Assembly (NCBI GenBank): GCA_016185125.1
Contig: JACPOC010000026.1
Span: forward strand, 62,001 to 126,000
Direction of reading: 5' to 3'
Length of the DNA stretch: 64,000 bases
Origin: Bacteroidota bacterium
GTDB taxonomy: Bacteria; Bacteroidota; Bacteroidia; B-17B0; Aurantibacillaceae
Shown here: piece by piece, positions 1-64,000 of the stretch
Layout: each line of letters opens with the position of its first letter
Position numbering within the stretch: position 1 is the stretch's first letter
Notes under the pieces: generated by a model
Database searches by the model: none
Seen by the model: the letters and a program-made list of their open reading frames with translations, nothing else
Told to the model about the DNA's origin: nothing
Made by a program: the position numbers and the translations under genes

Positions 1-1
1 T

Positions 2-1912
2 AAAATTATAGAATATAAACGCACGGTTAAAATTAAGTATATAAGTCGCATTCATATTCCGTATAAAATAAAAAGCGTTACTACGGATATTAGCCAACCT
101 GCCATAGACTCACTGATAAAAGCCGCCTCTAAAAAAACGCTTTTAATACCCGGTAATAATTATGATCTTGATGTGCTTAAACAGGAAAGAGAGCGGCTGG
201 ACGCCACATTAAAAGACAACGGATTCTACTACTTTAATCCTGATTATTTTCTTTTTAAGGCCGACACTCAAACAGTTAACAAATTGGTAAGTTTTACACT
301 TACCCTTAAAGAAGAAATACCACAAAAAGCATTGGAGATTTATAAAATTGGAAAAGTTTTTATTAATCCCGATTATTCCTTACAACACAACCTCCACAGC
401 GATAGTTTAAACTCTAAGCCACTATTGGTAGACAGTGTTATTTTTACAAGTGATCAAACTCATATAAAACCTTGGGCAATATTGCAAAACGTTAGTTTAC
501 GCCCACACAACCAATATTCAAGAAAAAAGCATAACAGCACGTTAAATCGTTTAATGACCATGGGTACTTACAAATTTGTAAGAATAAAATTTACTGATGA
601 TGATACTGTAAAAACTAAAACACTTAATATGCGTTTGTTTTTAACGCCAATGCAAAAACGCACTTTGAGAAATGAAATTAACATGGTTTCAAAATCAAAT
701 GACTTTTTAGGACCCCAGTTGAATATAAATTATCAAAATCGTAACACCTTTCAGGGAGCTGAACTTTTAAATGTAAATGTGGGGGGATCTTTTGAAACTC
801 AGGTAAGCGGCAAGTATAAAAATTTATATTCCTATAGTTTAAACTCAAAAGTGGAACTTATTTTTCCCAGATATATTGTTCCCTTTAAACTGATTAACCC
901 TAATAATTTTTTTGTACCTAAAACAAAATTCTCAGTAGGATATAATTACCTCAAACGCATCGCTTACTTCGATCTTCGCTCCTTTCAATTCACCTATGGT
1001 TTTAAATGGAAAGAATCTACTTGTAAAGAACATGAATTAAATCCCGTAAGTGTCAATATAATAACCGTAGTAAATAAAACTCCCGAATTTAACAGCTTGC
1101 TCGAATCCAATCCTTTTATAAAAAAAAGTTACAACGAGCAATTTATTGCAGGCCTTCAATATTCTTTTTTATATAACGAACAATTACTTTCCGGTAAAAA
1201 AAACCAATTGTACTTCAATCTAAATACCGAAACATCGGGCAACCTAATTTCATTGGTGAACCAACTATCCGGGCGCCCACCCAATGAAGCAAATCCTTTA
1301 AGAATTGCAAATATGGTTTATTCACAATTTGGAAAAATAAGTGCAGACCTTAGGAACTATTTGAATTTTAAACATAGTAAAATAGTTACCCGATTATTTG
1401 GTGGGGTGGGAAAAGCCTATGGCAATTCTTCCACATTGCCCTACATAAAACAATTTTTTAGCGGGGGCGCTAATAGCATAAGGGCATTTCCAATTAATTC
1501 GCTTGGCCCCGGAACTTATTCATCAGAACCCCAAAGCGCCACATTATTTCTGCAACAAGGCGGTGATATTAAATTGGAAGGAAATTTTGAATACCGTTTT
1601 GATATTTTCAAATCTTTAAAGGGTGCCTTGTTTACCGATGCGGGAAATATTTGGCTGTTTAAATCAAATCCGGCGGTGATGAGCGCGCCATTTGCCCTTA
1701 ATGAATTTTACAATGAAATTGCTGTAGGCGCAGGTTTTGGGTTACGTTTAGACGTTACTTTTTTTGTATTGCGATTTGATTTGGCCACACCGCTACGCAA
1801 ACCTTCATTACCCAAAGGTCAGCGATGGTTAATCGAACGTCCCGCACCCGCCGATCCTTCATGGAGAAGCGATAATCTTATCCTGAATATAGCCATCGGA
1901 TACCCCTTTTAA
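2..1912 (+). CDS. Omp85-family outer membrane protein (BamA/TamA-like), 5' end outside window
   Basis: The frame is open from base 2, so the true start lies before the window; the GTG at 173 is internal. About 636 residues are visible. The first ~130 look like the end of a POTRA-type periplasmic region. The rest is a beta-barrel with a SIRAFP segment where BamA/TamA proteins carry the loop-6 VRGF-type motif, and it ends in IGYPF with the terminal aromatic residue typical of BAM-assembled barrels. Family knowledge: such proteins insert or export proteins at the outer membrane. It could be TamA or the lipidated Bacteroidota form TamL; the missing N-terminus would decide. The next gene follows at once but has its own promoter-like element. 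Confidence 0.85.
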   Translation, partial: KIIEYKRTVKIKYISRIHIPYKIKSVTTDISQPAIDSLIKAASKKTLLIPGNNYDLDVLKQERERLDATLKDNGFYYFNPDYFLFKADTQTVNKLVSFTLTLKEEIPQKALEIYKIGKVFINPDYSLQHNLHSDSLNSKPLLVDSVIFTSDQTHIKPWAILQNVSLRPHNQYSRKKHNSTLNRLMTMGTYKFVRIKFTDDDTVKTKTLNMRLFLTPMQKRTLRNEINMVSKSNDFLGPQLNINYQNRNTFQGAELLNVNVGGSFETQVSGKYKNLYSYSLNSKVELIFPRYIVPFKLINPNNFFVPKTKFSVGYNYLKRIAYFDLRSFQFTYGFKWKESTCKEHELNPVSVNIITVVNKTPEFNSLLESNPFIKKSYNEQFIAGLQYSFLYNEQLLSGKKNQLYFNLNTETSGNLISLVNQLSGRPPNEANPLRIANMVYSQFGKISADLRNYLNFKHSKIVTRLFGGVGKAYGNSSTLPYIKQFFSGGANSIRAFPINSLGPGTYSSEPQSATLFLQQGGDIKLEGNFEYRFDIFKSLKGALFTDAGNIWLFKSNPAVMSAPFALNEFYNEIAVGAGFGLRLDVTFFVLRFDLATPLRKPSLPKGQRWLIERPAPADPSWRSDNLILNIAIGYPF

Positions 1913-1917
1913 TGACT

Positions 1918-1933
1918 TGGCATAATTTTTTTC
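1918..1933 (+). promoter_or_regulatory. -24/-12-like element (TGGCATAATTTTTTTC)
   Basis: The GG lies 50 bp before the ATG at 1969. The element matches the recurrent (T)GGCAY-N5/6-TTT pattern of this window. It sits inside the longer frame that begins at 1912 and therefore argues for the 1969 start. Confidence 0.55.
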
Positions 1934-1968
1934 TATTACTGTTAATTAACAATCTTAAAAAACTGTTT

Positions 1969-2718
1969 ATGAAAAATAGAACAAAATCATACCCCATTGC
2001 CAAATATTTATTATGCCTTGCGTTAGGTATTAATATTATATCCTGCAAACAAGAAAGCAAAAGAGAAGAAGATTCAAAAGATATTGCCGAAAAATTTAAC
2101 GACGCTAAGTTTAAAGATTCAAAAGAGGCAGATTTTTTAGTTGTAGCGGCGGATTTTTGTTATGAAGAAATTGATCTGGCGAGGCTTGCACAAAGCAATG
2201 CCAGCAGCGATCATGTAAAAGAAATTGCAACAATGATGGAGAGAGATCATACCCAATTTCTTGAGGAAATAAAAAAAATGGCGGAAGCAAAAACAATAAC
2301 TTTGCCGTCTGGAATTTCATCGGATGGGCAAAAAGTACGTAAAAAATTAGCCGATAAAAATCGCAGTGAATTTGATAAATATTATTGTGAAGCAGTTGTG
2401 GATAATCACAAAAAATCAATCAAAAAATACATGGCGGCCGTGGAAGATTGTAAAGATGTGGAAGTTAAAAACTGGGCAGCCAAAACACTAACCGTTTTAC
2501 GCACACATTTAGATCATGCAATGTCGTGCAGCGAGAATTTTAAAGAATCGAACACAAAGGAAAAAGCTAACATGAATAATGATAATGACCGCGATAACGA
2601 TAACAATAAAGATAAAACAACTAAAGATAAATCGAACGTAAAAGAAGCCGATAAAAACTCGCCGGGAAACAAAGAAAACAATAAATCAAAAGAATCAGAA
2701 AGCAAAGAAAAAAAGTAA
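1969..2718 (+). CDS. DUF4142 lipoprotein with charged low-complexity tail
   Basis: 249 residues. A lipoprotein signal peptide ends in a NIISC lipobox (Cys about residue 27), so the mature protein is probably membrane-anchored. A DUF4142 four-helix, ferritin-like domain follows (about residues 55-190, with ADFLVVAADF, ARLAQ and RDHTQF segments). The last ~55 residues are Asn/Asp/Lys/Glu-rich and probably disordered. The frame is open from 1912, overlapping the previous stop, but the signal peptide and the promoter-like element at 1918 favour the ATG at 1969. DUF4142 proteins are often found with envelope-stress genes; their biochemical role is not known. The DUF2383 gene downstream has its own element. 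Confidence 0.85.
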   Translation: MKNRTKSYPIAKYLLCLALGINIISCKQESKREEDSKDIAEKFNDAKFKDSKEADFLVVAADFCYEEIDLARLAQSNASSDHVKEIATMMERDHTQFLEEIKKMAEAKTITLPSGISSDGQKVRKKLADKNRSEFDKYYCEAVVDNHKKSIKKYMAAVEDCKDVEVKNWAAKTLTVLRTHLDHAMSCSENFKESNTKEKANMNNDNDRDNDNNKDKTTKDKSNVKEADKNSPGNKENNKSKESESKEKK

Positions 2719-2755
2719 TCTAACTAAAGTTAAAAAAATTGTGCAGTGGATGATG

Positions 2756-2771
2756 TGGCACAATAATTTAA
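2756..2771 (+). promoter_or_regulatory. -24/-12-like element (TGGCACAATAATTTAA)
   Basis: The GG lies 45 bp before the ATG at 2802. It is almost identical to the element at 37218 before the barrel gene, with one difference in 16 positions. There is no TAnnTTTG box in this leader. Confidence 0.6.
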
Positions 2772-2801
2772 TAATTAAAAAGTATAAATAAACTAATAAC
2801 A

Positions 2802-3260
2802 ATGGAAACTACAGATAGCCAAACAATCTCACAAATGAATGATCTTATCAGAATAAACAACGACCGGATTGAAGGGTATGAACGAGCCGTAAACGATACT
2901 GATGATGCAAAATTAAAGTCAATATTTTATTCAATGGCGCAAGAAAGCCGTAAATTTAAAAATGAACTTTTAACCGAAGTAATTAAAATGGGTGGCACGC
3001 CCGAAGAAGGCACCACCGTTTCAGGAAAAGTTTTCAGAGCGTGGATGGATTTTAAGTCGGCTATTGCAGGCAAAGATCGTAAAGCGATTATTTCTTCCTG
3101 CGAATTTGGAGAAGACGCGGCGTTACACACTTACCATGAAGTTATTGAAACTGGCAAATTACCTGCACAATATCTTGCAATTGTTAAGGAACAGCATAAA
3201 GCGCTTCACCAATCGCATGATAAAATTAAATTAATGAGGGAAACAGTTAAAAGCTTATAA
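2802..3260 (+). CDS. DUF2383 (PA2169-type) four-helix protein
   Basis: 152 residues, almost entirely helical, no signal peptide. The N-terminal NDLIRINNDRIEGYERA segment and the GGTPEEGTT hinge followed by a second helix pair are typical of the ferritin-like DUF2383/PA2169 family. Members are small cytoplasmic proteins often seen with stress genes; no reaction is established. A paralogue is encoded at 36666-37133 with the same layout but a Cys/His-richer sequence. Monocistronic: promoter-like element upstream and a hairpin terminator just after the stop. Confidence 0.85.
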   Translation: METTDSQTISQMNDLIRINNDRIEGYERAVNDTDDAKLKSIFYSMAQESRKFKNELLTEVIKMGGTPEEGTTVSGKVFRAWMDFKSAIAGKDRKAIISSCEFGEDAALHTYHEVIETGKLPAQYLAIVKEQHKALHQSHDKIKLMRETVKSL

Positions 3261-3272
3261 TAGTTTTAATTC

Positions 3273-3302
3273 AAAAACAGCTTTCAAAAGAAGCTGTTTT
3301 TT
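3273..3302 (+). terminator. Rho-independent terminator
   Basis: Stem AAAAACAGCTT / AAGCTGTTTTT with a 7-base loop, running into T residues; 12 bp after the DUF2383 stop. Confidence 0.8.
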
Positions 3303-3413
3303 GTGCAACGAAAAACCGGTAGCTTACAAAACTTGTTATTCAAAATCAATTAAAATAATAACCAAAATAAACCCATTATACGCTATGATGAGTTTATTTT
3401 TAATACTAAAACA

Positions 3414-3893
3414 TTGAGCGATCTTCTTACTCAAAACCACTCAGAGCTTGTTGCTTTACAAGCCCGCCTAAAAGCTTTAAATGCCCAGGTAAAACAACTG
3501 CAGGTTTCAATTAACACGCTTTCAAGCGCTAATACACACCAATCAGCGCTTATAGCCTCACAAACAGAATCGTTACAAACCGCTTATTATATTGTAGGGA
3601 AATCAAAAGAACTTACTCATATGAAAGTAATTGATAAAAACGGTGGTTTACTTGGCCTTGGAAAAACTGTTAAATTAAATCCGGATTTTTGCCAGAAAAT
3701 ATTCACTAAAGTCAACATCACTCAATTTTTAACTATACACTTAAATAGTAAAAAAAGTAAAATTATCACAACGCATCCTAAAGATTCGTATGTGCTAGAA
3801 ATTTCTACCAACAACGCATCATCCACTTTGCTTATTACACATCCCGAAAAATTTTGGAGTGCCAGCAAATACCTTGTAATTATAAATAATTAA
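3414..3893 (+). CDS. Coiled-coil protein resembling the C-terminal half of Cbp1-type Bacteroidota proteins
   Basis: 159 residues from a TTG; there is no in-frame ATG between the upstream stop at 3351 and this codon. Residues 1-50 form a coiled coil. The rest (TESLQTAYYIVG, GGLLGLGKTVKL, FTKVNITQF, THPKDSYVLE, PEKFWSASKYLVIIN) matches from memory a family of ~270-residue Bacteroidota proteins, some annotated as collagen-binding adhesin Cbp1, that start with a lipoprotein signal peptide and a longer coiled coil. Both are missing here. A short peptide frame starting MMSLFLILKH at 3385 ends at 3417 in another frame. The gene may be an N-terminally truncated relic or a short cytoplasmic variant. 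The function is unknown. Confidence 0.6.
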   Translation: MSDLLTQNHSELVALQARLKALNAQVKQLQVSINTLSSANTHQSALIASQTESLQTAYYIVGKSKELTHMKVIDKNGGLLGLGKTVKLNPDFCQKIFTKVNITQFLTIHLNSKKSKIITTHPKDSYVLEISTNNASSTLLITHPEKFWSASKYLVIINN

Positions 3894-3911
3894 AAATAAT
3901 TGTTCTTAATT

Positions 3912-3942
3912 AAAAACCGTATTTCGCACTCCGGTTTTTTTT
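3912..3942 (+). terminator. Rho-independent terminator
   Basis: Stem AAAAACCG / CGGTTTTT followed by further T residues, 19 bp after the stop of the coiled-coil gene. Confidence 0.7.
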
Positions 3943-3965
3943 GATCAACAATATGCTACTATTTC

Positions 3966-3997
3966 AAAAAAAAGATTGCTTGCCATTCTTAATCTTT
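3966..3997 (-). terminator. Probable terminator of the AI-2E-type permease gene
   Basis: On the minus strand AAAGATT, a 13-base loop and AATCTTT lead into a run of T. The stem overlaps the last codons of the permease gene. Confidence 0.5.
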
Positions 3998-5107
3998 AGC
4001 AACCGCTTTTTTAAGAGGCCATCGAACATTAAATATTTTATTTAAAGGCGAAGGCATATGATCGCCCAATAAATATCCAAGAGGCTCAAGAGGTTCTACG
4101 CGGTCGCATATTACTTTAAAAACAGCCGTTACGGGTATTGCTAAAAACATTCCGGCAACGCCGCATAATTCTCCGCCAATTAAAACAGTAACAATGGTGG
4201 CCAAGGCATTTATTTTTACTTTAGAACCAACCACTTTTGGAATAAGGATATTGTTATCAATAAATTGCACGACAATTAATAAACCTAAAACCAAAGCTGC
4301 TGAACTAGGAGATTTAGTAACAAGAGTAAAAACTACTAAGATCATATTGGCTACAAGCACACCAACATAAGGTATCATATTGAGTAATCCGGTAATAATT
4401 CCGAACAATATGGGCGATTCTACTCCGATAAAAAACAAGCCGACTGCTGTTAAACTCGAAACAATGGCAAGCTCAATTAAAAGACCCAATAAATATTGTT
4501 GAATTAAAGATTTACTTTCAGATAAAATCTCAATGACTGTGGTGTGCTGTCCTACAGGAAAGAGCTTGCTTATAAAGGTAAGAATGAGGGGTTTGTACAA
4601 CAAAATTAAAAATATGTAAACTGGTATTAAAAGAAGTAAAACAAAAAAATGACTTAAGGTATTCACGGTACTTCCAATCACTTCTTTGCCGCTGCTCATG
4701 CCCTCGCTTTTGCCCTTATTAACAAGGAATTTTAATCTCTCTCCGCTTAAATTAAATGTTCTGGAAGTCCATTCGGTTATATCTTGGTATAATTTTACGG
4801 CTTTTTCTTTTAATTGTGGTAAAGCGTCGCCAAATTTTTCAAATTGCGATCCAAAAAATAATAATAAAGCCGCCATTAGTATTATAGCAACAAGAAGTAT
4901 AAGCGTAATTGCCACTATGCGGTTTACTCTACGATTAATTAATAAATTTACAACGGGATTTAAAAGAATGGACACGAGTACAGAAAATACCAACGGAATT
5001 AAGATATTTTGCGCCATAAAGATGCTGAAAAATAAAGCCACAAGGCCCAACATAATAACCGATAGTTTTAAATACGTAGGAATGTGCTCCTGAAATCTTT
5101 TAAGCAT
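3989..5107 (-). CDS. AI-2E family transporter (PerM/YdiK/TqsA-type)
   Basis: 372 residues with about eight hydrophobic segments: a pair near residues 12-50, one at 62-85, then after a soluble loop several between 150 and 345, including a long paired stretch around 205-290. The soluble loop (~95-145) and the late Pro/Gly-rich segments (IPYVGVLVANMI, DNNILIPKVVGSKVKINAL) are diagnostic of the AI-2E exporter superfamily. These inner-membrane proteins export autoinducer-2 or act as ion or Na+/H+ carriers; the substrate cannot be told. Starts at an ATG. The acidic protein gene at 5150 lies 42 bp upstream on the same strand and may be co-transcribed. Confidence 0.85.
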   Translation of the reverse strand: MLKRFQEHIPTYLKLSVIMLGLVALFFSIFMAQNILIPLVFSVLVSILLNPVVNLLINRRVNRIVAITLILLVAIILMAALLLFFGSQFEKFGDALPQLKEKAVKLYQDITEWTSRTFNLSGERLKFLVNKGKSEGMSSGKEVIGSTVNTLSHFFVLLLLIPVYIFLILLYKPLILTFISKLFPVGQHTTVIEILSESKSLIQQYLLGLLIELAIVSSLTAVGLFFIGVESPILFGIITGLLNMIPYVGVLVANMILVVFTLVTKSPSSAALVLGLLIVVQFIDNNILIPKVVGSKVKINALATIVTVLIGGELCGVAGMFLAIPVTAVFKVICDRVEPLEPLGYLLGDHMPSPLNKIFNVRWPLKKAVAKD

Positions 5108-5149
5108 GAAAATTTAATTAACTAAGTAAAGATATTAATAAAGAAAACT

Positions 5150-5506
5150 TTATTGTCCTTTTTTATTTACAATGTTATCCTGTTGATTGGTAATTACATC
5201 CGTCACCGAACCTTCCAAGCCTTTAATGCTTTCAGGTTGCTCTGTAATCTGGCTTTGCTCCGAATAATTCAACTTATCATTAAAATCAGAATCGCCGTCA
5301 ACATCCTCCGAATCAAATTCATCACTATCCATTTCTTCCATCTCTTTAAAATCATTGCCTTCCACCTCTTCCCTCTCCGCTTCTTCCTCCTCAGTTAAAA
5401 TAGGGTTTTTTGTAGGTTGATCTTTCTTTTCCAGTTGCTGTTCCTCACTTGGCTCTGAATTAATTCCTTTTTTAGGATCCGGATTTGATGTAGTGTCGTT
5501 TTTCAT
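5150..5506 (-). CDS. Acidic low-complexity protein of unknown function
   Basis: 118 residues, extremely rich in Glu, Asp, Gln and Asn (EEEEAEREEVEGNDFKE, DSDEFDSEDVDGDSDFND), with no hydrophobic core, so probably intrinsically disordered and cytoplasmic. No family recognised. A start ATG, a good promoter-like element 43 bp upstream and a position directly before the permease gene support it as a real gene. Disordered acidic proteins of this kind accompany stress genes in other bacteria, but nothing in the sequence proves such a role. Confidence 0.6.
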   Translation of the reverse strand: MKNDTTSNPDPKKGINSEPSEEQQLEKKDQPTKNPILTEEEEAEREEVEGNDFKEMEEMDSDEFDSEDVDGDSDFNDKLNYSEQSQITEQPESIKGLEGSVTDVITNQQDNIVNKKGQ

Positions 5507-5534
5507 GATTGATAGTTGTTATTCAATGTATGCT

Positions 5535-5550
5535 TTCAATTATTATGCCT
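5535..5550 (-). promoter_or_regulatory. -24/-12-like element (AGGCATAATAATTGAA)
   Basis: Minus strand, GG 43 bp before the start of the acidic-protein gene. It differs from the element at 37218 only in the first base and one base of the -12 part. Confidence 0.5.
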
Positions 5551-5630
5551 TATCAATTGTGTTAAAAATTGCACACATTGAGGTTTAACATGCAGGATTA
5601 TTTTTTTAGTAATACGTATAAAATTCAACT

Positions 5631-7205
5631 ATGGATAATACACAAAAAGGAAAGTTAACTTCCGGCAACAATGCTTCCTATTGGATAGATTCCGTGCCTG
5701 GTATTTCATACGATCCTCTAAAAGAAAATAAAGTTACTGATGTAGTAATTGTAGGGGCAGGAATTTCCGGACTTACTACCGCTTATTGCCTTCTTAAAAG
5801 CGGAAAAAAAGTAATTGTAGTAGAAGATGGCAATGTGGGAAGCGGTGAAACGGGCCGCACCACAGCACATCTTACTTCTGCATTAGATGACAGATATTAC
5901 GAACTGGAAAGGGTGTATGGCGAAAAAAACACAAGGTTAATTGCCAACAGCCATAAAGCCGCAATAGATTTTATTGAAAAAACAGTTTTAAATTTAAATA
6001 TTGAATGTAATTTTGAGAGGCTCTTCGGATACTTATTTCTACATCCTTCCGATGACAGAGGCTCTTTAACAAAAGAATTAGAAGCTGCTAAAAAAGCAGG
6101 ATTGGAAGTAGAAGAAGTGCCCTATCTCCCGGGAATAAAAGAACAAGCCCAGAGCCTTAGATTTTCCGGCCAGGCTCAGTTTCATCCATTAAAATATATT
6201 AAAGGTTTATGCGACGCTATCATTAATATGGGCGGACACATTTTCACTTCTACCCACGCTGATAAAATAAATCACGAAGGGATTGTTACGGCAGATGGAA
6301 TTAAAGTTACCGCAAAGCATGTGGTAGTTGCAACCAACTCGCCGGTTAATAATAAGTTTGTAATGCATTTAAAACAATACCCGCACCGTACTTATGTAAT
6401 AGGCGCGAAAATTAAAAAAGGAAGTTTACCAAAAGCTTTATGGTGGGATACCGGCGATTTTTCTGAAAACAAAGAAATTCCTCCTTACCATTATGTAAGA
6501 ACACAGGCACTCGATGATACACACGACCTGTTGATCTGCGGAGGTGAAGATCATCCCACGGGAATTGCAGAGCAAGCAAAAATAAATGAAGAAGACCGAT
6601 ATTCATTACTTGAGTATTGGGCCAAAAAATATTTTCCCATAGAAGAAGTGGTTTATCAATGGTCGGGCCAGGTGTTAGAACCAATGGATTCATTAGCATA
6701 CATCGGACGAAATCCTATTGATAAAAACAATGTTTATATTGTTACCGGCGATTCAGGAAATGGGATGACCCATGGCACCATTGCAGGGATTTTACTAACA
6801 GATATTATTAATGGAAAGGAAAATGATTGGGAAAAATTATACAGTCCTTCGCGATTTAAAATATTTGCAGCAGGAAAAACATTTTTTAAAGAACTGGCAG
6901 GAGGTACACTAGCCTATTTAAAAAATAAATCTCACGATTCTAAACCCGTAGAAGTGGGAACCATATTAACCAATGAAGGTAAAATTATTGAAGTTGAGGG
7001 TGAAAAATTTGGTGCCTATCGCGATGAAAATGGGGAGCTGCATATAATCGCAGCGGAATGCTCACATTTAAAATGTATTATTAAATGGAATAATGATGAA
7101 AAAAGCTGGGATTGCCCATGTCATGGAAGCCGCTTTACCCACGAAGGAAAAGTTTTAAACGGCCCGGCAAATAAAAATCTTCAATATTTTTCAAAAAATA
7201 AATAG
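5631..7205 (+). CDS. FAD-dependent oxidoreductase with C-terminal Rieske domain
   Basis: 524 residues. Residues ~35-65 form an FAD-binding Rossmann fold (VVIVGAGISGLTTAYCL, then the acidic VVVED end of strand 2), followed by a DAO-type substrate domain to ~400 with the GETGRTTAHLT segment. A Rieske [2Fe-2S] domain occupies ~440-524, with ligands in CSH and CPCH (C-x-H ... C-x-x-H). It is therefore a cytosolic glycine oxidase-like enzyme with a built-in electron relay; the substrate is unknown. This fusion is widespread and often sits with stress genes. The DUF3606-like gene follows after 2 bp and must be co-transcribed. The leader holds only a weak -24-like AGGATTATTTTTTTAG at 5594. Confidence 0.88.
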   Translation: MDNTQKGKLTSGNNASYWIDSVPGISYDPLKENKVTDVVIVGAGISGLTTAYCLLKSGKKVIVVEDGNVGSGETGRTTAHLTSALDDRYYELERVYGEKNTRLIANSHKAAIDFIEKTVLNLNIECNFERLFGYLFLHPSDDRGSLTKELEAAKKAGLEVEEVPYLPGIKEQAQSLRFSGQAQFHPLKYIKGLCDAIINMGGHIFTSTHADKINHEGIVTADGIKVTAKHVVVATNSPVNNKFVMHLKQYPHRTYVIGAKIKKGSLPKALWWDTGDFSENKEIPPYHYVRTQALDDTHDLLICGGEDHPTGIAEQAKINEEDRYSLLEYWAKKYFPIEEVVYQWSGQVLEPMDSLAYIGRNPIDKNNVYIVTGDSGNGMTHGTIAGILLTDIINGKENDWEKLYSPSRFKIFAAGKTFFKELAGGTLAYLKNKSHDSKPVEVGTILTNEGKIIEVEGEKFGAYRDENGELHIIAAECSHLKCIIKWNNDEKSWDCPCHGSRFTHEGKVLNGPANKNLQYFSKNK

Positions 7206-7207
7206 TC

Positions 7208-7459
7208 ATGATTTTTAATTTAAATAACGACCAGTTAATTTATCCCTGCGAAATAACGCAGGTTAATTTTTGGACAAAAAAATGGGGAATTAATACTTAT
7301 CATCTAAATCAGGCCATTCTGGAAACAGGAAGTATTAGATCTTCTGTAATTAGAAAATATCTGGAAGATAAAGGAATTTTGTTTTCTTTTTACACAACAT
7401 TTATTCATTTAAAAAAAGGAATTAAAGCCCTTGCCGACAATTTTAAAGCTGAGGAATAG
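7208..7459 (+). CDS. DUF3606-like small protein
   Basis: 83 residues. The central segment, EITQVNFWTKKWGI, then LNQAILETGSIRSSVIRKYL, follows the DUF3606 pattern (acidic residue, W, L, AV/AI, G, VrxYL) seen in short helical proteins that often accompany stress genes. It starts 2 bp after the oxidoreductase stop and is surely in the same operon. No catalytic residues are visible; function unknown. The family call is by pattern only. Confidence 0.65.
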   Translation: MIFNLNNDQLIYPCEITQVNFWTKKWGINTYHLNQAILETGSIRSSVIRKYLEDKGILFSFYTTFIHLKKGIKALADNFKAEE

Positions 7460-7584
7460 CTTGCAATGCATTTTTAAATACCCTTAATCAGTAATTAACG
7501 GCATTTTCTATTAGAGTTTGAATAAAGATCAGTTAAAAATTAATCTATTTTTTCAATAGTGAATATTTGAGATTAAAGTTCAAA

Positions 7585-7618
7585 AAAAATGCTACTCCTT
7601 TCAAGGAATAGCATTTTT
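7585..7618 (-). terminator. Bidirectional terminator between convergent genes
   Basis: Near-perfect hairpin (GCTACTCCTT / AAGGAATAGC with one G-U pair) flanked by A run and T run, so it can end transcription from both sides, for the DUF3606 operon and the PorE-like gene. Confidence 0.75.
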
Positions 7619-7638
7619 ACCGCATTGAATTTTTTATT

Positions 7639-9846
7639 TTATTTACTTTTTACCTTAAATTCAACTCGTCTGTTGGCTTGGTGCTGCTCTTCGCTGCATT
7701 CAGTGCCGTCGGTACAATTGTTAACCAGTTTTTTCTCACCTAAAGAATGTGTGGCTATAATGCGATTAGCAGAAATTCCCTTTTCAGTAAGATATTGTTT
7801 TACTGCCTGCGCACGCTTAGCTGATAAACTAATATTATAAGCTTCCGTTCCTCTTGAATCGGCAAACCCGTCAATGCTCACATATAAATTTGAATTGGTT
7901 TTTAATACATCAATATTATTATCCAAAATGCTTAAGATGTCATTTCTTAAAGAAGATTGGTTATAATCAAAATATACTGCTCCATTGTTCCAGTTAATGG
8001 CTTTTAATTCTTCATCGTTCATAAAGGCTCCGCTCGATTTTGTTGCTTTTGAATTGCTTTTACTGTTATCGGCTGAAGCATTATCCGTTGTACTGTTATC
8101 ATCGCTCGATTTTTCAGTATGCGGCTTATCATTCTTCGATAAATCGTTAGTAGCAGAATTATCTTTACCGGTAGTATTATCTTTTGTGTTTTTATCCTTA
8201 TTTTCCTTGCTGTTCTTTTTACTGTTTTTGCCTTTCTTGTCAGAAGCAGCGGCAACATCTTTATTACTTGCAGTATCTTTCTTCGCCAATACATCGCCAA
8301 CGGTTATTACTTTTTCATTACAAATTGAAATAAGTGAAGGGCAAGTGTCGCAATACACAATTACCTTCGCAGATAGTGTATAAGTTCCGGCAGTTTCAAA
8401 TTTATGATCGAAACTTGAAGTAGTTTGCATAACCGGTGTATTATTAATTGCCCAGGTATATGATCTTACTTTTTTCAAATAACCCTCCGGTAATTCTAAA
8501 GCAACATCATATACTAAATTGTTTGAACTACTCGGCGTTGCATTCACAGTCATTAACTGCTGAGAGTTCTCTTTGCAATCACGTACTTTTGAAAACACAT
8601 AATGCACCTGATAAATATCCATATCTCCTAAGCCGCCTTGTCTGCTTGAAGCGTAATAACCATTAGGGCTATTAGGCGTTAGGGTAAAGTAAAGATCATC
8701 GCCCGGTGTATTAATTGGTTGTCCCACATTTTCAGGGGTTGTCCATTTTCCATTTTCCATTCTGGTAGAATACACATCATAACCACCGTAACCCGGCAAA
8801 CCGTTAGACGAAAAAAACAAGGTACCGCTTTCGTTCATGTAAGGGGTATCTTCATTATACAAAGTATTAAAACCCATTAATTGGGGCGGCGACCATTCGC
8901 CATCATCACTTTTTGTAGCGGTATAAATATCTGTTCCGCCAATTCCTTTATCCGATTCGCTGGTAAAAAAAATTGTTTTATTATCGGCAGAAAGAAAAGC
9001 GTGATTCTGAAGTGTTCCGAAATTTACATTATTGCTTAATTTATTGGCTTCTTTAATAGTATCACTTAGTTTGGTTTCAAAAATTTTCCCGTCCCTGTAA
9101 ATAAATAAAGTTTTATTATCGGCAGATGCTGAAATTACTGATTCATTGTGTTTATTAAATTTACCATTTTTAGAATAATTTGGAAGCGTAAATCTTACAG
9201 GTTGGGTAAAATTTCCATCCTTCACTTTAGATATATACATGTTCTCAAAATACTTTCCATCCACACCATTCTTCTTTTCTTTTGGCCCGTCTTTTCGTTG
9301 CGATGTAAAAATCATATCTCCGTTTAGCATAACCGGGCTGTATTCAGGCATTTCTGAATTAATAGGCTTGCCAATGTTTTTAACCCATTGCTCCTCTGCG
9401 GGCATCACCTCGGTATGCTCCATGGCGTATTTACAATCCGCTATACGCTTACTTAAAAAGGCATCGTAATCCGGATTATCTTCATTATTTAGTGGCAATG
9501 CCTGCGAATAAAAATACAAGGCCCTTGAATAATTACCAATAAAGTGATAACTCTTCCCCAAATCTGAATTAAGTTTGGTTTGAGTTTTTTTCGGACTTTT
9601 TTCTAATGCTTTTTCAAGGTAGGGAATTGCTTGCTCATGTTTCCCCATATATTCAGATAACACAACACCCTTTCCGGCGTTACCAAAATACGAATCCTTA
9701 TTCTTTTTTAAAATCTGATCGTAGCTTACAATAGCATTATCAAAATCCGATTGCTCTACCGACACGGCGGCCTTTCGCAACATTTTTTTCTCTTGAGAAC
9801 AAGCCCCCAGAATCAATACCCCTATTACATATATTATTTTTTTCAT
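7639..9846 (-). CDS. PorE-like lipoprotein: TPR, PD40 propeller, PKD-like, OmpA domain
   Basis: 735 residues. The lipoprotein signal MKKIIYVIGVLILGAC fixes the start at 9846, although the frame is open to 9933. Order: TPR repeats (~25-150), WD40/PD40 beta-propeller (~160-420; repeated FTSxxxG and SADNKTIFF units), a PKD-like segment (~465-520, SYTWAINN, FETAGTYTL), an ~85-residue Lys/Asn/Ser-rich linker, and a C-terminal OmpA peptidoglycan-binding domain (FDYNQSSL, GFADSRGTEAYN, RAQAVKQYL, NRRVEF). This is the architecture of PorE, the type IX secretion component that anchors the machine to the cell wall, but paralogues with this layout are common in Bacteroidota. A second one is at 40349. 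Confidence 0.85.
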   Translation of the reverse strand: MKKIIYVIGVLILGACSQEKKMLRKAAVSVEQSDFDNAIVSYDQILKKNKDSYFGNAGKGVVLSEYMGKHEQAIPYLEKALEKSPKKTQTKLNSDLGKSYHFIGNYSRALYFYSQALPLNNEDNPDYDAFLSKRIADCKYAMEHTEVMPAEEQWVKNIGKPINSEMPEYSPVMLNGDMIFTSQRKDGPKEKKNGVDGKYFENMYISKVKDGNFTQPVRFTLPNYSKNGKFNKHNESVISASADNKTLFIYRDGKIFETKLSDTIKEANKLSNNVNFGTLQNHAFLSADNKTIFFTSESDKGIGGTDIYTATKSDDGEWSPPQLMGFNTLYNEDTPYMNESGTLFFSSNGLPGYGGYDVYSTRMENGKWTTPENVGQPINTPGDDLYFTLTPNSPNGYYASSRQGGLGDMDIYQVHYVFSKVRDCKENSQQLMTVNATPSSSNNLVYDVALELPEGYLKKVRSYTWAINNTPVMQTTSSFDHKFETAGTYTLSAKVIVYCDTCPSLISICNEKVITVGDVLAKKDTASNKDVAAASDKKGKNSKKNSKENKDKNTKDNTTGKDNSATNDLSKNDKPHTEKSSDDNSTTDNASADNSKSNSKATKSSGAFMNDEELKAINWNNGAVYFDYNQSSLRNDILSILDNNIDVLKTNSNLYVSIDGFADSRGTEAYNISLSAKRAQAVKQYLTEKGISANRIIATHSLGEKKLVNNCTDGTECSEEQHQANRRVEFKVKSK

Positions 9847-9867
9847 AATCGTTGTTTTTAATGTGTA

Positions 9868-9883
9868 TTTAAAATTTGTGCCA
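9868..9883 (-). promoter_or_regulatory. -24/-12-like element (TGGCACAAATTTTAAA)
   Basis: Minus strand, GG 36 bp before the lipoprotein start. It is back-to-back with the plus-strand element at 9902, giving a divergent pair. Confidence 0.6.
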
Positions 9884-9901
9884 GTTAAGGAATTATTGAC
9901 A

Positions 9902-9917
9902 TGGCATTTAATTTGTA
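9902..9917 (+). promoter_or_regulatory. -24/-12-like element (TGGCATTTAATTTGTA)
   Basis: The GG lies 49 bp before the ATG at 9952. The TTGTA part differs from the sigma-54 -12 consensus TTGCA at one position. Confidence 0.65.
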
Positions 9918-9951
9918 AGTAAATTATATACAAACCTTAAACAAAATAAAA

Positions 9952-10170
9952 ATGAAAAATTTAGGAATTATTTTAATCGTGGTAGGTGCCATAATGATGG
10001 CCATCACAGGATTTAATTACGTTACTAAAAAAGAAGTGTTAGACCTTGGTAAAGTTGAAGTAAACAAATCAGAAAACAATTCTGTTAGTTGGTCGCCCAT
10101 TGTAGGGGCAGTATTGCTGGTGGGTGGATTAGTTTTAGTACTTACAAATAACCGCAAAAAGATTCTGTGA
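9952..10170 (+). CDS. Small two-helix membrane protein (DUF3185-like)
   Basis: 72 residues: a hydrophobic helix at 4-24, a polar middle with an alternating-charge stretch (KKEVLDLGKVEVNKSEN), a second helix at 46-66 and a basic end (NNRKKIL). This layout resembles DUF3185-type small inner-membrane proteins. No enzymatic residues. It stands alone, divergent from the PorE-like gene, with a strong promoter-like element, which supports a regulated stress or envelope role (inference). Confidence 0.65.
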   Translation: MKNLGIILIVVGAIMMAITGFNYVTKKEVLDLGKVEVNKSENNSVSWSPIVGAVLLVGGLVLVLTNNRKKIL

Positions 10171-10253
10171 AATAAGATACCACTTTGTAGACAAATTTAC
10201 ACACTCTCCTCCAGGTTAGTTTTTTTTTACTTGTATTTTAAAAGAAATTTAAA

Positions 10254-10883
10254 ATGAAAACAAATGTTGTAGAAAACCACGGAAGAATATTTAAAAATCC
10301 TATACTAGAGAGCTTCACCAAAAGTAATCCAAACATTACCATTGGATATTATAGTTGTATGATAGTGTTTTTTGTATATTTAAGTATACGGCTATCGCCG
10401 TTAACATCCCTGCAAACTTTTATAATATACAGTTGCGGTTTAATTTCATGGACGTTAATAGAGTATATTCTGCACCGATATATTTTTCATATTAACGATT
10501 ACTTTCCTTCTTTTCGACGTTTGCATTATATCCTGCATGGGATTCACCATCAAAATCCTAGAGATAAACAACGTTTGTTTATGCCCCCATTGCCGGGAGC
10601 TATTATAGCGTTTTTTTTAACTCTTTTGTGGTACGTTTTTCTCGGCAATAACGTGTATGCTTTTATGGCGGGTATAACCAACGGCTATCTCTTATATTCT
10701 TATATACATTACACAGTTCATACAAACCCAAAAAAATTGATGTTTCCAACATTATGGTCGCATCATTTAAAACACCACTACCAATTTCCGGATAAAGCCT
10801 ACGGTGTTTCTTCCCCACTCTGGGATATATTGTTCAATACCATGCCGCCCGAAAATCACCCCATTAATAACAACAAAAAATAA
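10254..10883 (+). CDS. Fatty acid hydroxylase / sterol desaturase superfamily membrane protein
   Basis: 209 residues with four or five hydrophobic segments. The di-iron histidine clusters are all visible: HRYIFH (~79-84), HYILHGIHH (~93-101), HYTVH (~153-157) and HHLKHHY (~170-176). Spacing resembles fatty acid 2-hydroxylase (FA2H/Scs7) and carotenoid hydroxylases. The family uses a di-iron centre and O2 to hydroxylate a lipid at the membrane; 2-hydroxy fatty acids are common in Bacteroidota sphingolipids, so a lipid hydroxylase is the best guess. Starts at ATG 10254. The leader has a weak -24-like AGGTTAGTT at 10213, at the usual distance. Confidence 0.8.
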   Translation: MKTNVVENHGRIFKNPILESFTKSNPNITIGYYSCMIVFFVYLSIRLSPLTSLQTFIIYSCGLISWTLIEYILHRYIFHINDYFPSFRRLHYILHGIHHQNPRDKQRLFMPPLPGAIIAFFLTLLWYVFLGNNVYAFMAGITNGYLLYSYIHYTVHTNPKKLMFPTLWSHHLKHHYQFPDKAYGVSSPLWDILFNTMPPENHPINNNKK

Positions 10884-10988
10884 CTGTATTATAAAATTTG
10901 GCATACCTTTTGCAATCCTATTTTTTGTAGCATATCTTCCCCATTTCACCTATTTATTAACAAACAGATAAAACCACTATTTTCCCCT

Positions 10989-10996
10989 TAGCTTTG
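10989..10996 (+). promoter_or_regulatory. -7 box TAGCTTTG (housekeeping Bacteroidota promoter)
   Basis: Exact TAnnTTTG match 45 bp before the ATG of the HAMP-repeat kinase. No clear -33 TTTG is visible upstream. Confidence 0.6.
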
Positions 10997-11041
10997 ATAC
11001 TCTAAAAACAAAATTTTAGCGCACCTAAAACTCTATTAACC

Positions 11042-14000
11042 ATGGCTTCAAACACCAAAAAAATAAAAGCGGGCACTACTTCCGCACGCATCGAAACTCT
11101 TGCCGTGCCAAACAGCAATAAAAAAGTACAAAACAAAAAATCTATTGTCGCTTCCAATAAACAATCGATCCCTGCAAAAAAAAATATGGAAACTTCAATA
11201 AAAACCAACGGCCATTCTAAAAAATTAAATGGCTCCCATAAAAATGGTGTTCATAAAAACGGTATCCATAAAAACGGGAATCAACTATCAAAAGATCAGC
11301 AGGGGAAAAAAGTAACCGTTAATGTAGATCACGCGGTAATAATGCCTGAAATGGCCAGCACTTCCCTCGATACAAATGAACTTCTTACAATTTTGTTAGA
11401 AGTAAGAAGCGGGAATTTTGATGTAAAGATGCCACTCAATAAAATTGGCCTCAGCGGTAAAGTTTGCGATACCTTAAACGATATTATTCTTATTAATAAA
11501 AAACTGGTTAAAGAATTTTCTAAAGCCCGCCAAACGGTTGGTAAAGAAGGGAAATTAAATCAGCGAATTACTTTGGCAGATGCTCAGGGCGAATGGAGAA
11601 ACGGTGTGGACGATCTAAATTCCTTGATCTCCGATCTGGTTTATCCTATCCGTGAAATTGACCGTGTAATCTCCGCGGTGGCAAAGGGAAATCTTTCACA
11701 ACAAATTCCTGTAGAAATCGAAGCAAGCAATCATCAATTGCAGGGTGAATTTGCACGTATTGCCAAAGAGGTAAACGACATGGTGAAGCAGCTCAACCTC
11801 TTTACAATGGAGGTAACACGTGTTGCCCGCGAAGTAGGTTCTGAAGGTAAATTAGGAGGCCAGGCCAAAGTAAAAGGTGTAGGCGGGGTGTGGAAAGATT
11901 TGACTGATTCTGTAAACCAAATGGCAACCAACCTTACCGCTCAGGTACGTAACATTGCCGATGTAACAACAGCGGTAGCAAAAGGCGATTTATCTAAAAA
12001 AATTACGGTTGACGTAAAAGGAGAAATATTCGAATTAAAAAATACAATCAACACCATGGTGGATCAGCTGAACTCGTTTTCATCTGAGGTTACCCGTGTG
12101 GCCCTTGAAGTAGGTACAGAAGGTAAATTAGGTGGACAAGCTCAGGTAAAAGGAGTTGCAGGTACATGGAAAGATTTAACTGACTCTGTAAACCAAATGG
12201 CATCTAACTTAACCGGGCAGGTACGTAACATTGCCGAGGTAACAACGGCAGTAGCAAACGGTGACTTATCACGTAAAATTACGGTTGACGTAAAAGGAGA
12301 AATATTAGAGTTAAAGAAAACCATCAACACCATGGTGGATCAGTTAAATTCATTCTCTTCTGAGGTAACACGTGTTGCCCGCGAAGTAGGTTCAGAAGGA
12401 AAATTAGGCGGACAAGCACAGGTAAAAGGTGTTGCCGGTGTTTGGAAAGATTTGACCGATTCGGTAAATCAAATGGGTTCCAACTTAACATCACAAGTAC
12501 GTAACATCGCCGAAGTAACAACCGCGGTTGCAAAAGGAGATTTATCACGTAAAATTACGGTGGATGTTAAGGGTGAAATATTAGAATTAAAGAAAACAAT
12601 TAATACCATGGTGGATCAGCTGAACTCTTTTGGTTCAGAGGTTACACGTGTTGCACGCGAAGTAGGTTCAGAAGGAAAATTAGGTGGGCAAGCTAACGTG
12701 GAGGGGGTTGACGGAATCTGGAAAGATCTTACCGATTCAGTAAACCAAATGGGTTCAAACCTAACAGCTCAGGTGCGTAATATTGCCGAAGTAACAACCG
12801 CGGTTGCAAAAGGAGATTTATCCCGCAAAATTACTGTTGACGTAAAAGGTGAAATATTAGAATTAAAGAAAACAATTAATACCATGGTGGATCAGCTGAA
12901 CTCTTTTGGTTCAGAGGTAACACGTGTTGCACGCGAAGTAGGTTCAGAAGGAAAATTAGGAGGGCAAGCAACAGTTGAAGGAGTGGACGGTATCTGGAAA
13001 GACCTTACCGATTCGGTGAATCAAATGGGGTCTAACTTAACAGGTCAGGTACGTAACATTGCCGAGGTAACAACGGCAGTTGCTAACGGTGACCTTTCCC
13101 GTAAAATTACAGTGGATGTTAAGGGTGAGATCTTAGAGTTAAAGAACACGATCAATACGATGGTGGATCAATTAAACTCATTCGCCTCAGAGGTAACCCG
13201 TGTGGCGCTTGAAGTAGGTACAGAAGGAAAACTTGGCGGCCAGGCTACGGTAGAAGGCGTAGGCGGTACATGGAAAAACTTAACCGATTCGGTGAACCAA
13301 ATGGCCGGTAACTTAACGGGTCAGGTGCGTAACATTGCCGAAGTAACCAACGCGGTTGCAAAAGGTGATTTATCACGCAAAATTACGGTTGACGTAAAAG
13401 GAGAAATATTAGAATTAAAAAATACAATTAACACCATGGTGGATCAGCTGAACTCTTTTGGTTCAGAGGTAACACGTGTTGCTCGCGAAGTAGGTTCAGA
13501 AGGAAAACTGGGCGGACAAGCAACTGTAGAAGGTGTGGATGGCGTTTGGAAAGATCTTACCGATTCGGTAAATCAAATGGGTTCAAACTTAACAGCACAG
13601 GTACGTAACATTGCCGAAGTAACAACTGCGGTTGCAAAAGGAGATTTATCCCGTAAAATTACTGTGGATGTTAAAGGTGAAATCTTAGAATTAAAGAATA
13701 CGATCAACACAATGGTGGATCAGCTGAACTCTTTCGGTTCAGAGGTTACACGGGTTGCACGCGAAGTAGGTTCAGAAGGAAAACTTGGTGGGCAAGCCGA
13801 TGTGCCGGGTGTTGGAGGAACATGGAAAGATTTAACCGATTCGGTAAACAAAATGGCATCCAATTTAACATCACAGGTGCGTAACATTGCAGAGGTAACA
13901 ACCGCGGTTGCAAACGGTGATTTATCACGTAAAATTGCGGTGGATGTTAAAGGAGAAATATTAGAATTAAAAAATACAATTAATACCATGGTGGATCAGC

Positions 14001-17000
14001 TTCGCGGATTTGCTTCCGAGGTAACTCGTGTTGCACGTGAAGTAGGTACAGAAGGGAAATTAGGTGGCCAAGCACACGTGCCGGGCGTTGCAGGTACATG
14101 GAAAGATTTAACGGATTCGGTAAATCAAATGGCCGGTAACTTAACAGCACAGGTGCGTAATATTGCCGATGTTGCTATAGCGGTTGCGAATGGTGACTTA
14201 TCTAAAAAAATTACGGTTGACGTACGCGGAGAGATCTTGCAATTAAAGGAAACTTTAAATACAATGGTGGATCAGCTTCGCGGATTTGCCTCTGAAGTAA
14301 CCCGTGTTGCACGTGAAGTAGGTACCGATGGTAAATTAGGCGGGCAAGCTTTCGTGCCGGGTGTTGCAGGTACATGGAAAGATTTAACTGACTCTGTAAA
14401 TCAGATGACGGGTAACTTAACATCGCAGGTACGTAACATTGCGGAGGTAACAAAAGCGGTAGCGAGTGGTGACTTATCAAAAACAATTACAGTTGACGTA
14501 AAAGGAGAAATATTCGATTTAAAAAATACCATCAATAAAATGGTGGATCAACTCCGCGCCTTCGCTTCAGAGGTAACTCGTGTTGCTCGCGAGGTTGGAA
14601 CCGATGGTAAATTAGGTGGGCAAGCTTATGTGGCCGGTGTTGCAGGAACATGGAAAGATTTGACTGACTCTGTAAACATCATGGCTACCAACTTAACATC
14701 GCAAGTGCGTGGTATTGCCAAAGTTGTAACATCAGTAGCAACAGGTAACTTACGCCAGAAATTATCCATCAACGCGAAAGGCGAGGTTGCTCAATTAACA
14801 GATACGATCAATGAGATGATTGAAACTCTCGCAGTATTTGCCGATCAGGTTACTAACGTGGCACGTGAAGTAGGAGTTGAAGGAAAATTAGGTGGCCAGG
14901 CAAACGTACCGGGAGCTTCAGGAATCTGGAAAAACTTAACAGAAAACGTAAATCAATTAGCAGAGAATTTAACTACGCAGGTACGTTCAATTTCTGAGGT
15001 GGCAAGTGCGGTAACAAAAGGTGACTTAACACGAAACATTCGTGTAGATGCAAAAGGCGAGGTGGAAGAATTAAAAGATACCATTAACCAAATGATCACC
15101 AACCTGCGCGAAACTACCTTACTAAACCAAGAGCAGGATTGGCTGAAATCAAACTTAGCCAAGTTTACGCAAATGTTACAGGGTCAAAAAGATCTTCAAA
15201 CAGTTGCCAAGCGTATTCTTTCTGAATTAGCTCAGGTTGTTACGGCACACTATGGAGCATTTTATATTTTATCTACAGAAACAGATACAGCCAAATTAAA
15301 ATTATTTGCTGCTTACGCATATAAATCAGAAAAACATATTCCTAAAGAGTTTGCTATTGGCGAAGGCTTAGTAGGACAATGTGCCCTTGAAAAAGAGCGA
15401 ATTATTTTATCAAACGTACCTAATGATTATGTAAAAATCAGTTCAGGACTTGGAAAAGCAAAGCCTAGTAACCTGATTGTGTTACCGGTATTATTTGAGA
15501 ACAATGTGAAAGCCGTTATTGAGTTAGGTTCGTTGGATACATTTAGTTTAACACACTTAGATTTCTTAAACCAGTTAACAGAATCAATTGGTATTGTTGT
15601 AAATACTATTGAAACCAATTCAAGAACTGAAGAATTATTAACTCAATCGCAATCACTTGCAGGAGAATTAAAAATTCAGCAGGAAGAATTACGCAGAACC
15701 AACGATGAACTTCAGGATAAAGCCCTGCTTCTTGTTAAACAAAAGAACGAAGTGGAAGCCAAAAACAAAGAGGTGGAGGAAGCAAGAAAATCACTGGAAG
15801 AAAAAGCAGAACAGTTGACTTTAACTTCCAAGTACAAGTCTGAATTCCTTGCCAACATGTCGCACGAATTACGTACACCATTAAACTCATTATTAATTCT
15901 TGCACAACAGTTATATGAAAATGCTGAAGGAAACTTAAATGAGAAGCAAACACGTTATGCTAAAACCATTCACTCTTGCGGCGATGACTTATTACAGCTG
16001 ATCAATGATATTCTTGACTTATCGAAAATTGAATCAGGATTTATTTCGGCTAATATTTCAAGCATTCGCTTTACTGAAATATCAGCGTTTGTTGAAACTA
16101 CATTTAAACCAATTTCAGAAGCTAAAAACCTTAAATTTAAAATTGAGGTTGATCCTGAATTAACCGAATCAATAGATACTGACTCTCAGCGCTTAAATCA
16201 AATCTTAAAAAATCTTCTTTCCAACTCATTTAAATTTACCGAGAAGGGAGAAGTTAAACTTAAAATATTTGACGCCAAGAAAAAGTTCAAGCCGGGCACG
16301 CCAATGCTTGATAAAGCCGAGCGCGTGGTTGGATTCTCCATTGTAGATTCAGGAATAGGAATTCCTACTGATAAACAAAATATTATTTTCGAAGCCTTTC
16401 AGCAGGCGGAAGGTTCTACAAGTCGTAAGTACGGCGGAACAGGATTAGGATTATCCATCAGTAGAGGTTTAGCTGAACTATTAGGCGGAACCATTGAACT
16501 GGATAGTGAAGTTGGAAAAGGAAGCACCTTTACACTTTATCTTCCCTTAGATAACGCGGGTGCTGTAACCGCTACTCCAGCACCTTTCCAGAACTTACGT
16601 ACCGAGAAAAAAGATCTGGATGCTATTCTTAATACCCTTAACATGACCGATGAGGGAATTGAGATTAAAAAATTGGAAGGTGTTAATGAAATGATTAACG
16701 AAACCGGTGATGATCGTGCAAACATTACGCCTAACGATAAAGTTATTTTAGTAATTGAAGATGATCTTCGCTTTGGTAAAATAATGATTGACCGCGCGCA
16801 TGAAGATGGATTAAAAGTAGTGATAGCCACCAATTACGTGGAGATCTTTAATTTTGTAGCGCGCTTTAGTCCAATTGCCATAACTCTTGATGTGAAGCTT
16901 CCGGATACCAGCGGATGGAAAGTATTGGATCTTTTAAAGAATGATTTAAACTACCGCCATGTGCCTATTCATCTTATTTCAGGTGAAGAAAACAGATTGC

Positions 17001-17905
17001 TGGCTTTAAAGCGCGGAGCACGCACCTTCTTACAAAAACCTTTAACTAAAGATTTATTGGATGATCTTTTCAAAGACATTATTGAGTTTAATAATAAAGA
17101 AAAAAGGCAATTGCTTATTGTAGAAGATAACGAAATTGAATCTTCGCAGGTTGTAAAATTAATGAAAGAAGAAAACATTGAAATTACAACTGCTTCTACA
17201 GCTGCAAAAGCACTTGAATTAATAAACGAAAAGCAGTTTGACACCATTATTCTTGATTACACTTTGCCTGATTCTTCAGCCATTGAATTGATTAATAAAA
17301 TGAATAAAGATAAAACTGTACTTGCGCCTATAATTATTTATTCAGCAAAAGATTTTTCAAAAGATGAATTAGCCCAGTTGAATAAAATTGCCAGCAGTAT
17401 TGTGCTTAAAGATGTTCATTCGCTTGATCGTTTACTGGAAGAAACCATGATGTTCCTTCACGTAGATTACTCCAAGTTCACTCCTGAAAAACGGAGAATG
17501 ATGGAAAACATCCGCATGAAAGGAGATATTCTTTCGCACAAAAAAGTGTTGGTTGTGGATGATGATGTGCGTAACCTGTTTGCCATTACCACAGTTTTTG
17601 AACGATATAATATTGATTGCATTACTGCCGAATCGGGTAAAGAGGCCATTAATCTGTTAAACGAATCGGATGATATTGAAATGGTGCTCATGGATATTAT
17701 GATGCCCGAAATGGACGGTTATGAAACCATGCAAAAGATAAGAAGAGAGCATAAAAATAATTCTCTTCCTATAATAGCGGTAACTGCCAAAGCCATGAAG
17801 GGCGATCGGCAGAAATGTATTGAAGCGGGAGCCTCGGATTACATTACCAAACCTTTAAAAATGGATCAATTATTATCCATGATGAGAATCTGGTTTTATA
17901 AATAA
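11042..17905 (+). CDS. Giant cytoplasmic poly-HAMP hybrid histidine kinase with three receivers
   Basis: 2,287 residues without any transmembrane segment. Order: basic Asn/Lys-rich N-terminus (1-100, with [14 protein letters not shown]); divergent HAMP units (~105-265); twelve 92-residue repeats (~265-1369), each a divergent plus a canonical HAMP; GAF (~1385-1530); coiled coil; HisKA with phospho-His1608 in SHELRTP; HATPase_c (~1710-1830; N box, DSGIGIP, GTGLGLS); three receivers with Asp1950, Asp2072 and Asp2218. Layout resembles the fungal group III kinases (Nik1/Os-1), which sense osmotic stress through HAMP arrays, but is much longer. Receiver 2 has an atypical end (VLKD where the Lys-Pro usually is). 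A REC-kinase gene starts 5 bp after the stop. Confidence 0.93.
11846..15157 (+). repeat. Twelve in-frame 276-bp tandem repeats coding HAMP pairs
   Basis: Successive GKLGGQA-coding positions are 276 bp apart (11846, 12122, ...), giving 12 units of 92 residues. Units 2-8 are the most alike, units 11 and 12 the most divergent. Some neighbours share long identical DNA stretches, a sign of recent unit duplication or gene conversion. Such repeats can recombine and are prone to assembly collapse, so the copy number should be treated with care. Confidence 0.9.
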
Positions 17906-17910
17906 GGAAT

Positions 17911-19224
17911 ATGCAAAAACCTTTGAAAATAAAGCTTTTACTGGTAGACGACAAAGAGAACAATTTGCTTTCTATGGAAAGTATTTTTGAACGCGATGGA
18001 TATCAATTAACACGCGCCAACTCCGGAAAGCAGGCGTTAAAAATTTTGTTGAATGAGCACGATTTTACGCTCATTTTAATGGACGTGGAAATGCCCGATA
18101 TTAATGGATTTGAAGCCGCCGAAATGATTTATCAGCGTGATAAACTTCAGCATATTCCTATTATTTTTGTTACCGCCCACAGTTATGGCGATGAGAATAT
18201 TTTTAAAGGCTATAAGGCCGGAGCGGTAGATTATATTTATAAGCCCATTCAATCTGAATTGCTGAGGGCAAAAGTTTCGGTGTTTGTGGAGCTGTACAAA
18301 AAAAATCATCAGCTCATGACGCAGGAAATTCGCTTAAGAGCTATTAATAAAAGCCTGGAAATTGAAGTGCACGACCGTATTGCTTCCGAAGAAAAAGTAA
18401 TAGAATTAAATAAAGCTCTTCTAAAAAATATTGAGCAGCTCGAATCAACCAACAAAGAATTAGACCAATTTGCGTTTATCGCCTCGCACGACTTGCAAGA
18501 GCCTCTGCGAAAAATTAGAACCTTTAGCAACAGAGTAGTTACTAAATACAAAGATAAGCTGGATGAGGAAGGCAAAATGTACATGGATAAAATGCAAAAT
18601 GCTTGCGAGCGGATGCAAAATCTGATAAATGACATACTTGCCTTTAGTAAAATTGCAGTGCAAAAGGAAGAATTGGTGCATTCGGACATTAATCTTTTAA
18701 TTGATGAAGTATTATCTGATATGGACATGCAGATTCAGGAAAAAAACGCGAAAATAACGGTAGGAAAATTACCCATGATGCACGTTTATCCAAGTTTAAT
18801 TAAACCCTTATTTCAAAATCTGATTAACAACTCCTTAAAATATTCAAAAAAAGATATTCAGCCTGTTATTGAAATTTCAGGGCAAATTGAGCCTAATGAA
18901 GATAAAACAACTAAAACAAAATTCAATAAGTTTTGCAGAATTCAGGTTAAAGACAATGGCGTTGGATTTGAACAGCAATACGCCGAACAGATTTTTACAA
19001 TGTTTAAACGCTTGCATGGAAATTCGGAATACGCGGGCACAGGAATAGGCTTGGCCATTTGCAAAAAAATAGTAGATGAACACCACGGTTACATTAGCGC
19101 AATAAGTGCGGTTAACCAAGGCTCAACTTTTACAATTACACTTCCTGCCGAAGCCGCAAAGCAACTTCCTTTAAAAGCAAAAGGCCCCAACGAAGGCCAG
19201 CAAATAACCGGAAATAATAATTAA
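17911..19224 (+). CDS. Receiver-histidine kinase (REC-HisKA-HATPase_c)
   Basis: 437 residues, soluble. N-terminal receiver (1-125) with phospho-Asp58 in LILMDVEMPD and KP at ~111-112; coiled-coil linker (~130-185); HisKA with His193 in ASHDLQEPLRK; HATPase_c (~280-415) with NNSLKY, DNGVGFE and GTGIGLAICKK. It begins 5 bp after the poly-HAMP kinase stop, so the two are one transcription unit. Inference: phosphate from the poly-HAMP kinase or its receivers enters through this receiver and controls the attached kinase. No output domain is linked in the pair. Confidence 0.9.
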   Translation: MQKPLKIKLLLVDDKENNLLSMESIFERDGYQLTRANSGKQALKILLNEHDFTLILMDVEMPDINGFEAAEMIYQRDKLQHIPIIFVTAHSYGDENIFKGYKAGAVDYIYKPIQSELLRAKVSVFVELYKKNHQLMTQEIRLRAINKSLEIEVHDRIASEEKVIELNKALLKNIEQLESTNKELDQFAFIASHDLQEPLRKIRTFSNRVVTKYKDKLDEEGKMYMDKMQNACERMQNLINDILAFSKIAVQKEELVHSDINLLIDEVLSDMDMQIQEKNAKITVGKLPMMHVYPSLIKPLFQNLINNSLKYSKKDIQPVIEISGQIEPNEDKTTKTKFNKFCRIQVKDNGVGFEQQYAEQIFTMFKRLHGNSEYAGTGIGLAICKKIVDEHHGYISAISAVNQGSTFTITLPAEAAKQLPLKAKGPNEGQQITGNNN

Positions 19225-19243
19225 TTTGGTTAGTGGTTTAAAA

Positions 19244-19657
19244 TTAATTAACCAATTGCTGCGAATTCACCGGCATTCTATAATATCCTGTGGCAATAGC
19301 AACGACCAAAATAATTAAAACAATCCAGAAAAAAATACCTATGGCCAAGGTATTGGCCGAGGCTTCCTCTTTTATTGTAAGATCTTCTACTTTTTTACGC
19401 GAAACAGGCGCGGTAACAGCCGCCAGTATAAACGCGAAAATAAGCCCTACCACAAATATAGGCCCCACCGACACTCCTAAAACCATGGTTCCAAAAGGTT
19501 TTATCCATAAATAACCGGCCCACGATGCCAAAAAAATGGTTACAAAAACCAACCAAATGGCATTAAACGGCCCTTTGTGCTTTAATACACCCGAAAAAAA
19601 CACGGTGATAATTAAAGCCATTATAAAGGAAGCAGCTATTTCATAGAAATTTGTCAT
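19244..19657 (-). CDS. Four-helix membrane protein of unknown function
   Basis: 137 residues with four hydrophobic helices (about 7-24, 35-54, 58-83 and 108-130) and a short charged loop (SRKKVEDLTIKEEAS) between helices 3 and 4. No known family recognised. It converges on the REC-kinase gene (19 bp apart) and has a promoter-like element of the recurrent class 47 bp upstream. An inner-membrane location is certain from composition; function cannot be inferred. Confidence 0.65.
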   Translation of the reverse strand: MTNFYEIAASFIMALIITVFFSGVLKHKGPFNAIWLVFVTIFLASWAGYLWIKPFGTMVLGVSVGPIFVVGLIFAFILAAVTAPVSRKKVEDLTIKEEASANTLAIGIFFWIVLIILVVAIATGYYRMPVNSQQLVN

Positions 19658-19689
19658 AAAATTTATTTAGTGAATCTCTATATTCATCC

Positions 19690-19705
19690 ATGCAAAATCA
19701 TGCCA
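19690..19705 (-). promoter_or_regulatory. -24/-12-like element (TGGCATGATTTTGCAT)
   Basis: Minus strand, GG 47 bp before the membrane-protein start. It contains both a TGGCATG -24 half and a TTTGCA -12 half, but with 9 rather than 10 bases between GG and GC. Confidence 0.55.
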
Positions 19706-20065
19706 GCAAAAGCAGGCAGGTTAAAACATAAAATTTTATATGGGGAATATGCGGAAGTTATTGCACTAAGCACTTCTTTTAAGCAAAATTTAATTAAATT
19801 ATGTAAAAAACGAGTAAAATAAACCCTATAATGGGATAATATTTTCTCATCTTAAATTTGATAAAAAATTAAATAAAAAAGCGATAATAAACGCTTTTTT
19901 TGAAAAATATGTTAAATGTGAATTTATCAAAAAGTCTTAATTTTCAAGCCTTTCCAACCAAAAAAATGTGAATTTTGAAAATAGACGTAAAATATTCCCC
20001 AAACAATTGTATATTTAAAATAAATATTCCATATAAATTTGGGGAAAATCATTCCCAAAAAAGTG
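19706..20065 (+). promoter_or_regulatory. Long leader with TTCCCC-type inverted half sites upstream of the NtrC-like gene
   Basis: No gene in this stretch. It holds an exact 9-bp inverted repeat, TTCCCCAAA at 19995-20003 and TTTGGGGAA at 20038-20046, a further half site ATTCCCAAA at 20051, and a 10-bp inverted match TGGGGAATAT (19741-19750) / ATATTCCCCA (19992-20001). The arrangement just upstream of a -24/-12-like element fits enhancer sites for an NtrC-family activator, possibly autoregulation (inference). Confidence 0.45.
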
Positions 20066-20081
20066 TGGTTATTAATTTGCA
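20066..20081 (+). promoter_or_regulatory. Sigma-54-like promoter (TGGTTATTAATTTGCA)
   Basis: GG and GC are separated by exactly 10 bases and the -12 half TTGCA is perfect. The GG is 37 bp before the NtrC-like ATG. This is the best -24/-12 match in the window. Confidence 0.6.
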
Positions 20082-20103
20082 ATGGGAAATTTAATCAAAT
20101 ACT

Positions 20104-21555
20104 ATGGATAAATTATTAATTATAGAAGACGACATGGACATGGGCCTGTTGTTGAAGCGCTTTTTAACTAAAAACGGTTACGAAGTTGAAACGGTTGCTA
20201 ACGGAAAAAACGGAATCAGTACTTTTGCCGCAAAACCCGCCGATCTTGTATTATGCGATTACCGTTTAGGCGATATGGAAGGCGTTGAAGTTCTTAAAAA
20301 AATTAAGGACATTGAACCCACCGTACCTTTTATTATTATGACCGGTTATTCTGATATCAGAACTGCCGTTAATGTAATGAAGTTGGGCGCATTTGATTAT
20401 TTAACCAAGCCACTTCTTCCGGACGAAACTCTGCAAATCATTAAACGCGCACTCTCCAGCGGTAATCAATTGGCGCATATTGTTGTTGATAAAGCCGATA
20501 AGGATGTTGACAGTGATTTAGAAGTTATCTCAAAACCAAGAACAACCATTCGCGGAAAAAACGATTACGTATTTGGTAAATCGGCCGCATCAAAAGAATT
20601 ATTACGTCAGATTGATCTGGTGGCTCCAACAAATTACAGCGTTATTATTTATGGAGAAAGCGGCGCGGGTAAAGAAGCCATTGCTCAAACCATTCATAAA
20701 AAAAGTAAGCGCGCCCGTATGCCATTTATTGCAATGGATTGCGGTGCCATGAGCAAAGAACTGGCCGGTAGCGAATTATTCGGACATGAAAAAGGATCCT
20801 TTACCGGAGCTATAGGAACTAAAATCGGTCATTTTGAATTAGCCAATGGCGGAACCATTTTTTTAGATGAAATAGCTAATCTTCCTTACGATGTGCAATC
20901 ATCTTTGTTGCGCGTAATTCAGGAACGTAAAATAAAACGCGTTGGTGGAAATAAAGAAATTCCTATTGATGTAAGAATTATTGTGGCCAGTAACGAAAAT
21001 CTTAACGAAGCCTATAAAAGAGGTAAATTCCGCGAAGATCTTTACCACCGCTTTAACGAGTTTCATCTAACGGTTTCGCCTTTGCGCGAGCGTAAAGAAG
21101 ATATTTTAATGTACGCCAACTTCTTCCTTAAAATGGCTAACGACGAATTAAATAAAGACGTAGAAGAATATAGCAATGAAGTTCAGGATCTTTTTGTAAG
21201 ATACCCATGGTATGGCAACTTACGAGAAATGAAAAACGTGGTAAGAAGAACAGTTTTATTAACCGATGGAAAAACGGTGGAAGCAAAATCTCTTCCTTTC
21301 GAAATATCTAATTTTGCGCGCACCGCCATGGCTATCAGTTATGATAAGCACGATGCTCCAAACGAACATCCTGATCTTCCATCGGAAGAAGTAAAAGAAG
21401 AAAAACCAGATCTTAAATCGGTTGCCTTAGGCGCGGAATACGATCTTATCATAAAAGTACTTAAAGAGGTAAACTATAATAAAAGTAAAGCCGCTAAAAT
21501 ACTCAACATCGATAGAAAAACATTATACAATAAAATGAAGGCCTACAACATGTAG
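20104..21555 (+). CDS. NtrC-family sigma-54-dependent response regulator
   Basis: 483 residues. Receiver (1-120) with Asp52 in VLCDYRLGD; AAA+ domain (~158-395) with Walker A GESGAGKE at 184-191, the sigma-54 contact loop as GSFTGA at 231-236 (usual GAFTGA, A to S), Walker B TIFLDEI and the arginine-finger region REDLYHRF; Fis-type HTH at the end (NKSKAAKILNIDRKTLYNKM). Such proteins hydrolyse ATP to open sigma-54 promoters. The NtrB-like kinase gene starts 5 bp downstream and is its likely partner. Its existence implies RpoN in the genome, not encoded in this window. Confidence 0.93.
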   Translation: MDKLLIIEDDMDMGLLLKRFLTKNGYEVETVANGKNGISTFAAKPADLVLCDYRLGDMEGVEVLKKIKDIEPTVPFIIMTGYSDIRTAVNVMKLGAFDYLTKPLLPDETLQIIKRALSSGNQLAHIVVDKADKDVDSDLEVISKPRTTIRGKNDYVFGKSAASKELLRQIDLVAPTNYSVIIYGESGAGKEAIAQTIHKKSKRARMPFIAMDCGAMSKELAGSELFGHEKGSFTGAIGTKIGHFELANGGTIFLDEIANLPYDVQSSLLRVIQERKIKRVGGNKEIPIDVRIIVASNENLNEAYKRGKFREDLYHRFNEFHLTVSPLRERKEDILMYANFFLKMANDELNKDVEEYSNEVQDLFVRYPWYGNLREMKNVVRRTVLLTDGKTVEAKSLPFEISNFARTAMAISYDKHDAPNEHPDLPSEEVKEEKPDLKSVALGAEYDLIIKVLKEVNYNKSKAAKILNIDRKTLYNKMKAYNM

Positions 21556-21560
21556 CATTT

Positions 21561-22997
21561 ATGGAAAAAGAAATTATCAAGGTATTATTGGTTGAAGATG
21601 ATGAGGATGACCATGTTTTATTTAAATACAGCTTAAACGAAATTAAGGTTAATAATTATGATTTAACCTGGGCAAATACCTTTGATGCCGCTCTTGATTT
21701 GATTAAAAAGAAAGAGCACGATATATACTTTTTTGATTACCTTTTAGGAGGGCGAACCGGCCTTGATCTTATACAAGAAACGGTAGCTCTGGGAATTACC
21801 ACGCCTATAATTATTTTAACCGGTTTAGGCAATCAACAAACCGATTTAAAAGCCATGGAACTCGGCGCTTCTGATTACCTGATTAAAGGAGAAATTGACG
21901 CGCAGAAACTGGAACGCAGCATTCGCTATTGCATTGAGCAGAGCCGCATGCTTAAAAAATTAAAAGCCAGCGAAACAAAATTCCGAAGTATTTTCGAAAA
22001 TTCGCACGATGTAATTTATCTTCCTACTAAAGAAGGAAAGATCCTAGACATCAATCAGGCGGCAGAACAATTGTTTGGTTACACGCGTAAAGAAATGCTG
22101 AGCATGAATGCCTACGATCTTTACGAAAGCAAGGAAGAACGCGAAAAATTTTCTAAGGAAATAAACATTAACGGAGGCTGCGCCAACTTTGAGGTTACTT
22201 TGGTTGACAAAAACAAAAATAAAAAATACTGTTCCTTAACTTCAAACATTCAACGCACTGCTGAAAACGGAGAAGTGTATCAGGGAATTATTCATGATAT
22301 GACGCTCCGCAAAAAAGCGGAACAGGATTTAATGGTTGCCGAAAAACTTGCCTTTGTTGGTAAAATTGCCCGCACCCTTGCACACGAAGTGCGTAATCCG
22401 CTTACCAATATTAATCTTTCGGTTGAACAATTGGAAGATATGCTTAATGAAGAGCAATACATTGTTTATTTCGATATTATTAAACGTAACAGCAAACGCA
22501 TTAACGATTTAGTAACCGAATTACTCGAAAACTCTAAGCCCATGGAGCTTCGCAAAGCCCCTACTCCAATCGAAAACATTATTTCAGGAACAGTAGATCT
22601 GGCAAGAGATAGAGCTGATCTTAAAAACATTAAAATAATAACCAACTTTAATTTTAAAGATAAAACCATTTTTGCCGATGAATCGAAATTATCAATTGCA
22701 TTTTTAAATATTCTTATCAACGCTATTGAAGCTGTAAATAAAAACACCGGCGTTATAAAAATAGAGGGCGTTTGCAAAGATGATAAATGCCTTATAGAAA
22801 TTGAAGATAACGGTTCGGGCATACCGCGCGAACACGTTAAAAAAATATTTGATCCTTACTTCACCAGTAAACCCAACGGAATGGGACTTGGCCTTGCCGC
22901 CACGCAAAACATTATTCATACCCATAAAGGAACCATTGAAATTGAAAGCGAAGAAAACAAAGGCACTAAGTTTAAAATAGAATTAGATCTGGCTTAA
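21561..22997 (+). CDS. Receiver-PAS-histidine kinase (NtrB-like), partner of the NtrC regulator
   Basis: 478 residues, soluble. Receiver (1-125; phospho-Asp in YFFDYLLGG), PAS (~135-255; SIFENSHDVIYL, INQAAEQLFGY), then a NtrB-type kinase: His in ARTLAHEVRNPLTNI (~275) and HATPase_c with LINAIEA, DNGSGIP and GMGLGLA. The HEVRNPL form is typical of kinases paired with sigma-54 activators. It starts 5 bp after the NtrC-like stop and is certainly in that operon. The N-terminal receiver means that the kinase is itself downstream of another phosphodonor. Confidence 0.9.
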   Translation: MEKEIIKVLLVEDDEDDHVLFKYSLNEIKVNNYDLTWANTFDAALDLIKKKEHDIYFFDYLLGGRTGLDLIQETVALGITTPIIILTGLGNQQTDLKAMELGASDYLIKGEIDAQKLERSIRYCIEQSRMLKKLKASETKFRSIFENSHDVIYLPTKEGKILDINQAAEQLFGYTRKEMLSMNAYDLYESKEEREKFSKEININGGCANFEVTLVDKNKNKKYCSLTSNIQRTAENGEVYQGIIHDMTLRKKAEQDLMVAEKLAFVGKIARTLAHEVRNPLTNINLSVEQLEDMLNEEQYIVYFDIIKRNSKRINDLVTELLENSKPMELRKAPTPIENIISGTVDLARDRADLKNIKIITNFNFKDKTIFADESKLSIAFLNILINAIEAVNKNTGVIKIEGVCKDDKCLIEIEDNGSGIPREHVKKIFDPYFTSKPNGMGLGLAATQNIIHTHKGTIEIESEENKGTKFKIELDLA

Positions 22998-23045
22998 TTT
23001 TTTTTAGGCCCAATAAAAAATAGTTTTTAAAATATAGCTTCTACA

Positions 23046-23061
23046 TGGCATAGGATTTTAC
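23046..23061 (+). promoter_or_regulatory. -24/-12-like element (TGGCATAGGATTTTAC)
   Basis: GG 39 bp before the ATG of the SDR gene; no TAnnTTTG box nearby. Confidence 0.55.
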
Positions 23062-23085
23062 ATTGTATATCAGACACAATCTACT

Positions 23086-23952
23086 ATGCAAAAATCAAAT
23101 CCTGCAAAAAAAATATTTCCTAAACAACCGCAAAACCGTCCGGGCATTGAATCAAAAATGAAACCCGAACCGGTTTATGAAAGTTTAAGTCCGGGAAGCA
23201 ATAAGCTGGCGAATAAAAAATGTGTTATCACAGGTGGCGATAGCGGCATTGGAAGAGCTGTGGCCATTGCCTTTGCCAAAGAAGGAGCCGATGTGGCCAT
23301 TATCTATCTTAAAGAAAATTCTGATGCCGAATTAACCGCGCAGATCATCCGCGAAAAATATAAACGCGAATGTCTGTTAATTGCCGCGGATATTTCCAAA
23401 GAAAGAAATTGCATTTCAGCTATTAAAAAAATAAATAAAAAATTTAAACACATTGATGTTTTAGTCAATAATTCGGCTGTTCAGTTTGTAAAAAAAAGTA
23501 TAACCGAAATTACCACCGAACAATTAACGCATACATTTGCGGTAAATATTTTTGCCATGTTTTGGTTAACCAAAGAAAGTTTGCCACACATGAAACCCGG
23601 AAGCTGCATCATTAACACCACATCTGTAACAGCTTACAGAGGTAGTCCCGAATTATTGGATTACAGCTCTACCAAAGGAGCCATTGTATCCTTTACACGC
23701 AGCCTGGCCGCAAATCTTTCCGACAAAAAAATAAGAGTAAACGGCGTGGCACCGGGCCCCATTTGGACTCCATTAATTACCTCAACAATAAAAAATGTAA
23801 AAGCCGAAGTGTTTGGAACAGATACACCCATGAAACGACCCGGACAACCTTGTGAAGTTGCCCCTTGTTTTGTGTTTTTGGCAAGCGATGATGCTTCTTA
23901 TATTACAGGGCAAATCATGCATCCTAACGGCGGTGAAATTGTAAACGGATAA
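23086..23952 (+). CDS. Short-chain dehydrogenase/reductase (general-stress YhdF/YghA type)
   Basis: 288 residues. An ~45-residue Lys/Pro-rich N-terminal extension precedes a classical SDR fold: cofactor motif TGGDSGIGRAVA (~49-60), NNSAVQ where NNAG is usual, catalytic Ser in TTSVTAY and YSSTK (Tyr-x3-Lys), and a C-terminal SYITGQIMHPNGG. N-terminally extended SDRs of this type (YghA, YhdF, Ymr226-like) reduce carbonyl compounds with NAD(P)H and are induced by stress; the substrate is unknown. The 117-residue gene follows after 12 bp, so it is co-transcribed. Confidence 0.88.
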   Translation: MQKSNPAKKIFPKQPQNRPGIESKMKPEPVYESLSPGSNKLANKKCVITGGDSGIGRAVAIAFAKEGADVAIIYLKENSDAELTAQIIREKYKRECLLIAADISKERNCISAIKKINKKFKHIDVLVNNSAVQFVKKSITEITTEQLTHTFAVNIFAMFWLTKESLPHMKPGSCIINTTSVTAYRGSPELLDYSSTKGAIVSFTRSLAANLSDKKIRVNGVAPGPIWTPLITSTIKNVKAEVFGTDTPMKRPGQPCEVAPCFVFLASDDASYITGQIMHPNGGEIVNG

Positions 23953-23964
23953 TAAAATTAAAAT

Positions 23965-24318
23965 ATGCACAGCAATACACAAAGCGGCGATCATCTAACC
24001 GGTAAACTCACGCTTACTTTTAAAGCGGATAAATCATTCAGTGATTTTTGCGAAAAACATTTCGAAAATTTTCATCCCGATCAATTTGAAGCGGTTGCCA
24101 TACGTGTTTACCAGGCCACGGAAACCGTAATTACTCTCTATGCCTTGGATAAAAATAAACAGGAAGGAAGCAATTTTAATCCTGATAAAATGCCGGTAAG
24201 AAAATTTAAATCTTCCGCCATAACTATAAATGAAATAATGCCCTATGTGCTGGAATTTAACTTCACCCTATCTTCCGGAAATTATGAGTTGGAAGACATG
24301 GAAGTGTTTAATAAATAA
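23965..24318 (+). CDS. Conserved-looking small protein of unknown function
   Basis: 117 residues, mixed alpha/beta, no signal peptide or membrane segment. It has the look of a small soluble domain (LTLTFKADKSF, AIRVYQATETVITLYAL, MPVRKFKSSAI). No family recognised. It begins 12 bp after the SDR stop and shares its transcript, so a role beside the SDR in stress is likely, but this is only guilt by association. Confidence 0.6.
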   Translation: MHSNTQSGDHLTGKLTLTFKADKSFSDFCEKHFENFHPDQFEAVAIRVYQATETVITLYALDKNKQEGSNFNPDKMPVRKFKSSAITINEIMPYVLEFNFTLSSGNYELEDMEVFNK

Positions 24319-24482
24319 TGGGAATATAATTACTCGAAGTGTGGTAAATTTCCCCTTAACATCGACTAACTTTACGATTAAAGGGCAAAAAACCTCGTTA
24401 ATAATAGCATTTTAAGGCCTAAACATGTAAAAAACAGTTAAAACAGGCTTTTATTTTAAAAGATTATAACAAAATGAGTTTG

Positions 24483-24498
24483 TGGCATGATTTTCACT
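24483..24498 (+). promoter_or_regulatory. -24/-12-like element (TGGCATGATTTTCACT)
   Basis: GG 49 bp before the ATG at 24533. The first 12 bases are the same as in the element at 19705. TGGGAATAT (24319) and TTTCCCCTTA (24349) further upstream resemble the half sites before the NtrC-like gene. Confidence 0.5.
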
Positions 24499-24532
24499 TA
24501 TACAATAATACATTCTACATAATTATAATAAC

Positions 24533-24910
24533 ATGAAAACAGTTTTAGTAATAGAAGACGAAGATTTTATCTCCAGCCTTATAGCCAGAGCATTAAAAAA
24601 AGAAGGATACAGTGTTATTGTAACAAGCGATTTTGCATCTTCCATAAAAGTGATTGACGGCTCCGCGGTTGACATTGTGGTATCGGATGTCATGTTGCCT
24701 TTTACCGGCGGAATGGAAATTGTTGAACACATAAAAAGCAGCGATCGCTTAAAACATATCCCAATAATTCTTGTTACAGGAATGGATAAAGATATTCTTT
24801 ACAGCAGCAAGGTAAAGGCCGAAGCCATTCTTTCAAAGCCATTTGATATGGGCCAACTGGTGGCATTGGTTAATACCAATTTAGCCAAGCAGATGGAGCA
24901 GCAAGGGTAA
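24533..24910 (+). CDS. Single-domain response regulator
   Basis: 125 residues, a bare receiver: VIEDEDF acidic pocket, phospho-Asp in IVVSDVMLPF, Thr in LVTG, and Lys in ILSKPFD. No output domain, so it must act by protein contact or as a phosphate shuttle (as CheY and Spo0F do). Monocistronic between a promoter-like element and a clear terminator; not next to its kinase. Confidence 0.9.
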   Translation: MKTVLVIEDEDFISSLIARALKKEGYSVIVTSDFASSIKVIDGSAVDIVVSDVMLPFTGGMEIVEHIKSSDRLKHIPIILVTGMDKDILYSSKVKAEAILSKPFDMGQLVALVNTNLAKQMEQQG

Positions 24911-24938
24911 TTCCTTTTTCCATTTAATAAAATAATTC

Positions 24939-24971
24939 AGCGTATAGATCTTGTATCGATACGCTTTTTTT
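24939..24971 (+). terminator. Rho-independent terminator
   Basis: Stem AGCGTAT / ATACGCT with a 13-base loop and seven T, 28 bp after the receiver stop. Confidence 0.75.
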
Positions 24972-25023
24972 ATGATGAACCTCTTCTTTTATAATTTCTT
25001 ACCTTCACCTCTGCTATAAAATT

Positions 25024-25563
25024 ATGGAAAAAGAACAGGTAATTTTGGTGAATGAATTTGACGTTGAAACCGGAACAAGCGAAAAACTGAACGCTCATTT
25101 AAGCGGGCAATTACACCGGGCTCTTTCTGTTTTTATTTTTAATTCCGATAAAAAAATGTTACTGCAACGCCGGGCAATTTCTAAATATCATTCAGGAGGC
25201 TTATGGAGCAATGCGTGTTGCAGCCATCCACGGCCGGGAGAAGATATCTTAGCCGCTGCGGTAAGGCGCTTAACGGAAGAATTAGGAATTAAACACTGCG
25301 AACTACATTACGGGTTTAATTTTATTTATAAAGCCAATCTGGATAACCATATAATTGAACATGAATTAGACCATGTGTTCTTTGGAAAAAGTGATGAACA
25401 TCCCAAGCCAAATCCTGAAGAAGTAAGCGAGTATAAATATTTATCGCTTGAGGAATTATACAGCGAACTATTCCATCATCCTCAAAATTATACTTTTTGG
25501 TTTAAGCTAATTTTTGAGCGGGTTGTAAATTCAGATTTTTTTAAGAAGTTAAATCAGGTTTAA
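25024..25563 (+). CDS. idi: Isopentenyl-diphosphate delta-isomerase, type 1
   Basis: 179 residues, the usual length for type 1 Idi. Nudix fold with the catalytic cysteine in SNACCSHP (~62-69), the following PGED and the EE of RRLTEELGI, and the second-half glutamate in EHELDHVF. It interconverts IPP and DMAPP for isoprenoids such as menaquinone and carotenoids in the cytosol. Stands alone; the leader has no recurrent -24 element, only a TTACCTTCAC stretch resembling the -7 box. No other isoprenoid gene is in the window. Confidence 0.93.
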   Translation: MEKEQVILVNEFDVETGTSEKLNAHLSGQLHRALSVFIFNSDKKMLLQRRAISKYHSGGLWSNACCSHPRPGEDILAAAVRRLTEELGIKHCELHYGFNFIYKANLDNHIIEHELDHVFFGKSDEHPKPNPEEVSEYKYLSLEELYSELFHHPQNYTFWFKLIFERVVNSDFFKKLNQV

Positions 25564-25638
25564 TAATAGCTAATTTCTATTACACCATTTTTTTTTAGTA
25601 ATTATTTTATTGCAAGCTACTAAGCGATTGCTGCGGGG

Positions 25639-27168
25639 TTAATTATCGGCGGGTAAATAAATATCAAAAGTAACACCTTGCATTAATTGGCTGGTTGCAA
25701 TTATAATACCATTGTGATTTTCAATAATTTTTTTTACAATGGCCAAGCCAATACCGGTTCCTTCATAAGCTTCTTTGTTGTGCAAACGTTGAAATACTTC
25801 AAAAATACGATCGCTGTGCCTGGGCTCAAAGCCAATACCGTTATCTTTTATTTGTATGTGGCAATAATTTTTATCTGGAGATAATTTTTCATGTTCTATT
25901 AATTCAACACCCTCTGTTTGTTCTTTTAAAGGAAGAATTATTTGTTTACCTATTAAAATTTTACTTGTAATTATAATATGCGGAGCAACATCGGTTCGCG
26001 CAAACTTAATGGCGTTACTTATTAAATTAAACATTAACTGCCGGAACTGAAAAGGAATAAGATTGGTTGAGCAAAGTTCAGTGGCTTCAATGGTAACATT
26101 TCGGGCATCCAGGCTTTCCTGTAATTCTGCAATCACTTCTGTTACAATTTCACTTAAATTTGTGTATATAAAAACACGCTCGGTAGAATTAACACGCGAA
26201 AAAGCAAGCAAGTCTTCAATAAGGCGTTGCATACGTAAAGCGGTTAAATTCATACGCTCAAACTTATGTTTACCTTCAGGAGATAAATTCTTAAATTCGG
26301 TATCCAAAATCATGGTTGCAAAAACTTGAATTTTACGAAGGGGCTCCTGCAAATCGTGACTAGAGATATAGGTAAAAGCTCTGAGTTCTTTATTGGCAAT
26401 AATTAATTCACTCGCTCTTTTTTCTTTTTCTTCCATTTGAAAAGCTAGCTCTTTATTGGCAGTAATTAATTCAGCCGCGCGATCTTCCTTTTCCACATTT
26501 TGAAAAGCGAGTTCTACATTGGCAATTTTTAATTCGCCGGCGCGCTCTTCTTTTTCTTTATTTTGAAAAGCAAGCTCTTTATTAACCTGCTGAAGATTTT
26601 TTTCGTGCCTGTTTAATTGATTTATTTTTTCTTCTAATTGCTGCTGATAAGTAAGTATGGTTTCTTCGCTTTTCTTTTTGTCCGACAAATCATTTATAAT
26701 AATGCCATATCCTTGCAAATTAGGCTGTAGGCTTGTAAGTGAAATGTAAACAGGAATTTCTCTTTTACCAATTTTTAAAACAAGTTCTCCTTTATAAACA
26801 CCCTCTTTAATATTCTTTAACATGGTGTTAAAAATGTCTTTACTGGGTAAATATGAATATAAATAGGAGCCTACAATTTTACTTAGGGGCGTTTCGGTTA
26901 ATTCGGAAAAATAAGAGTTGCAATATAAAATAAGACCTTCTTCAGAAATACTTAAGGCACCTTCCGCGAATTTTTCAATTAACACACGGTAAGTATAATC
27001 TATGCTTTCAAGTGAATAAACATCAACTTTGCCGTCTTTATTTAATAAAAGCGCATCCACTTCGCCGTGTCTGATGGCATAAATAAGGCTTTGCGCTTCG
27101 AGCAGTTTGCGTTCTAACTCAATAACGTATTGCGATTTTTGGTCAATATCCGGCGTTTTATCTGTCAA
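25639..27168 (-). CDS. PAS histidine kinase of the kaiC-kaiB operon, with 21-residue coiled-coil repeats
   Basis: 509 residues, soluble. An N-terminal IRHGEVDALL segment and PAS domain (~60-165) are followed by three tandem 21-residue repeats, NKELAFQNKEKEERAGELKIA-like, at 196-216, 217-237 and 238-258, each exactly three heptads of a signalling coiled coil. HisKA has His271 in SSHDLQEPLRK; HATPase_c (~365-505) shows NLISNAIKF, DNGIGFE and GTGIGLAIVKK. It starts at a TTG that overlaps the stop of the second kaiB (TTGA), so translation is coupled. Likely output kinase of the Kai proteins; no response regulator is in the same operon. Confidence 0.9.
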   Translation of the reverse strand: MTDKTPDIDQKSQYVIELERKLLEAQSLIYAIRHGEVDALLLNKDGKVDVYSLESIDYTYRVLIEKFAEGALSISEEGLILYCNSYFSELTETPLSKIVGSYLYSYLPSKDIFNTMLKNIKEGVYKGELVLKIGKREIPVYISLTSLQPNLQGYGIIINDLSDKKKSEETILTYQQQLEEKINQLNRHEKNLQQVNKELAFQNKEKEERAGELKIANVELAFQNVEKEDRAAELITANKELAFQMEEKEKRASELIIANKELRAFTYISSHDLQEPLRKIQVFATMILDTEFKNLSPEGKHKFERMNLTALRMQRLIEDLLAFSRVNSTERVFIYTNLSEIVTEVIAELQESLDARNVTIEATELCSTNLIPFQFRQLMFNLISNAIKFARTDVAPHIIITSKILIGKQIILPLKEQTEGVELIEHEKLSPDKNYCHIQIKDNGIGFEPRHSDRIFEVFQRLHNKEAYEGTGIGLAIVKKIIENHNGIIIATSQLMQGVTFDIYLPADN

Positions 27169-27449
27169 TCGTTAATGTTCTTAAGGTCTAAGATATTCAA
27201 AATTTTTTCAAGTGATACATCACCCGTTATTTTTTTTTTATCTCCCGGTGAAACTCTTAATAAGGTTGGGGTAGCAATAATATCGTGCGTAATGGCCAGT
27301 TGGGCAGAAACCCCTATATCTATAATTTTAATGTCGCACTTTCCGGCCAAGTGATTATCGCAAATAGAATGCAGCATTTCAATAGCCTGCGTAGATCTTT
27401 CAGACATTCCTGAAATAAATAAAAATAATAAAAATTTGCTATCCTCCAT
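27165..27449 (-). CDS. kaiB: Divergent KaiB-like protein
   Basis: 94 residues, thioredoxin-like KaiB fold: [19 protein letters not shown] replaces the LYVAGxTPxSxxA start and [13 protein letters not shown] keeps the cis-Pro loop. The end [14 protein letters not shown] follows KaiB. It is less conserved than the neighbouring KaiB and overlaps it by 11 bp, and it is coupled to the kinase through TTGA. In cyanobacteria a KaiB-like domain is fused to the kinase SasA; here the divergent KaiB might be the separate counterpart of that domain (inference). Confidence 0.85.
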
Positions 27450-27768
27450 TTTCCAATTTTTTAGTGCTCTTAGGTTTAGGAAATGATTTTATATCCAAGC
27501 CTATTAAAACTTTTTCTTCGTTTGAAAGATCTCCGATTATTTGCCTTATTGGTTCAGGTACTTTTCGCACTAAGGTGGGTATCGCTAATATCTGATCATC
27601 TTCGGCGAGCTGTGGATTTTTCAATAAATCAATGACCTCAATGGAATATTTTCCCGAAAGATGCTGCTCACAATAATTTTTGAGGTTATCAATAGCTTTT
27701 ATAGATTTTGGCGTGTGCCCCGCAACGTAAAGGCGCAATTGCCACTCTTCTTCAGAATTTTTAACCAT
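27439..27768 (-). CDS. kaiB: Circadian clock-type protein KaiB
   Basis: 109 residues, full Kai[49 protein letters not shown] and [17 protein letters not shown] are all close to the cyanobacterial sequence. KaiB binds the CI ring of KaiC and, in cyanobacteria, closes the phosphorylation cycle. A C-terminal extension of ~20 residues ([15 protein letters not shown]) overlaps the next gene. It lies 27 bp downstream of kaiC. Confidence 0.93.
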
Positions 27769-27795
27769 GTGTTTTTTTATTCGTTATAAATTCTG

Positions 27796-29274
27796 TTAAT
27801 CTATTTTGTTGGGTTCTACTGATCTTTCGGAACCTATTAATATACCATCAGGTCCTTTTTCAATATCCAGTATTTTAATTCCTGAGGAAGTAATGATAAA
27901 TTCCCTTACTTTATTGGAGTGCGCTAAACCACGCGCTTTAATAATAAATAAACCTCTGTTGCGTTCGCCCGCTCTTTCCACATCACGCACGGCAAGCCAG
28001 GTATCTACTAATGAAGAAATGGAGTCTTCAGCGAAATCGGAATTAGCATAAGGATTAAGTGAAGTAAATAAAGCGGTGATGTTATTGAGTTTTAAAAGAT
28101 CAATTAAACGAACAAGCATTGAATTAACTTCATTTGGATTGCCAATAGAAATTAAATTACTTATTGGATCAATGATAACTGTTTTAGGTTTAAAATCACG
28201 AATTAATTTACTTAAGGTTAGTAAGTGAAGCTCTAAGCCATTAAGGGTGGGGCGATAGGAATGAATTTGAAGTAGTCCTTTTTTAATATGTGGCTCCAGA
28301 TCTATTCCAATGGAGCGCATGTTGCGGATGAGTTGCTGGGGTGATTCTTCGAAAGCGAAATAAATAGCTTTTTCGCCATTTTTACATTGTTCGTGTGCAA
28401 AGTAAGAAGCAATGGTTGTTTTAGAAGTTCCTGCAGAGCCTGAAATAAGAATGTTACTTCCTCTGTAAAGTCCGCCGCTTAAAAACATATCATTTAAGCC
28501 GGGAACACCTGTTGAAATGATTTCAGAAGAAACCAAATTATCTAACTTTAAAGAGGTAATAGGTAAAACGGAAAGACCTTCTTCGTCAATTAAAAAAGGA
28601 TATTCGTTAGTGCCATGAGTGGAACCTCTGTATTTTACAATGCGTAATCTTCTGGTAGATACCTGATCAATAACACGGTTATCTAATATAATCACACAAT
28701 CAGAAACATATTCTTCAAGCCCTTGGCGGGTTAAAGAATCCATTCCTTTTTCGGCGGTAATAACAGCGGTTACTCCTTTTGATTTTATCCAGTTAAATAA
28801 ACGTCGTAATTCTGAACGGAGTACTGCTTCATTTGAAAAGCAGGAAAAAAGTGTTTCAATGGTATCTAAAACAATTCTTTTAGCTTGTATTTTATCAATG
28901 GCATGGCCTAATCTTATAAAAAGCCCGTCAAGATCGTATTCGCCGGTTTGCTCTAATTGCGAGCGTTCTACGCGCACATGTTCAATCACCAACTTGCGTT
29001 CTTCTTTTAGTTTTTCAATATCAAAGCCTAAAGAACTTACGTTGGTTCTTAAATCATCAGAGCTTTCTTCAAAGGACATAAAGACGCCATTTTCGTTGTA
29101 CTTGGTAATGCCATTCATTAAAAACTGCATTGCAAGAAGGGTTTTGCCACAACCGGCAGAGCCGCAAACCAAGGTAGGGCGTCCTTTTGGAATTCCTCCT
29201 TGGGTAAGATCATCTAAACCGGTTATTCCGGTTGGTGTTTTAAGAAGTATGTATTTATCGTCTTTTAACTGCAT
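27796..29274 (-). CDS. kaiC: KaiC: double-domain RecA-like ATPase/kinase
   Basis: 492 residues with both CI and CII. CI: Walker A GSAGCGKT (38-45) and catalytic EE (69-70). CII: Walker A variant GSAGTSKT (279-286) and EE (309-310). The loop EDSISSLVDT places Ser420 and Ser421 where cyanobacterial KaiC has its phosphorylated Ser431/Thr432; the Thr426 position is Ala. It is slightly shorter than the 519-residue cyanobacterial protein at the C-terminal KaiA-binding tail, and no kaiA is visible. First gene of kaiC-kaiB-kaiB-kinase. Outside cyanobacteria such operons have been tied to stress or timing functions. Confidence 0.93.
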   Translation of the reverse strand: MQLKDDKYILLKTPTGITGLDDLTQGGIPKGRPTLVCGSAGCGKTLLAMQFLMNGITKYNENGVFMSFEESSDDLRTNVSSLGFDIEKLKEERKLVIEHVRVERSQLEQTGEYDLDGLFIRLGHAIDKIQAKRIVLDTIETLFSCFSNEAVLRSELRRLFNWIKSKGVTAVITAEKGMDSLTRQGLEEYVSDCVIILDNRVIDQVSTRRLRIVKYRGSTHGTNEYPFLIDEEGLSVLPITSLKLDNLVSSEIISTGVPGLNDMFLSGGLYRGSNILISGSAGTSKTTIASYFAHEQCKNGEKAIYFAFEESPQQLIRNMRSIGIDLEPHIKKGLLQIHSYRPTLNGLELHLLTLSKLIRDFKPKTVIIDPISNLISIGNPNEVNSMLVRLIDLLKLNNITALFTSLNPYANSDFAEDSISSLVDTWLAVRDVERAGERNRGLFIIKARGLAHSNKVREFIITSSGIKILDIEKGPDGILIGSERSVEPNKID

Positions 29275-29358
29275 GATTATATAAAAGTATAAAGTAATTT
29301 AACTATAAGTAAAGCTAATGAAGGTTAGTTAGCATTAGTTACATAATTCACACATTAA

Positions 29359-29374
29359 GTGTAAAATTTAGCCA
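29359..29374 (-). promoter_or_regulatory. Possible -24/-12-like element before kaiC (TGGCTAAATTTTACAC)
   Basis: Minus strand, GG 99 bp before the kaiC start, farther than the other sites (36-63 bp). It resembles the elements at 9883 and 23046. The rest of the 29275-29492 gap shows nothing else clear. Confidence 0.3.
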
Positions 29375-29492
29375 ATTTAACATAAGACTAATTGCATACA
29401 ACCATAAGTGCATTTAGCGTAACTATAATAATAGAGTTAAAAACGCAAGGCTGTATAGAGATAGTGTGTTATTCAAAAAAATAAAAAAATAT

Positions 29493-29834
29493 TTAAATTT
29501 TGGGTAAAGGCAGCATATTAATTTGTATGGAATTAAATGTTGCAAAATCTATGAGATTAAGCATTACCCCGTTTTCAAATTGAAAGGTAACGATGTAGCC
29601 TTTTTCAATTTTATCGTGTACCAAAATTTCCCCTGTTTTTTTGTAAATAATGTTTTTTAATACTGAAGAATTTGTTTTAGAGCAAAAGAACTCTTGGTCT
29701 GTTAAACGGGTAAAAAGTGTAATAATTGTGTTTACGTCTTGTTCTTTATAAAGATGCCAGAATTGATTTCTATTCTGGCTTATTTCGAACATGGGATTGT
29801 GTTGGGGAATTGCATTCTCACTTGTATGATCCAT
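29493..29834 (-). CDS. Small protein of unknown function
   Basis: 113 residues from the ATG at 29834; the frame runs back to 29864, but a GATCTTTG -7-like box at about 29868-29875 would put that start at the transcription start. Soluble, mixed alpha/beta (FWHLYKEQDVNTIITLFTRL, EKGYIVTFQFENGVMLNLIDF). No family recognised. It stands alone between kaiC and the receiver cluster. Confidence 0.55.
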   Translation of the reverse strand: MDHTSENAIPQHNPMFEISQNRNQFWHLYKEQDVNTIITLFTRLTDQEFFCSKTNSSVLKNIIYKKTGEILVHDKIEKGYIVTFQFENGVMLNLIDFATFNSIQINMLPLPKI

Positions 29835-29960
29835 ATTTATTTTCTTTTTATAAATTACTTTCATCCTAACAAAGATCAGTTGGGCGAGGATGAAATCAGT
29901 TACAGAAAAAAACTTAAAATTTGCACAATTCTTAGTTTTAGCTTTTTTTATGGATTATCT

Positions 29961-30395
29961 TTACATACGCTCCATATACCAATTCATTTGCTTTTCTAAT
30001 TTTTTATATTGAAATATTGAATCAATTATTTTTTGAATACGTAAAAAAGATGTTTCGCTTTTCACTACGTAATCAAGGGCTTTATGACGCATACAATCAA
30101 TGGCCACATCAATTTTATCCTGTGCAGAAAGCATAATTACCGGTATTTCCGCATCAAAAGCTTTTATCTGATCAAGGGTTTCAATTCCATTTTTAGCGTT
30201 CTTTTCAACACCATTCAAAAAGTAATCTAAAATAATTACATCGGGTTTATTGCCTATGTTTTCCATACAAAGTTCTCCGGTTGCGTAAGTTTCAATAATA
30301 AATTCGCTATGATTCATAAATTCTATTTCCAATAATTTTAAAAACAGTGCATCATCATCTACTAAAAAAATTTTAATTTGTTGTTTATCCTTCAT
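29961..30395 (-). CDS. Single-domain response regulator
   Basis: 144 residues from ATG 30395, 5 bp after the upstream REC-Hpt stop; the longer frame to 30476 would lie inside that gene. Receiver with IFLVDDD, phospho-Asp in VIILDYFLNG, Ser in MLSAQD and Lys in YVVKSE (no Pro after Lys). A short helical tail (FQYKKLEKQMNWYMERM) follows. An insertion, GVEKNAKNG, after the phospho-Asp is unusual. It is the last gene of an AraC / REC-Hpt / REC cluster. Confidence 0.85.
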   Translation of the reverse strand: MKDKQQIKIFLVDDDALFLKLLEIEFMNHSEFIIETYATGELCMENIGNKPDVIILDYFLNGVEKNAKNGIETLDQIKAFDAEIPVIMLSAQDKIDVAIDCMRHKALDYVVKSETSFLRIQKIIDSIFQYKKLEKQMNWYMERM

Positions 30396-30400
30396 GGCGG

Positions 30401-31213
30401 TTATATTTCTTTTGGTGGTGAGGGGGTAAAAGCTCTCATCTTTAAAGCGGCTAATTCCTGTTCCAGTTCCTGACAAACCTGGTTGGTAACGCTTTCAAAT
30501 TGTAAAACTAATTCGGGTAATGTATCGGTGTGATTTTGCAGTGTATTTTGATGAATTTTTTGTGCAAGCAATTCAAAGTCCTTATTTATTCCCATAATGG
30601 TAAAGGAGGGAATCATTTTATGAACAGAGTTTTGCAATAAATTCCAGTTTTTATCTTTTACGCTTTGCTTCATCATCTGAATTAAGGGTTGGGTTTGTTC
30701 CAGATAAAGAGAGATCATTTCTGCCAATAATTTTTCATTGTGCCCTGTGCGATGTTTTAAAAAACTAAGATCAATGCAGCTCATTGATTTTGTTTCGCTA
30801 TTTCCGTTTACAGCATTAACAGGCGTCGTTGGATTTATCAAGGCCATAATTTTATTGTAAAGTTCCTGCTCATCTACAGGTTTTGAAAGGTAATCGTTAA
30901 AGCCATACACTTTGCATTTTTCGGCATCAAGGCTTACTATATCTGCAGTTAAAGCAATTATGGGAATGTTGGAAAGCATCACTTTACGAATATGTTCGGT
31001 GGCGACAAAGCCATCCATATCAGGCATATACAAATCCATTAAAACAAGGTCGTAAGTTGATGAAAATAATTTTTGAATGGCTAATTTACCGTTGCTTGTT
31101 ATATCGTGTTTAATATTCAAACCATCCAACACAACCTTCATCAATAACTGATTAAGCGGCATATCTTCCACCACCAGCAATTTTATATTTTTAATACGGT
31201 TTTCTGAAATCAT
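30401..31213 (-). CDS. Receiver-Hpt phosphotransfer protein
   Basis: 270 residues: receiver (~8-125; LLVVEDMPLNQ, phospho-Asp in LVLMDLYMPDMDG, SKPVDEQ), a linker and an Hpt domain (~150-255). The Hpt His is in SVHKMIPSFTIMG, lacking the Lys three residues on of the usual HxLK motif. The whole protein resembles the REC-Hpt end of the hybrid kinase at 44624, so the two are probably paralogues, this one without the kinase. Inference: it carries phosphate from a hybrid kinase to the neighbouring receivers. Lies 11 bp downstream of the AraC gene. Confidence 0.88.
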   Translation of the reverse strand: MISENRIKNIKLLVVEDMPLNQLLMKVVLDGLNIKHDITSNGKLAIQKLFSSTYDLVLMDLYMPDMDGFVATEHIRKVMLSNIPIIALTADIVSLDAEKCKVYGFNDYLSKPVDEQELYNKIMALINPTTPVNAVNGNSETKSMSCIDLSFLKHRTGHNEKLLAEMISLYLEQTQPLIQMMKQSVKDKNWNLLQNSVHKMIPSFTIMGINKDFELLAQKIHQNTLQNHTDTLPELVLQFESVTNQVCQELEQELAALKMRAFTPSPPKEI

Positions 31214-31224
31214 TGTTCAAATAT

Positions 31225-31800
31225 TTAATCTTTACACTCGCCAACTTCTTCCAAAGGAGTTCTTTTTTTATCCTTTAACTTTTTAAAATGCGATGGCGAC
31301 AAACCTGTTATTTTTCGAAATTGATTGGAGAGGTGCGCCACACTGCTGTAGTTTAATTTCCAGGCAATTTCTGTCATGTTTAATTCGCCATAAATAATCA
31401 ATTCTTTTATGCGTTCAATTTTATGGCAAATAATAAATTGCTGAAGCGTAGTGCCTTTTACCTCCGAAAATAAATTAGCAAGGTAGGTGTAATCATACCC
31501 CATTTTATCGCTGATATATTCTGAATGATTTACCTTTGGAACTTCATCGGAATGATGGATCATTTCAACTACCACGGCAATTATTTTTTGGATAAGAATT
31601 GATTTTTTATCATCCATCAACTCAAGGCCGGAAGCCATTAAACCCATTTTTAAAGTATCCCGAATATCTTGACTTAATTCTTCCATTATTTCCACTTCTC
31701 CAAGGTCTACCACAATATAATGAAGACCCATTTTTTTTAATTCCTCTTTAACCGCGATTTTACATCGTGCGCTCACCATGTATTTAATGTATAACTTCAA
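31225..31800 (-). CDS. AraC-family transcriptional regulator with HMA-like N-terminus
   Basis: 191 residues from a TTG start, which gives the MKLYIKYMV N-terminus typical of this family. The first ~70 residues have the beta-alpha-beta pattern of heavy-metal-associated domains, but the metal motif MxCxxC is reduced to MVSARC, one cysteine lost. The C-terminal ~100 residues hold the two AraC HTHs (LANLFSEVKGTTLQQFII, EIAWKLNYSSVAHLSNQFRKITGLSPSHFK). Short Bacteroidota AraC proteins of this layout are common; ligand and targets are unknown. It heads the cluster with REC-Hpt and REC. Confidence 0.85.
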   Translation of the reverse strand: MKLYIKYMVSARCKIAVKEELKKMGLHYIVVDLGEVEIMEELSQDIRDTLKMGLMASGLELMDDKKSILIQKIIAVVVEMIHHSDEVPKVNHSEYISDKMGYDYTYLANLFSEVKGTTLQQFIICHKIERIKELIIYGELNMTEIAWKLNYSSVAHLSNQFRKITGLSPSHFKKLKDKKRTPLEEVGECKD

Positions 31801-31917
31801 TTTAATTTGGGGGTTTAATATGCTAAGTTAGTTTATTAAAAGTTTTAAATTTTACAGTAATATAGCAAAAAGTTATATAATTCCCACTTTTTTAAATTTT
31901 AAACCCTCAGGAAATCA

Positions 31918-31946
31918 TAAAAAAAGCCGTATGTGCTTCATACGGC
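31918..31946 (-). terminator. Rho-independent terminator of the STAS/GT2 operon
   Basis: Perfect 8-bp stem GCCGTATG / CATACGGC with a 5-base loop; on the minus strand it runs into seven T. It lies 31 bp after the stop of the small membrane-protein gene. Confidence 0.85.
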
Positions 31947-31976
31947 CTTTTGAGTAAATTAAAATGTAAGTGGCAT

Positions 31977-32261
31977 TTACCGCTTCTTTACTTTATCTTC
32001 TTCATGAGTTAAAAAATCATCTAATTGCTCTTCTAACTTACTATCGTCAATTTTACCGGCTTTGTATTCTGCGCATAATTCTTTTAAATATTTTTTATCG
32101 GCTTTAGTAACCATTTTTGGCATTACGCCTTTGTAAAAAATTGATTTGTATTCGCCGAAATCAGAAGGCTGGATTTTTTCAATTCTTAAAACAAGCCAAG
32201 TGGCAAATAATAAATTGAAAATAAAAAAAAGTGGTTTAAGAATAAATTTATAGTTTTTCAT
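31977..32261 (-). CDS. Small membrane-anchored protein next to a synthase-type GT2
   Basis: 94 residues: one N-terminal transmembrane helix (~9-26) and a charged, helical cytoplasmic or periplasmic part (KADKKYLKELCAEYKAGKIDDSKLEEQLDDFL). No family recognised. It follows the glycosyltransferase gene by 27 bp and ends the operon at a strong terminator, so it may be an accessory subunit of the synthase (inference). Confidence 0.65.
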   Translation of the reverse strand: MKNYKFILKPLFFIFNLLFATWLVLRIEKIQPSDFGEYKSIFYKGVMPKMVTKADKKYLKELCAEYKAGKIDDSKLEEQLDDFLTHEEDKVKKR

Positions 32262-32288
32262 CGTGTCTATTTTTTAAATATTTATAAA

Positions 32289-34220
32289 TTATTTTGCAAT
32301 TGATTCTGCTATGGGTGAGCCCGGTGTGCCCGGTTCACTAAAAACGGAAGTTACTTGCTGCGTGTTTGCTGCGGCAACTTCCTCTTCACCTTCTTCTTCC
32401 TGTGGTTTCCAGTAAGCGGCTCGTATCATAATACTTAAGGAAATAATATTAAATATGCACCAGAAAGAATTAGCGGCAAAACCCGATGGTGTGGGATGTT
32501 TATTGAGATAAACCAAAATAGCGTTATAAATAATTCCTAAAATAGTTAAGCCGATAATGATCATGTGGGGTAAAATATGAGGCGTGTTTTTTGCGAAACT
32601 TTTACCCTTTGGAGTTACATTAAATTTTACTTTTTTTCCGCGTATAACAGATATCATGGATAAGATCATAAACCAAAAACTGGAAATATAATATTGGTCG
32701 CCGCGTTTTGTTTCTATTCCCCAGCATCCTAAAAGCATGGTTAAAGTATTGATGATTTGAAAGGGCAGAAAATACTTGAAGAATTCAAAACTATAAGCTT
32801 TTACAGGAAGTTCGAGCGAAAAGAAAAATACAACAGGACTTAACAAAAAAATCAAAATCCATAAAGGTGCGAAGTAAGACCAAATGGTGCTGAAGTAACA
32901 AATGCGTTGGCCAAGGCTTAATCCTTTAATAAGAATTGGATTATCTTTAAAGGCAATGTCGAGCGAACCTTCGGCATAACGCTGATGTTGCTTTACCCAA
33001 CTATCCAGATCTTGTGTAGAGAGCATCCTGCATTCAACGCCCGCATGCTGTACACTTTGCCACCTGTTTTCTTTATCCGCATGAAGCATGATAGAAGTAT
33101 AAATATCTTCAGAAGCATGAAATTTAAAGGGAATAATATCTTCCTTTTTCATTAAGGCACTGGTTTCTTTGGCTATTTCCTGTTGATTTTTTTTGTTACT
33201 GAGCATCTGCGTTTTCAGATCTTTCAGTTTATGCGCGAAATCTTTTACAGCCAAACTCATAATAGCTTCTCTGCGGTGAATGGATCCCGCCCCGCAACAA
33301 AACGCTGCATTATAAAAATTCCGTTTCCTTAAAATAACATCGTAAAACAAACGCGGATCGTTACCAAAAAGATCTTCGTTTATTTTAATTTTCCCGAATA
33401 AAAATTTATTAATCGCGGCAAACCCTGTGGCAAACAAGTTTTTTGAATCTTTAATTTTTAATTTTTTATTTAAAACATCGCTTAGCGCTTCAGGTTCAGT
33501 GGTATCGTAAAACCATTGCGGTGTTTGAACCCATGCCATTTTAGGGTTTTTAAAATAACCGGTGGTGTTTACTAAAAAATCAGGAAAAGGTCTTGTATCC
33601 GCATCTAAAATGGCAAAAATATCACCATTGGTATGTTCCAAAGCATTTTTAAGATTACCGGCTTTATACCCTTCGTTATGTTCTCTAATCAAGTAGCCAA
33701 CGCCTTCTTCTTCGGCAACAATTTTCATGTTCTCTTTTTTAGGATCGCGGCCGTCTCTTCGTCCATCATCCAAAACATAAATTTTAATATCTACATCTTT
33801 ATAAGGATAATTTAAATTTTTAGCGTCGATAATGCTGTACCGCACTAATTCAACATCTTCATTATAGGAGGCAATGAATACATCAAGCCTCACGGGCCTA
33901 TCGGGGCGCCCCTGTAAATCTTCAATTTCTGAAAGGTAATGAACAGGTCCCTTTTTTTCAGGATCTTTATTTGACCAAAAGTTGATAATGATCATTACCG
34001 TGCTTAAAAAACTCAAGGTTTCCGCCAGCACCAAAAATATTGAAAAAATAACAGCATCCGGGTTTAATGAATGACGCCACCTCCAATTTAAATAAGAAAT
34101 ACCTAAGGCAACCGTTAATATTCCGCAAAACTGAAATAATAAAGTGCGGTATTTATTGTCAGGAATGGCCGGGTAAGGTTTCCGGTCTTCGTATTTGTTA
34201 AAGTAAAAATCTTTTTTCAA
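32289..34220 (-). CDS. Synthase-type family 2 glycosyltransferase (cellulose synthase superfamily)
   Basis: 643 residues. Two N-terminal membrane helices (~25-45, 55-82), a GT-A catalytic domain with DDG (151-153), DAD (206-208), the ASED catalytic-base motif and QHQRY (QxxRW type), then five or six C-terminal helices. This is the layout of BcsA-like processive polymerases that make and extrude a polysaccharide. No PilZ domain is seen, so c-di-GMP control is not obvious; the STAS protein next door may replace it (inference). A long insertion (~300-355) separates DAD and ED. Starts at a TTG overlapping the STAS stop (TTGA). No BcsB or cellulase gene is nearby. Confidence 0.88.
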   Translation of the reverse strand: MKKDFYFNKYEDRKPYPAIPDNKYRTLLFQFCGILTVALGISYLNWRWRHSLNPDAVIFSIFLVLAETLSFLSTVMIIINFWSNKDPEKKGPVHYLSEIEDLQGRPDRPVRLDVFIASYNEDVELVRYSIIDAKNLNYPYKDVDIKIYVLDDGRRDGRDPKKENMKIVAEEEGVGYLIREHNEGYKAGNLKNALEHTNGDIFAILDADTRPFPDFLVNTTGYFKNPKMAWVQTPQWFYDTTEPEALSDVLNKKLKIKDSKNLFATGFAAINKFLFGKIKINEDLFGNDPRLFYDVILRKRNFYNAAFCCGAGSIHRREAIMSLAVKDFAHKLKDLKTQMLSNKKNQQEIAKETSALMKKEDIIPFKFHASEDIYTSIMLHADKENRWQSVQHAGVECRMLSTQDLDSWVKQHQRYAEGSLDIAFKDNPILIKGLSLGQRICYFSTIWSYFAPLWILIFLLSPVVFFFSLELPVKAYSFEFFKYFLPFQIINTLTMLLGCWGIETKRGDQYYISSFWFMILSMISVIRGKKVKFNVTPKGKSFAKNTPHILPHMIIIGLTILGIIYNAILVYLNKHPTPSGFAANSFWCIFNIISLSIMIRAAYWKPQEEEGEEEVAAANTQQVTSVFSEPGTPGSPIAESIAK

Positions 34221-34624
34221 TTTGTATTTTCTCCACAGTTAATAATATCTTCAAGACCCATTTCTTTGATCTTGTTTTTAATCTTATCATCCACATTAAC
34301 AAATTGTACTGCCACATCCATTTCAAGTAACGATTTTAAAAGGTCAATCAATATGGCCATACCTGTATTGTTTATATAATGTATGTTATTTAAATCATAA
34401 TACATCACCCCTTGGCAATAAACACCGGGTAATTGATCGGTGGTGTGCTTTATTTTATCTTCTTTGGTATCCGGACCATCCTTTATAATTAAACCGTCAG
34501 AAGTAAGGCGAATACTCATTACGTTTCCGCTTATTTTTTTTTCCGATTCAATTTGTGATTTTGCTAAATCGGAAAGATTTTCCCCAGATTGGACATCTTC
34601 CTGATTATTGTTTAAATTTTCCAT
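34217..34624 (-). CDS. STAS-domain protein (anti-sigma antagonist type)
   Basis: 135 residues from ATG 34624; a longer frame from a TTG at 34675 is less likely. STAS fold in the C-terminal half: MYYDLNNIHYINNTGMAILIDLLKSL, VQFVNVDDKIKNKIKEMGLEDI. Where SpoIIAA-type proteins have DSSG with a phosphorylated Ser, this one has NNTG, so a Thr could take the phosphate. Translation of the glycosyltransferase is coupled to it. No anti-sigma kinase gene is near; here STAS may regulate the synthase directly. Confidence 0.8.
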   Translation of the reverse strand: MENLNNNQEDVQSGENLSDLAKSQIESEKKISGNVMSIRLTSDGLIIKDGPDTKEDKIKHTTDQLPGVYCQGVMYYDLNNIHYINNTGMAILIDLLKSLLEMDVAVQFVNVDDKIKNKIKEMGLEDIINCGENTN

Positions 34625-34822
34625 AGTACTTATTAGTACTCCAAAGTTATTGGTAGTTAAGATACTTTTTCCCAAATTTCGGTAATAAGGGGTAATTAAT
34701 AGCCAAAATGGCTAATTTGCCCTTGAATAAAAATACTTTATAAGAAAAGTTAATCAATTATTTGCGGCAACCGCCTATTATAAAATACCCATTAGCGAAT
34801 AATTGGGGTTTTAAATATACGC

Positions 34823-34838
34823 TGGCTTCAATTTTGTA
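34823..34838 (+). promoter_or_regulatory. -24/-12-like element (TGGCTTCAATTTTGTA)
   Basis: GG 53 bp before the ATG at 34877. It shares the TTTGTA -12 half with the elements at 9902 and 53514. Confidence 0.55.
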
Positions 34839-34876
34839 GTAACTATAATAATATTAATTAAAATAAAATAAAATTT

Positions 34877-36541
34877 ATGAAAAAGATTTACTTGTTTGCA
34901 ATACTCAATTTATTTGTCGCTTTATCTCAAGCGCAAAATGTTCAATGGGCTAAGGCCGAAGGTTTATGGGCTTATGATTACGGTTATGGAATTCAAAACG
35001 ATAACGCCGGAAATGTATATGTTGCCGGAAAGTACGAATTAAATGGCGCTAATTTTAGTGGCACTACTGTAACATGCGCCGGTAACCACGATTGCTTTCT
35101 TGCAAAATATTCCCCATCAGGTGGATTAATTTGGATACGCACAGCAGGCGGCGGAATGGGCGATTACTGGTGGGGCACGTACACCGATGGAACCAGCGCA
35201 GTATATGCCGCAGGAGAAATTGAATATAGCAACATCCCTGTTACTTTTCCGGGTTCAGCTGTTACTTTTACTCCCAAAGGGGATAACGATATTGTTTTTG
35301 CTAAATATGATCTTAACGGAAACTTATTATGGGCAAAACAGGAAGGTTCGTTTTATAATGAAAAAGCTTTAGGAATAACCGCTGACGCCTCCGGTAATGT
35401 TTTTATATGCGGATATTATGCTGATACTATAATATTTAATGGTGTACAATATCCTTCTCTGGGAAGTAAAGATCTATTTGTTGCAAAATATAATTCAAGC
35501 GGTGCTTTTCAGTGGGTTAAAAAAGCGGGCGGCCCCGGCCGTGACGAAGCCAAGGCAATTAAGTGCGATGCTGCCGGCAATGTGTATATATGCGGTATGT
35601 ATTCAAATAATGCCATATTTGGCGCTCAAACTTTAACCTGTACCCCAGGTTTTTATGAAGCGTACTTAGCTAAATACGATACAAACGGAAACTTAGTATG
35701 GGTTAAAAAAGGTGGAGGCGATTATGATGATGTGGCTTGGAGTCTTACTATTGATCCACAAAATAAAATATATGTTACAGGTGAGTACATCGGTTACGGT
35801 GTTTTTGGAGGTTTTAATGTTACTACCGCCGGAGGTACCGATGTATTTGTAGCTTCTTATGATGCTAACGGTACGGAGCTTTGGCTTAAAAGTGCAGGGG
35901 GTTCTTTAATTGACAGAGCGCGCGGCATTACTACTAACGGTACCGACTTATTTATTACAGGCCAATTTGGCGCTACTGCCGCATTTGGAACAAATTCAGT
36001 TACCGCCGCAGATAGCTCTGATGTTTTTATTTCAGCCTTGAATAATTCCGGTTCTTTTTTGTGGACTTCAGCGGCCGGTGGAATGCCCGATTCAGTTGAA
36101 ACTTTAGGTTATGAATCAGGTATTGCTATTTGCGCTGAGGCCAACGGCAATGTATATGCCACAGGAAGTATTTTAACAGGAGCTGTTTTTGGAAACATTA
36201 CTTTACAGGGCTATAAAAGAACAGATGTATTTGTAACAAAATTAAACGGTCAGCCGGCGGCTCCTCCAAACGGTTTAAATGAAAATACCAATGCGGAAAA
36301 TTTTTCTGTCTATCCAAATCCAAGCAATGGTAATTTAAACTTTGATCTTTCACGTTATGGAAATAAGCAGGTTGAAATTGCAGTATATAACACAATGGGT
36401 AAATTAATTGATAAAAAAATATTTAAAGCAGGAACAGCGGTTAGCTTAGATCTTACCACACAAGCTAACGGAATGTATTTTGCAGAAGTAAAAGCGGATG
36501 GACAGTTATTAGCTAATAAAAAAATTATGATTAATAAGTAA
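34877..36541 (+). CDS. Secreted SBBP-repeat protein with type IX sorting domain
   Basis: 554 residues. Signal peptide (1-20, ending LSQAQN), then about eight SBBP beta-propeller repeats (~22-460; repeated DAxGNVYxxGxY, FLAKYDxxGNLxWxKxxGG), then a type IX C-terminal sorting domain (~478-554; FSVYPNPSNGNLNFDL, NTMGKLIDKKIF, LTTQANGMYFAEVK). It is exported by Sec, then carried across the outer membrane by the type IX system and either anchored or released. Repeats may serve adhesion or polysaccharide binding; no enzyme domain seen. Strongly implies a T9SS in this organism. Confidence 0.92.
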   Translation: MKKIYLFAILNLFVALSQAQNVQWAKAEGLWAYDYGYGIQNDNAGNVYVAGKYELNGANFSGTTVTCAGNHDCFLAKYSPSGGLIWIRTAGGGMGDYWWGTYTDGTSAVYAAGEIEYSNIPVTFPGSAVTFTPKGDNDIVFAKYDLNGNLLWAKQEGSFYNEKALGITADASGNVFICGYYADTIIFNGVQYPSLGSKDLFVAKYNSSGAFQWVKKAGGPGRDEAKAIKCDAAGNVYICGMYSNNAIFGAQTLTCTPGFYEAYLAKYDTNGNLVWVKKGGGDYDDVAWSLTIDPQNKIYVTGEYIGYGVFGGFNVTTAGGTDVFVASYDANGTELWLKSAGGSLIDRARGITTNGTDLFITGQFGATAAFGTNSVTAADSSDVFISALNNSGSFLWTSAAGGMPDSVETLGYESGIAICAEANGNVYATGSILTGAVFGNITLQGYKRTDVFVTKLNGQPAAPPNGLNENTNAENFSVYPNPSNGNLNFDLSRYGNKQVEIAVYNTMGKLIDKKIFKAGTAVSLDLTTQANGMYFAEVKADGQLLANKKIMINK

Positions 36542-36588
36542 AAATCCTTGCCTTTAAAGGCATTGTTTTAAATCGATTAAACGTTATA

Positions 36589-36638
36589 AAGCAATAAGAA
36601 AAGTAGCCCCCTCGGTGAAATTCTTATTGCTTTTTTTT
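36589..36638 (+). terminator. Rho-independent terminator
   Basis: Perfect 12-bp stem AAGCAATAAGAA / TTCTTATTGCTT with a 20-base loop and a run of T. It lies between the secreted protein and the second DUF2383 gene; the possible GTG at 36615 of the latter falls inside it. Confidence 0.8.
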
Positions 36639-36665
36639 ATTTTAATTTTAAAAAAAATCACCATC

Positions 36666-37133
36666 ATGCTATTATCCGACCAAAAACCGATAGAATTATT
36701 AAATAACTTAATAATTATAAATAATGAAAGAATGGAAGGGTGTAATTACGCCGCGCAGGAAACCGACGCGGTAGTTTTAAAAGTGCTATTTACAAGATTA
36801 TTTGAAACCAGTACAGTGTGTAAACATGAATTAATAAAGGAGGTATATAAATTGGGTGGCGAACCTGCTGATGGGCGAATGGGGTGCGCCGAACTAAACC
36901 AAGCTTGGGAGGAAGTAAAAAATGCTATAGCCGCTAAAAATCATTTAAAATTATTGAAGTCTTGCGAAAAAGAAGAAGCTACAGTTATACGATCTTATCA
37001 ATTGGTTTTACAGGTAGAAGACGAGCATTTAACACCACAGCATCAGCAATTATTCCATCGCCACCACAAATTGTTCAATGAAGACCACACCAAAGTTAAA
37101 AACCTGTTGGATGTTTTATTAAAAGCCAATTAA
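36666..37133 (+). CDS. DUF2383 (PA2169-type) four-helix protein, second copy
   Basis: 155 residues from ATG 36666; the frame is open to a GTG at 36615, but that lies inside the terminator hairpin. Same layout as the protein at 2802: NNLIIINNERMEGCNYAA, then KLGGEPADG hinge and a His-rich last helix (TPQHQQLFHRHHKLFNEDH). The extra His and Cys residues differ from the first copy and might bind metal (inference). No recurrent promoter element is visible between the terminator and the start. Role unknown. Confidence 0.8.
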   Translation: MLLSDQKPIELLNNLIIINNERMEGCNYAAQETDAVVLKVLFTRLFETSTVCKHELIKEVYKLGGEPADGRMGCAELNQAWEEVKNAIAAKNHLKLLKSCEKEEATVIRSYQLVLQVEDEHLTPQHQQLFHRHHKLFNEDHTKVKNLLDVLLKAN

Positions 37134-37217
37134 TTTAACAACAAAATTACCTTTCTAAACTATTATTCATGCCCAACTGCCGAAAGAAATACTTAAAACA
37201 TAGCCGAAACCGTTAGT

Positions 37218-37233
37218 TGGCATAATAATTTAA
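37218..37233 (+). promoter_or_regulatory. -24/-12-like element (TGGCATAATAATTTAA)
   Basis: GG 49 bp before the ATG of the barrel gene; nearly the same as the element at 2756. Confidence 0.6.
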
Positions 37234-37267
37234 ATGTATCTGATAAATAAATTTAAAAATTAAAAAC

Positions 37268-38095
37268 ATGAAAAAAAATATTACAATTGGAATAGCCGCT
37301 TTTTGCGCACTATTAGCGACTTCCACGCAAGCGCAATCTGACACAGTAAAAGTTAAAGAAACAACAACCAAGGAAACCACCGTTACGCGGGATTCAACTA
37401 ACAAAGTAAAACCTGCAGTTCAGCCAACCACCGCCGCTGTTGCTCCCGCGGCTCCAGCACCGGTGGAAAATACAAAGGATGAAACTCCTGACTTACGAAG
37501 AGGCGAATTTGGCTTTCGTTACCTGCCAACATTTTCTTCATTAGCTTTAAGAAGTTATAACGGCGAAGTAATTGAAGGAAGCTTAAGCCTTAGCCATGGA
37601 TATGGTGTAATGGCCGCATTAAATTTCGACAGACACGTAGGAATTCAAGCGGAGGTAAACTATAACGAAATTTCACAAAAGTATAAAGACCGAGGCTTAG
37701 AGCGCCAGGTAAGTGTCAGTTATTTAAACATTCCCGTGATGTTATCTATTAATACGGATAAGAGATTACCATTGAACTTAAACTTTGTGGCAGGTCCTCA
37801 ATTTGGTTTAAACATTGGTTCAAGTGTTAAAACAAATGGCACCGCTTCTGGCGATACTCTTAAAGCTACAATTGGCGTAAAACAAGGGGATGTAGGTTTT
37901 GCGTACGGTACGGGATTAGAAATAGCACTTAATAAAGCGCACACTTTCCGTTTAGATCTTGGTTTCAGAGGATTTTATGGATTTGTGGATATGAGATCGT
38001 CTCAAAGTTCAAGTAATCCAAATACCTATAATGTTCTTGTAAAAGCTTCTCGTAAAACTTATGCAGGTTATTTAGGTTTAACGTTTTGTTTCTAA
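37268..38095 (+). CDS. Outer membrane beta-barrel protein (PorT/OMP_b-brl_2 type)
   Basis: 275 residues: signal peptide (1-23, cleavage after TQAQ), a Thr/Lys/Pro/Ala-rich periplasmic linker (~25-80), then an eight- to ten-strand barrel with alternating hydrophobic strands (GFRYLPTFSSLAL, GIQAEVNYNE, LNFVAGPQFGLNIG, HTFRLDLGFRGFYG) and a terminal aromatic (LGLTFCF). This is the common Bacteroidota outer-membrane barrel family. The cargo or function is unknown. Monocistronic, between a promoter-like element and a terminator. Confidence 0.85.
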   Translation: MKKNITIGIAAFCALLATSTQAQSDTVKVKETTTKETTVTRDSTNKVKPAVQPTTAAVAPAAPAPVENTKDETPDLRRGEFGFRYLPTFSSLALRSYNGEVIEGSLSLSHGYGVMAALNFDRHVGIQAEVNYNEISQKYKDRGLERQVSVSYLNIPVMLSINTDKRLPLNLNFVAGPQFGLNIGSSVKTNGTASGDTLKATIGVKQGDVGFAYGTGLEIALNKAHTFRLDLGFRGFYGFVDMRSSQSSSNPNTYNVLVKASRKTYAGYLGLTFCF

Positions 38096-38121
38096 AAAGT
38101 AAAAATATAAAATTCACAGTA

Positions 38122-38149
38122 AAGCATTCCGAAAGGGATGCTTTTTTTA
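38122..38149 (+). terminator. Rho-independent terminator
   Basis: Stem AAGCATTCC / GGGATGCTT (one G-U pair) closed by a GAAA tetraloop and followed by T residues; it sits at the convergence with the methyltransferase gene. Confidence 0.8.
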
Positions 38150-38782
38150 TGTATTAATTTGCGCTATTATTATTAAATCAATTACATCCAAACCATCTTC
38201 AGCCTTTGTTATTTTCCGGCTGATGTTGATGATCTTGAAATTGCTTAATAAAAGTTGTTCGGTGAGAAAATGCTCTGTATAATAATGCATAAAAATTAAA
38301 TCTCCGGTACTCCCTTTCTTAAACGCGGATTTTTCATAATCATCTTCCATGGTGCTTATGTAAAAGAGTCCTTTTGAATTAAGCACTTTTGAAGCGTTCT
38401 TAATTAATTGTATGGTTTCTTCACCGGAAAGATAAGGCAAACAAAACCCGCACATAATGCCCTCGAACATCTTTTTAAGAGTTAAAATATTCCGGCAATC
38501 CAATAGTTGAAATTGCGCGGTTGGATTATTGATCTTTGCCAGTTCGATCATGTTGGGCGCAAGATCAGTTCCTGTAATTTGAAGGTCAGGTCTTTTATCC
38601 AATAAATATTTAGTGATGTTTCCGGGGCCGCATGCTACTTCTAAAATTGCAGGATTTTTTTTGGGAAGATATTGAGTGAACAGATCCAGCGTATCTGCAT
38701 ACAGATCTACATTCATAAATTTTTGCTGATAGTGATGAGCCAGTTTGTTAAAGATGCTTACCGCGTTATTGTTTATATCCAT
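38147..38782 (-). CDS. Class I SAM-dependent methyltransferase
   Basis: 211 residues. Motif I ILEVACGPGNITKYLL (~40-55), motif II acidic end TGTDLAPNMI, then QLLDCRNI; a Methyltransf_25/11 type enzyme. The substrate is unknown. It stands alone and is convergent with the barrel gene. The leader shows neither a -24 element nor a TAnnTTTG box. Confidence 0.82.
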   Translation of the reverse strand: MDINNNAVSIFNKLAHHYQQKFMNVDLYADTLDLFTQYLPKKNPAILEVACGPGNITKYLLDKRPDLQITGTDLAPNMIELAKINNPTAQFQLLDCRNILTLKKMFEGIMCGFCLPYLSGEETIQLIKNASKVLNSKGLFYISTMEDDYEKSAFKKGSTGDLIFMHYYTEHFLTEQLLLSNFKIINISRKITKAEDGLDVIDLIIIAQINT

Positions 38783-38864
38783 TGATCTTTAAAAACCTAA
38801 TTTTTATTGAAATAAATGTAAGGATTTATATTATTGAGACAATCTATTTCAATTTTTAAATAAT

Positions 38865-38897
38865 AAAAAAAGCGGAAATGTTATTTTCCGCTTTTTT
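38865..38897 (-). terminator. Bidirectional hairpin terminator
   Basis: Stem AAAAAAGCGGAAA / TTTCCGCTTTTTT with a 7-base loop, 21 bp beyond the phosphohexomutase stop on the minus strand. Confidence 0.8.
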
Positions 38898-38917
38898 AAT
38901 TTTTGCATTAATTATTT

Positions 38918-40327
38918 TTATGGCTGCATTAAAGTTATTTCAGCGGCTCTTAAAATGGAAAAGGCATTTTCCTGCGAGCTTGACTGCGCATAGTTTCTAA
39001 GCACGGGCTCGGTACCCGAAGCCCTGATCATAAACCATTCATCATCGTTAAAAAAGTATTTATAACCATCCATGTTTTCAATTCGCTGAATTTTATATTC
39101 ACCAAAACTCTGATAAACATTTTGTTCGCATCTTTCAACAATCCTATTTTTTACTTCTTCCTTTAAATGTAAATCAGAACGTTCAAAAGAGAAAGGCCCT
39201 ACAATTTTATATACATCTTTAATCAGATCCTGAATAGATTGTCTTGTTTTTGCCATGTATTCTAAAATGGTTAAGCCAATCCAAATTCCATCTCTCTCCG
39301 GAATATGTCCTTTGATAGCGATGCCGCCTGATTCTTCGCCGCCTAATAAAACATCATCGGTAACCATAATTCCGGCAATATGTTTAAAGCCAATTTTCGT
39401 TACCACTTGCTCTAATTTAAAATGCTTGCACATTTTTCCTATTTTAGGACTTACAGAAAACGCGGTAACAACTTTTCCGCTCATTCCTTTTACTTCATGT
39501 AAATATTTTATTAAAAGTAAAATAATGTGATGCGAATCAACAAAGTTTCCATCATTATCGTAAAGCCCGATTCGATCCGCATCGCCATCTGTTGCAAGGC
39601 CCATGTCTATTTTTTTGGAACTTTTTATAAGATTCGAAAATTCCATTAAATTTTTATGAATAGGTTCCGGTGCTTGGCCGTTAAAAGAAGGGTTGTCATC
39701 GCAATGTAAAAAAGTTGAGTCGGGAAGTAAACGGCGAATGACATTTTGCCCAGCGCCAAACATGGCATCATAACCCAAATGTAATCCTGACTTGCGTATC
39801 ATATCCAAATCAAAATTAGCTTCTACATGCTGGCAATACATAGTTTCAAGATCAATATTTTCTACTAAACCTTTTTCGCGTAAATCATTTAAATTTATTT
39901 TTTCAAGATTTAAAGTATTTTTTTCAGGAATTAATTTTTCTATTTCTTCAATTTTTTCAGGGAGAAGCGGTCCGCCGTAATGTCCTTTAAGTTTAAACCC
40001 ATTGTAAGAAGGTGGATTGTGGCTTGCCGTAATAACTATTCCCAGACTTGCATTTTTTCTAACTGTTCCCAATGAAACCATGGGCGTAGATACAAAATCT
40101 TTTGAAAGGAAAACTTTAATGCCGTGACTGGCTAAAACTTTTGTGGTTGTTTCGGCAAAAAGTTCACCACCAAAACGCGGATCGTGACCAATTACTACCG
40201 AAGGTTCTTTAAAATTTTTTAATAGCCATTGCGAAGTTGCTTCCGCTACTCTTGCTACATTATCTACTGTGTAATCTTTGGCAATAATTGCGCGCCATCC
40301 ATCTGTTCCAAATTTAATTGCTGTCAT
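38918..40327 (-). CDS. Phosphoglucomutase/phosphomannomutase family protein
   Basis: 469 residues with the complete alpha-D-phosphohexomutase signature: catalytic Ser in TASHNPPSYNG, Mg-binding DGDADRIG, sugar loop GGEESGG and phosphate loop RASGTEPVLRNY. It interconverts the 1- and 6-phosphates of hexoses (glucose, mannose or glucosamine), feeding nucleotide-sugar synthesis. The exact sugar cannot be read; GlmM is less likely because the catalytic loop differs. Followed upstream on the same strand by the OmpA-like gene 21 bp away, so they may share a transcript. Confidence 0.9.
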   Translation of the reverse strand: MTAIKFGTDGWRAIIAKDYTVDNVARVAEATSQWLLKNFKEPSVVIGHDPRFGGELFAETTTKVLASHGIKVFLSKDFVSTPMVSLGTVRKNASLGIVITASHNPPSYNGFKLKGHYGGPLLPEKIEEIEKLIPEKNTLNLEKINLNDLREKGLVENIDLETMYCQHVEANFDLDMIRKSGLHLGYDAMFGAGQNVIRRLLPDSTFLHCDDNPSFNGQAPEPIHKNLMEFSNLIKSSKKIDMGLATDGDADRIGLYDNDGNFVDSHHIILLLIKYLHEVKGMSGKVVTAFSVSPKIGKMCKHFKLEQVVTKIGFKHIAGIMVTDDVLLGGEESGGIAIKGHIPERDGIWIGLTILEYMAKTRQSIQDLIKDVYKIVGPFSFERSDLHLKEEVKNRIVERCEQNVYQSFGEYKIQRIENMDGYKYFFNDDEWFMIRASGTEPVLRNYAQSSSQENAFSILRAAEITLMQP

Positions 40328-40348
40328 GTTCTTCTGTTTTATATAGTG

Positions 40349-42361
40349 TTAGTTTATGTCGGTAATTTCAAGTTCAAGCTGTTGAATAGGCTTTTTTGAA
40401 GCTTTTATAAGATGTATTTTTTTATCTTGTTTAGGCATAGCCTTTCTGCAGCTTTTGGCATGTATTCTATCCTGGGCAATACCTTTTGTTAGCAACTCTT
40501 CGGTTACAGCATTTACCCTTGCCTCTGAAAGAGTTTTGTAAAACTTTTTCTCATCACCTGTAAAAATATAATTTGTAAGTTTTACTTTAACAGTAGGGTT
40601 GTTGGCTAAGAATTCATACACTTTATTTATTTCGGTAGCCGAACTATATAAAGGAGAACTTTTGCGTTCTTCAAAAAAAACATTATTAAGTATAATTTTT
40701 GAACCTTTAGCAATAGCGGGAAGTTCAATAACGCTGTGCTTATGAAAATATACTGAGTCTTTAACAAGCGTTTTGTTTTCAGATTTAAATAAATGGCCGG
40801 GCGCTTCAAATGTTATATTATGATTGCGGCCGGAAGCCAGAATAATTGAGTAGGCTCCTGTTTTATAATCCGCGTGATATGCCCCCTGCGCTATGCCGGT
40901 TTCGTTGTCAGTTACTGTAATGCTGGCATTTCCGGGAGTTTTACCCGCATCATTGAACTGACCCTTTAAAAGTGTTAAGGGGCCTTGTTTTTGATTTACA
41001 AAAGTGATTAAAAAATTATCCGGATTTTTTTCTTTATCTTTTAAAGAATCTGATTGTAATTTTTTTAATTTTTTAGAGCTCAGATTTTTTATCGGCGGAG
41101 TATTCTTCTTTTCAACTGTTACCTGATAAAACTGATTCTCGTTGGTGTGATCTACCGGATAACCCACCACTAAAGGCTTTGCCGTAACCTCATTATCGGA
41201 AAGGGATACCATGTAATTATCAAAACAATCTTTTGGTTTTAATTTATTTGAACTGAAAAAGAAAGTAGTTCCATCGGGGTGAATGTAGGGTGCTTCATCA
41301 TCGTAAGGTGAATTTATTACAGGGCCAAGGTTTATAGCTTTGCCCCATTCGCCATCGGAATCTTTTTTGCATTTGTAAATATCTTTTCCGCCATAGCCGC
41401 CTTTTCTGTTGCTAACAAAGTACATGGTGTTTCCGTCGGGCGAAACACATTCGTGAGGTTCCCAGCCTTTAAGGTTGCTGGTTTTATTAATTTTTAAAGG
41501 CTTTGACCATTCGTTATTTTTTAGCTTGGTAATAAAAAGATTTCCTTCTCCCCCATCATTTTTATAAGTAAGTAAAATGTGTCCGTCTACTGAAGATCCT
41601 ACTGTGGTTACATATACCAAAGTATCGGGAGTGGGCGTATAGGAATTTTTTTGCGCCGAAATTTTATCGTTAATCGTATCAGGTTTAAGGGTAAGTTCTT
41701 CATAAAAAGCGCCATCAGGCATTTTTTCGATTTTGCTAAGGGGCACCGTGTATGTAAAAATCATATTGGCTTTGTCGGCTGAAAGTGCAGAGGAGCAATT
41801 TCTGAAAGTGGTGTCAATGTTTTTAACCCCTTTTGGCAGTTTACCTGTTTTTATGGTTACAGGAAGCGCCACCAATTCTTTAAGCTCTTTGCCAAATTTG
41901 CAGGTTTCAATTTTTCCCTGAACGTAATTCAATTGTGCCGGATCATTTATTTTTCTTGAAACAAGCAGGGCTTTGTATTTTTCATAAGAAGTTATGGCCT
42001 GATCGAATTTATAGTTATGGCAATAAGCATCGCCCAGTAATTTATAAGTTACAAGGGGCGCATCGGTATTTTTTGGATCTGCTTGGTTAGTTAAAGCGGG
42101 CGTGTATTGTATCGCTTTTTCTAAAAATTCGCTTGCTTTTGCTTTTTGCGAACGCGATTGTAAATAACAAGCTCCTAATTTGTAATTAATATTTCCGTTT
42201 AAAGGTTCTTTTTTTATGAGCTCGGCATAAATGGGGCAAGCCAGTGCAAACAAATTTGCATTAAAATATTCATCGGCCTCCGCCAGCTGCGAAGCGGCAG
42301 TTTGAGCACGCACAGTAAAGGTAAATGTGGTAAATAATAATATATAAATTAAATGCTTCAT
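40349..42361 (-). CDS. TPR/PD40 envelope protein with degenerate OmpA-like C-terminus
   Basis: 670 residues: Sec signal peptide without lipobox (1-19, VRAQT), TPR repeats (~22-150), a PD40 beta-propeller (~205-400; LLTYKNDGGEGNLFI, MYFVSNRKGGYGGKDIYKC, FFFSSN), a short carboxypeptidase-regulatory-like segment (~460-520) and an OmpA-like end (~550-665; LNNVFFEE, ARVNAVTEELL) that lacks the peptidoglycan Asp/Arg motif. It shares architecture with the PorE-like lipoprotein at 7639 but is not lipidated. It starts at an ATG overlapping the stop of the receiver gene (ATGA). Confidence 0.85.
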   Translation of the reverse strand: MKHLIYILLFTTFTFTVRAQTAASQLAEADEYFNANLFALACPIYAELIKKEPLNGNINYKLGACYLQSRSQKAKASEFLEKAIQYTPALTNQADPKNTDAPLVTYKLLGDAYCHNYKFDQAITSYEKYKALLVSRKINDPAQLNYVQGKIETCKFGKELKELVALPVTIKTGKLPKGVKNIDTTFRNCSSALSADKANMIFTYTVPLSKIEKMPDGAFYEELTLKPDTINDKISAQKNSYTPTPDTLVYVTTVGSSVDGHILLTYKNDGGEGNLFITKLKNNEWSKPLKINKTSNLKGWEPHECVSPDGNTMYFVSNRKGGYGGKDIYKCKKDSDGEWGKAINLGPVINSPYDDEAPYIHPDGTTFFFSSNKLKPKDCFDNYMVSLSDNEVTAKPLVVGYPVDHTNENQFYQVTVEKKNTPPIKNLSSKKLKKLQSDSLKDKEKNPDNFLITFVNQKQGPLTLLKGQFNDAGKTPGNASITVTDNETGIAQGAYHADYKTGAYSIILASGRNHNITFEAPGHLFKSENKTLVKDSVYFHKHSVIELPAIAKGSKIILNNVFFEERKSSPLYSSATEINKVYEFLANNPTVKVKLTNYIFTGDEKKFYKTLSEARVNAVTEELLTKGIAQDRIHAKSCRKAMPKQDKKIHLIKASKKPIQQLELEITDIN

Positions 42362-42723
42362 TGTTTCATGGCATCAAATTTATTGATTTTTGCTGCCAGT
42401 GCCTCTATGGTAATGGGCTTATCAATAAAATCGTTGGCTCCGGCCTTTAGGGCAGCGGCAACCAGCGGACTGTTATGAAGACTTGACATCATAATTATTG
42501 GCGTTTCGCTTTTGTGAACAGATCGAAGCACATTAACTAAAGCAAGTCCTGATAGCCCCGGCATCATAATATCGCTGATAACCAAGTCTGCTTCTTTATT
42601 AGAGATTTTGACAATGGCCTGGTTGGCATCTTCCGCAATAATCGGTTGATGTCCCAAAACGCTTATTAAATGCTCAAGAGCAGTAAGCGTTAATTGATCG
42701 TCATCTAAGATTAAAATATTCAT
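42358..42723 (-). CDS. Single-domain response regulator coupled to a PD40/OmpA gene
   Basis: 121 residues, bare receiver: ILILDDDQLT, phospho-Asp in LVISDIMMPG, Ser in IMMSSLHN, Lys in FIDKPITIE. The stop overlaps the start of the envelope protein gene (ATGA), so a cytoplasmic receiver and an exported protein are co-translated, an unusual pairing. No kinase is adjacent. Confidence 0.9.
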   Translation of the reverse strand: MNILILDDDQLTLTALEHLISVLGHQPIIAEDANQAIVKISNKEADLVISDIMMPGLSGLALVNVLRSVHKSETPIIMMSSLHNSPLVAAALKAGANDFIDKPITIEALAAKINKFDAMKQ

Positions 42724-42914
42724 AATAAAAATTAACTATGTAAAAATAGAAACATTAAGCACAATAGTGTTTGATTTTTCGTTAATCGGGGTATTTGAAT
42801 AGCCAAGAGCCTAATATGAATGTTAAAAAAAATAAACCTATTAAACACAATAAAATCTCGGCTATTAAAAAGTTGCTCTCATCGATTTTTAGAGAATTTA
42901 GCTTATAACGTAAT

Positions 42915-42922
42915 TAACTTTG
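42915..42922 (+). promoter_or_regulatory. -7 box TAACTTTG (housekeeping Bacteroidota promoter)
   Basis: Exact TAnnTTTG match 46 bp before the ATG at 42968. Confidence 0.55.
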
Positions 42923-42967
42923 TTTCAACTCCCTAAAACTTTGCTAAAAACATTTTAATAACATCCA

Positions 42968-43291
42968 ATGGACAAATTAAATTTATTCATCGTTGCGGAT
43001 AATGCCTTAGTGGCAAACGGGCTTAAACATTACCTGCGAAACAAATTTGAAAATATTCAGGTAACTAACTTTTATGACAGCAGAAGTTGCCTTAAAAAAA
43101 TAAATAATCAAACGCAAATTGTGGTTATCGATCAGAATATCAATGGAAAAACCGCCGTGGATACTCTGCGTTCTATAAAAACCATTAATCCCGAAACGGA
43201 AGTGGTTTTGCATACTTCATGCGAAGAGGTGGCGGATTTTCTTAAAAATTTTAAGGATAAATTCAATACCTTAAGGCAAAATGTTAATTAA
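42968..43291 (+). CDS. Truncated, degenerate receiver domain
   Basis: 107 residues. The first 80 follow a receiver (LNLFIVADNALVANGLKHYL, phospho-Asp in IVVIDQNING, LHTS at strand 4), but the acidic pair is reduced to AD and the protein stops before strand 5, so the conserved Lys is missing. The remaining tail (DKFNTLRQNVN) is unrelated. It may be a pseudo-receiver, or the LuxR/NarL-type receiver of a gene that lost its HTH. It has its own TAnnTTTG promoter box and lies 72 bp before another receiver gene, so it may still be expressed. Confidence 0.7.
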   Translation: MDKLNLFIVADNALVANGLKHYLRNKFENIQVTNFYDSRSCLKKINNQTQIVVIDQNINGKTAVDTLRSIKTINPETEVVLHTSCEEVADFLKNFKDKFNTLRQNVN

Positions 43292-43363
43292 AATGATTTT
43301 TTTAAAATATAAATTTTTAAATAATTTAAATTATAACAGGGCGTAGTGCAATGTTGTTTAACG

Positions 43364-43747
43364 ATGGAAAGTGAAACTAAAAATATTCTTATTGTAGAAG
43401 ATAATCTTTTAAATCAAAAGATTGCCGGTTTTCTTATAAAAGGTTTAGGTTACAGATTTGATGTGGCCAGCGATGGTAAGCAAGCAATTGAAAAACTTAA
43501 GAACGGTGGTTTTGACCTTGTATTAATGGATATTCAAATGCCGGTGATGGACGGATATGAAGCAACGGCCTTAATAAGAAATGAGTTAAAACTTGAAATT
43601 CCTATTATTGCAACTGCCGGGCAAACGGGTGATGATGAAAAGGAGAAGTGCATTTCGGGCGGCATGACAGACTATATTTTGAAGCCCTTAAAAGGAGATG
43701 AAATAAACGCATTAATAGCAAAACACCTGGGCTTAAAAAGTTCTTAG
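43364..43747 (+). CDS. Single-domain response regulator
   Basis: 127 residues from ATG 43364 (a GTG at 43346 gives six extra, unlikely residues). Receiver of the hybrid-kinase C-terminal type: ILIVEDNLLNQKIAG, phospho-Asp in LVLMDIQMPVMDGYEA, Lys in YILKPLK. The usual TA of the switch strand reads IIATAG. The Hpt gene follows after 61 bp, so the pair looks like separated modules of a hybrid-kinase phosphorelay. Confidence 0.9.
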   Translation: MESETKNILIVEDNLLNQKIAGFLIKGLGYRFDVASDGKQAIEKLKNGGFDLVLMDIQMPVMDGYEATALIRNELKLEIPIIATAGQTGDDEKEKCISGGMTDYILKPLKGDEINALIAKHLGLKSS

Positions 43748-43808
43748 GTTTTGTATTTTATAGTGACAAAAAAATAAATAGGATTAACCCGAGCTTAAAA
43801 AATTTAAT

Positions 43809-44171
43809 ATGGAAAACAATAATTTACAAAAAATAACGAATTTAGAATACCTGATTGGCTTATCAAGAGGCGATAATAAATTTGTAAATAAGATGCTTAA
43901 CGTTTTTTTAGAGGAAACGCCAGCCGAAGTTGATAATCTTGAAGAAAGCATTCAACAAAAAAATTTCGAAGTTATTAAAGCGGTGGCTCATAAATTAAAA
44001 TCCACTATACCATTTGTGGGTTTGGATGGCGTTATTGGTAAGGAAATTGATGAGATAGAATCTTTAGCATCTAAAGGTAAAGATTACGAAACTATTCAAA
44101 AAGATTTTGTGAAGGTTAAAGAAAGCTTTAACTCGGCTTTTAGTGAACTGACTCAATACCTGGCCAAATAA
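43809..44171 (+). CDS. Hpt phosphotransfer protein
   Basis: 120 residues, four-helix Hpt with canonical AVAHKLKSTIPFVGL (phospho-His ~60). It passes phosphate between receivers in a multistep relay. Its companion receiver is just upstream. Convergent with the leftward receiver and hybrid-kinase genes. Confidence 0.88.
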   Translation: MENNNLQKITNLEYLIGLSRGDNKFVNKMLNVFLEETPAEVDNLEESIQQKNFEVIKAVAHKLKSTIPFVGLDGVIGKEIDEIESLASKGKDYETIQKDFVKVKESFNSAFSELTQYLAK

Positions 44172-44211
44172 CATTCAACAAATAGATTTTGTTGTAAAAA
44201 AAATCCTGAAT

Positions 44212-44643
44212 TTACTTCGACATTAATTCATCAATTTTAGCAAGGCTTCTTTCAATAATATCTTTAAGCTCATTATAATTAGCGGGTTTACGAATGTAAT
44301 CGTGAGCGCCAATTTTATAAAGCATTTTTATCATATCCTGTTCGTAATTCACATCTCTTGGAAAAGAGGTGGAGAACATAATAACCGGAAGATCTTTCCA
44401 TTCTTCAGTAAATTTAATTTCTGATAAACATTCAAAGCCGTTTTTTCGGGGCATATTTAAATCCAGAAATAACACATCGGGTAGTTTTTCGGAATGTTCA
44501 GCCAGATAGGACATTAATTGTTCGCCATCGTGTACCGTTTCCAATGTTGTGGGCTGGGCTAATTCCTCTAATGCTTCCTTAAAAAGTAAACGATCATCTT
44601 TATCATCGTCGGCCAAAAGGATATTAATAGTCCGGGTGTTCAT
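44212..44643 (-). CDS. Single-domain response regulator (Rcp1-like)
   Basis: 143 residues: ILLADDDKDDRLLFKEAL, phospho-Asp in VLFLDLNMPRKNGFE, MFSTS and YIRKPANY. The DDDKDD start and the extended strand-4 loop mark the Rcp1/ phytochrome-partner receiver type, common in Bacteroidota. Its start lies inside the last codons of the hybrid kinase (20-bp overlap), so it is translationally coupled and is the likely partner. Confidence 0.9.
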   Translation of the reverse strand: MNTRTINILLADDDKDDRLLFKEALEELAQPTTLETVHDGEQLMSYLAEHSEKLPDVLFLDLNMPRKNGFECLSEIKFTEEWKDLPVIMFSTSFPRDVNYEQDMIKMLYKIGAHDYIRKPANYNELKDIIERSLAKIDELMSK

Positions 44644-47002
44644 TGGTTTTTATAGTATTAAGATTTTGTAATTCATTTTGAAGTTCTCTGGAGGCTAAGA
44701 CACAAACTTCTTCAATTTTTAAAAGTAAGGTTGCAATTAAAGGAGCGTCATCTTTTTTTACAGCATGCTCTTTAATTTTTTTGGCCATTTCAGTATATTC
44801 ATCATTTATTCCTACAATAGAAAAAGTTGGGATGATAGAATGCGCGGCAACGCCTAAAGATTCCCAATCCATATTATCTATGCTTTGTTTCATGGTAGTA
44901 ATAAGGGCGGGAGTTTCCTGTAGATAACTGCTGATCATTGCTTTCATCATTTCTTCATTACCTTTGGTATGCTCTTTTAAATAATCCAAATTAATAATGC
45001 GAAGTTTGTCTATTTGCGCAATGCGTGGTTTTGTTTTTGCCGCATTCATTTTAAGGGGAGCTCTATCAATATAATTCAAAATTTTATTGTAAAGTAATTT
45101 ATCATCAATTGGTTTTGATAAATAATCATTCATTCCAAAAGTTTTGCATTTCTCCACGTCGGCAGTGGTAACATCGGCCGTTAAAGCAATAATGGGTATA
45201 TCTGATTTAAGCGTTTCTCTGATGTATTTTGTGGCTTCGTAACCATTCATCACAGGCATTTGCAAATCCATTAAAATAAGATCGAAATGTTGCTTTTGTA
45301 AGGCCTCTACAGCAAGTTTACCGTTGGCGGTAACCACGCAATTAAAATTAAATTCTTTTAAAAGTGTTTTAATTAATAATTGGTTAAGCGTTACATCTTC
45401 TGCAACCAAAATTTTTACCTGATCACTATCATTGTCGGAAACCTTTTCTAAAACTATTTCCTGCTCAACTTTTTTAATTATTTTTTGTTCTGTTTTTTTA
45501 AAGGTAAGGGTAAAACTAAAAGTAGAACCCTCCTTTAATTTGCTTTTAACGTGTAAAGAACCGCCTTGTGATAATACCAATTGTTTAACAATGGCTAATC
45601 CAAGCCCGGTGCCTCCGTAAATGCGGGTAGTATCGGAAGTTGCTTGCTGAAAATTATTAAAAATACTGTCCAGTTTATCTTCGGGAATTCCAATACCTGT
45701 GTCTTCTACCGAAAATTCAATGGTTTCGGTATGGGAAGTTGCGCTTTTAAGTAGTGCGCTTACCACAATTTGCCCTTGCGATGTAAATTTAATAGCGTTG
45801 CTTACCAGGTTTAAAATTATCTGGTGAAGGCGCACCGGATCGCCAATTAAAACATCGGCTATCGAAGAATCGTATTTGTTGATGAGCTTTACATTTTTTT
45901 GCATCAGTTTGGTTTCAAACAAATGCAGCATTTGAGAAATAGATTCGTGCAGTTTAAAAGGAATTTCTTCAAAACTCATTTTGCCTGCTTCCACTTTTGC
46001 CAGATCTAAAATGTCGTTTATTAAAACAATAAGCGCATCACCCGAAACTTTAATGGCATTTAAATATTCTCTTTGTTTTTCATCTAAATTAGATTTAAGA
46101 ACAACTTTGGTAAAGCCAATGATGGCGTTCATGGGTGTTCTTATTTCGTGGCTCATGTTAGAAAGAAAACGCTGTTTTGCTTCCATGGCTTCTTCCGCCA
46201 GTTTTTTATCGCGTTCAGCGTTTTTCTTGGCTTCAATTAATTCTTCTTCAAAACGTTTTTGCTCGGTAATTTCGCGCGCTATTATGGAAATACCTTTTAT
46301 GTTTCCTGAATTATTGCGTATGGGAGATATGGATATGGATACATCAATCAACTGCCCGCTTTTGGTTTTTCTTACCGATTCATATTGATCGATAAATACT
46401 CCTTTTTTAACCTTTTCTATTACCTCTTCTTCTTCCTGAAAATGAGTTTCGGGGATAATAATGGCTATATTTTTACCAATGGCCTCCGCGGCGCTAAAAC
46501 CAAATATTTTTTCAGCACTTTTATTCCACACACTTATGGTTCCGTCTAATGTTTTGCTGATAATGGCATCATTGGAAGATGTTACAATGGCGGCCAGGTG
46601 CGAGGTTTGCTCTTCCGCAGATTTTTCAATGGTTACATCGCGTAACACCACTGCCGATTCTAAAACTACGCCGTTGTTATCACGGTAAACAGAGCCATTA
46701 AAAAGCACATGGCGCTCGTTGCTTTTTTTTAAAGTTAAATATTGGTTGCTCACCGAGCCAGGTGCCGTTATGGCCAATAAAAGTTCCTTCACCTTTTGGG
46801 GCTCAGTAAAATAAGTGTGTAACGGGCTGTGAATCAGATCTTTTCGAAGAGATCCGGTTATCGTTACGGCAGCTTCATTGGCATCGGTAATTTCGCCCGA
46901 AGTATCTACTATAAATAAAGGATCGAGATTAATTTCAATTAACGCACGATACCTGTCATCTTTATGTTTAGAGGTTTTCGTAGATTTTTTTGTTAAACTC
47001 AT
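44624..47002 (-). CDS. Hybrid histidine kinase PAS-PAS-HisKA-HATPase-REC-Hpt
   Basis: 792 residues, soluble. Two PAS domains (~15-125 and ~135-250), coiled coil, HisKA with His in SNMSHEIRTPMNAIIG (~285), HATPase_c (~385-505; NLVSNAIKF, DTGIGIP, GTGLGLAIVKQ), receiver (~530-645; phospho-Asp in LILMDLQMPVMNGYEA) and Hpt (~680-785). The Hpt His is in AAHSIIPTFSIVG, without the usual following Lys, like the REC-Hpt protein at 30401. A complete internal phosphorelay whose final acceptor is probably the overlapping Rcp1-like receiver. Confidence 0.92.
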   Translation of the reverse strand: MSLTKKSTKTSKHKDDRYRALIEINLDPLFIVDTSGEITDANEAAVTITGSLRKDLIHSPLHTYFTEPQKVKELLLAITAPGSVSNQYLTLKKSNERHVLFNGSVYRDNNGVVLESAVVLRDVTIEKSAEEQTSHLAAIVTSSNDAIISKTLDGTISVWNKSAEKIFGFSAAEAIGKNIAIIIPETHFQEEEEVIEKVKKGVFIDQYESVRKTKSGQLIDVSISISPIRNNSGNIKGISIIAREITEQKRFEEELIEAKKNAERDKKLAEEAMEAKQRFLSNMSHEIRTPMNAIIGFTKVVLKSNLDEKQREYLNAIKVSGDALIVLINDILDLAKVEAGKMSFEEIPFKLHESISQMLHLFETKLMQKNVKLINKYDSSIADVLIGDPVRLHQIILNLVSNAIKFTSQGQIVVSALLKSATSHTETIEFSVEDTGIGIPEDKLDSIFNNFQQATSDTTRIYGGTGLGLAIVKQLVLSQGGSLHVKSKLKEGSTFSFTLTFKKTEQKIIKKVEQEIVLEKVSDNDSDQVKILVAEDVTLNQLLIKTLLKEFNFNCVVTANGKLAVEALQKQHFDLILMDLQMPVMNGYEATKYIRETLKSDIPIIALTADVTTADVEKCKTFGMNDYLSKPIDDKLLYNKILNYIDRAPLKMNAAKTKPRIAQIDKLRIINLDYLKEHTKGNEEMMKAMISSYLQETPALITTMKQSIDNMDWESLGVAAHSIIPTFSIVGINDEYTEMAKKIKEHAVKKDDAPLIATLLLKIEEVCVLASRELQNELQNLNTIKTNEHPDY

Positions 47003-47235
47003 TTCTTAAATTAAATTCTCTTGGCAATATTACACTTTTTAATCTCTCTGCCTCCATCTTTTAATTTACCTTGTAATTTACACTACTAAATTAAAACAAA
47101 ACCATAGCTAAGGCATTTTTTATTCGGTAAAGGGGCATTTATTATAGTTGTAAGGTTTTAATCCATAGTTTTAAGGGTACTTTTATCCTCCGAAGCCTTT
47201 TATCAATGCGAGTTGGCAGGGTTTTAGCACTTAAA

Positions 47236-47251
47236 TGGCATATTGTTTTTG
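47236..47251 (+). promoter_or_regulatory. -24/-12-like element (TGGCATATTGTTTTTG)
   Basis: GG 63 bp before the ATG of the BON gene. The rest of the 297-bp gap from 47003 shows nothing clear besides a weak minus-strand AGGCAGAGAGATTAAA about 50 bp before the hybrid kinase. Confidence 0.5.
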
Positions 47252-47299
47252 ATTTATTTATTATTGGGAATTGAAATTTACTCTTAAAATCTATACGCC

Positions 47300-47770
47300 A
47301 TGAAAACTGATTTAGATATCCAAAACGATGTAATTAACGAATTAAACCGCGAAGCCGCTATGGTGGCTTCTAACGTAAATGTTATTGTAAATACCGGCAA
47401 TGTTATTCTTGAAGGGGTTGCCGATTCTTATTCAAAAAAAGTTGAAACGGAACGTGCCGCACTTAGGCTAAGCGCAGTAAAATCAGTAACCAACAATATT
47501 ATTCTGCAAATTTCTAATCAAAAAAGCGATGCGGATATTAAAAAATCTTTACTTAAGGTTATTACTTGGAATACGTGTATTGATGAAACCAAAATTAATA
47601 TTGAGGTTAAAGATGGCTTGGTAACTTTATCGGGCACCGTTGAGTATGACTATCAAAAATCAAAGGCTGCCATTCTTGCAGAAGGTATTGCCGGTATAAA
47701 GGATGTAAATAATCTTATTAAAGTGCAGGCGGCTTCACCTGAAAATAACCACCGCAAACTATCGGCCTAA
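47300..47770 (+). CDS. Two-BON-domain protein (OsmY-like, cytoplasmic)
   Basis: 156 residues without signal peptide: two BON domains (~5-70 and ~78-148), each with the GxVxLxGxV core (NTGNVILEGVADSY, KDGLVTLSGTVEYDYQKSKA, GIKDVNNLI). BON domains bind phospholipid surfaces; OsmY is the periplasmic osmotic-stress relative, but this copy lacks a leader and may act inside. Stress role is supported by the promoter-like element and neighbours (inference). Confidence 0.88.
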   Translation: MKTDLDIQNDVINELNREAAMVASNVNVIVNTGNVILEGVADSYSKKVETERAALRLSAVKSVTNNIILQISNQKSDADIKKSLLKVITWNTCIDETKINIEVKDGLVTLSGTVEYDYQKSKAAILAEGIAGIKDVNNLIKVQAASPENNHRKLSA

Positions 47771-47879
47771 ACTCTACTAAATTGTGTATTTTTTTCAACA
47801 AAGTGTGGATTTTACCTTGCTTAAAAAAATATATGCACAGGGGAATATAAATGAACACTCTTAAAAACTGTAAAAGAAA

Positions 47880-48287
47880 TTACTCGCCGGCCGGGCGTTG
47901 TGCCAATGTTTTAATGTTTTCCACTGCTTCGTTAAAGCCTTTAAAAGTAGTAGGTTTAGTAATAAAGCAATCGGCTCCTTTGGCCAAACAATCTGTTTTT
48001 TCTTTTTCTGATGAAGAAGTGCTGAAAATTACCACGGGAATACCGTTAAATGCAGGGTTTTCCCGAATACTGCACAGGATTTCGCGGCCGTGGAACTTAG
48101 GAATATTAAGGTCTAATACAATAATATCGGGAAGCGTGGCGCAGGTGTTTAACCAGGGCATCACTTTATCGCCCTGCATAAAAATGGTAAGCTTATATTC
48201 TATGGCATTATCCTTAAAAGCATTTTCTAATAACTCAATATCATCCTTATCATCTTCAACCAATAAAACATCAATAAGGTTTGGCAT
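47880..48287 (-). CDS. Single-domain response regulator (Rcp1-like)
   Basis: 135 residues from ATG 48287 (the frame extends to 48314): VLLVEDDKDDIELLENAF, phospho-Asp in IIVLDLNIPKFHG, FSTSSSE, ITKPTTF. It is divergent from the CheB-CheR-kinase gene 36 bp away; the start codon lies inside the -24-like element of that gene. It is the likely partner of the divergent kinase (inference). Confidence 0.9.
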   Translation of the reverse strand: MPNLIDVLLVEDDKDDIELLENAFKDNAIEYKLTIFMQGDKVMPWLNTCATLPDIIVLDLNIPKFHGREILCSIRENPAFNGIPVVIFSTSSSEKEKTDCLAKGADCFITKPTTFKGFNEAVENIKTLAQRPAGE

Positions 48288-48297
48288 GCGATTTGAT
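48282..48297 (+). promoter_or_regulatory. -24/-12-like element (TGGCATGCGATTTGAT)
   Basis: GG 40 bp before the ATG at 48323. It overlaps the start codon of the divergent receiver gene. Confidence 0.55.
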
Positions 48298-48322
48298 TTA
48301 TTTACAAAGGTCAAAAATTATA

Positions 48323-50416
48323 ATGAAAAATAAAAATATAAATTCTAATTCGCCCTATTTAATTGGAATAGGTGCCTCTGCGGGTGGTTTGGAAGCCATT
48401 AATGCTTTTTTTGAAAACCTCCCCAGCGATACAGGTTTTTCCTATGTAGTGGTGCAGCATTTATCCCCCGACCACAAAAGCATGATGGCCGAGCTGCTCT
48501 CTCGTCACACTTCCATGAGCGTTAAAGAAGCCCGGGATGGCATTTTAATTCAACCCAATTGCGTGTATATATTGCCGGCAAAAAAGTTTATTACTGTTAA
48601 GCATTCAAAGCTGCTGTTACACGATAAACCTCCATCCAACCAGCCCAATAATGCTATTGATGTGTTTTTTCAATCCATGGCCGATGATTTTAAATCCAAT
48701 GCAGTGGCAGTTATTTTATCAGGTACCGGCTTTGATGGTTCAAAAGGTGCGGCCAAAGTAAAAGAAAACGGCGGAATTGTAATAGTGCAAGAGCCTTCTA
48801 CTGCCGCTTTTGATGGCATGCCCAACAGCGTTATTTCTAAAGGAATTGCGGATTTTATTCTACCTGCGGAAAATATTCCACAAGAATTAATGGATTATTT
48901 AGAAGCCATTCCCAGTTTACAATCCTTTCATTTAAATGCTCACCGCGATGAAGGAATGCTTATGGAAATTCTAATGCTGGTAAGAAAAGCGAGCGGATTG
49001 GATTTTAGTTATTATAAACGTCCTACGCTTTTTAGACGAATTACTAAACGTTTGCTGGAATTAAACATAACCAAATTACAGGATTACCTCGAATACATTA
49101 CGTATCATCCTTCAGAGTTGCAGGTAATTGCTAAAGAATTTTTAATTAATGTTACACAGTTTTTTCGCGATCCGGAGGCCTTTAACGTTATCTCCACAAA
49201 AATTCTGCCTCAACTATTTAAAGATAAAAAAGCGGGCGACACGGTTAAAATATGGTCGGTAGCTTGTTGCAGTGGCGAGGAAACTTATTCCCTTGCCATA
49301 CTTTTTCATGAGTACATGCACAAAAATAATTTACAGGATATAAATCTTAAAATTTTTGGAACGGATATTGATAAAAACTCCCTTGAAATAGCCTCACGCG
49401 GAATTTATAATAAAAGTATTTTACAGCACATTTCCGGCCAGCGCATTGCAAAATATTTTGGAGCCGAAGGAGAGAGTTACCGCATTGTACCGGAGATAAG
49501 AAAAATGATAGTGTTTTCCTATCACAACATCATAAAAGATCCGCCTTTTAGCCGCATGGATTTTATTTCCTGCCGTAACATGCTTATATACATTCAGCCC
49601 GAATGTCAAAAAGAAGTGCTTCGAAAATTACATTTCGCTTTAAATATGGAAGCGCATCTTTTCTTAGGTTCCAGCGAGCACATTGGCATTATTAAAACCT
49701 CTTTGGAAGAAGTTGATAAAAAATGGAGAATTTATAAATGTATTTCTAAAAATCGGGTAATGGATGATACTATTACCATACCATTAGAAAAATCAAATGT
49801 GTTACACAGTTTATCCAAGCCAAAACCCAAAAATCCAATACAGCATTTACCTGAATTGTTTAAAGATACCCTGTTAGAAGAACATCAATTTACCGGCGTG
49901 CTCATTGACCCCAACTTTGAAGTAAAGCAGGCCGTAGGCAATTTTAAAAATTATATTGATTTTCCGGACACTGGACTCAATTTCAATTTACTAAAAATTG
50001 TTCCACCCGATCTTGGTATTGCCTTAAGCGTGGCCATAAGAAAAGCCATTAAAGATAACGACACCACCGTTATGCGTGGCGTAACAGTTCGCAACGAAAA
50101 AGGGGTTAAACGTTTTGTAAACATAACGGTTAAACCATATATCCGCCAAACCACATTTGATCAGCCTTTTTTATTTATTGTATTAAACGACGGAGGAAAA
50201 AGTGAAGGTGCTTTTGGCTCAAAAGATATTGCCCGAACCGCGTTGGAGTACGACAGAATGCACGAATTGGAAAGGGAGCTAAAAGAGAACAGGGAAAATC
50301 TGCAATCGGTTATTGAAGAACTGGAATCTACAAATGAAGAGTTGCAAAGTTCTAATGAAGAAATGTTTCTACCAACGAAGAGTTGCAAAGCACTAATGAA
50401 GAACTTCAATCTTTAA
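48323..50416 (+). CDS. CheB-CheR fusion, N-terminal part of a frameshifted CheB-CheR-PAS-kinase
   Basis: 697 residues to the premature stop, start ATG 48323. CheB methylesterase (~12-195) with triad Ser19 (GASAGG), His46 and Asp138 (GTGFDGS); CheR methyltransferase (~210-475; FFRDPEAF, WSVACCSGEETYSLA, RNMLIYI); then a PAS-like segment (~530-640) and the start of a coiled coil of ESTNEELQSSNEE units. At 50366-50369 the frame breaks: a one-base shift would give ATG-TTT-TCT and continue as STNEELQSTNEELQSL. The last codons to 50416 are out-of-frame. No CheB receiver domain and no chemoreceptor gene nearby, so it is a stand-alone sensory fusion. Confidence 0.88.
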   Translation: MKNKNINSNSPYLIGIGASAGGLEAINAFFENLPSDTGFSYVVVQHLSPDHKSMMAELLSRHTSMSVKEARDGILIQPNCVYILPAKKFITVKHSKLLLHDKPPSNQPNNAIDVFFQSMADDFKSNAVAVILSGTGFDGSKGAAKVKENGGIVIVQEPSTAAFDGMPNSVISKGIADFILPAENIPQELMDYLEAIPSLQSFHLNAHRDEGMLMEILMLVRKASGLDFSYYKRPTLFRRITKRLLELNITKLQDYLEYITYHPSELQVIAKEFLINVTQFFRDPEAFNVISTKILPQLFKDKKAGDTVKIWSVACCSGEETYSLAILFHEYMHKNNLQDINLKIFGTDIDKNSLEIASRGIYNKSILQHISGQRIAKYFGAEGESYRIVPEIRKMIVFSYHNIIKDPPFSRMDFISCRNMLIYIQPECQKEVLRKLHFALNMEAHLFLGSSEHIGIIKTSLEEVDKKWRIYKCISKNRVMDDTITIPLEKSNVLHSLSKPKPKNPIQHLPELFKDTLLEEHQFTGVLIDPNFEVKQAVGNFKNYIDFPDTGLNFNLLKIVPPDLGIALSVAIRKAIKDNDTTVMRGVTVRNEKGVKRFVNITVKPYIRQTTFDQPFLFIVLNDGGKSEGAFGSKDIARTALEYDRMHELERELKENRENLQSVIEELESTNEELQSSNEEMFLPTKSCKALMKNFNL

Positions 50417-51975
50417 ATGAAGAGCTGCATACGGTAAGTGCCGAGCATCAGTTAAAAATAAAGGAACTGGTGGATTTGAATGACGACATGAATAATTATT
50501 TTAATACTTCAGATATAGGGCAAGTATTAATTGATAAGCATTTAATTGTTCGCAAATTCAGCCCTGCAATAACAAAATTAATCAATTTAATAGATACAGA
50601 TATCAATCGTTCTATTACCGATATAACCACACGCTTTCAAGGTTTTGATTTTATACAAGATATTAAAACTGTTATTAAAAGTAACATTCCCTTAGAAAAA
50701 GAAATTGCTCTTTCTTCTTCATGGTACATCATGCGTATTCACCCTTACCTGAAATCTGATAAAAGCAGTGATGGCGTAGTAGTAAGTTTTATCGATATAT
50801 CAGAACCAAAACGGCTTAGTGGCATTTTAGAGGCGGTGTTTAACAGCACACCAAGCTGCATCATTGCCTATCAAGCCATTCGTAACGAACGAAATGAACT
50901 AGTGGATTTTAAATGTATGACCGCCAACACTGCCGCCGAGCATGAAATGGATGCGCAATTGGGTACAATGGCGGGCAAACGTTTAAAAGTTTCGTATCCC
51001 GAAAAAAGCCTTGAACATTACAACCTTTATAAAGAAGTTGTGGAAACCGGAAAAATTAATCATTACGAATATTTTAATGAAAAAAAAGATAAATGGTACG
51101 ATACCGTGCTTATTAAAATGCAGGATGGTTTGGTGGTAATTGAAACAAATATATCTGACAAGAAAAAAGCGGCCGACGTGATAGCGCAAAGTTATGAAAA
51201 CCTGAAACAAACTTCGGGCGAATTGCAGAATATCAATTTAAAACTGGAGCAAAGTAATTTAGATTTGCTACAGTTCGCTTCCATAGCCTCACACGATTTA
51301 AAAGAGCCTTTGCGTAAAATACAAACCTACGGTAATCTTTTAATGAGCAAGGTTAAAAATAAAATGGAAGATAGTGAGCTCAATAATCTTAATAAAATAA
51401 TTAACGCGTCTGATAGAATGCAGAAACTTATTGAAGATGTGCTTGCTTTGTCTAAATTATCAAACGCCCACATCCCGCTCGAAAAAGTGGATGTAAATGC
51501 CGTTATATCGCGCATTATTGATGATCTGGAAATATCTATAAAAGAACACAACGCGGTAATTAATGTAAGTGCATTGCCCATAATTTATGGAATTGAAGGC
51601 CAAGTGCAGCAGTTGTTTCAAAATTTTATTAGCAACTCACTTAAATTTACTGAAGACAAAACTCCGATAATTAATATTACTGATAAAAAATTATCGCCCG
51701 AGCAGATTAAATTATTAGGTATAAATTCTGCGGAATACTTTTGCATAAGTATTAAAGATAACGGCATTGGATTTGAAGAAGCATATAAAGAAAAAATCTT
51801 TGGAATATTTCAGCGGCTTAACGGAAATAATTACGCTGGTACCGGAATTGGTTTAGCAATCTGTAAAAAAATTATGGAAAATCATAAAGGTTTTATCCTC
51901 ACCGAAAGTATTTTAGGGGATGGTGCGGAATTTATATTAGGCTTCCCCAAAAATTACATGGGGTCATTAAATTAG
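50383..51975 (+). CDS. PAS-histidine kinase, C-terminal part of the frameshifted CheB-CheR fusion
   Basis: About 530 residues in the -1 frame; the TTG at 50383 is only the first possible start and the part really begins at ~50369. It continues the coiled coil (STNEELQSLNEELHTV), then PAS-like domains (~30-145 and ~150-260), HisKA with His in SIASHDLKEPLRKIQTYG and HATPase_c (NFISNSLKF, DNGIGFEE, GTGIGLAICKK). With the CheB-CheR half it would make a protein of about 1,217 residues. The break may be an assembly error in a T run, a real mutation, or a split into two proteins. Confidence 0.85.
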   Translation: MQSTNEELQSLNEELHTVSAEHQLKIKELVDLNDDMNNYFNTSDIGQVLIDKHLIVRKFSPAITKLINLIDTDINRSITDITTRFQGFDFIQDIKTVIKSNIPLEKEIALSSSWYIMRIHPYLKSDKSSDGVVVSFIDISEPKRLSGILEAVFNSTPSCIIAYQAIRNERNELVDFKCMTANTAAEHEMDAQLGTMAGKRLKVSYPEKSLEHYNLYKEVVETGKINHYEYFNEKKDKWYDTVLIKMQDGLVVIETNISDKKKAADVIAQSYENLKQTSGELQNINLKLEQSNLDLLQFASIASHDLKEPLRKIQTYGNLLMSKVKNKMEDSELNNLNKIINASDRMQKLIEDVLALSKLSNAHIPLEKVDVNAVISRIIDDLEISIKEHNAVINVSALPIIYGIEGQVQQLFQNFISNSLKFTEDKTPIINITDKKLSPEQIKLLGINSAEYFCISIKDNGIGFEEAYKEKIFGIFQRLNGNNYAGTGIGLAICKKIMENHKGFILTESILGDGAEFILGFPKNYMGSLN

Positions 51976-51996
51976 GATTGTTAGGTTAAAAGCGCA

Positions 51997-52012
51997 TGGT
52001 ATAAATCTTTTA
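51997..52012 (+). promoter_or_regulatory. -24/-12-like element (TGGTATAAATCTTTTA)
   Basis: GG 49 bp before the cyanophycinase ATG. Confidence 0.5.
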
Positions 52013-52046
52013 TGGATTAACACCATAATTCGGGGGTAAAAAATTT

Positions 52047-52880
52047 ATGAGACTACTGAAACCAAAAGGCACTCTTATTCCTATAGGAGGAGGCGAAGAT
52101 AAGGAGGATAAAAAAGATGTACTCGCGCGCGTTGTTAGTGAAACGGGCAGAAAAAAACCAAAAGTTTGTCTTATTACCTTAGCAACTAATTTACCTAAAG
52201 AAGTAGCGCAAGATTACAGAAACGCGTTTAAAACTTTAAATATTAATACGCTTTCCATTATTTACTTTAACACGCGAACGGAGGCTGATTCGGCTCAGAA
52301 TTTAAAAAAAATAAAGGATTGCCATGTGGTTTTATTTAGCGGCGGGGATCAGTTAAAGCTCAGCAGTTTATTGGGAGGTACAAAGCTCCTGGCAAAAATC
52401 AGGCAGCGCTATTATGATGAACCAGATTTTGTAATTGCCGGAACAAGCGCGGGAGCAGCCGCCATGTCAAACACCATGATTATTTCCGGAAGCAGTCAGG
52501 ATGCTTTAATAAAAGGCGAGCTTGAATTAACCAACGGATTAGATCTTATAAATAGTGTGTTCATTGATACCCACTTTACCCAGCGGGGAAGATTCGGACG
52601 TTTGATACAAACTGTTACCTGCAATCCCGGCATTTTGGGTGTGGGCTTAGGCGAAGATACGGCGATTGTTATTCATAAGGGTGAGGAGTTGGAAGTGATA
52701 GGATCGGGTCTTGTAATTATTGTGGATGGCACTTGTATCGACTACACTGATCTTACTGAAATTAGCGATGGTCATCCAATTACGGTGGAAGGAATAAAAA
52801 TGCACGTTTTAGGACCCGGCAAACGTTTTTTAATTAATGATAGAAAAATAGTAAAGTTTGTTGACAAAAAAGAAGAATAA
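52047..52880 (+). CDS. cphB: Cyanophycinase (S51 peptidase family)
   Basis: 277 residues, usual length. S51 nucleophile in AGTSAGAAAMS (~134), the oxyanion GG loops (PIGGGEDK, FSGGDQL), FIDTHFTQRGRFGRL and GLGEDTAIVI are typical of CphB. It hydrolyses cyanophycin to beta-Asp-Arg dipeptides in the cytosol. No cyanophycin synthetase is in the window, so either it is elsewhere in the genome or the enzyme acts on another peptide. Own promoter-like element and weak terminator. Confidence 0.9.
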   Translation: MRLLKPKGTLIPIGGGEDKEDKKDVLARVVSETGRKKPKVCLITLATNLPKEVAQDYRNAFKTLNINTLSIIYFNTRTEADSAQNLKKIKDCHVVLFSGGDQLKLSSLLGGTKLLAKIRQRYYDEPDFVIAGTSAGAAAMSNTMIISGSSQDALIKGELELTNGLDLINSVFIDTHFTQRGRFGRLIQTVTCNPGILGVGLGEDTAIVIHKGEELEVIGSGLVIIVDGTCIDYTDLTEISDGHPITVEGIKMHVLGPGKRFLINDRKIVKFVDKKEE

Positions 52881-52884
52881 AAAG

Positions 52885-52910
52885 GAGGAGTCACTTTACT
52901 CCTCACTTTT
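52885..52910 (+). terminator. Hairpin after cyanophycinase
   Basis: Stem GAGGAGT / ACTCCTC with a 6-base loop, followed by AC and TTTT; weaker T tract than the other terminators. Confidence 0.5.
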
Positions 52911-52929
52911 AAAATAAAATCAATTAATA

Positions 52930-53343
52930 TTATGAAAAATGAGATTCAGATGTGATCTTAATACTCAATGCTTTTGATATGATGCAATTTTTTTCAGCAT
53001 CCTTGGTAATCGTTTCAAATTCTTGAGCAGTTATTCCCGGCACCGAACCTTTAATATTTAAGTGTACGCCTGTTACATTTAAACCTTCCATAGAAACTGC
53101 AGCTTCGGTATCTAAAGCAGTAGCGCTTAAACCTTTTTGAGTTAAAGCCGCGCCCACAGCCATGGTAAAACAGCCCGCGTGTGCCGCCGCTAAAAGTTCT
53201 TCGGGGTTGGTACCCTTTTCGCCTTCTTCAAATCTTGTTTTAAAACTGTAGTTTGTTTTTTCTAAAATACCGCTTTGAGTTGTTAAATATCCTTTTCCTT
53301 CTTTAAGGTTACCTGTCCAATGTGCTTTTGCTGTGCGCTTCAT
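52930..53343 (-). CDS. osmC: OsmC-family peroxiredoxin
   Basis: 137 residues, standard OsmC length: KRTAKAHWTGNLKEGKG start, TNPEELLAAAHAGCFTMAVG with the first redox Cys, and NCIISKAL with the second Cys. It reduces organic hydroperoxides in the cytosol. Convergent with cyanophycinase; divergent from catalase, forming an oxidative-stress pair. Its own leader (53344-53400) shows no -24 element. Confidence 0.92.
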   Translation of the reverse strand: MKRTAKAHWTGNLKEGKGYLTTQSGILEKTNYSFKTRFEEGEKGTNPEELLAAAHAGCFTMAVGAALTQKGLSATALDTEAAVSMEGLNVTGVHLNIKGSVPGITAQEFETITKDAEKNCIISKALSIKITSESHFS

Positions 53344-53513
53344 GTTTTTTGTTTTTTATTGATTAATAATGATGTGTTCTAAAACTAAAGAAAGCACAAA
53401 GATATGTTGTTTATGTAATAAAAAATTTAATTTGGTCATCTACGAGTTAAAAAATAATTTAGATTTTAAAGTTCAATTAATGGTAATAAATTGTATAAAA
53501 AAGTATCCCGTAC

Positions 53514-53529
53514 GGGCATAAAGTTTGTA
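53514..53529 (+). promoter_or_regulatory. -24/-12-like element (GGGCATAAAGTTTGTA)
   Basis: GG 40 bp before the catalase ATG at 53555. It shares the TTTGTA -12 half with the elements at 9902 and 34823. It can also be read as a loose -7 box (TA-AAG-TTTG, one base too long). Confidence 0.55.
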
Positions 53530-53554
53530 TAGAAAATTCTACGAAATAAAATTT

Positions 53555-55708
53555 ATGGCAAAAAAAAATAAAAAAATAACCAAAGCTTCAACAGAAAATG
53601 AGAAAACAAAAAATCTGAAGGAATTTACAGAAAATCCCGATGGAGAATTTCTCACCACTAATCACGGCGTAAGAATAAATGACAATCAGAATTCATTAAA
53701 GGCCGGCGATCGAGGGCCTTCTTTACTGGAAGATTTTATCCTTCGCGAAAAAATCACGCACTTTGACCACGAACGGATTCCTGAGAGAATTGTTCATGCA
53801 CGCGGTTCCGCAGCTCATGGATTTTTTGAGCTATATAAAAAAATGGATAAATATACCAAAGCGGGATTTTTGAATGATACCTCTGTTAAAACACCTGTAT
53901 TTGTAAGGTTTTCTACTGTGGCAGGTTCTCGCGGATCAAGCGATCTGGCAAGAGATGTACGCGGGTTTTCTGTAAAGTTTTATACCCAGGAAGGCAATTA
54001 TGATTTAGTAGGAAATAATATGCCCGTATTTTTTATTCAGGATGCCATGAAATTTCCTGATCTTGTACACGCGGTTAAGCCGGAGCAGGATCATGAAATG
54101 CCGCAAGCATCTTCCGCCCATGATACATTCTGGGATTTTATTTCTTTGATGCCCGAATCCATGCACATGATTATGTGGCTGATGAGCGACAGGGCTCTTC
54201 CAAGAAGTTACCGAATGATGGAAGGTTTTGGGGTGCATACCTTTCGTTTTATCAACGAAAAAGGAAAATCACATTTTGTCAAGTTTCACTGGAAACCTGT
54301 TTTGGGAGTTCATTCGGTTGCCTTTGCCGAAGCGCAGGTAATTTCAGGTAAAGATCCTGATTTTCACCGCCGCGATTTATGGGAAGCCATTGAAAGCGGA
54401 AATTTTCCGGAGTACGAATTGGGTGTTCAGCTTATTGAGGAAAAAGATGAATTTAAATTTCCATTCGATCTTTTAGATCCTACAAAATTAATTCCTGAAG
54501 AATTAGTTCCGGTTCAGATAATAGGAAAGTTAACTCTAAACAGAAATCCCGATAATTTTTTCGCTGAAACAGAGCAGGTAGCTTTTCATCCCGGCCATTT
54601 AGTTCCGGGAATCGATTTTTCAAACGATCCATTACTGCAGGGAAGATTGTTCTCCTACACCGATACACAATTATCGCGTTTAGGAAGTCCTAACTTTCAT
54701 GAAATTCCTATTAACCGTCCAATAGTAGATATACATAACAATCAGCGCGATGGGCACATGCGCCACACCATTAATAAAGGCAAAACCAATTATGAGCCCA
54801 ACACCCTTGGAGGTGGCTGCCCTTTTCAGGCCCTGATGAAAAATTTCGGCTTTACTTCTTTTTTAGAGCGCATTGATTCTAAAAAAATCAGAAACAGAAG
54901 TAAAAGTTTTTTGGATCATTTTAGTCAAGCTACTTTATTTTTTAATAGCCAGAGTGAAGAAGAAAAATTACACATCATTAATGCTCTTCGTTTTGAATTA
55001 GGTAAAGTTCAAACACCTGAAATAAGGCAACGTATGGTTAATTTGTTAACCCAAATTGATAAACAAATGGCCAACCGTGTGGCGGAGGCTCTTGGTTTAA
55101 TTGCGGGAACACCCGAGCAACCAATAAATCATAGCGTTCCTGCTGATGAAAATCCAAAAGATTATCAGCCTGTAAAAATTAAATCTTTACTTGAACGTTC
55201 GGAGCCTTTAAGTATGAAGAACACAATAAAAGATTCTATTGCTACAAGGCGAATTGCTTTTCTTGCCGCCGATGGAGTAGATGAGGCCTCACTAAAAAAC
55301 ATGAAAAAATTGCTTGAAGAAAAAGGAGCGATGGTAAAAATCATTGCGCCCAAATTGGGTTTTATTAAATCTTCCAAAGGAAATAAAATTCCGGTGGATG
55401 AGAGTTTTTTAATTGCCTGCAGCGTGGTTTATGATGCAGTATTTGTTCCCGGCGGACCTAAAAGCATTGAGGCTTTACTGGCGGAATCAGACGCGCAGCA
55501 TTTTATAAGTGAAGCCTATCGCCACTGCAAGCCTGTGGGTTCAGCCACCGAAGGCGTAATGCTTTTAACCGCTTCCTTTATTGATGTGGGTTTAAAAGAT
55601 GAAGGAGTTGTAATTGAAAAGAATGCTTCTATTGATAAGGCTTTTATAAAAGCTATTGCACAGCATCGGTTCTGGCACAGGGAAAATGCCCGTAAGGTTC
55701 CTGCATAA
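53555..55708 (+). CDS. katE: Large-subunit catalase (HPII/KatE-type) with C-terminal DJ-1-like domain
   Basis: 717 residues from ATG 53555 (the frame is open to a TTG at 53525). Clade II catalase: distal His81 in RIVHARGSAAHG, the distal Asn in the following VGNNMPVFFIQDA region, and proximal Tyr in RLFSYTDTQLSRLG. The ~150-residue C-terminal DJ-1/PfpI-like domain (~560-710; IAFLAADGVDEASL, VFVPGGPKS) lacks the nucleophile elbow of the peptidases, as is normal for HPII. It dismutates H2O2 in the cytosol, typically in stationary phase or stress. Confidence 0.95.
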   Translation: MAKKNKKITKASTENEKTKNLKEFTENPDGEFLTTNHGVRINDNQNSLKAGDRGPSLLEDFILREKITHFDHERIPERIVHARGSAAHGFFELYKKMDKYTKAGFLNDTSVKTPVFVRFSTVAGSRGSSDLARDVRGFSVKFYTQEGNYDLVGNNMPVFFIQDAMKFPDLVHAVKPEQDHEMPQASSAHDTFWDFISLMPESMHMIMWLMSDRALPRSYRMMEGFGVHTFRFINEKGKSHFVKFHWKPVLGVHSVAFAEAQVISGKDPDFHRRDLWEAIESGNFPEYELGVQLIEEKDEFKFPFDLLDPTKLIPEELVPVQIIGKLTLNRNPDNFFAETEQVAFHPGHLVPGIDFSNDPLLQGRLFSYTDTQLSRLGSPNFHEIPINRPIVDIHNNQRDGHMRHTINKGKTNYEPNTLGGGCPFQALMKNFGFTSFLERIDSKKIRNRSKSFLDHFSQATLFFNSQSEEEKLHIINALRFELGKVQTPEIRQRMVNLLTQIDKQMANRVAEALGLIAGTPEQPINHSVPADENPKDYQPVKIKSLLERSEPLSMKNTIKDSIATRRIAFLAADGVDEASLKNMKKLLEEKGAMVKIIAPKLGFIKSSKGNKIPVDESFLIACSVVYDAVFVPGGPKSIEALLAESDAQHFISEAYRHCKPVGSATEGVMLLTASFIDVGLKDEGVVIEKNASIDKAFIKAIAQHRFWHRENARKVPA

Positions 55709-55726
55709 TTTTTAATCTTTAAATAG

Positions 55727-55761
55727 AAAAAGACTTCCTTGAAAAAGAAGTCTTTTTTTTT
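55727..55761 (+). terminator. Rho-independent terminator of catalase
   Basis: Stem AAAAGACTTC / GAAGTCTTTT with a 9-base loop and a long T run. Confidence 0.85.
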
Positions 55762-55849
55762 GTGATATTATCAAATGATTGAAAATTTATACTTTAATAA
55801 TGAAGAACACAGATTTTTGTTACTTTTACTATTAACGAAAAACATTATC

Positions 55850-55974
55850 ATGAAAAAACAATTATTTTATTTTCTATTTTCACTAAGTTAGTTAGCCAGA
55901 TAAACTCGCAGAAAACCTACAAAGATGTTGCCGGCATTTTTTATGCGCGCTGCACCAGTTGTCAATACACCTAA
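55850..55974 (+). pseudogene. Remnant of an exported cytochrome-c-domain protein
   Basis: From ATG 55850 a signal-peptide-like start (MKKQLFYFLFSLS) stops at 55889. In the neighbouring frame the sequence goes on as LVSQINSQKTYKDVAGIFY and ARCTSCQYT before a stop at 55972. YKDVAGIFYARCTSC is the usual N-terminus of Bacteroidota exported proteins with a CxxCH heme site; here the heme His is Gln (CTSCQ at 55951-55965). A frameshift, loss of the His and an early stop mean that only a decayed 5' end is left. No full-length gene lies behind it. Confidence 0.65.
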
Positions 55975-56167
55975 CTCTCCTTAACCTAACTCCTCTTCCA
56001 TAATTTTTTTTCAGTAGTGTTTGTTTTGATTCATCTGTTTTTTCTCAGCCTTTATCAGTAGAAGTATGTTTAAGATTAATAAATCCTCCTTTTAGCATTC
56101 ATTGTTTTACCCATTTATTAAGTTTATTCAACAATTATCACGGCTTTTTTAAATAAAGTCGCATCAC
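55975..56167. other. Gene-free AT-rich stretch after the pseudogene
   Basis: T-rich, with stops in all frames. It may hold further decayed coding sequence of the same lost gene; I see no hairpin or promoter box. Confidence 0.4.
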
Positions 56168-57565
56168 TTATTTTTTCAGTGCCTCAAACTTTGAATCTAA
56201 AAACTTCCTTGCGCTCTCGTAGTTATTCTCAACTTCACCTTCCAAAATAGCTTCGCGCAGAGCATTTTTTAAAACGCCAATTTCCCTTCCGGGAGCTAAG
56301 TTATATACTTTCATTATTTCTTCTCCTCCAATACAGGGTTGCCAGTTTCTAAGCCTGTCTTTTTCTTCCAACTCCACCAATTTACTGCGCACAATTTCAA
56401 AATTTTGCATGTAGCGCTTTACCTTGTTCGGATTTTTTGTAGTGATGTCGCTTTCGCAAAGGATCATCAGATCATCAATATCATCACCCGCTTCAAACAG
56501 CAAACGCCGCACCGCGCTATCACTAACCTCTGTTTTAGCCAGTACAATGGGGCGTAAATGAAGCTGCACCAATTTTTGTACGTATTTCATTTTTTCATTG
56601 AGCGGAAGTTTAAGGTGAGTGAATATTTTCGGAACCATTCTCGCGCCCTTATCTTCATGCCCATGAAAAGTAAACCCGTGCCCCTCTTCAAATCGTTTGG
56701 TAGCGGGCTTGGCAATGTCGTGCAAAATTGCGGCCCAGCGAAGCCACAGATTGTTTGATTTACGGGCTGTGTTATCCAGCACTTCCAAAGTATGATAAAA
56801 ATTATCTTTGTGCGAGAGGCCTTGGACGGTTTCTGTTCCCTGAAGTTTTACCATTTCGGGGAAAATAAGATGTAAAAGTCCGGTATCATACAACAATTTA
56901 AAACCAATAGAAGGAACGGGGGAGAGAATAATTTTATTCAGTTCTTCGGATATTCGCTCCATGGAAACTATGCTAATACGTTCTTTATTTTTAGAGATCG
57001 CGGTTAATGAATTTACTTCTATAGTAAATCGCAATTGGGCCGCGAAACGAATGGCGCGCATCATCCTTAAAGGATCATCGCTGTAAGTTATGTCAGGGTC
57101 AAGAGGGGTTCGGATAATTTTATTTTCAAGATCCTGTATTCCATTAAAAGGATCAAGCAGTTTTCCGTAATTATTTTTTGATAATCCTATGGCCAGTGCA
57201 TTGATTGTAAAATCGCGTCGATTTTGATCATCATCCAAATTTCCATCTTCCACAACAGGCTTGCGAGAAGTTCGGTTGTAACTTTCTTTCCGTGCGCCGA
57301 CAAATTCAATTTCTATATTTCCAAATTTTATCTGGGCGGTGCCAAAGTTTTTAAAAGTATTTAAATAAGCTTCGGCTCCAAGTTTCTGGTGTACCTTTTC
57401 AGCCAGATCAATGCCTTTACCAATGGTTACAATATCAATGTCCTTGCTTTCGCGTTTTAAAAAAATATCGCGCACATAGCCTCCAATAGCGTAAGCATCC
57501 ACCTCCAAATCATCGGCGCATTGATGGATCAATTTAAAAATATTTTGTTCAAGAAAAGAATACAT
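56168..57565 (-). CDS. cca: CCA tRNA nucleotidyltransferase / poly(A) polymerase family with HD domain
   Basis: 465 residues from ATG 57565 (a TTG at 57574 adds three). Class II nucleotidyltransferase head: AIGGYVRDIFLKRESKDIDIV (GGxVRD and DxD), RRDFTINALA, DPLRMMRAIRFAAQL; followed by an HD phosphohydrolase domain (HTLEVL, LHDIAKPATK, FHGHEDKG). It adds or repairs the 3' CCA of tRNA; one copy is essential in bacteria. Stands alone, divergent from groES. Confidence 0.92.
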   Translation of the reverse strand: MYSFLEQNIFKLIHQCADDLEVDAYAIGGYVRDIFLKRESKDIDIVTIGKGIDLAEKVHQKLGAEAYLNTFKNFGTAQIKFGNIEIEFVGARKESYNRTSRKPVVEDGNLDDDQNRRDFTINALAIGLSKNNYGKLLDPFNGIQDLENKIIRTPLDPDITYSDDPLRMMRAIRFAAQLRFTIEVNSLTAISKNKERISIVSMERISEELNKIILSPVPSIGFKLLYDTGLLHLIFPEMVKLQGTETVQGLSHKDNFYHTLEVLDNTARKSNNLWLRWAAILHDIAKPATKRFEEGHGFTFHGHEDKGARMVPKIFTHLKLPLNEKMKYVQKLVQLHLRPIVLAKTEVSDSAVRRLLFEAGDDIDDLMILCESDITTKNPNKVKRYMQNFEIVRSKLVELEEKDRLRNWQPCIGGEEIMKVYNLAPGREIGVLKNALREAILEGEVENNYESARKFLDSKFEALKK

Positions 57566-57704
57566 TGGTGGCAAAATTAGTATTTTAATCAGTGAGGTGT
57601 CACCTTGTCACGCCAATTCTGTCAAAATTTAAGTCCACGCAGTTATTTGTATGCATTTTTGACTAAATGTTATAAATAAACCGTCTTGGTATGGTTTATG
57701 CGGT

Positions 57705-57712
57705 TAACTTTG
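57705..57712 (+). promoter_or_regulatory. -7 box TAACTTTG of the groESL operon
   Basis: Exact TAnnTTTG match, with a TTG 16 bases upstream (57686-57688) as the -33 part. It lies 35 bp before the groES ATG and excludes the longer frame that starts at 57686. Confidence 0.7.
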
Positions 57713-57739
57713 CGAAAATTTAAACAATTTTATAAAGAT

Positions 57740-58024
57740 ATGGCAAAACAACAAGTAAGTCTAAAACCTCTGGCAGACAGAGTGTTAGTTGAACCGGCGG
57801 TGGCCGAAACAAAAACTGCAGGCGGAATTATTATCCCTGATACAGCAAAAGAAAAACCAATGAAAGGTAAAGTTATTGCCGTAGGAAACGGTAAACCCGA
57901 AGAGCCAATGACTGTTAAAGCGGGTGATACTATTCTTTACGGAAAATACGCAGGAACTGAAATTCTTGTAGAAGGCAAAGAATATTTAATAATGCGCGAA
58001 AGCGATATTTACGCTATCATTTAA
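57740..58024 (+). CDS. groES: Co-chaperonin GroES
   Basis: 94 residues, standard length: [36 protein letters not shown], mobile loop and the roof end [13 protein letters not shown]. It caps GroEL in the cytosol. Start ATG 57740; the upstream in-frame extension runs through the promoter. GroEL follows after 106 bp. Confidence 0.98.
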
Positions 58025-58109
58025 ATTCTATAATTGTTGAGCTGGAGAATTTTAGAATTCCCTTCCTTGGCAATTAAGTGTGTTTTATTCAATAAATTTA
58101 AAAAACTAA

Positions 58110-59771
<1,662 letters not shown>

Positions 59772-59796
59772 GCAGGCTCGTAGCTTTTACGGAAGT

Positions 59797-59922
59797 GAAA
59801 GGTTAGAGGCATACGGTGAGTTTATCGAACCATCGCTTATCCTACGAACGCGTTAGCACTCGAAGGATCTGTTAACGAAAGGTTAGAGACTCGTGTTGAG
59901 TTTATCGATCCAATCGTTTATC
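59797..59922 (+). repeat. Imperfect direct repeat pair downstream of groEL
   Basis: Two ~45-bp copies starting GAAAGGTTAGAG at 59797 and 59877, 80 bp apart, both containing GAGTTTATCGA and TTATC. TTAGCACT (59853) and AGTGCTAA (59930) can pair. The rest of the 59772-60000 gap holds no gene. Confidence 0.6.
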
Positions 59923-60000
59923 GTAAACAAGTGCTAATGAGCCGAAAATCTGCTCTTAGCTTGTCAGAGTTAGATTCATATTATTAAGAATTAACTAAAT

Positions 60001-60035
60001 AAAGAGGCTGTCTCAAAAAAGGCAGCCTCTTTTTT
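60001..60035 (+). terminator. Terminator between groEL region and the WD40 gene
   Basis: Stem AAAGAGGCTG / CAGCCTCTTT with a T run after it, about 230 bp after groEL; it can also work for the leftward operon. Confidence 0.75.
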
Positions 60036-60115
60036 GTAATTGTAAATTTACTGTGCTGAAAATGTTTTGCGCTAAGTTTTATAAACCGGGATGACGTATT
60101 CTTTGGCCTGTTTTT

Positions 60116-61063
60116 TCAAAGATCCCAAACCTTAATTGTTTTATCCTGTGAGCAGGAATAAAGAAACTTACCGTCAGAACTAAATTTAAGGTCGATAACG
60201 CTGGAGTCATGCGCTTTAATACGCCTTACTTCTTTTCGGGTAATGAGATCCCAGATAATTATCTGCTTATCAACAGAACCTGAAGCCAAATATTTACCAT
60301 TCTTTGATATATCTAAACAAACTACGCCTTCTGTGTGCCCTTTTAATGTTGCAATATTTTTACCGGTATTAACTTCCCACATTTTAATGGTATTATCAAA
60401 GCTTGCCGAATATAAATTCTTTTCATCCACGGATAAACATACATCATAAACCCAATCATTATGCCCCGCATAAGACCTAGCCATTTCACCGGTGGTAAAA
60501 TCCCACATTTTCACAAGGTTATCATGTCCTCCCGAAAAAATAAGAGTGGTGCCTTTATTAAAAATAGCATTATCTACCCAGGCCATTTCTTTTGTTTCAA
60601 TTTGTTCTTTCAAATTGCCCGCTTTCCATACAACCAGCGTTTTATCCCTCCAACTCGAAGTTAAAATATACTTATCATCGCTCGAATACAAACAAGTTTC
60701 AATAAACGCGCTATGGGCATTTTTTCTTGAAAATTTAGATTTAAAACTCTTATAATCTATTTCCACGAAACGCGTATATAAAGCAGCCAGAAATTTTGCA
60801 CCATTATGACTAAAATTAACTCTTTTCACAGAAGATCCTTCCATCTTAATGGTTTTCTTCAAAGAAAAATTTGTAAGATCCCAAATGCGAATGGTTTCAT
60901 CTTTACCTCCCGAAATTAAAGTCAAGCCATCAGGCGAAACATCAATGCTATTAACAGCTCCGGTATGTCCGCTTAAAATTGCCTTTGGAATTGAATCTTG
61001 CCCGAAAGATAAATTAGCTATAGAAATTAGAATAAGCGTAAAGAGAAAAAAATTATAGCGCAT
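60116..61063 (-). CDS. Exported WD40-repeat protein
   Basis: 315 residues: signal peptide (1-21, NLSFGQ) and seven WD40 repeats forming a closed propeller (GHTGAVNSIDVSPDGLTLIS, GHNDWVYDVCLS, GHTEGVVCLDIS, AHDSSVIDLKFS; each ending in W-D or V-W). Eukaryote-like WD40 with typical GH and WD pairs. Probably a periplasmic or surface scaffold. Last gene of the dedA-yidD-TPR-TPR-WD40 operon; its start overlaps the previous stop by 11 bp. Confidence 0.88.
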   Translation of the reverse strand: MRYNFFLFTLILISIANLSFGQDSIPKAILSGHTGAVNSIDVSPDGLTLISGGKDETIRIWDLTNFSLKKTIKMEGSSVKRVNFSHNGAKFLAALYTRFVEIDYKSFKSKFSRKNAHSAFIETCLYSSDDKYILTSSWRDKTLVVWKAGNLKEQIETKEMAWVDNAIFNKGTTLIFSGGHDNLVKMWDFTTGEMARSYAGHNDWVYDVCLSVDEKNLYSASFDNTIKMWEVNTGKNIATLKGHTEGVVCLDISKNGKYLASGSVDKQIIIWDLITRKEVRRIKAHDSSVIDLKFSSDGKFLYSCSQDKTIKVWDL

Positions 61064-61952
61064 TGTAATAATTTAATTTTTTAATAAAGATTGATTTAAA
61101 GTTATCATTAAACTTTCGGGTTTTATAATAATTTTTTTTAGGAATAACTTCATTAAGCTGATTAACTCCTCCGGTGTAAAATGATCGAATCATGAACAAA
61201 CCTGCAGAGGCCGCCGTTATATAGTTTGCTACATAAATATTGGCAGCCGTATAACCTACCGCTACTAGCTGGAAACCGATATTTACGAGTGCTTTGCCGG
61301 GTTTCCCGGCGTAAAATAAGCCCGCGCCCGGCAAAAATTTTGATAACTGCCTTGCTTTTTTTAAAGATTTTAATTTAGGAATATTATTTTTAGAATAGTA
61401 GCTTTTAACGAAATAGGAAAGTGTATCGCGCGTGGCCGCGGAAACATTAACGATATTACAATAATCTTGTAGTTGGATGTTTGCCTGCGAATAATTATTA
61501 AGTTCGTTTAATACTAAACCATGCAATAAAACAGTGTTTTTGTATTCCTTTGAATTAATTGGAATGGCGGCTGCTTTAGCGCAATATTTTTCAGCATCGC
61601 TAAAATACGAAGAGAGATAAAGGTTTAGAGCCAGTTCATAATAACACACACATTTTAATGAATCCTCCAATTCGTATTTTTCAATCCTAACAAGGCTTCT
61701 ATATGCTTCATAATGAAGACCGATATTTTTAAAACAAGTAGCCCTATGAAGAAGAGCCTGAATTTTATCATTCTCATCTTTTGAAAAAAAATAGATACGC
61801 TCATAAGCCGTTGCCGCAACCTCATACTGTCCTAAGGCGAATATACTATCCGCAACCTTAGTCGCGTAATTTTGCGCTTTAGTTAAAGAACTTGCTAACA
61901 GGCAGCTTAATGCCAACCAATATATTATGTTTATTCTCAAATTGTTTTTCAA
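61053..61952 (-). CDS. Exported TPR protein with C-terminal membrane segment
   Basis: 299 residues from a TTG, with a signal peptide (SCLLASSLTKAQNYA). TPR-like helices (~30-200), then a Gly/Pro-rich hydrophobic stretch (KFLPGAGLFYAGKPGKALVNI, ~208-265) that recalls the same segment of the neighbour at 61879. The start overlaps that gene by 74 bp in another frame; the signal peptide supports it. No further family is recognised. Function unknown; operon partner of yidD and dedA. Confidence 0.72.
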   Translation of the reverse strand: MKNNLRINIIYWLALSCLLASSLTKAQNYATKVADSIFALGQYEVAATAYERIYFFSKDENDKIQALLHRATCFKNIGLHYEAYRSLVRIEKYELEDSLKCVCYYELALNLYLSSYFSDAEKYCAKAAAIPINSKEYKNTVLLHGLVLNELNNYSQANIQLQDYCNIVNVSAATRDTLSYFVKSYYSKNNIPKLKSLKKARQLSKFLPGAGLFYAGKPGKALVNIGFQLVAVGYTAANIYVANYITAASAGLFMIRSFYTGGVNQLNEVIPKKNYYKTRKFNDNFKSIFIKKLNYYNAL

Positions 61953-62754
61953 TTTTAACTACTTGTACTGATACAGCGCTTCCCCAAATATTTCCAATAT
62001 AAAACAGGGTAAACATACCGGCAAAAAAAATAGTTTGCGGGTGTTTAATTCCGAGATGAATAAAATTTTCGGCGGCAATTGTTCCCATAAGGCCACAGGT
62101 TAAAAATGAAGCCAGGCCCTGCGCATTATTTCCCACATACACCTTGCCAAGCCCGGGTAGGATGGTTGAAAGGGCTCCGGCAACAAATGCCGATTTTCGT
62201 TTAATCTTTTTATCAATTACGGAAAAAAAATTTAGTTTGTCTACTTCTGACCGAATTAACTGGTTTGTAAATTTTGCTGATTGCACAATGGAATCAAATG
62301 CAGTATAATTTTTTTTAAGCAAATACATTCCGGCCAATTCAAAAGTGCGGAGTTCGTTAAGATCTGAACTCGTACTTAAACCGATGTTGTAGAAGTTAGC
62401 AATACTGGAATCAACCCGATCCTTTTCGGCATCTATAATACCTGCCAGGTAATGCGCTTTGTAATAAAAGAAAGGCTGGTCAGATACTTCCATAAAATGA
62501 ATTCGTGCAGGCTCAGGTTTATTATCGTTATAATAGGCTTGACCAAGAAAAAAATTAATCGAATCCTTATATAAGGTTGCAATTCCTTGTTGCTTAAATA
62601 ACTTTTCCCGTTCAAATTCAGCTTCTTTAAATAATTTATTTTTTGAAAGGTGAATGATAAAATTAAAATCGTTAAAGAAGGATTTTTCTTGGTTTTGAGT
62701 GAAACCGTAGAAGTTTATACAGAATAAGAGAAAAATAATTATCCGGCTCTTCAT
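61879..62754 (-). CDS. Exported TPR-like protein with hydrophobic end
   Basis: 291 residues: signal peptide (1-20, FYGFTQN), helical repeats (~25-190), then STILPGLGKVYVGNNAQGLAS and two or three hydrophobic helices (~205-265), similar to the neighbour's LPGAGLFYAGKPGKAL. The two are probably diverged paralogues. It starts at an ATG overlapping the yidD stop (ATGA). No function can be assigned; context points to the cell envelope. Confidence 0.72.
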   Translation of the reverse strand: MKSRIIIFLLFCINFYGFTQNQEKSFFNDFNFIIHLSKNKLFKEAEFEREKLFKQQGIATLYKDSINFFLGQAYYNDNKPEPARIHFMEVSDQPFFYYKAHYLAGIIDAEKDRVDSSIANFYNIGLSTSSDLNELRTFELAGMYLLKKNYTAFDSIVQSAKFTNQLIRSEVDKLNFFSVIDKKIKRKSAFVAGALSTILPGLGKVYVGNNAQGLASFLTCGLMGTIAAENFIHLGIKHPQTIFFAGMFTLFYIGNIWGSAVSVQVVKIEKQFENKHNILVGIKLPVSKFFN

Positions 62755-63194
62755 TTGTTTATATGCAAACGATAATATTCCGGAAGATCCTGCACTTTAC
62801 CATTATCGTCAAACATAACAGGATGGAAATCCGCTGAAGATAACTTTGTACAACGCGTAAGTCGATCTGCGGATAAGGCCATCCCTTTTACAAGTCCAAA
62901 GGCTCTTATGCTTTGCTTACTGAAGTTGGAGCAGCTTGGGTTAAATGCGCACCCCATCATTATTTGGCGCGATATTACACCCTGATAGAAAAGCAATGCG
63001 CCGCCAAAAAGCAATGAAACAGGATTGTATTTTACAAATGCGTTTTTATTTTTAAAAACGTAATTTACTTTGTGTTTTTTGATAATGGAGGAATCGGTAA
63101 AATTCTTTGCAATTACACTTTGAAAATCTTTTGACGTTTGGCCGACAAAAATACAAGGCAAACATGTTACCACTATTATAAAAAAGAATTTCAA
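62751..63194 (-). CDS. yidD: YidD-like protein with signal peptide
   Basis: 147 residues. An N-terminal signal peptide (1-18, FFFIIVVTCLPCIFVG) and a ~45-residue linker precede the YidD domain (~58-120; NPVSLLFGGALLFYQGVIS, CAFNPSCSNFSKQSIRAFG, with the three conserved Cys). Canonical YidD is ~80 residues, has no signal peptide and sits at the cytoplasmic side of the inner membrane near the YidC insertase. This one looks exported, so its role may differ. It starts at a TTG overlapping the dedA stop (TTGA). Confidence 0.85.
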   Translation of the reverse strand: MKFFFIIVVTCLPCIFVGQTSKDFQSVIAKNFTDSSIIKKHKVNYVFKNKNAFVKYNPVSLLFGGALLFYQGVISRQIMMGCAFNPSCSNFSKQSIRAFGLVKGMALSADRLTRCTKLSSADFHPVMFDDNGKVQDLPEYYRLHINK

Positions 63195-63826
63195 TGAACA
63201 GTTTTTTTCCGGCTATTAAAATACCCGATAATAATTGGCAACACAGAGACCAAAATAATTCCCAAACATACAAGATCAATGTGCTTTCTGATAAATGCCA
63301 CTTCACCAAGTAAGTAACCGGCAATGGTTAAACTCCCTATCCATAAAGCCCCGCCAAATACATCGTAGGCTACAAACTTTTTGTAATTCATTTCGGCAAC
63401 ACCCGCCGCAAAAGGCGAAAAGGTTCGCACAATGGGTACAAAACGCGCCATAATAATGGCTTTGGTTCCATGCTTTTCAAAAAATAAATGGGTTTTATCA
63501 AGATATTCTTTTTTAATGATAGGCTTGCCTTTTATATTGAGCGTAAATATCCGTAAACCAATTTTTCTTCCCACCCAATAATTACAATTATCGCCAACCA
63601 CAGCGGCTATAAATAAAAGTATAAGTAAATAAGATAAATTTAAATGTCCCGACCTTGCAAATAAACCCGCGGTAAATAATAACGAATCGCCGGGTAAAAA
63701 AGGCATGGCCACCAAACCGGTTTCAATAAAGATAACAAGAAATAAAACAATGTAAATGACCGTGCCGTAATTGGCAAAAAGCCAGTCGAAGTCTAAATGT
63801 AAAATGTGTTTAAAAAGTTCTACCAT
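63191..63826 (-). CDS. DedA-family inner membrane protein
   Basis: 211 residues, four to six membrane segments. DedA/SNARE-associated signature: FIETGLVAMPFLPGDSLLF, VVGDNCNYWVGRKIG, FFEKHGTKAIIMARFVPIVRTFSPFAAG and GGALWIGSL. DedA proteins are thought to be proton-coupled lipid-recycling flippases such as for undecaprenyl phosphate. First gene of the leftward operon. No -24 element is seen upstream. Confidence 0.92.
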   Translation of the reverse strand: MVELFKHILHLDFDWLFANYGTVIYIVLFLVIFIETGLVAMPFLPGDSLLFTAGLFARSGHLNLSYLLILLFIAAVVGDNCNYWVGRKIGLRIFTLNIKGKPIIKKEYLDKTHLFFEKHGTKAIIMARFVPIVRTFSPFAAGVAEMNYKKFVAYDVFGGALWIGSLTIAGYLLGEVAFIRKHIDLVCLGIILVSVLPIIIGYFNSRKKTVH

Positions 63827-63972
63827 AGTTAGTTTTTAGTTATTAGTGTTTAGTTCTTAATGATTAATACTTAGTTAATAGTTTTTTTGCTTTGTTTTTA
63901 ATAGGATGTCTTATTATTAAAAACTAAAAACTTAACATTAAAAACTCTTTTAATCTATTATTTAAAAATTCT

Positions 63973-64000
63973 TTACAATCCAATTTCTTCAATGTACGCA
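63973..64000 (-). CDS. Possible 3' end of a leftward gene (cut by window)
   Basis: On the minus strand a frame enters at 64000 and ends AYIEEIGL with a stop at 63973. The AT-rich 63827-63972 spacer before it is built from TTAGT/TTAAT-like runs and holds no gene. Only eight codons are visible, so the call is tentative. Confidence 0.35.

Follow-up and report, generated by a model that had tools for sequence, protein, structure and literature searches.

A conserved palindromic site and promoter-like element suggest that an NtrC-type activator in Bacteroidota controls its own gene together with a second sigma-54 factor

How is the gene of an NtrC-type activator controlled in Bacteroidota, and does the activator act on itself? 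The question is raised by a leader (19706-20103) in a window of 64,000 nucleotides (G000:C18:62001-126000 of a 3.34-Mb draft genome), for which a sequence-only reading had proposed an NtrC-like gene that controls its own expression via TTCCCC-type half sites and a sigma-54-like promoter. To our knowledge, few activator sites have been described in Bacteroidota. The identity of the gene is borne out by Pfam, which finds a receiver, an AAA+ sigma-54 activation domain, and a Fis-type helix-turn-helix (HTH). The gene and its neighbor are:

20104-21555, plus strand: NtrC-type activator gene (Pfam PF00072, PF00158, and PF02954, all above cut-off)
21561-22997, plus strand: REC-PAS-histidine kinase gene, directly 3' of the activator gene (Pfam)

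An alignment of 85 activator sequences has the Walker A motif GESGAGKE, the Walker B motif IFLDEI, and the loop GSFTGA, whose second position holds S in 70 and A in 15 of the 85. The phosphoacceptor Asp52 (D52) is kept in 85/85, and the stretch DRKTLYNKMK of the recognition helix is identical in all of them. Judged from its sequence, this set of domains and motifs is that of an NtrC-type bacterial enhancer-binding protein. Orthologs of the activator are encoded in three congeneric genomes (G051, G003, and G021; 94-96% identity) and in seven further bins (L119-L124 and L131; 78-80% identity), which together with the window provide 11 orthologous leaders (clade a). A homolog of the REC-PAS-histidine kinase directly follows the activator in 10/10 other clade-a genomes.

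The repeats named in the sequence-only reading are all present, both the nine-base pieces (TTCCCCAAA at 19995-20003, TTTGGGGAA at 20038-20046, and ATTCCCAAA at 20051-20059) and the 10-bp pair (TGGGGAATAT at 19741-19750 and ATATTCCCCA at 19992-20001). The clustering of half sites also holds, with five occurrences of TTCCC/GGGAA in 19706-20103, a number reached in none of 2000 dinucleotide shuffles (mean 0.89). TTCCCC is not enriched over the whole window (21 vs 27.5 expected). The exact repeats are weak evidence: inverted nine-mers with at least four G/C formed one or more pairs in 236 and two or more in 66 of 2000 shuffles (observed, three), and a ten-mer inverted pair occurred in 81 of 2000 (observed, one). 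The exact 9-bp and 10-bp pairs are not supported as a signal; the conserved pairing is instead that of a proximal palindrome. When the comparison of orthologous leaders suggested by the sequence-only reading was run, this palindrome was kept in 11/11, whereas the outer TTCCCC copies (19742 and 19995) were not in place in other leaders; none of the other 10 has a TTCCCC at -150 to -90. The elements of the leader are as follows:

19741-19750, plus strand: distal TGGGGAATAT, not a palindromic site (matrix score, leader comparison)
19833-19848, plus strand: GGGATAATATTTTCTC, a weak candidate for a distal site, located 208 bp upstream of the proximal palindrome (score 11.3)
19992-20003, plus strand: TTCCCC copy named in the sequence-only reading, not conserved (leader comparison)
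20025-20030, plus strand: TATTCC, an additional half site located 8-11 bp upstream of the palindrome (comparison of leaders)
20041-20056, plus strand: 16-bp palindromic enhancer-like site GGGGAAAATCATTCCC, consensus GGGGAA-N4-TTCCCC (conserved, out-of-sample test)
20066-20081, plus strand: sigma-54-type -24/-12 element TGGTTATTAATTTGCA, TGG-N8-TTG (leader conservation)

The 11 leaders share one proximal element and are unalignable further out. When they are anchored at TGG, their ungapped column identity is 0.26-0.32 from -300 to -61, rises to 0.39-0.56 from -60 to -1, and reaches 0.87 over the 15 bases counted from TGG. The palindrome starts 25-26 bp before TGG in 11/11 leaders, and TATTCC is found at most 25 bp before the palindrome in 10/11 (the exception is G051). 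That the repeats are meaningless and arose in an AT-rich leader by drift or chance would agree with exact repeats that are in themselves only mildly unusual and with two outer copies that are not kept in place, but it is contradicted by the footprint in 11 leaders, the fixed spacing, and the rank of the site in an out-of-sample test (see below), which makes this explanation extremely improbable.

Distal elements are more variable. The GGGGAATATGCGGAAG of the outermost copy scores -8.5 as a site, and the TTCCCC of this copy (19741-19750) lies 42 bp before the TGGCAT of a divergent gene. The weak candidate site has counterparts in G051 (score 12.1, 207 bp before the proximal site) and G003 (8.3, 211 bp). 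In four of the seven bins (L119, L121, L123, and L124), distal sites scoring 13.5-16.4 are located 290-305 bp before the proximal one, and no distal site with a score of at least 8 occurs within 400 bp in G021, L120, L122, and L131. These distal sites may serve the activator gene or a divergent gene.

The promoter-like element takes the form TGGTT-N4-ATTTG (20066-20079), with TGGTT and ATTTG each present in 11/11 leaders. In the window, GG-N10-GC at 20067-20080 agrees with the sigma-54 rule, by which ten bases separate the GG at -24 from the GC at -12. The leaders of the relatives keep GG-N10-G; the C after TTTG is found only in 8/11 orthologous leaders and the corresponding C in 9/34 rpoN-activator leaders. 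The CA that follows GG in the TGGCAC of sigma-54 promoters is absent and replaced by TT in 11/11 leaders. Usual sigma-54 enhancers are palindromic sites at a distance of about 80-200 bp before the promoter. The distance between palindrome and promoter is 25-26 bp in the lineage of the window, 89-91 bp in a second clade of activators (clade b), and 119-155 bp in 26/27 scored rpoN-activator leaders. The palindrome is thus much closer to the promoter in this lineage than usual enhancers are, which counts against a sigma-54 promoter with its own enhancer as the best reading of the leader.

The chief rival to that reading is a promoter of the primary sigma factor (sigma-A), used in the lineage of the window, with a TAnnTTTG -7 box and with the palindrome as an operator for self-repression or for activation by polymerase contact. 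It owes this rank to the unusually close palindrome and to the fit of TAnnTTTG to 9/11 leaders, that is, to all except those of the window and G021; TTTG itself is present in 11/11. The TAnnTTTG -7 consensus is documented for Flavobacterium in excerpts of PMC9723704, and the spacing of palindrome and promoter is rigid, with a palindrome that would overlap the -33 region. Nevertheless, the window has TTAATTTG and G021 has AATATTTG at the respective position, a TTG is missing at the -33 place of the window, and the TGGTT shared by all 11 leaders is unexplained by sigma-A. Moreover, most of the printed TGG-N8-TTG promoters of rpoN-activator pairs in other families are without TAnnTTTG. A sigma-A promoter is considered unlikely.

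The element at 20066 had also been taken for the best -24/-12 match in the window. In a ranking with sigma-54 consensus weights, the 30 best matches listed do not include it, and the first is another one:

10899-10914, plus strand: best -24/-12 match of the window, TGGCATACCTTTTGCA (sigma-54 consensus weights)

This match precedes the gene of a poly-HAMP hybrid kinase, and TGGCAY is also present in the corresponding leaders of G051 and G021. The gene (11042-17905) encodes a hybrid histidine kinase of 2287 amino acids with 12-13 HAMP domains, a GAF domain, and three receivers, for which the fetched islands of 7/8 relatives have a counterpart with 80-94% identity in the matched part; its leader in G051 has a near-perfect palindrome. 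Elsewhere in the window (25639-29274, minus strand), genes for a KaiC-like protein, KaiB, and a PAS histidine kinase are arranged in a row; there was no match of KaiC or KaiB in the stretches fetched from eight relatives.

Further evidence for the palindrome comes from clade b, whose activators (54-56% identity) are encoded in nine congeneric genomes. A row of same-strand genes in G007 begins with YtxH, holin-like, two other genes, and receiver and ends with the activator. The motif GGGGAA-N5-T(A/T)CTC is located before the YtxH gene in 4/4 clade-b islands (G007, G018, G041, and G006), followed by TGGCAY at a distance of 91, 91, 89, and 91 bp. A matrix trained solely on the 11 clade-a sites ranked the site before the presumed operon of the activator first in all four of these islands (50-57 kb), which were outside the training set; with a symmetrized matrix, the site was first in three islands and second in G007. 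GGCAY at 70-100 bp accompanies 13/24 clade-b sites, a count that spans four related islands, and on average 0.3 sites (maximum 3) with 60 permuted matrices. In clade a, it accompanies 4/70 sites (permuted mean 0.55, maximum 2), a count that takes overlapping stretches of G057 twice.

A linkage to a sigma factor is seen in other families. In 55 of 80 named loci, which include records of G003 (L118) and G021 (L125), rpoN is the gene immediately before the activator and has the same orientation; it is elsewhere in the locus in 5 and absent from 20 (nine of which belong to clade a). Pfam identified the upstream gene as sigma-54 in 3/3 loci tested, which led to the rejection of a kinase as upstream neighbor of the activator in these families; on the other side of the activator, the same three loci encode a histidine kinase that matches CHASE3 (just under the cut-off in L141). 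TGG-N8-TTG occurs in 34/55 leaders of these pairs, or 25/37 clusters at 65% identity, whereas eight other spacings gave 2-8 and the reversed pattern 1-9 matches; the 21 leaders without it are mostly from Dyadobacter. In 28/34 cases, the element is 39-57 bp upstream of the start assigned to rpoN; in the other six (L137, L144, L145, L147, L156, and L166), the starts or the elements may be wrong. The base after TTG is A in 14, T in 10, C in 9, and G in 1 of the 34 elements.

The palindrome recurs in the same leaders. Its score is at least 10 in 27/34 and at least 12 in 22/34 leaders with TGG-N8-TTG, and it starts 119-155 bp before TGG in 26 of the 27. Permuted matrices matched on average 0.9 of these leaders, with a maximum of 13 in 295 permutations that leave out those with more than three fixed columns; in another control, which included near-original permutations, the maximum was 20. 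A scan of 72 loci, one of which (L131) was also a training locus, yielded 56 sites with a score of at least 14, as compared with a permuted mean of 7.3 and a maximum of 26.

Also the genome of the window encodes two rpoN genes, the second of which (C18:43212-44666) is located outside the window, ~37 kb before the activator. The product, RpoN2, is 35% identical to RpoN1 and has orthologs (66-89% alike) in 10/10 other footprint genomes (in two pieces in G060). It groups with the rpoN genes linked to activators with a tree support of 0.987, or 1.000 in a smaller tree, in groups named by hand after the smaller tree was seen. By copy number and placement in a separate clade, the second rpoN is distinct from the housekeeping rpoN. 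Among 40 congeneric genomes, 13 have the activator, 13 a second RpoN above the cut-off (a count that includes a fragment in G022), and 12 have both; G011 has two RpoN and a fragment of the activator. In G010, whose assembly is 94% complete, the activator (56% identity) is accompanied by a single RpoN match.

Nine of the congeneric genomes have a second RpoN that is of another kind as far as it was compared. In the four genomes compared (G007, G018, G041, and G006), this other second RpoN is 82-96% alike among themselves and 32-36% alike to clade-a RpoN2. In clade a, rpoN2 sits behind YtxH and holin-like genes, and the leaders of this row have a weak site (score 8-13) 79-100 bp before GGCAC in 5/9 cases. 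The best site in the row leader of G057 is another one, at 56 bp; those of G061, G062, and G059 have no GGCAY in the expected place, and that of G059 has no site. The YtxH/holin-like row ends in rpoN2 in clade a (G000:C18:43212-45805) and in the activator in clade b (G007; L042:9692-12949), so that rpoN2 and the activator seem to have swapped places between the clades.

A candidate target of the activator within the window is a receiver gene, upstream of which the sequence-only reading had noted similar pieces:

24320-24335, plus strand: GGGAATATAATTACTC, a second enhancer-like site, upstream of the receiver gene (matrix score, spacing)
24483-24498, plus strand: -24-like element TGGCATGATTTTCACT before the receiver gene (TGGCAY then TTTTC kept in the window, G003, and G021)
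24533-24910, plus strand: single-domain receiver gene, candidate target (Pfam PF00072)

These pieces are real and partly conserved in G003 and G021, where the receiver is 96% and 87% identical. The site scores 14.7 in the window, 8.8 in G003, and 15.3 in G021, values attained by 2/400, 48/400 (a weak copy), and 8/400 permuted matrices, respectively. Its start precedes TGGCAY by 163, 163, and 164 bp, and the TTCCCC at 24350-24355 does so by 133, 134, and 133 bp. The occurrence of the palindrome away from the activator gene, as in this leader, would also suit another transcription factor that binds it, such as a controller of the whole rpoN2-activator module. This explanation is compatible with the other readings, and the odds of the rivals overlap. 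The site, however, accompanies the activator gene in both clades and in several families whose neighboring genes differ, and the recognition helix is invariant among the aligned activators; binding by another factor is judged quite improbable.

The suggestion that the activator controls further members of a motif set may hold for the receiver gene, which the palindrome precedes, and is not supported for a wide set. Near-perfect palindromes (GGGGAA-N4-TTCCCC with at most one mismatch) number 68 vs 50 for the reversed control in nine rpoN2a genomes, 23 vs 48 in five genomes with the other second RpoN, and 17 vs 25 in six RpoN1-only genomes; in view of no clear genome-wide enrichment, a wide regulon was rejected. 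An exact hexamer (GGGGAA or TTCCCC) was kept in all leaders in 0/19 cases, but this criterion is strict enough to exclude even the leader of the activator itself. Likewise rejected was TATTCC-N8..11-GGGGAA as a regulon mark, with 0-5 matches per genome vs 0-3 in controls (18 genomes); the activator leader is among the matches in 7/11 clade-a genomes, and the rest resembles chance.

Counts of patterns vs their backwards versions in genomes of three types also led to the rejection of TTGGCAYRNNNTTTH as an RpoN2-specific promoter. On both strands, the counts are 171 vs 138 in 11 rpoN2a genomes and 359 vs 159 in 12 RpoN1-only genomes, and they are 174 vs 108 in six genomes with the other second RpoN, whose type was compared by sequence in four of the six. 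Because the excess is present also without RpoN2, the motif is not tied to this sigma factor. The canonical TTGGCAYRNNNNTTGC is rare (0-12 per genome, both strands, 29 genomes). Many island genes have [TC]GGCAY at -36 to -62 but no palindrome, and would need another activator unless they are not targets. TGGCAY at -37 to -63 without palindrome, and mostly without GC at -12, precedes genes at 2802 and 9952 of the window and at G000:C18:42616 and C18:52420; this promoter-like class is frequent also in genomes with one RpoN. The island contains Mla, Omp85, OmpA, YtxH, and DUF2383 genes, a content that suggests envelope stress.

Taken together, a conserved enhancer and promoter probably allow the activator and the sigma factor paired with it to control their own genes in many members of the phylum, and the leader in the window is likely the control region of an autoregulated module of sigma-54 paralog and activator with an enhancer of its own. 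The comparisons (11/11 leaders, clade b, and rpoN pairs) support the core of the sequence-only reading, in which the activator controls itself from a sigma-54-like promoter with half sites of the TTCCCC type; they do not support its exact repeats and outer copies. In the proposed mechanism, the phosphorylated NtrC-type protein would bind the palindrome GGGGAA-N4-TTCCCC and switch on RNA polymerase carrying RpoN2 at the -24/-12-type element TGG-N8-TTG. The genes rpoN2 and activator lie next to each other in many Bacteroidota, probably as one operon that shares a single enhancer and promoter of this kind. In the lineage of the window, where the two genes are separated, the activator gene retains site and promoter, together with weaker distal sites, and the presumed operon of YtxH, holin, a further gene, and rpoN2 has a weaker copy of the site before its own GGCAC element (5/9 leaders). 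The sequence-based parts of this model are conservation, spacing, gene linkage, and the separate clade of rpoN2; binding of the site by the protein, reading of the promoter by RpoN2, phosphorylation, the operons, and activation rather than repression in the lineage of the window are its predicted parts.

The predicted circuit resembles that of enteric NtrC (glnG), which has a phosphorylatable receiver, a palindromic site of ~16-17 bp, and autoregulation. The activator shares with it the domain order, the phosphorylatable receiver, and the length of the palindrome, and would also share the autoregulation. Unlike the NtrC site (TGCACC-N4/5-GGTGCA), the site described here has a different sequence, and the gene neighborhood of the activator gives no sign of a role in nitrogen metabolism.

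Closer to the lineage in question, the sigma-54 regulon of Flavobacterium psychrophilum (motif SM4), as described in excerpts of PMC9723704, likewise has -24/-12 promoters in a member of Bacteroidota and is involved in envelope stress and protein quality control. Unlike in F. psychrophilum, for which the same excerpts give one sigma-54, the promoters here relax the C at -12; activator sites of the regulon are not described in these excerpts of PMC9723704. In Cereibacter (Rhodobacter) sphaeroides, RpoN paralogs each have their own activator (RpoN1-NifA, RpoN2-FleQ, and RpoN3-AprX), and the choice of promoters by RpoN1 vs RpoN2 depends on position -11, according to excerpts of PMC11999139; also AprX consists of a receiver, an AAA+ domain with GAFTGA/GSFTGA, and an HTH (PMC11999139, excerpts). 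The present case differs from C. sphaeroides in the phylum and in that rpoN2 and activator are often neighbors behind a shared palindromic site, with autoregulation predicted. Two rpoN genes, compared for a divided labor of RpoN1 and RpoN2, are found also in Xanthomonas and Ralstonia; the excerpts on these pairs make no mention of an activator-linked rpoN2 with a shared enhancer.

Neither the activator-linked rpoN2 module nor its site was found in the excerpts of the open-licence PMC matches listed. As far as these sources go, paired RpoN paralogs and activators are known from C. sphaeroides, and an activator-linked rpoN2 with this enhancer would be new. Tentatively, RpoN2 may represent a separate branch of sigma-54 in Bacteroidota, with its own activator, enhancer, and promoter code (no fixed C at -12), forming a self-controlled envelope-stress circuit that is insulated from RpoN1. 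The analysis provides a candidate binding site, promoter, and partner sigma factor for a family of activators found in many Bacteroidota. If it is true that RpoN2 reads promoters without the C at -12, promoter sequence and activator would keep two sigma-54 factors apart in nature, as is described for C. sphaeroides.
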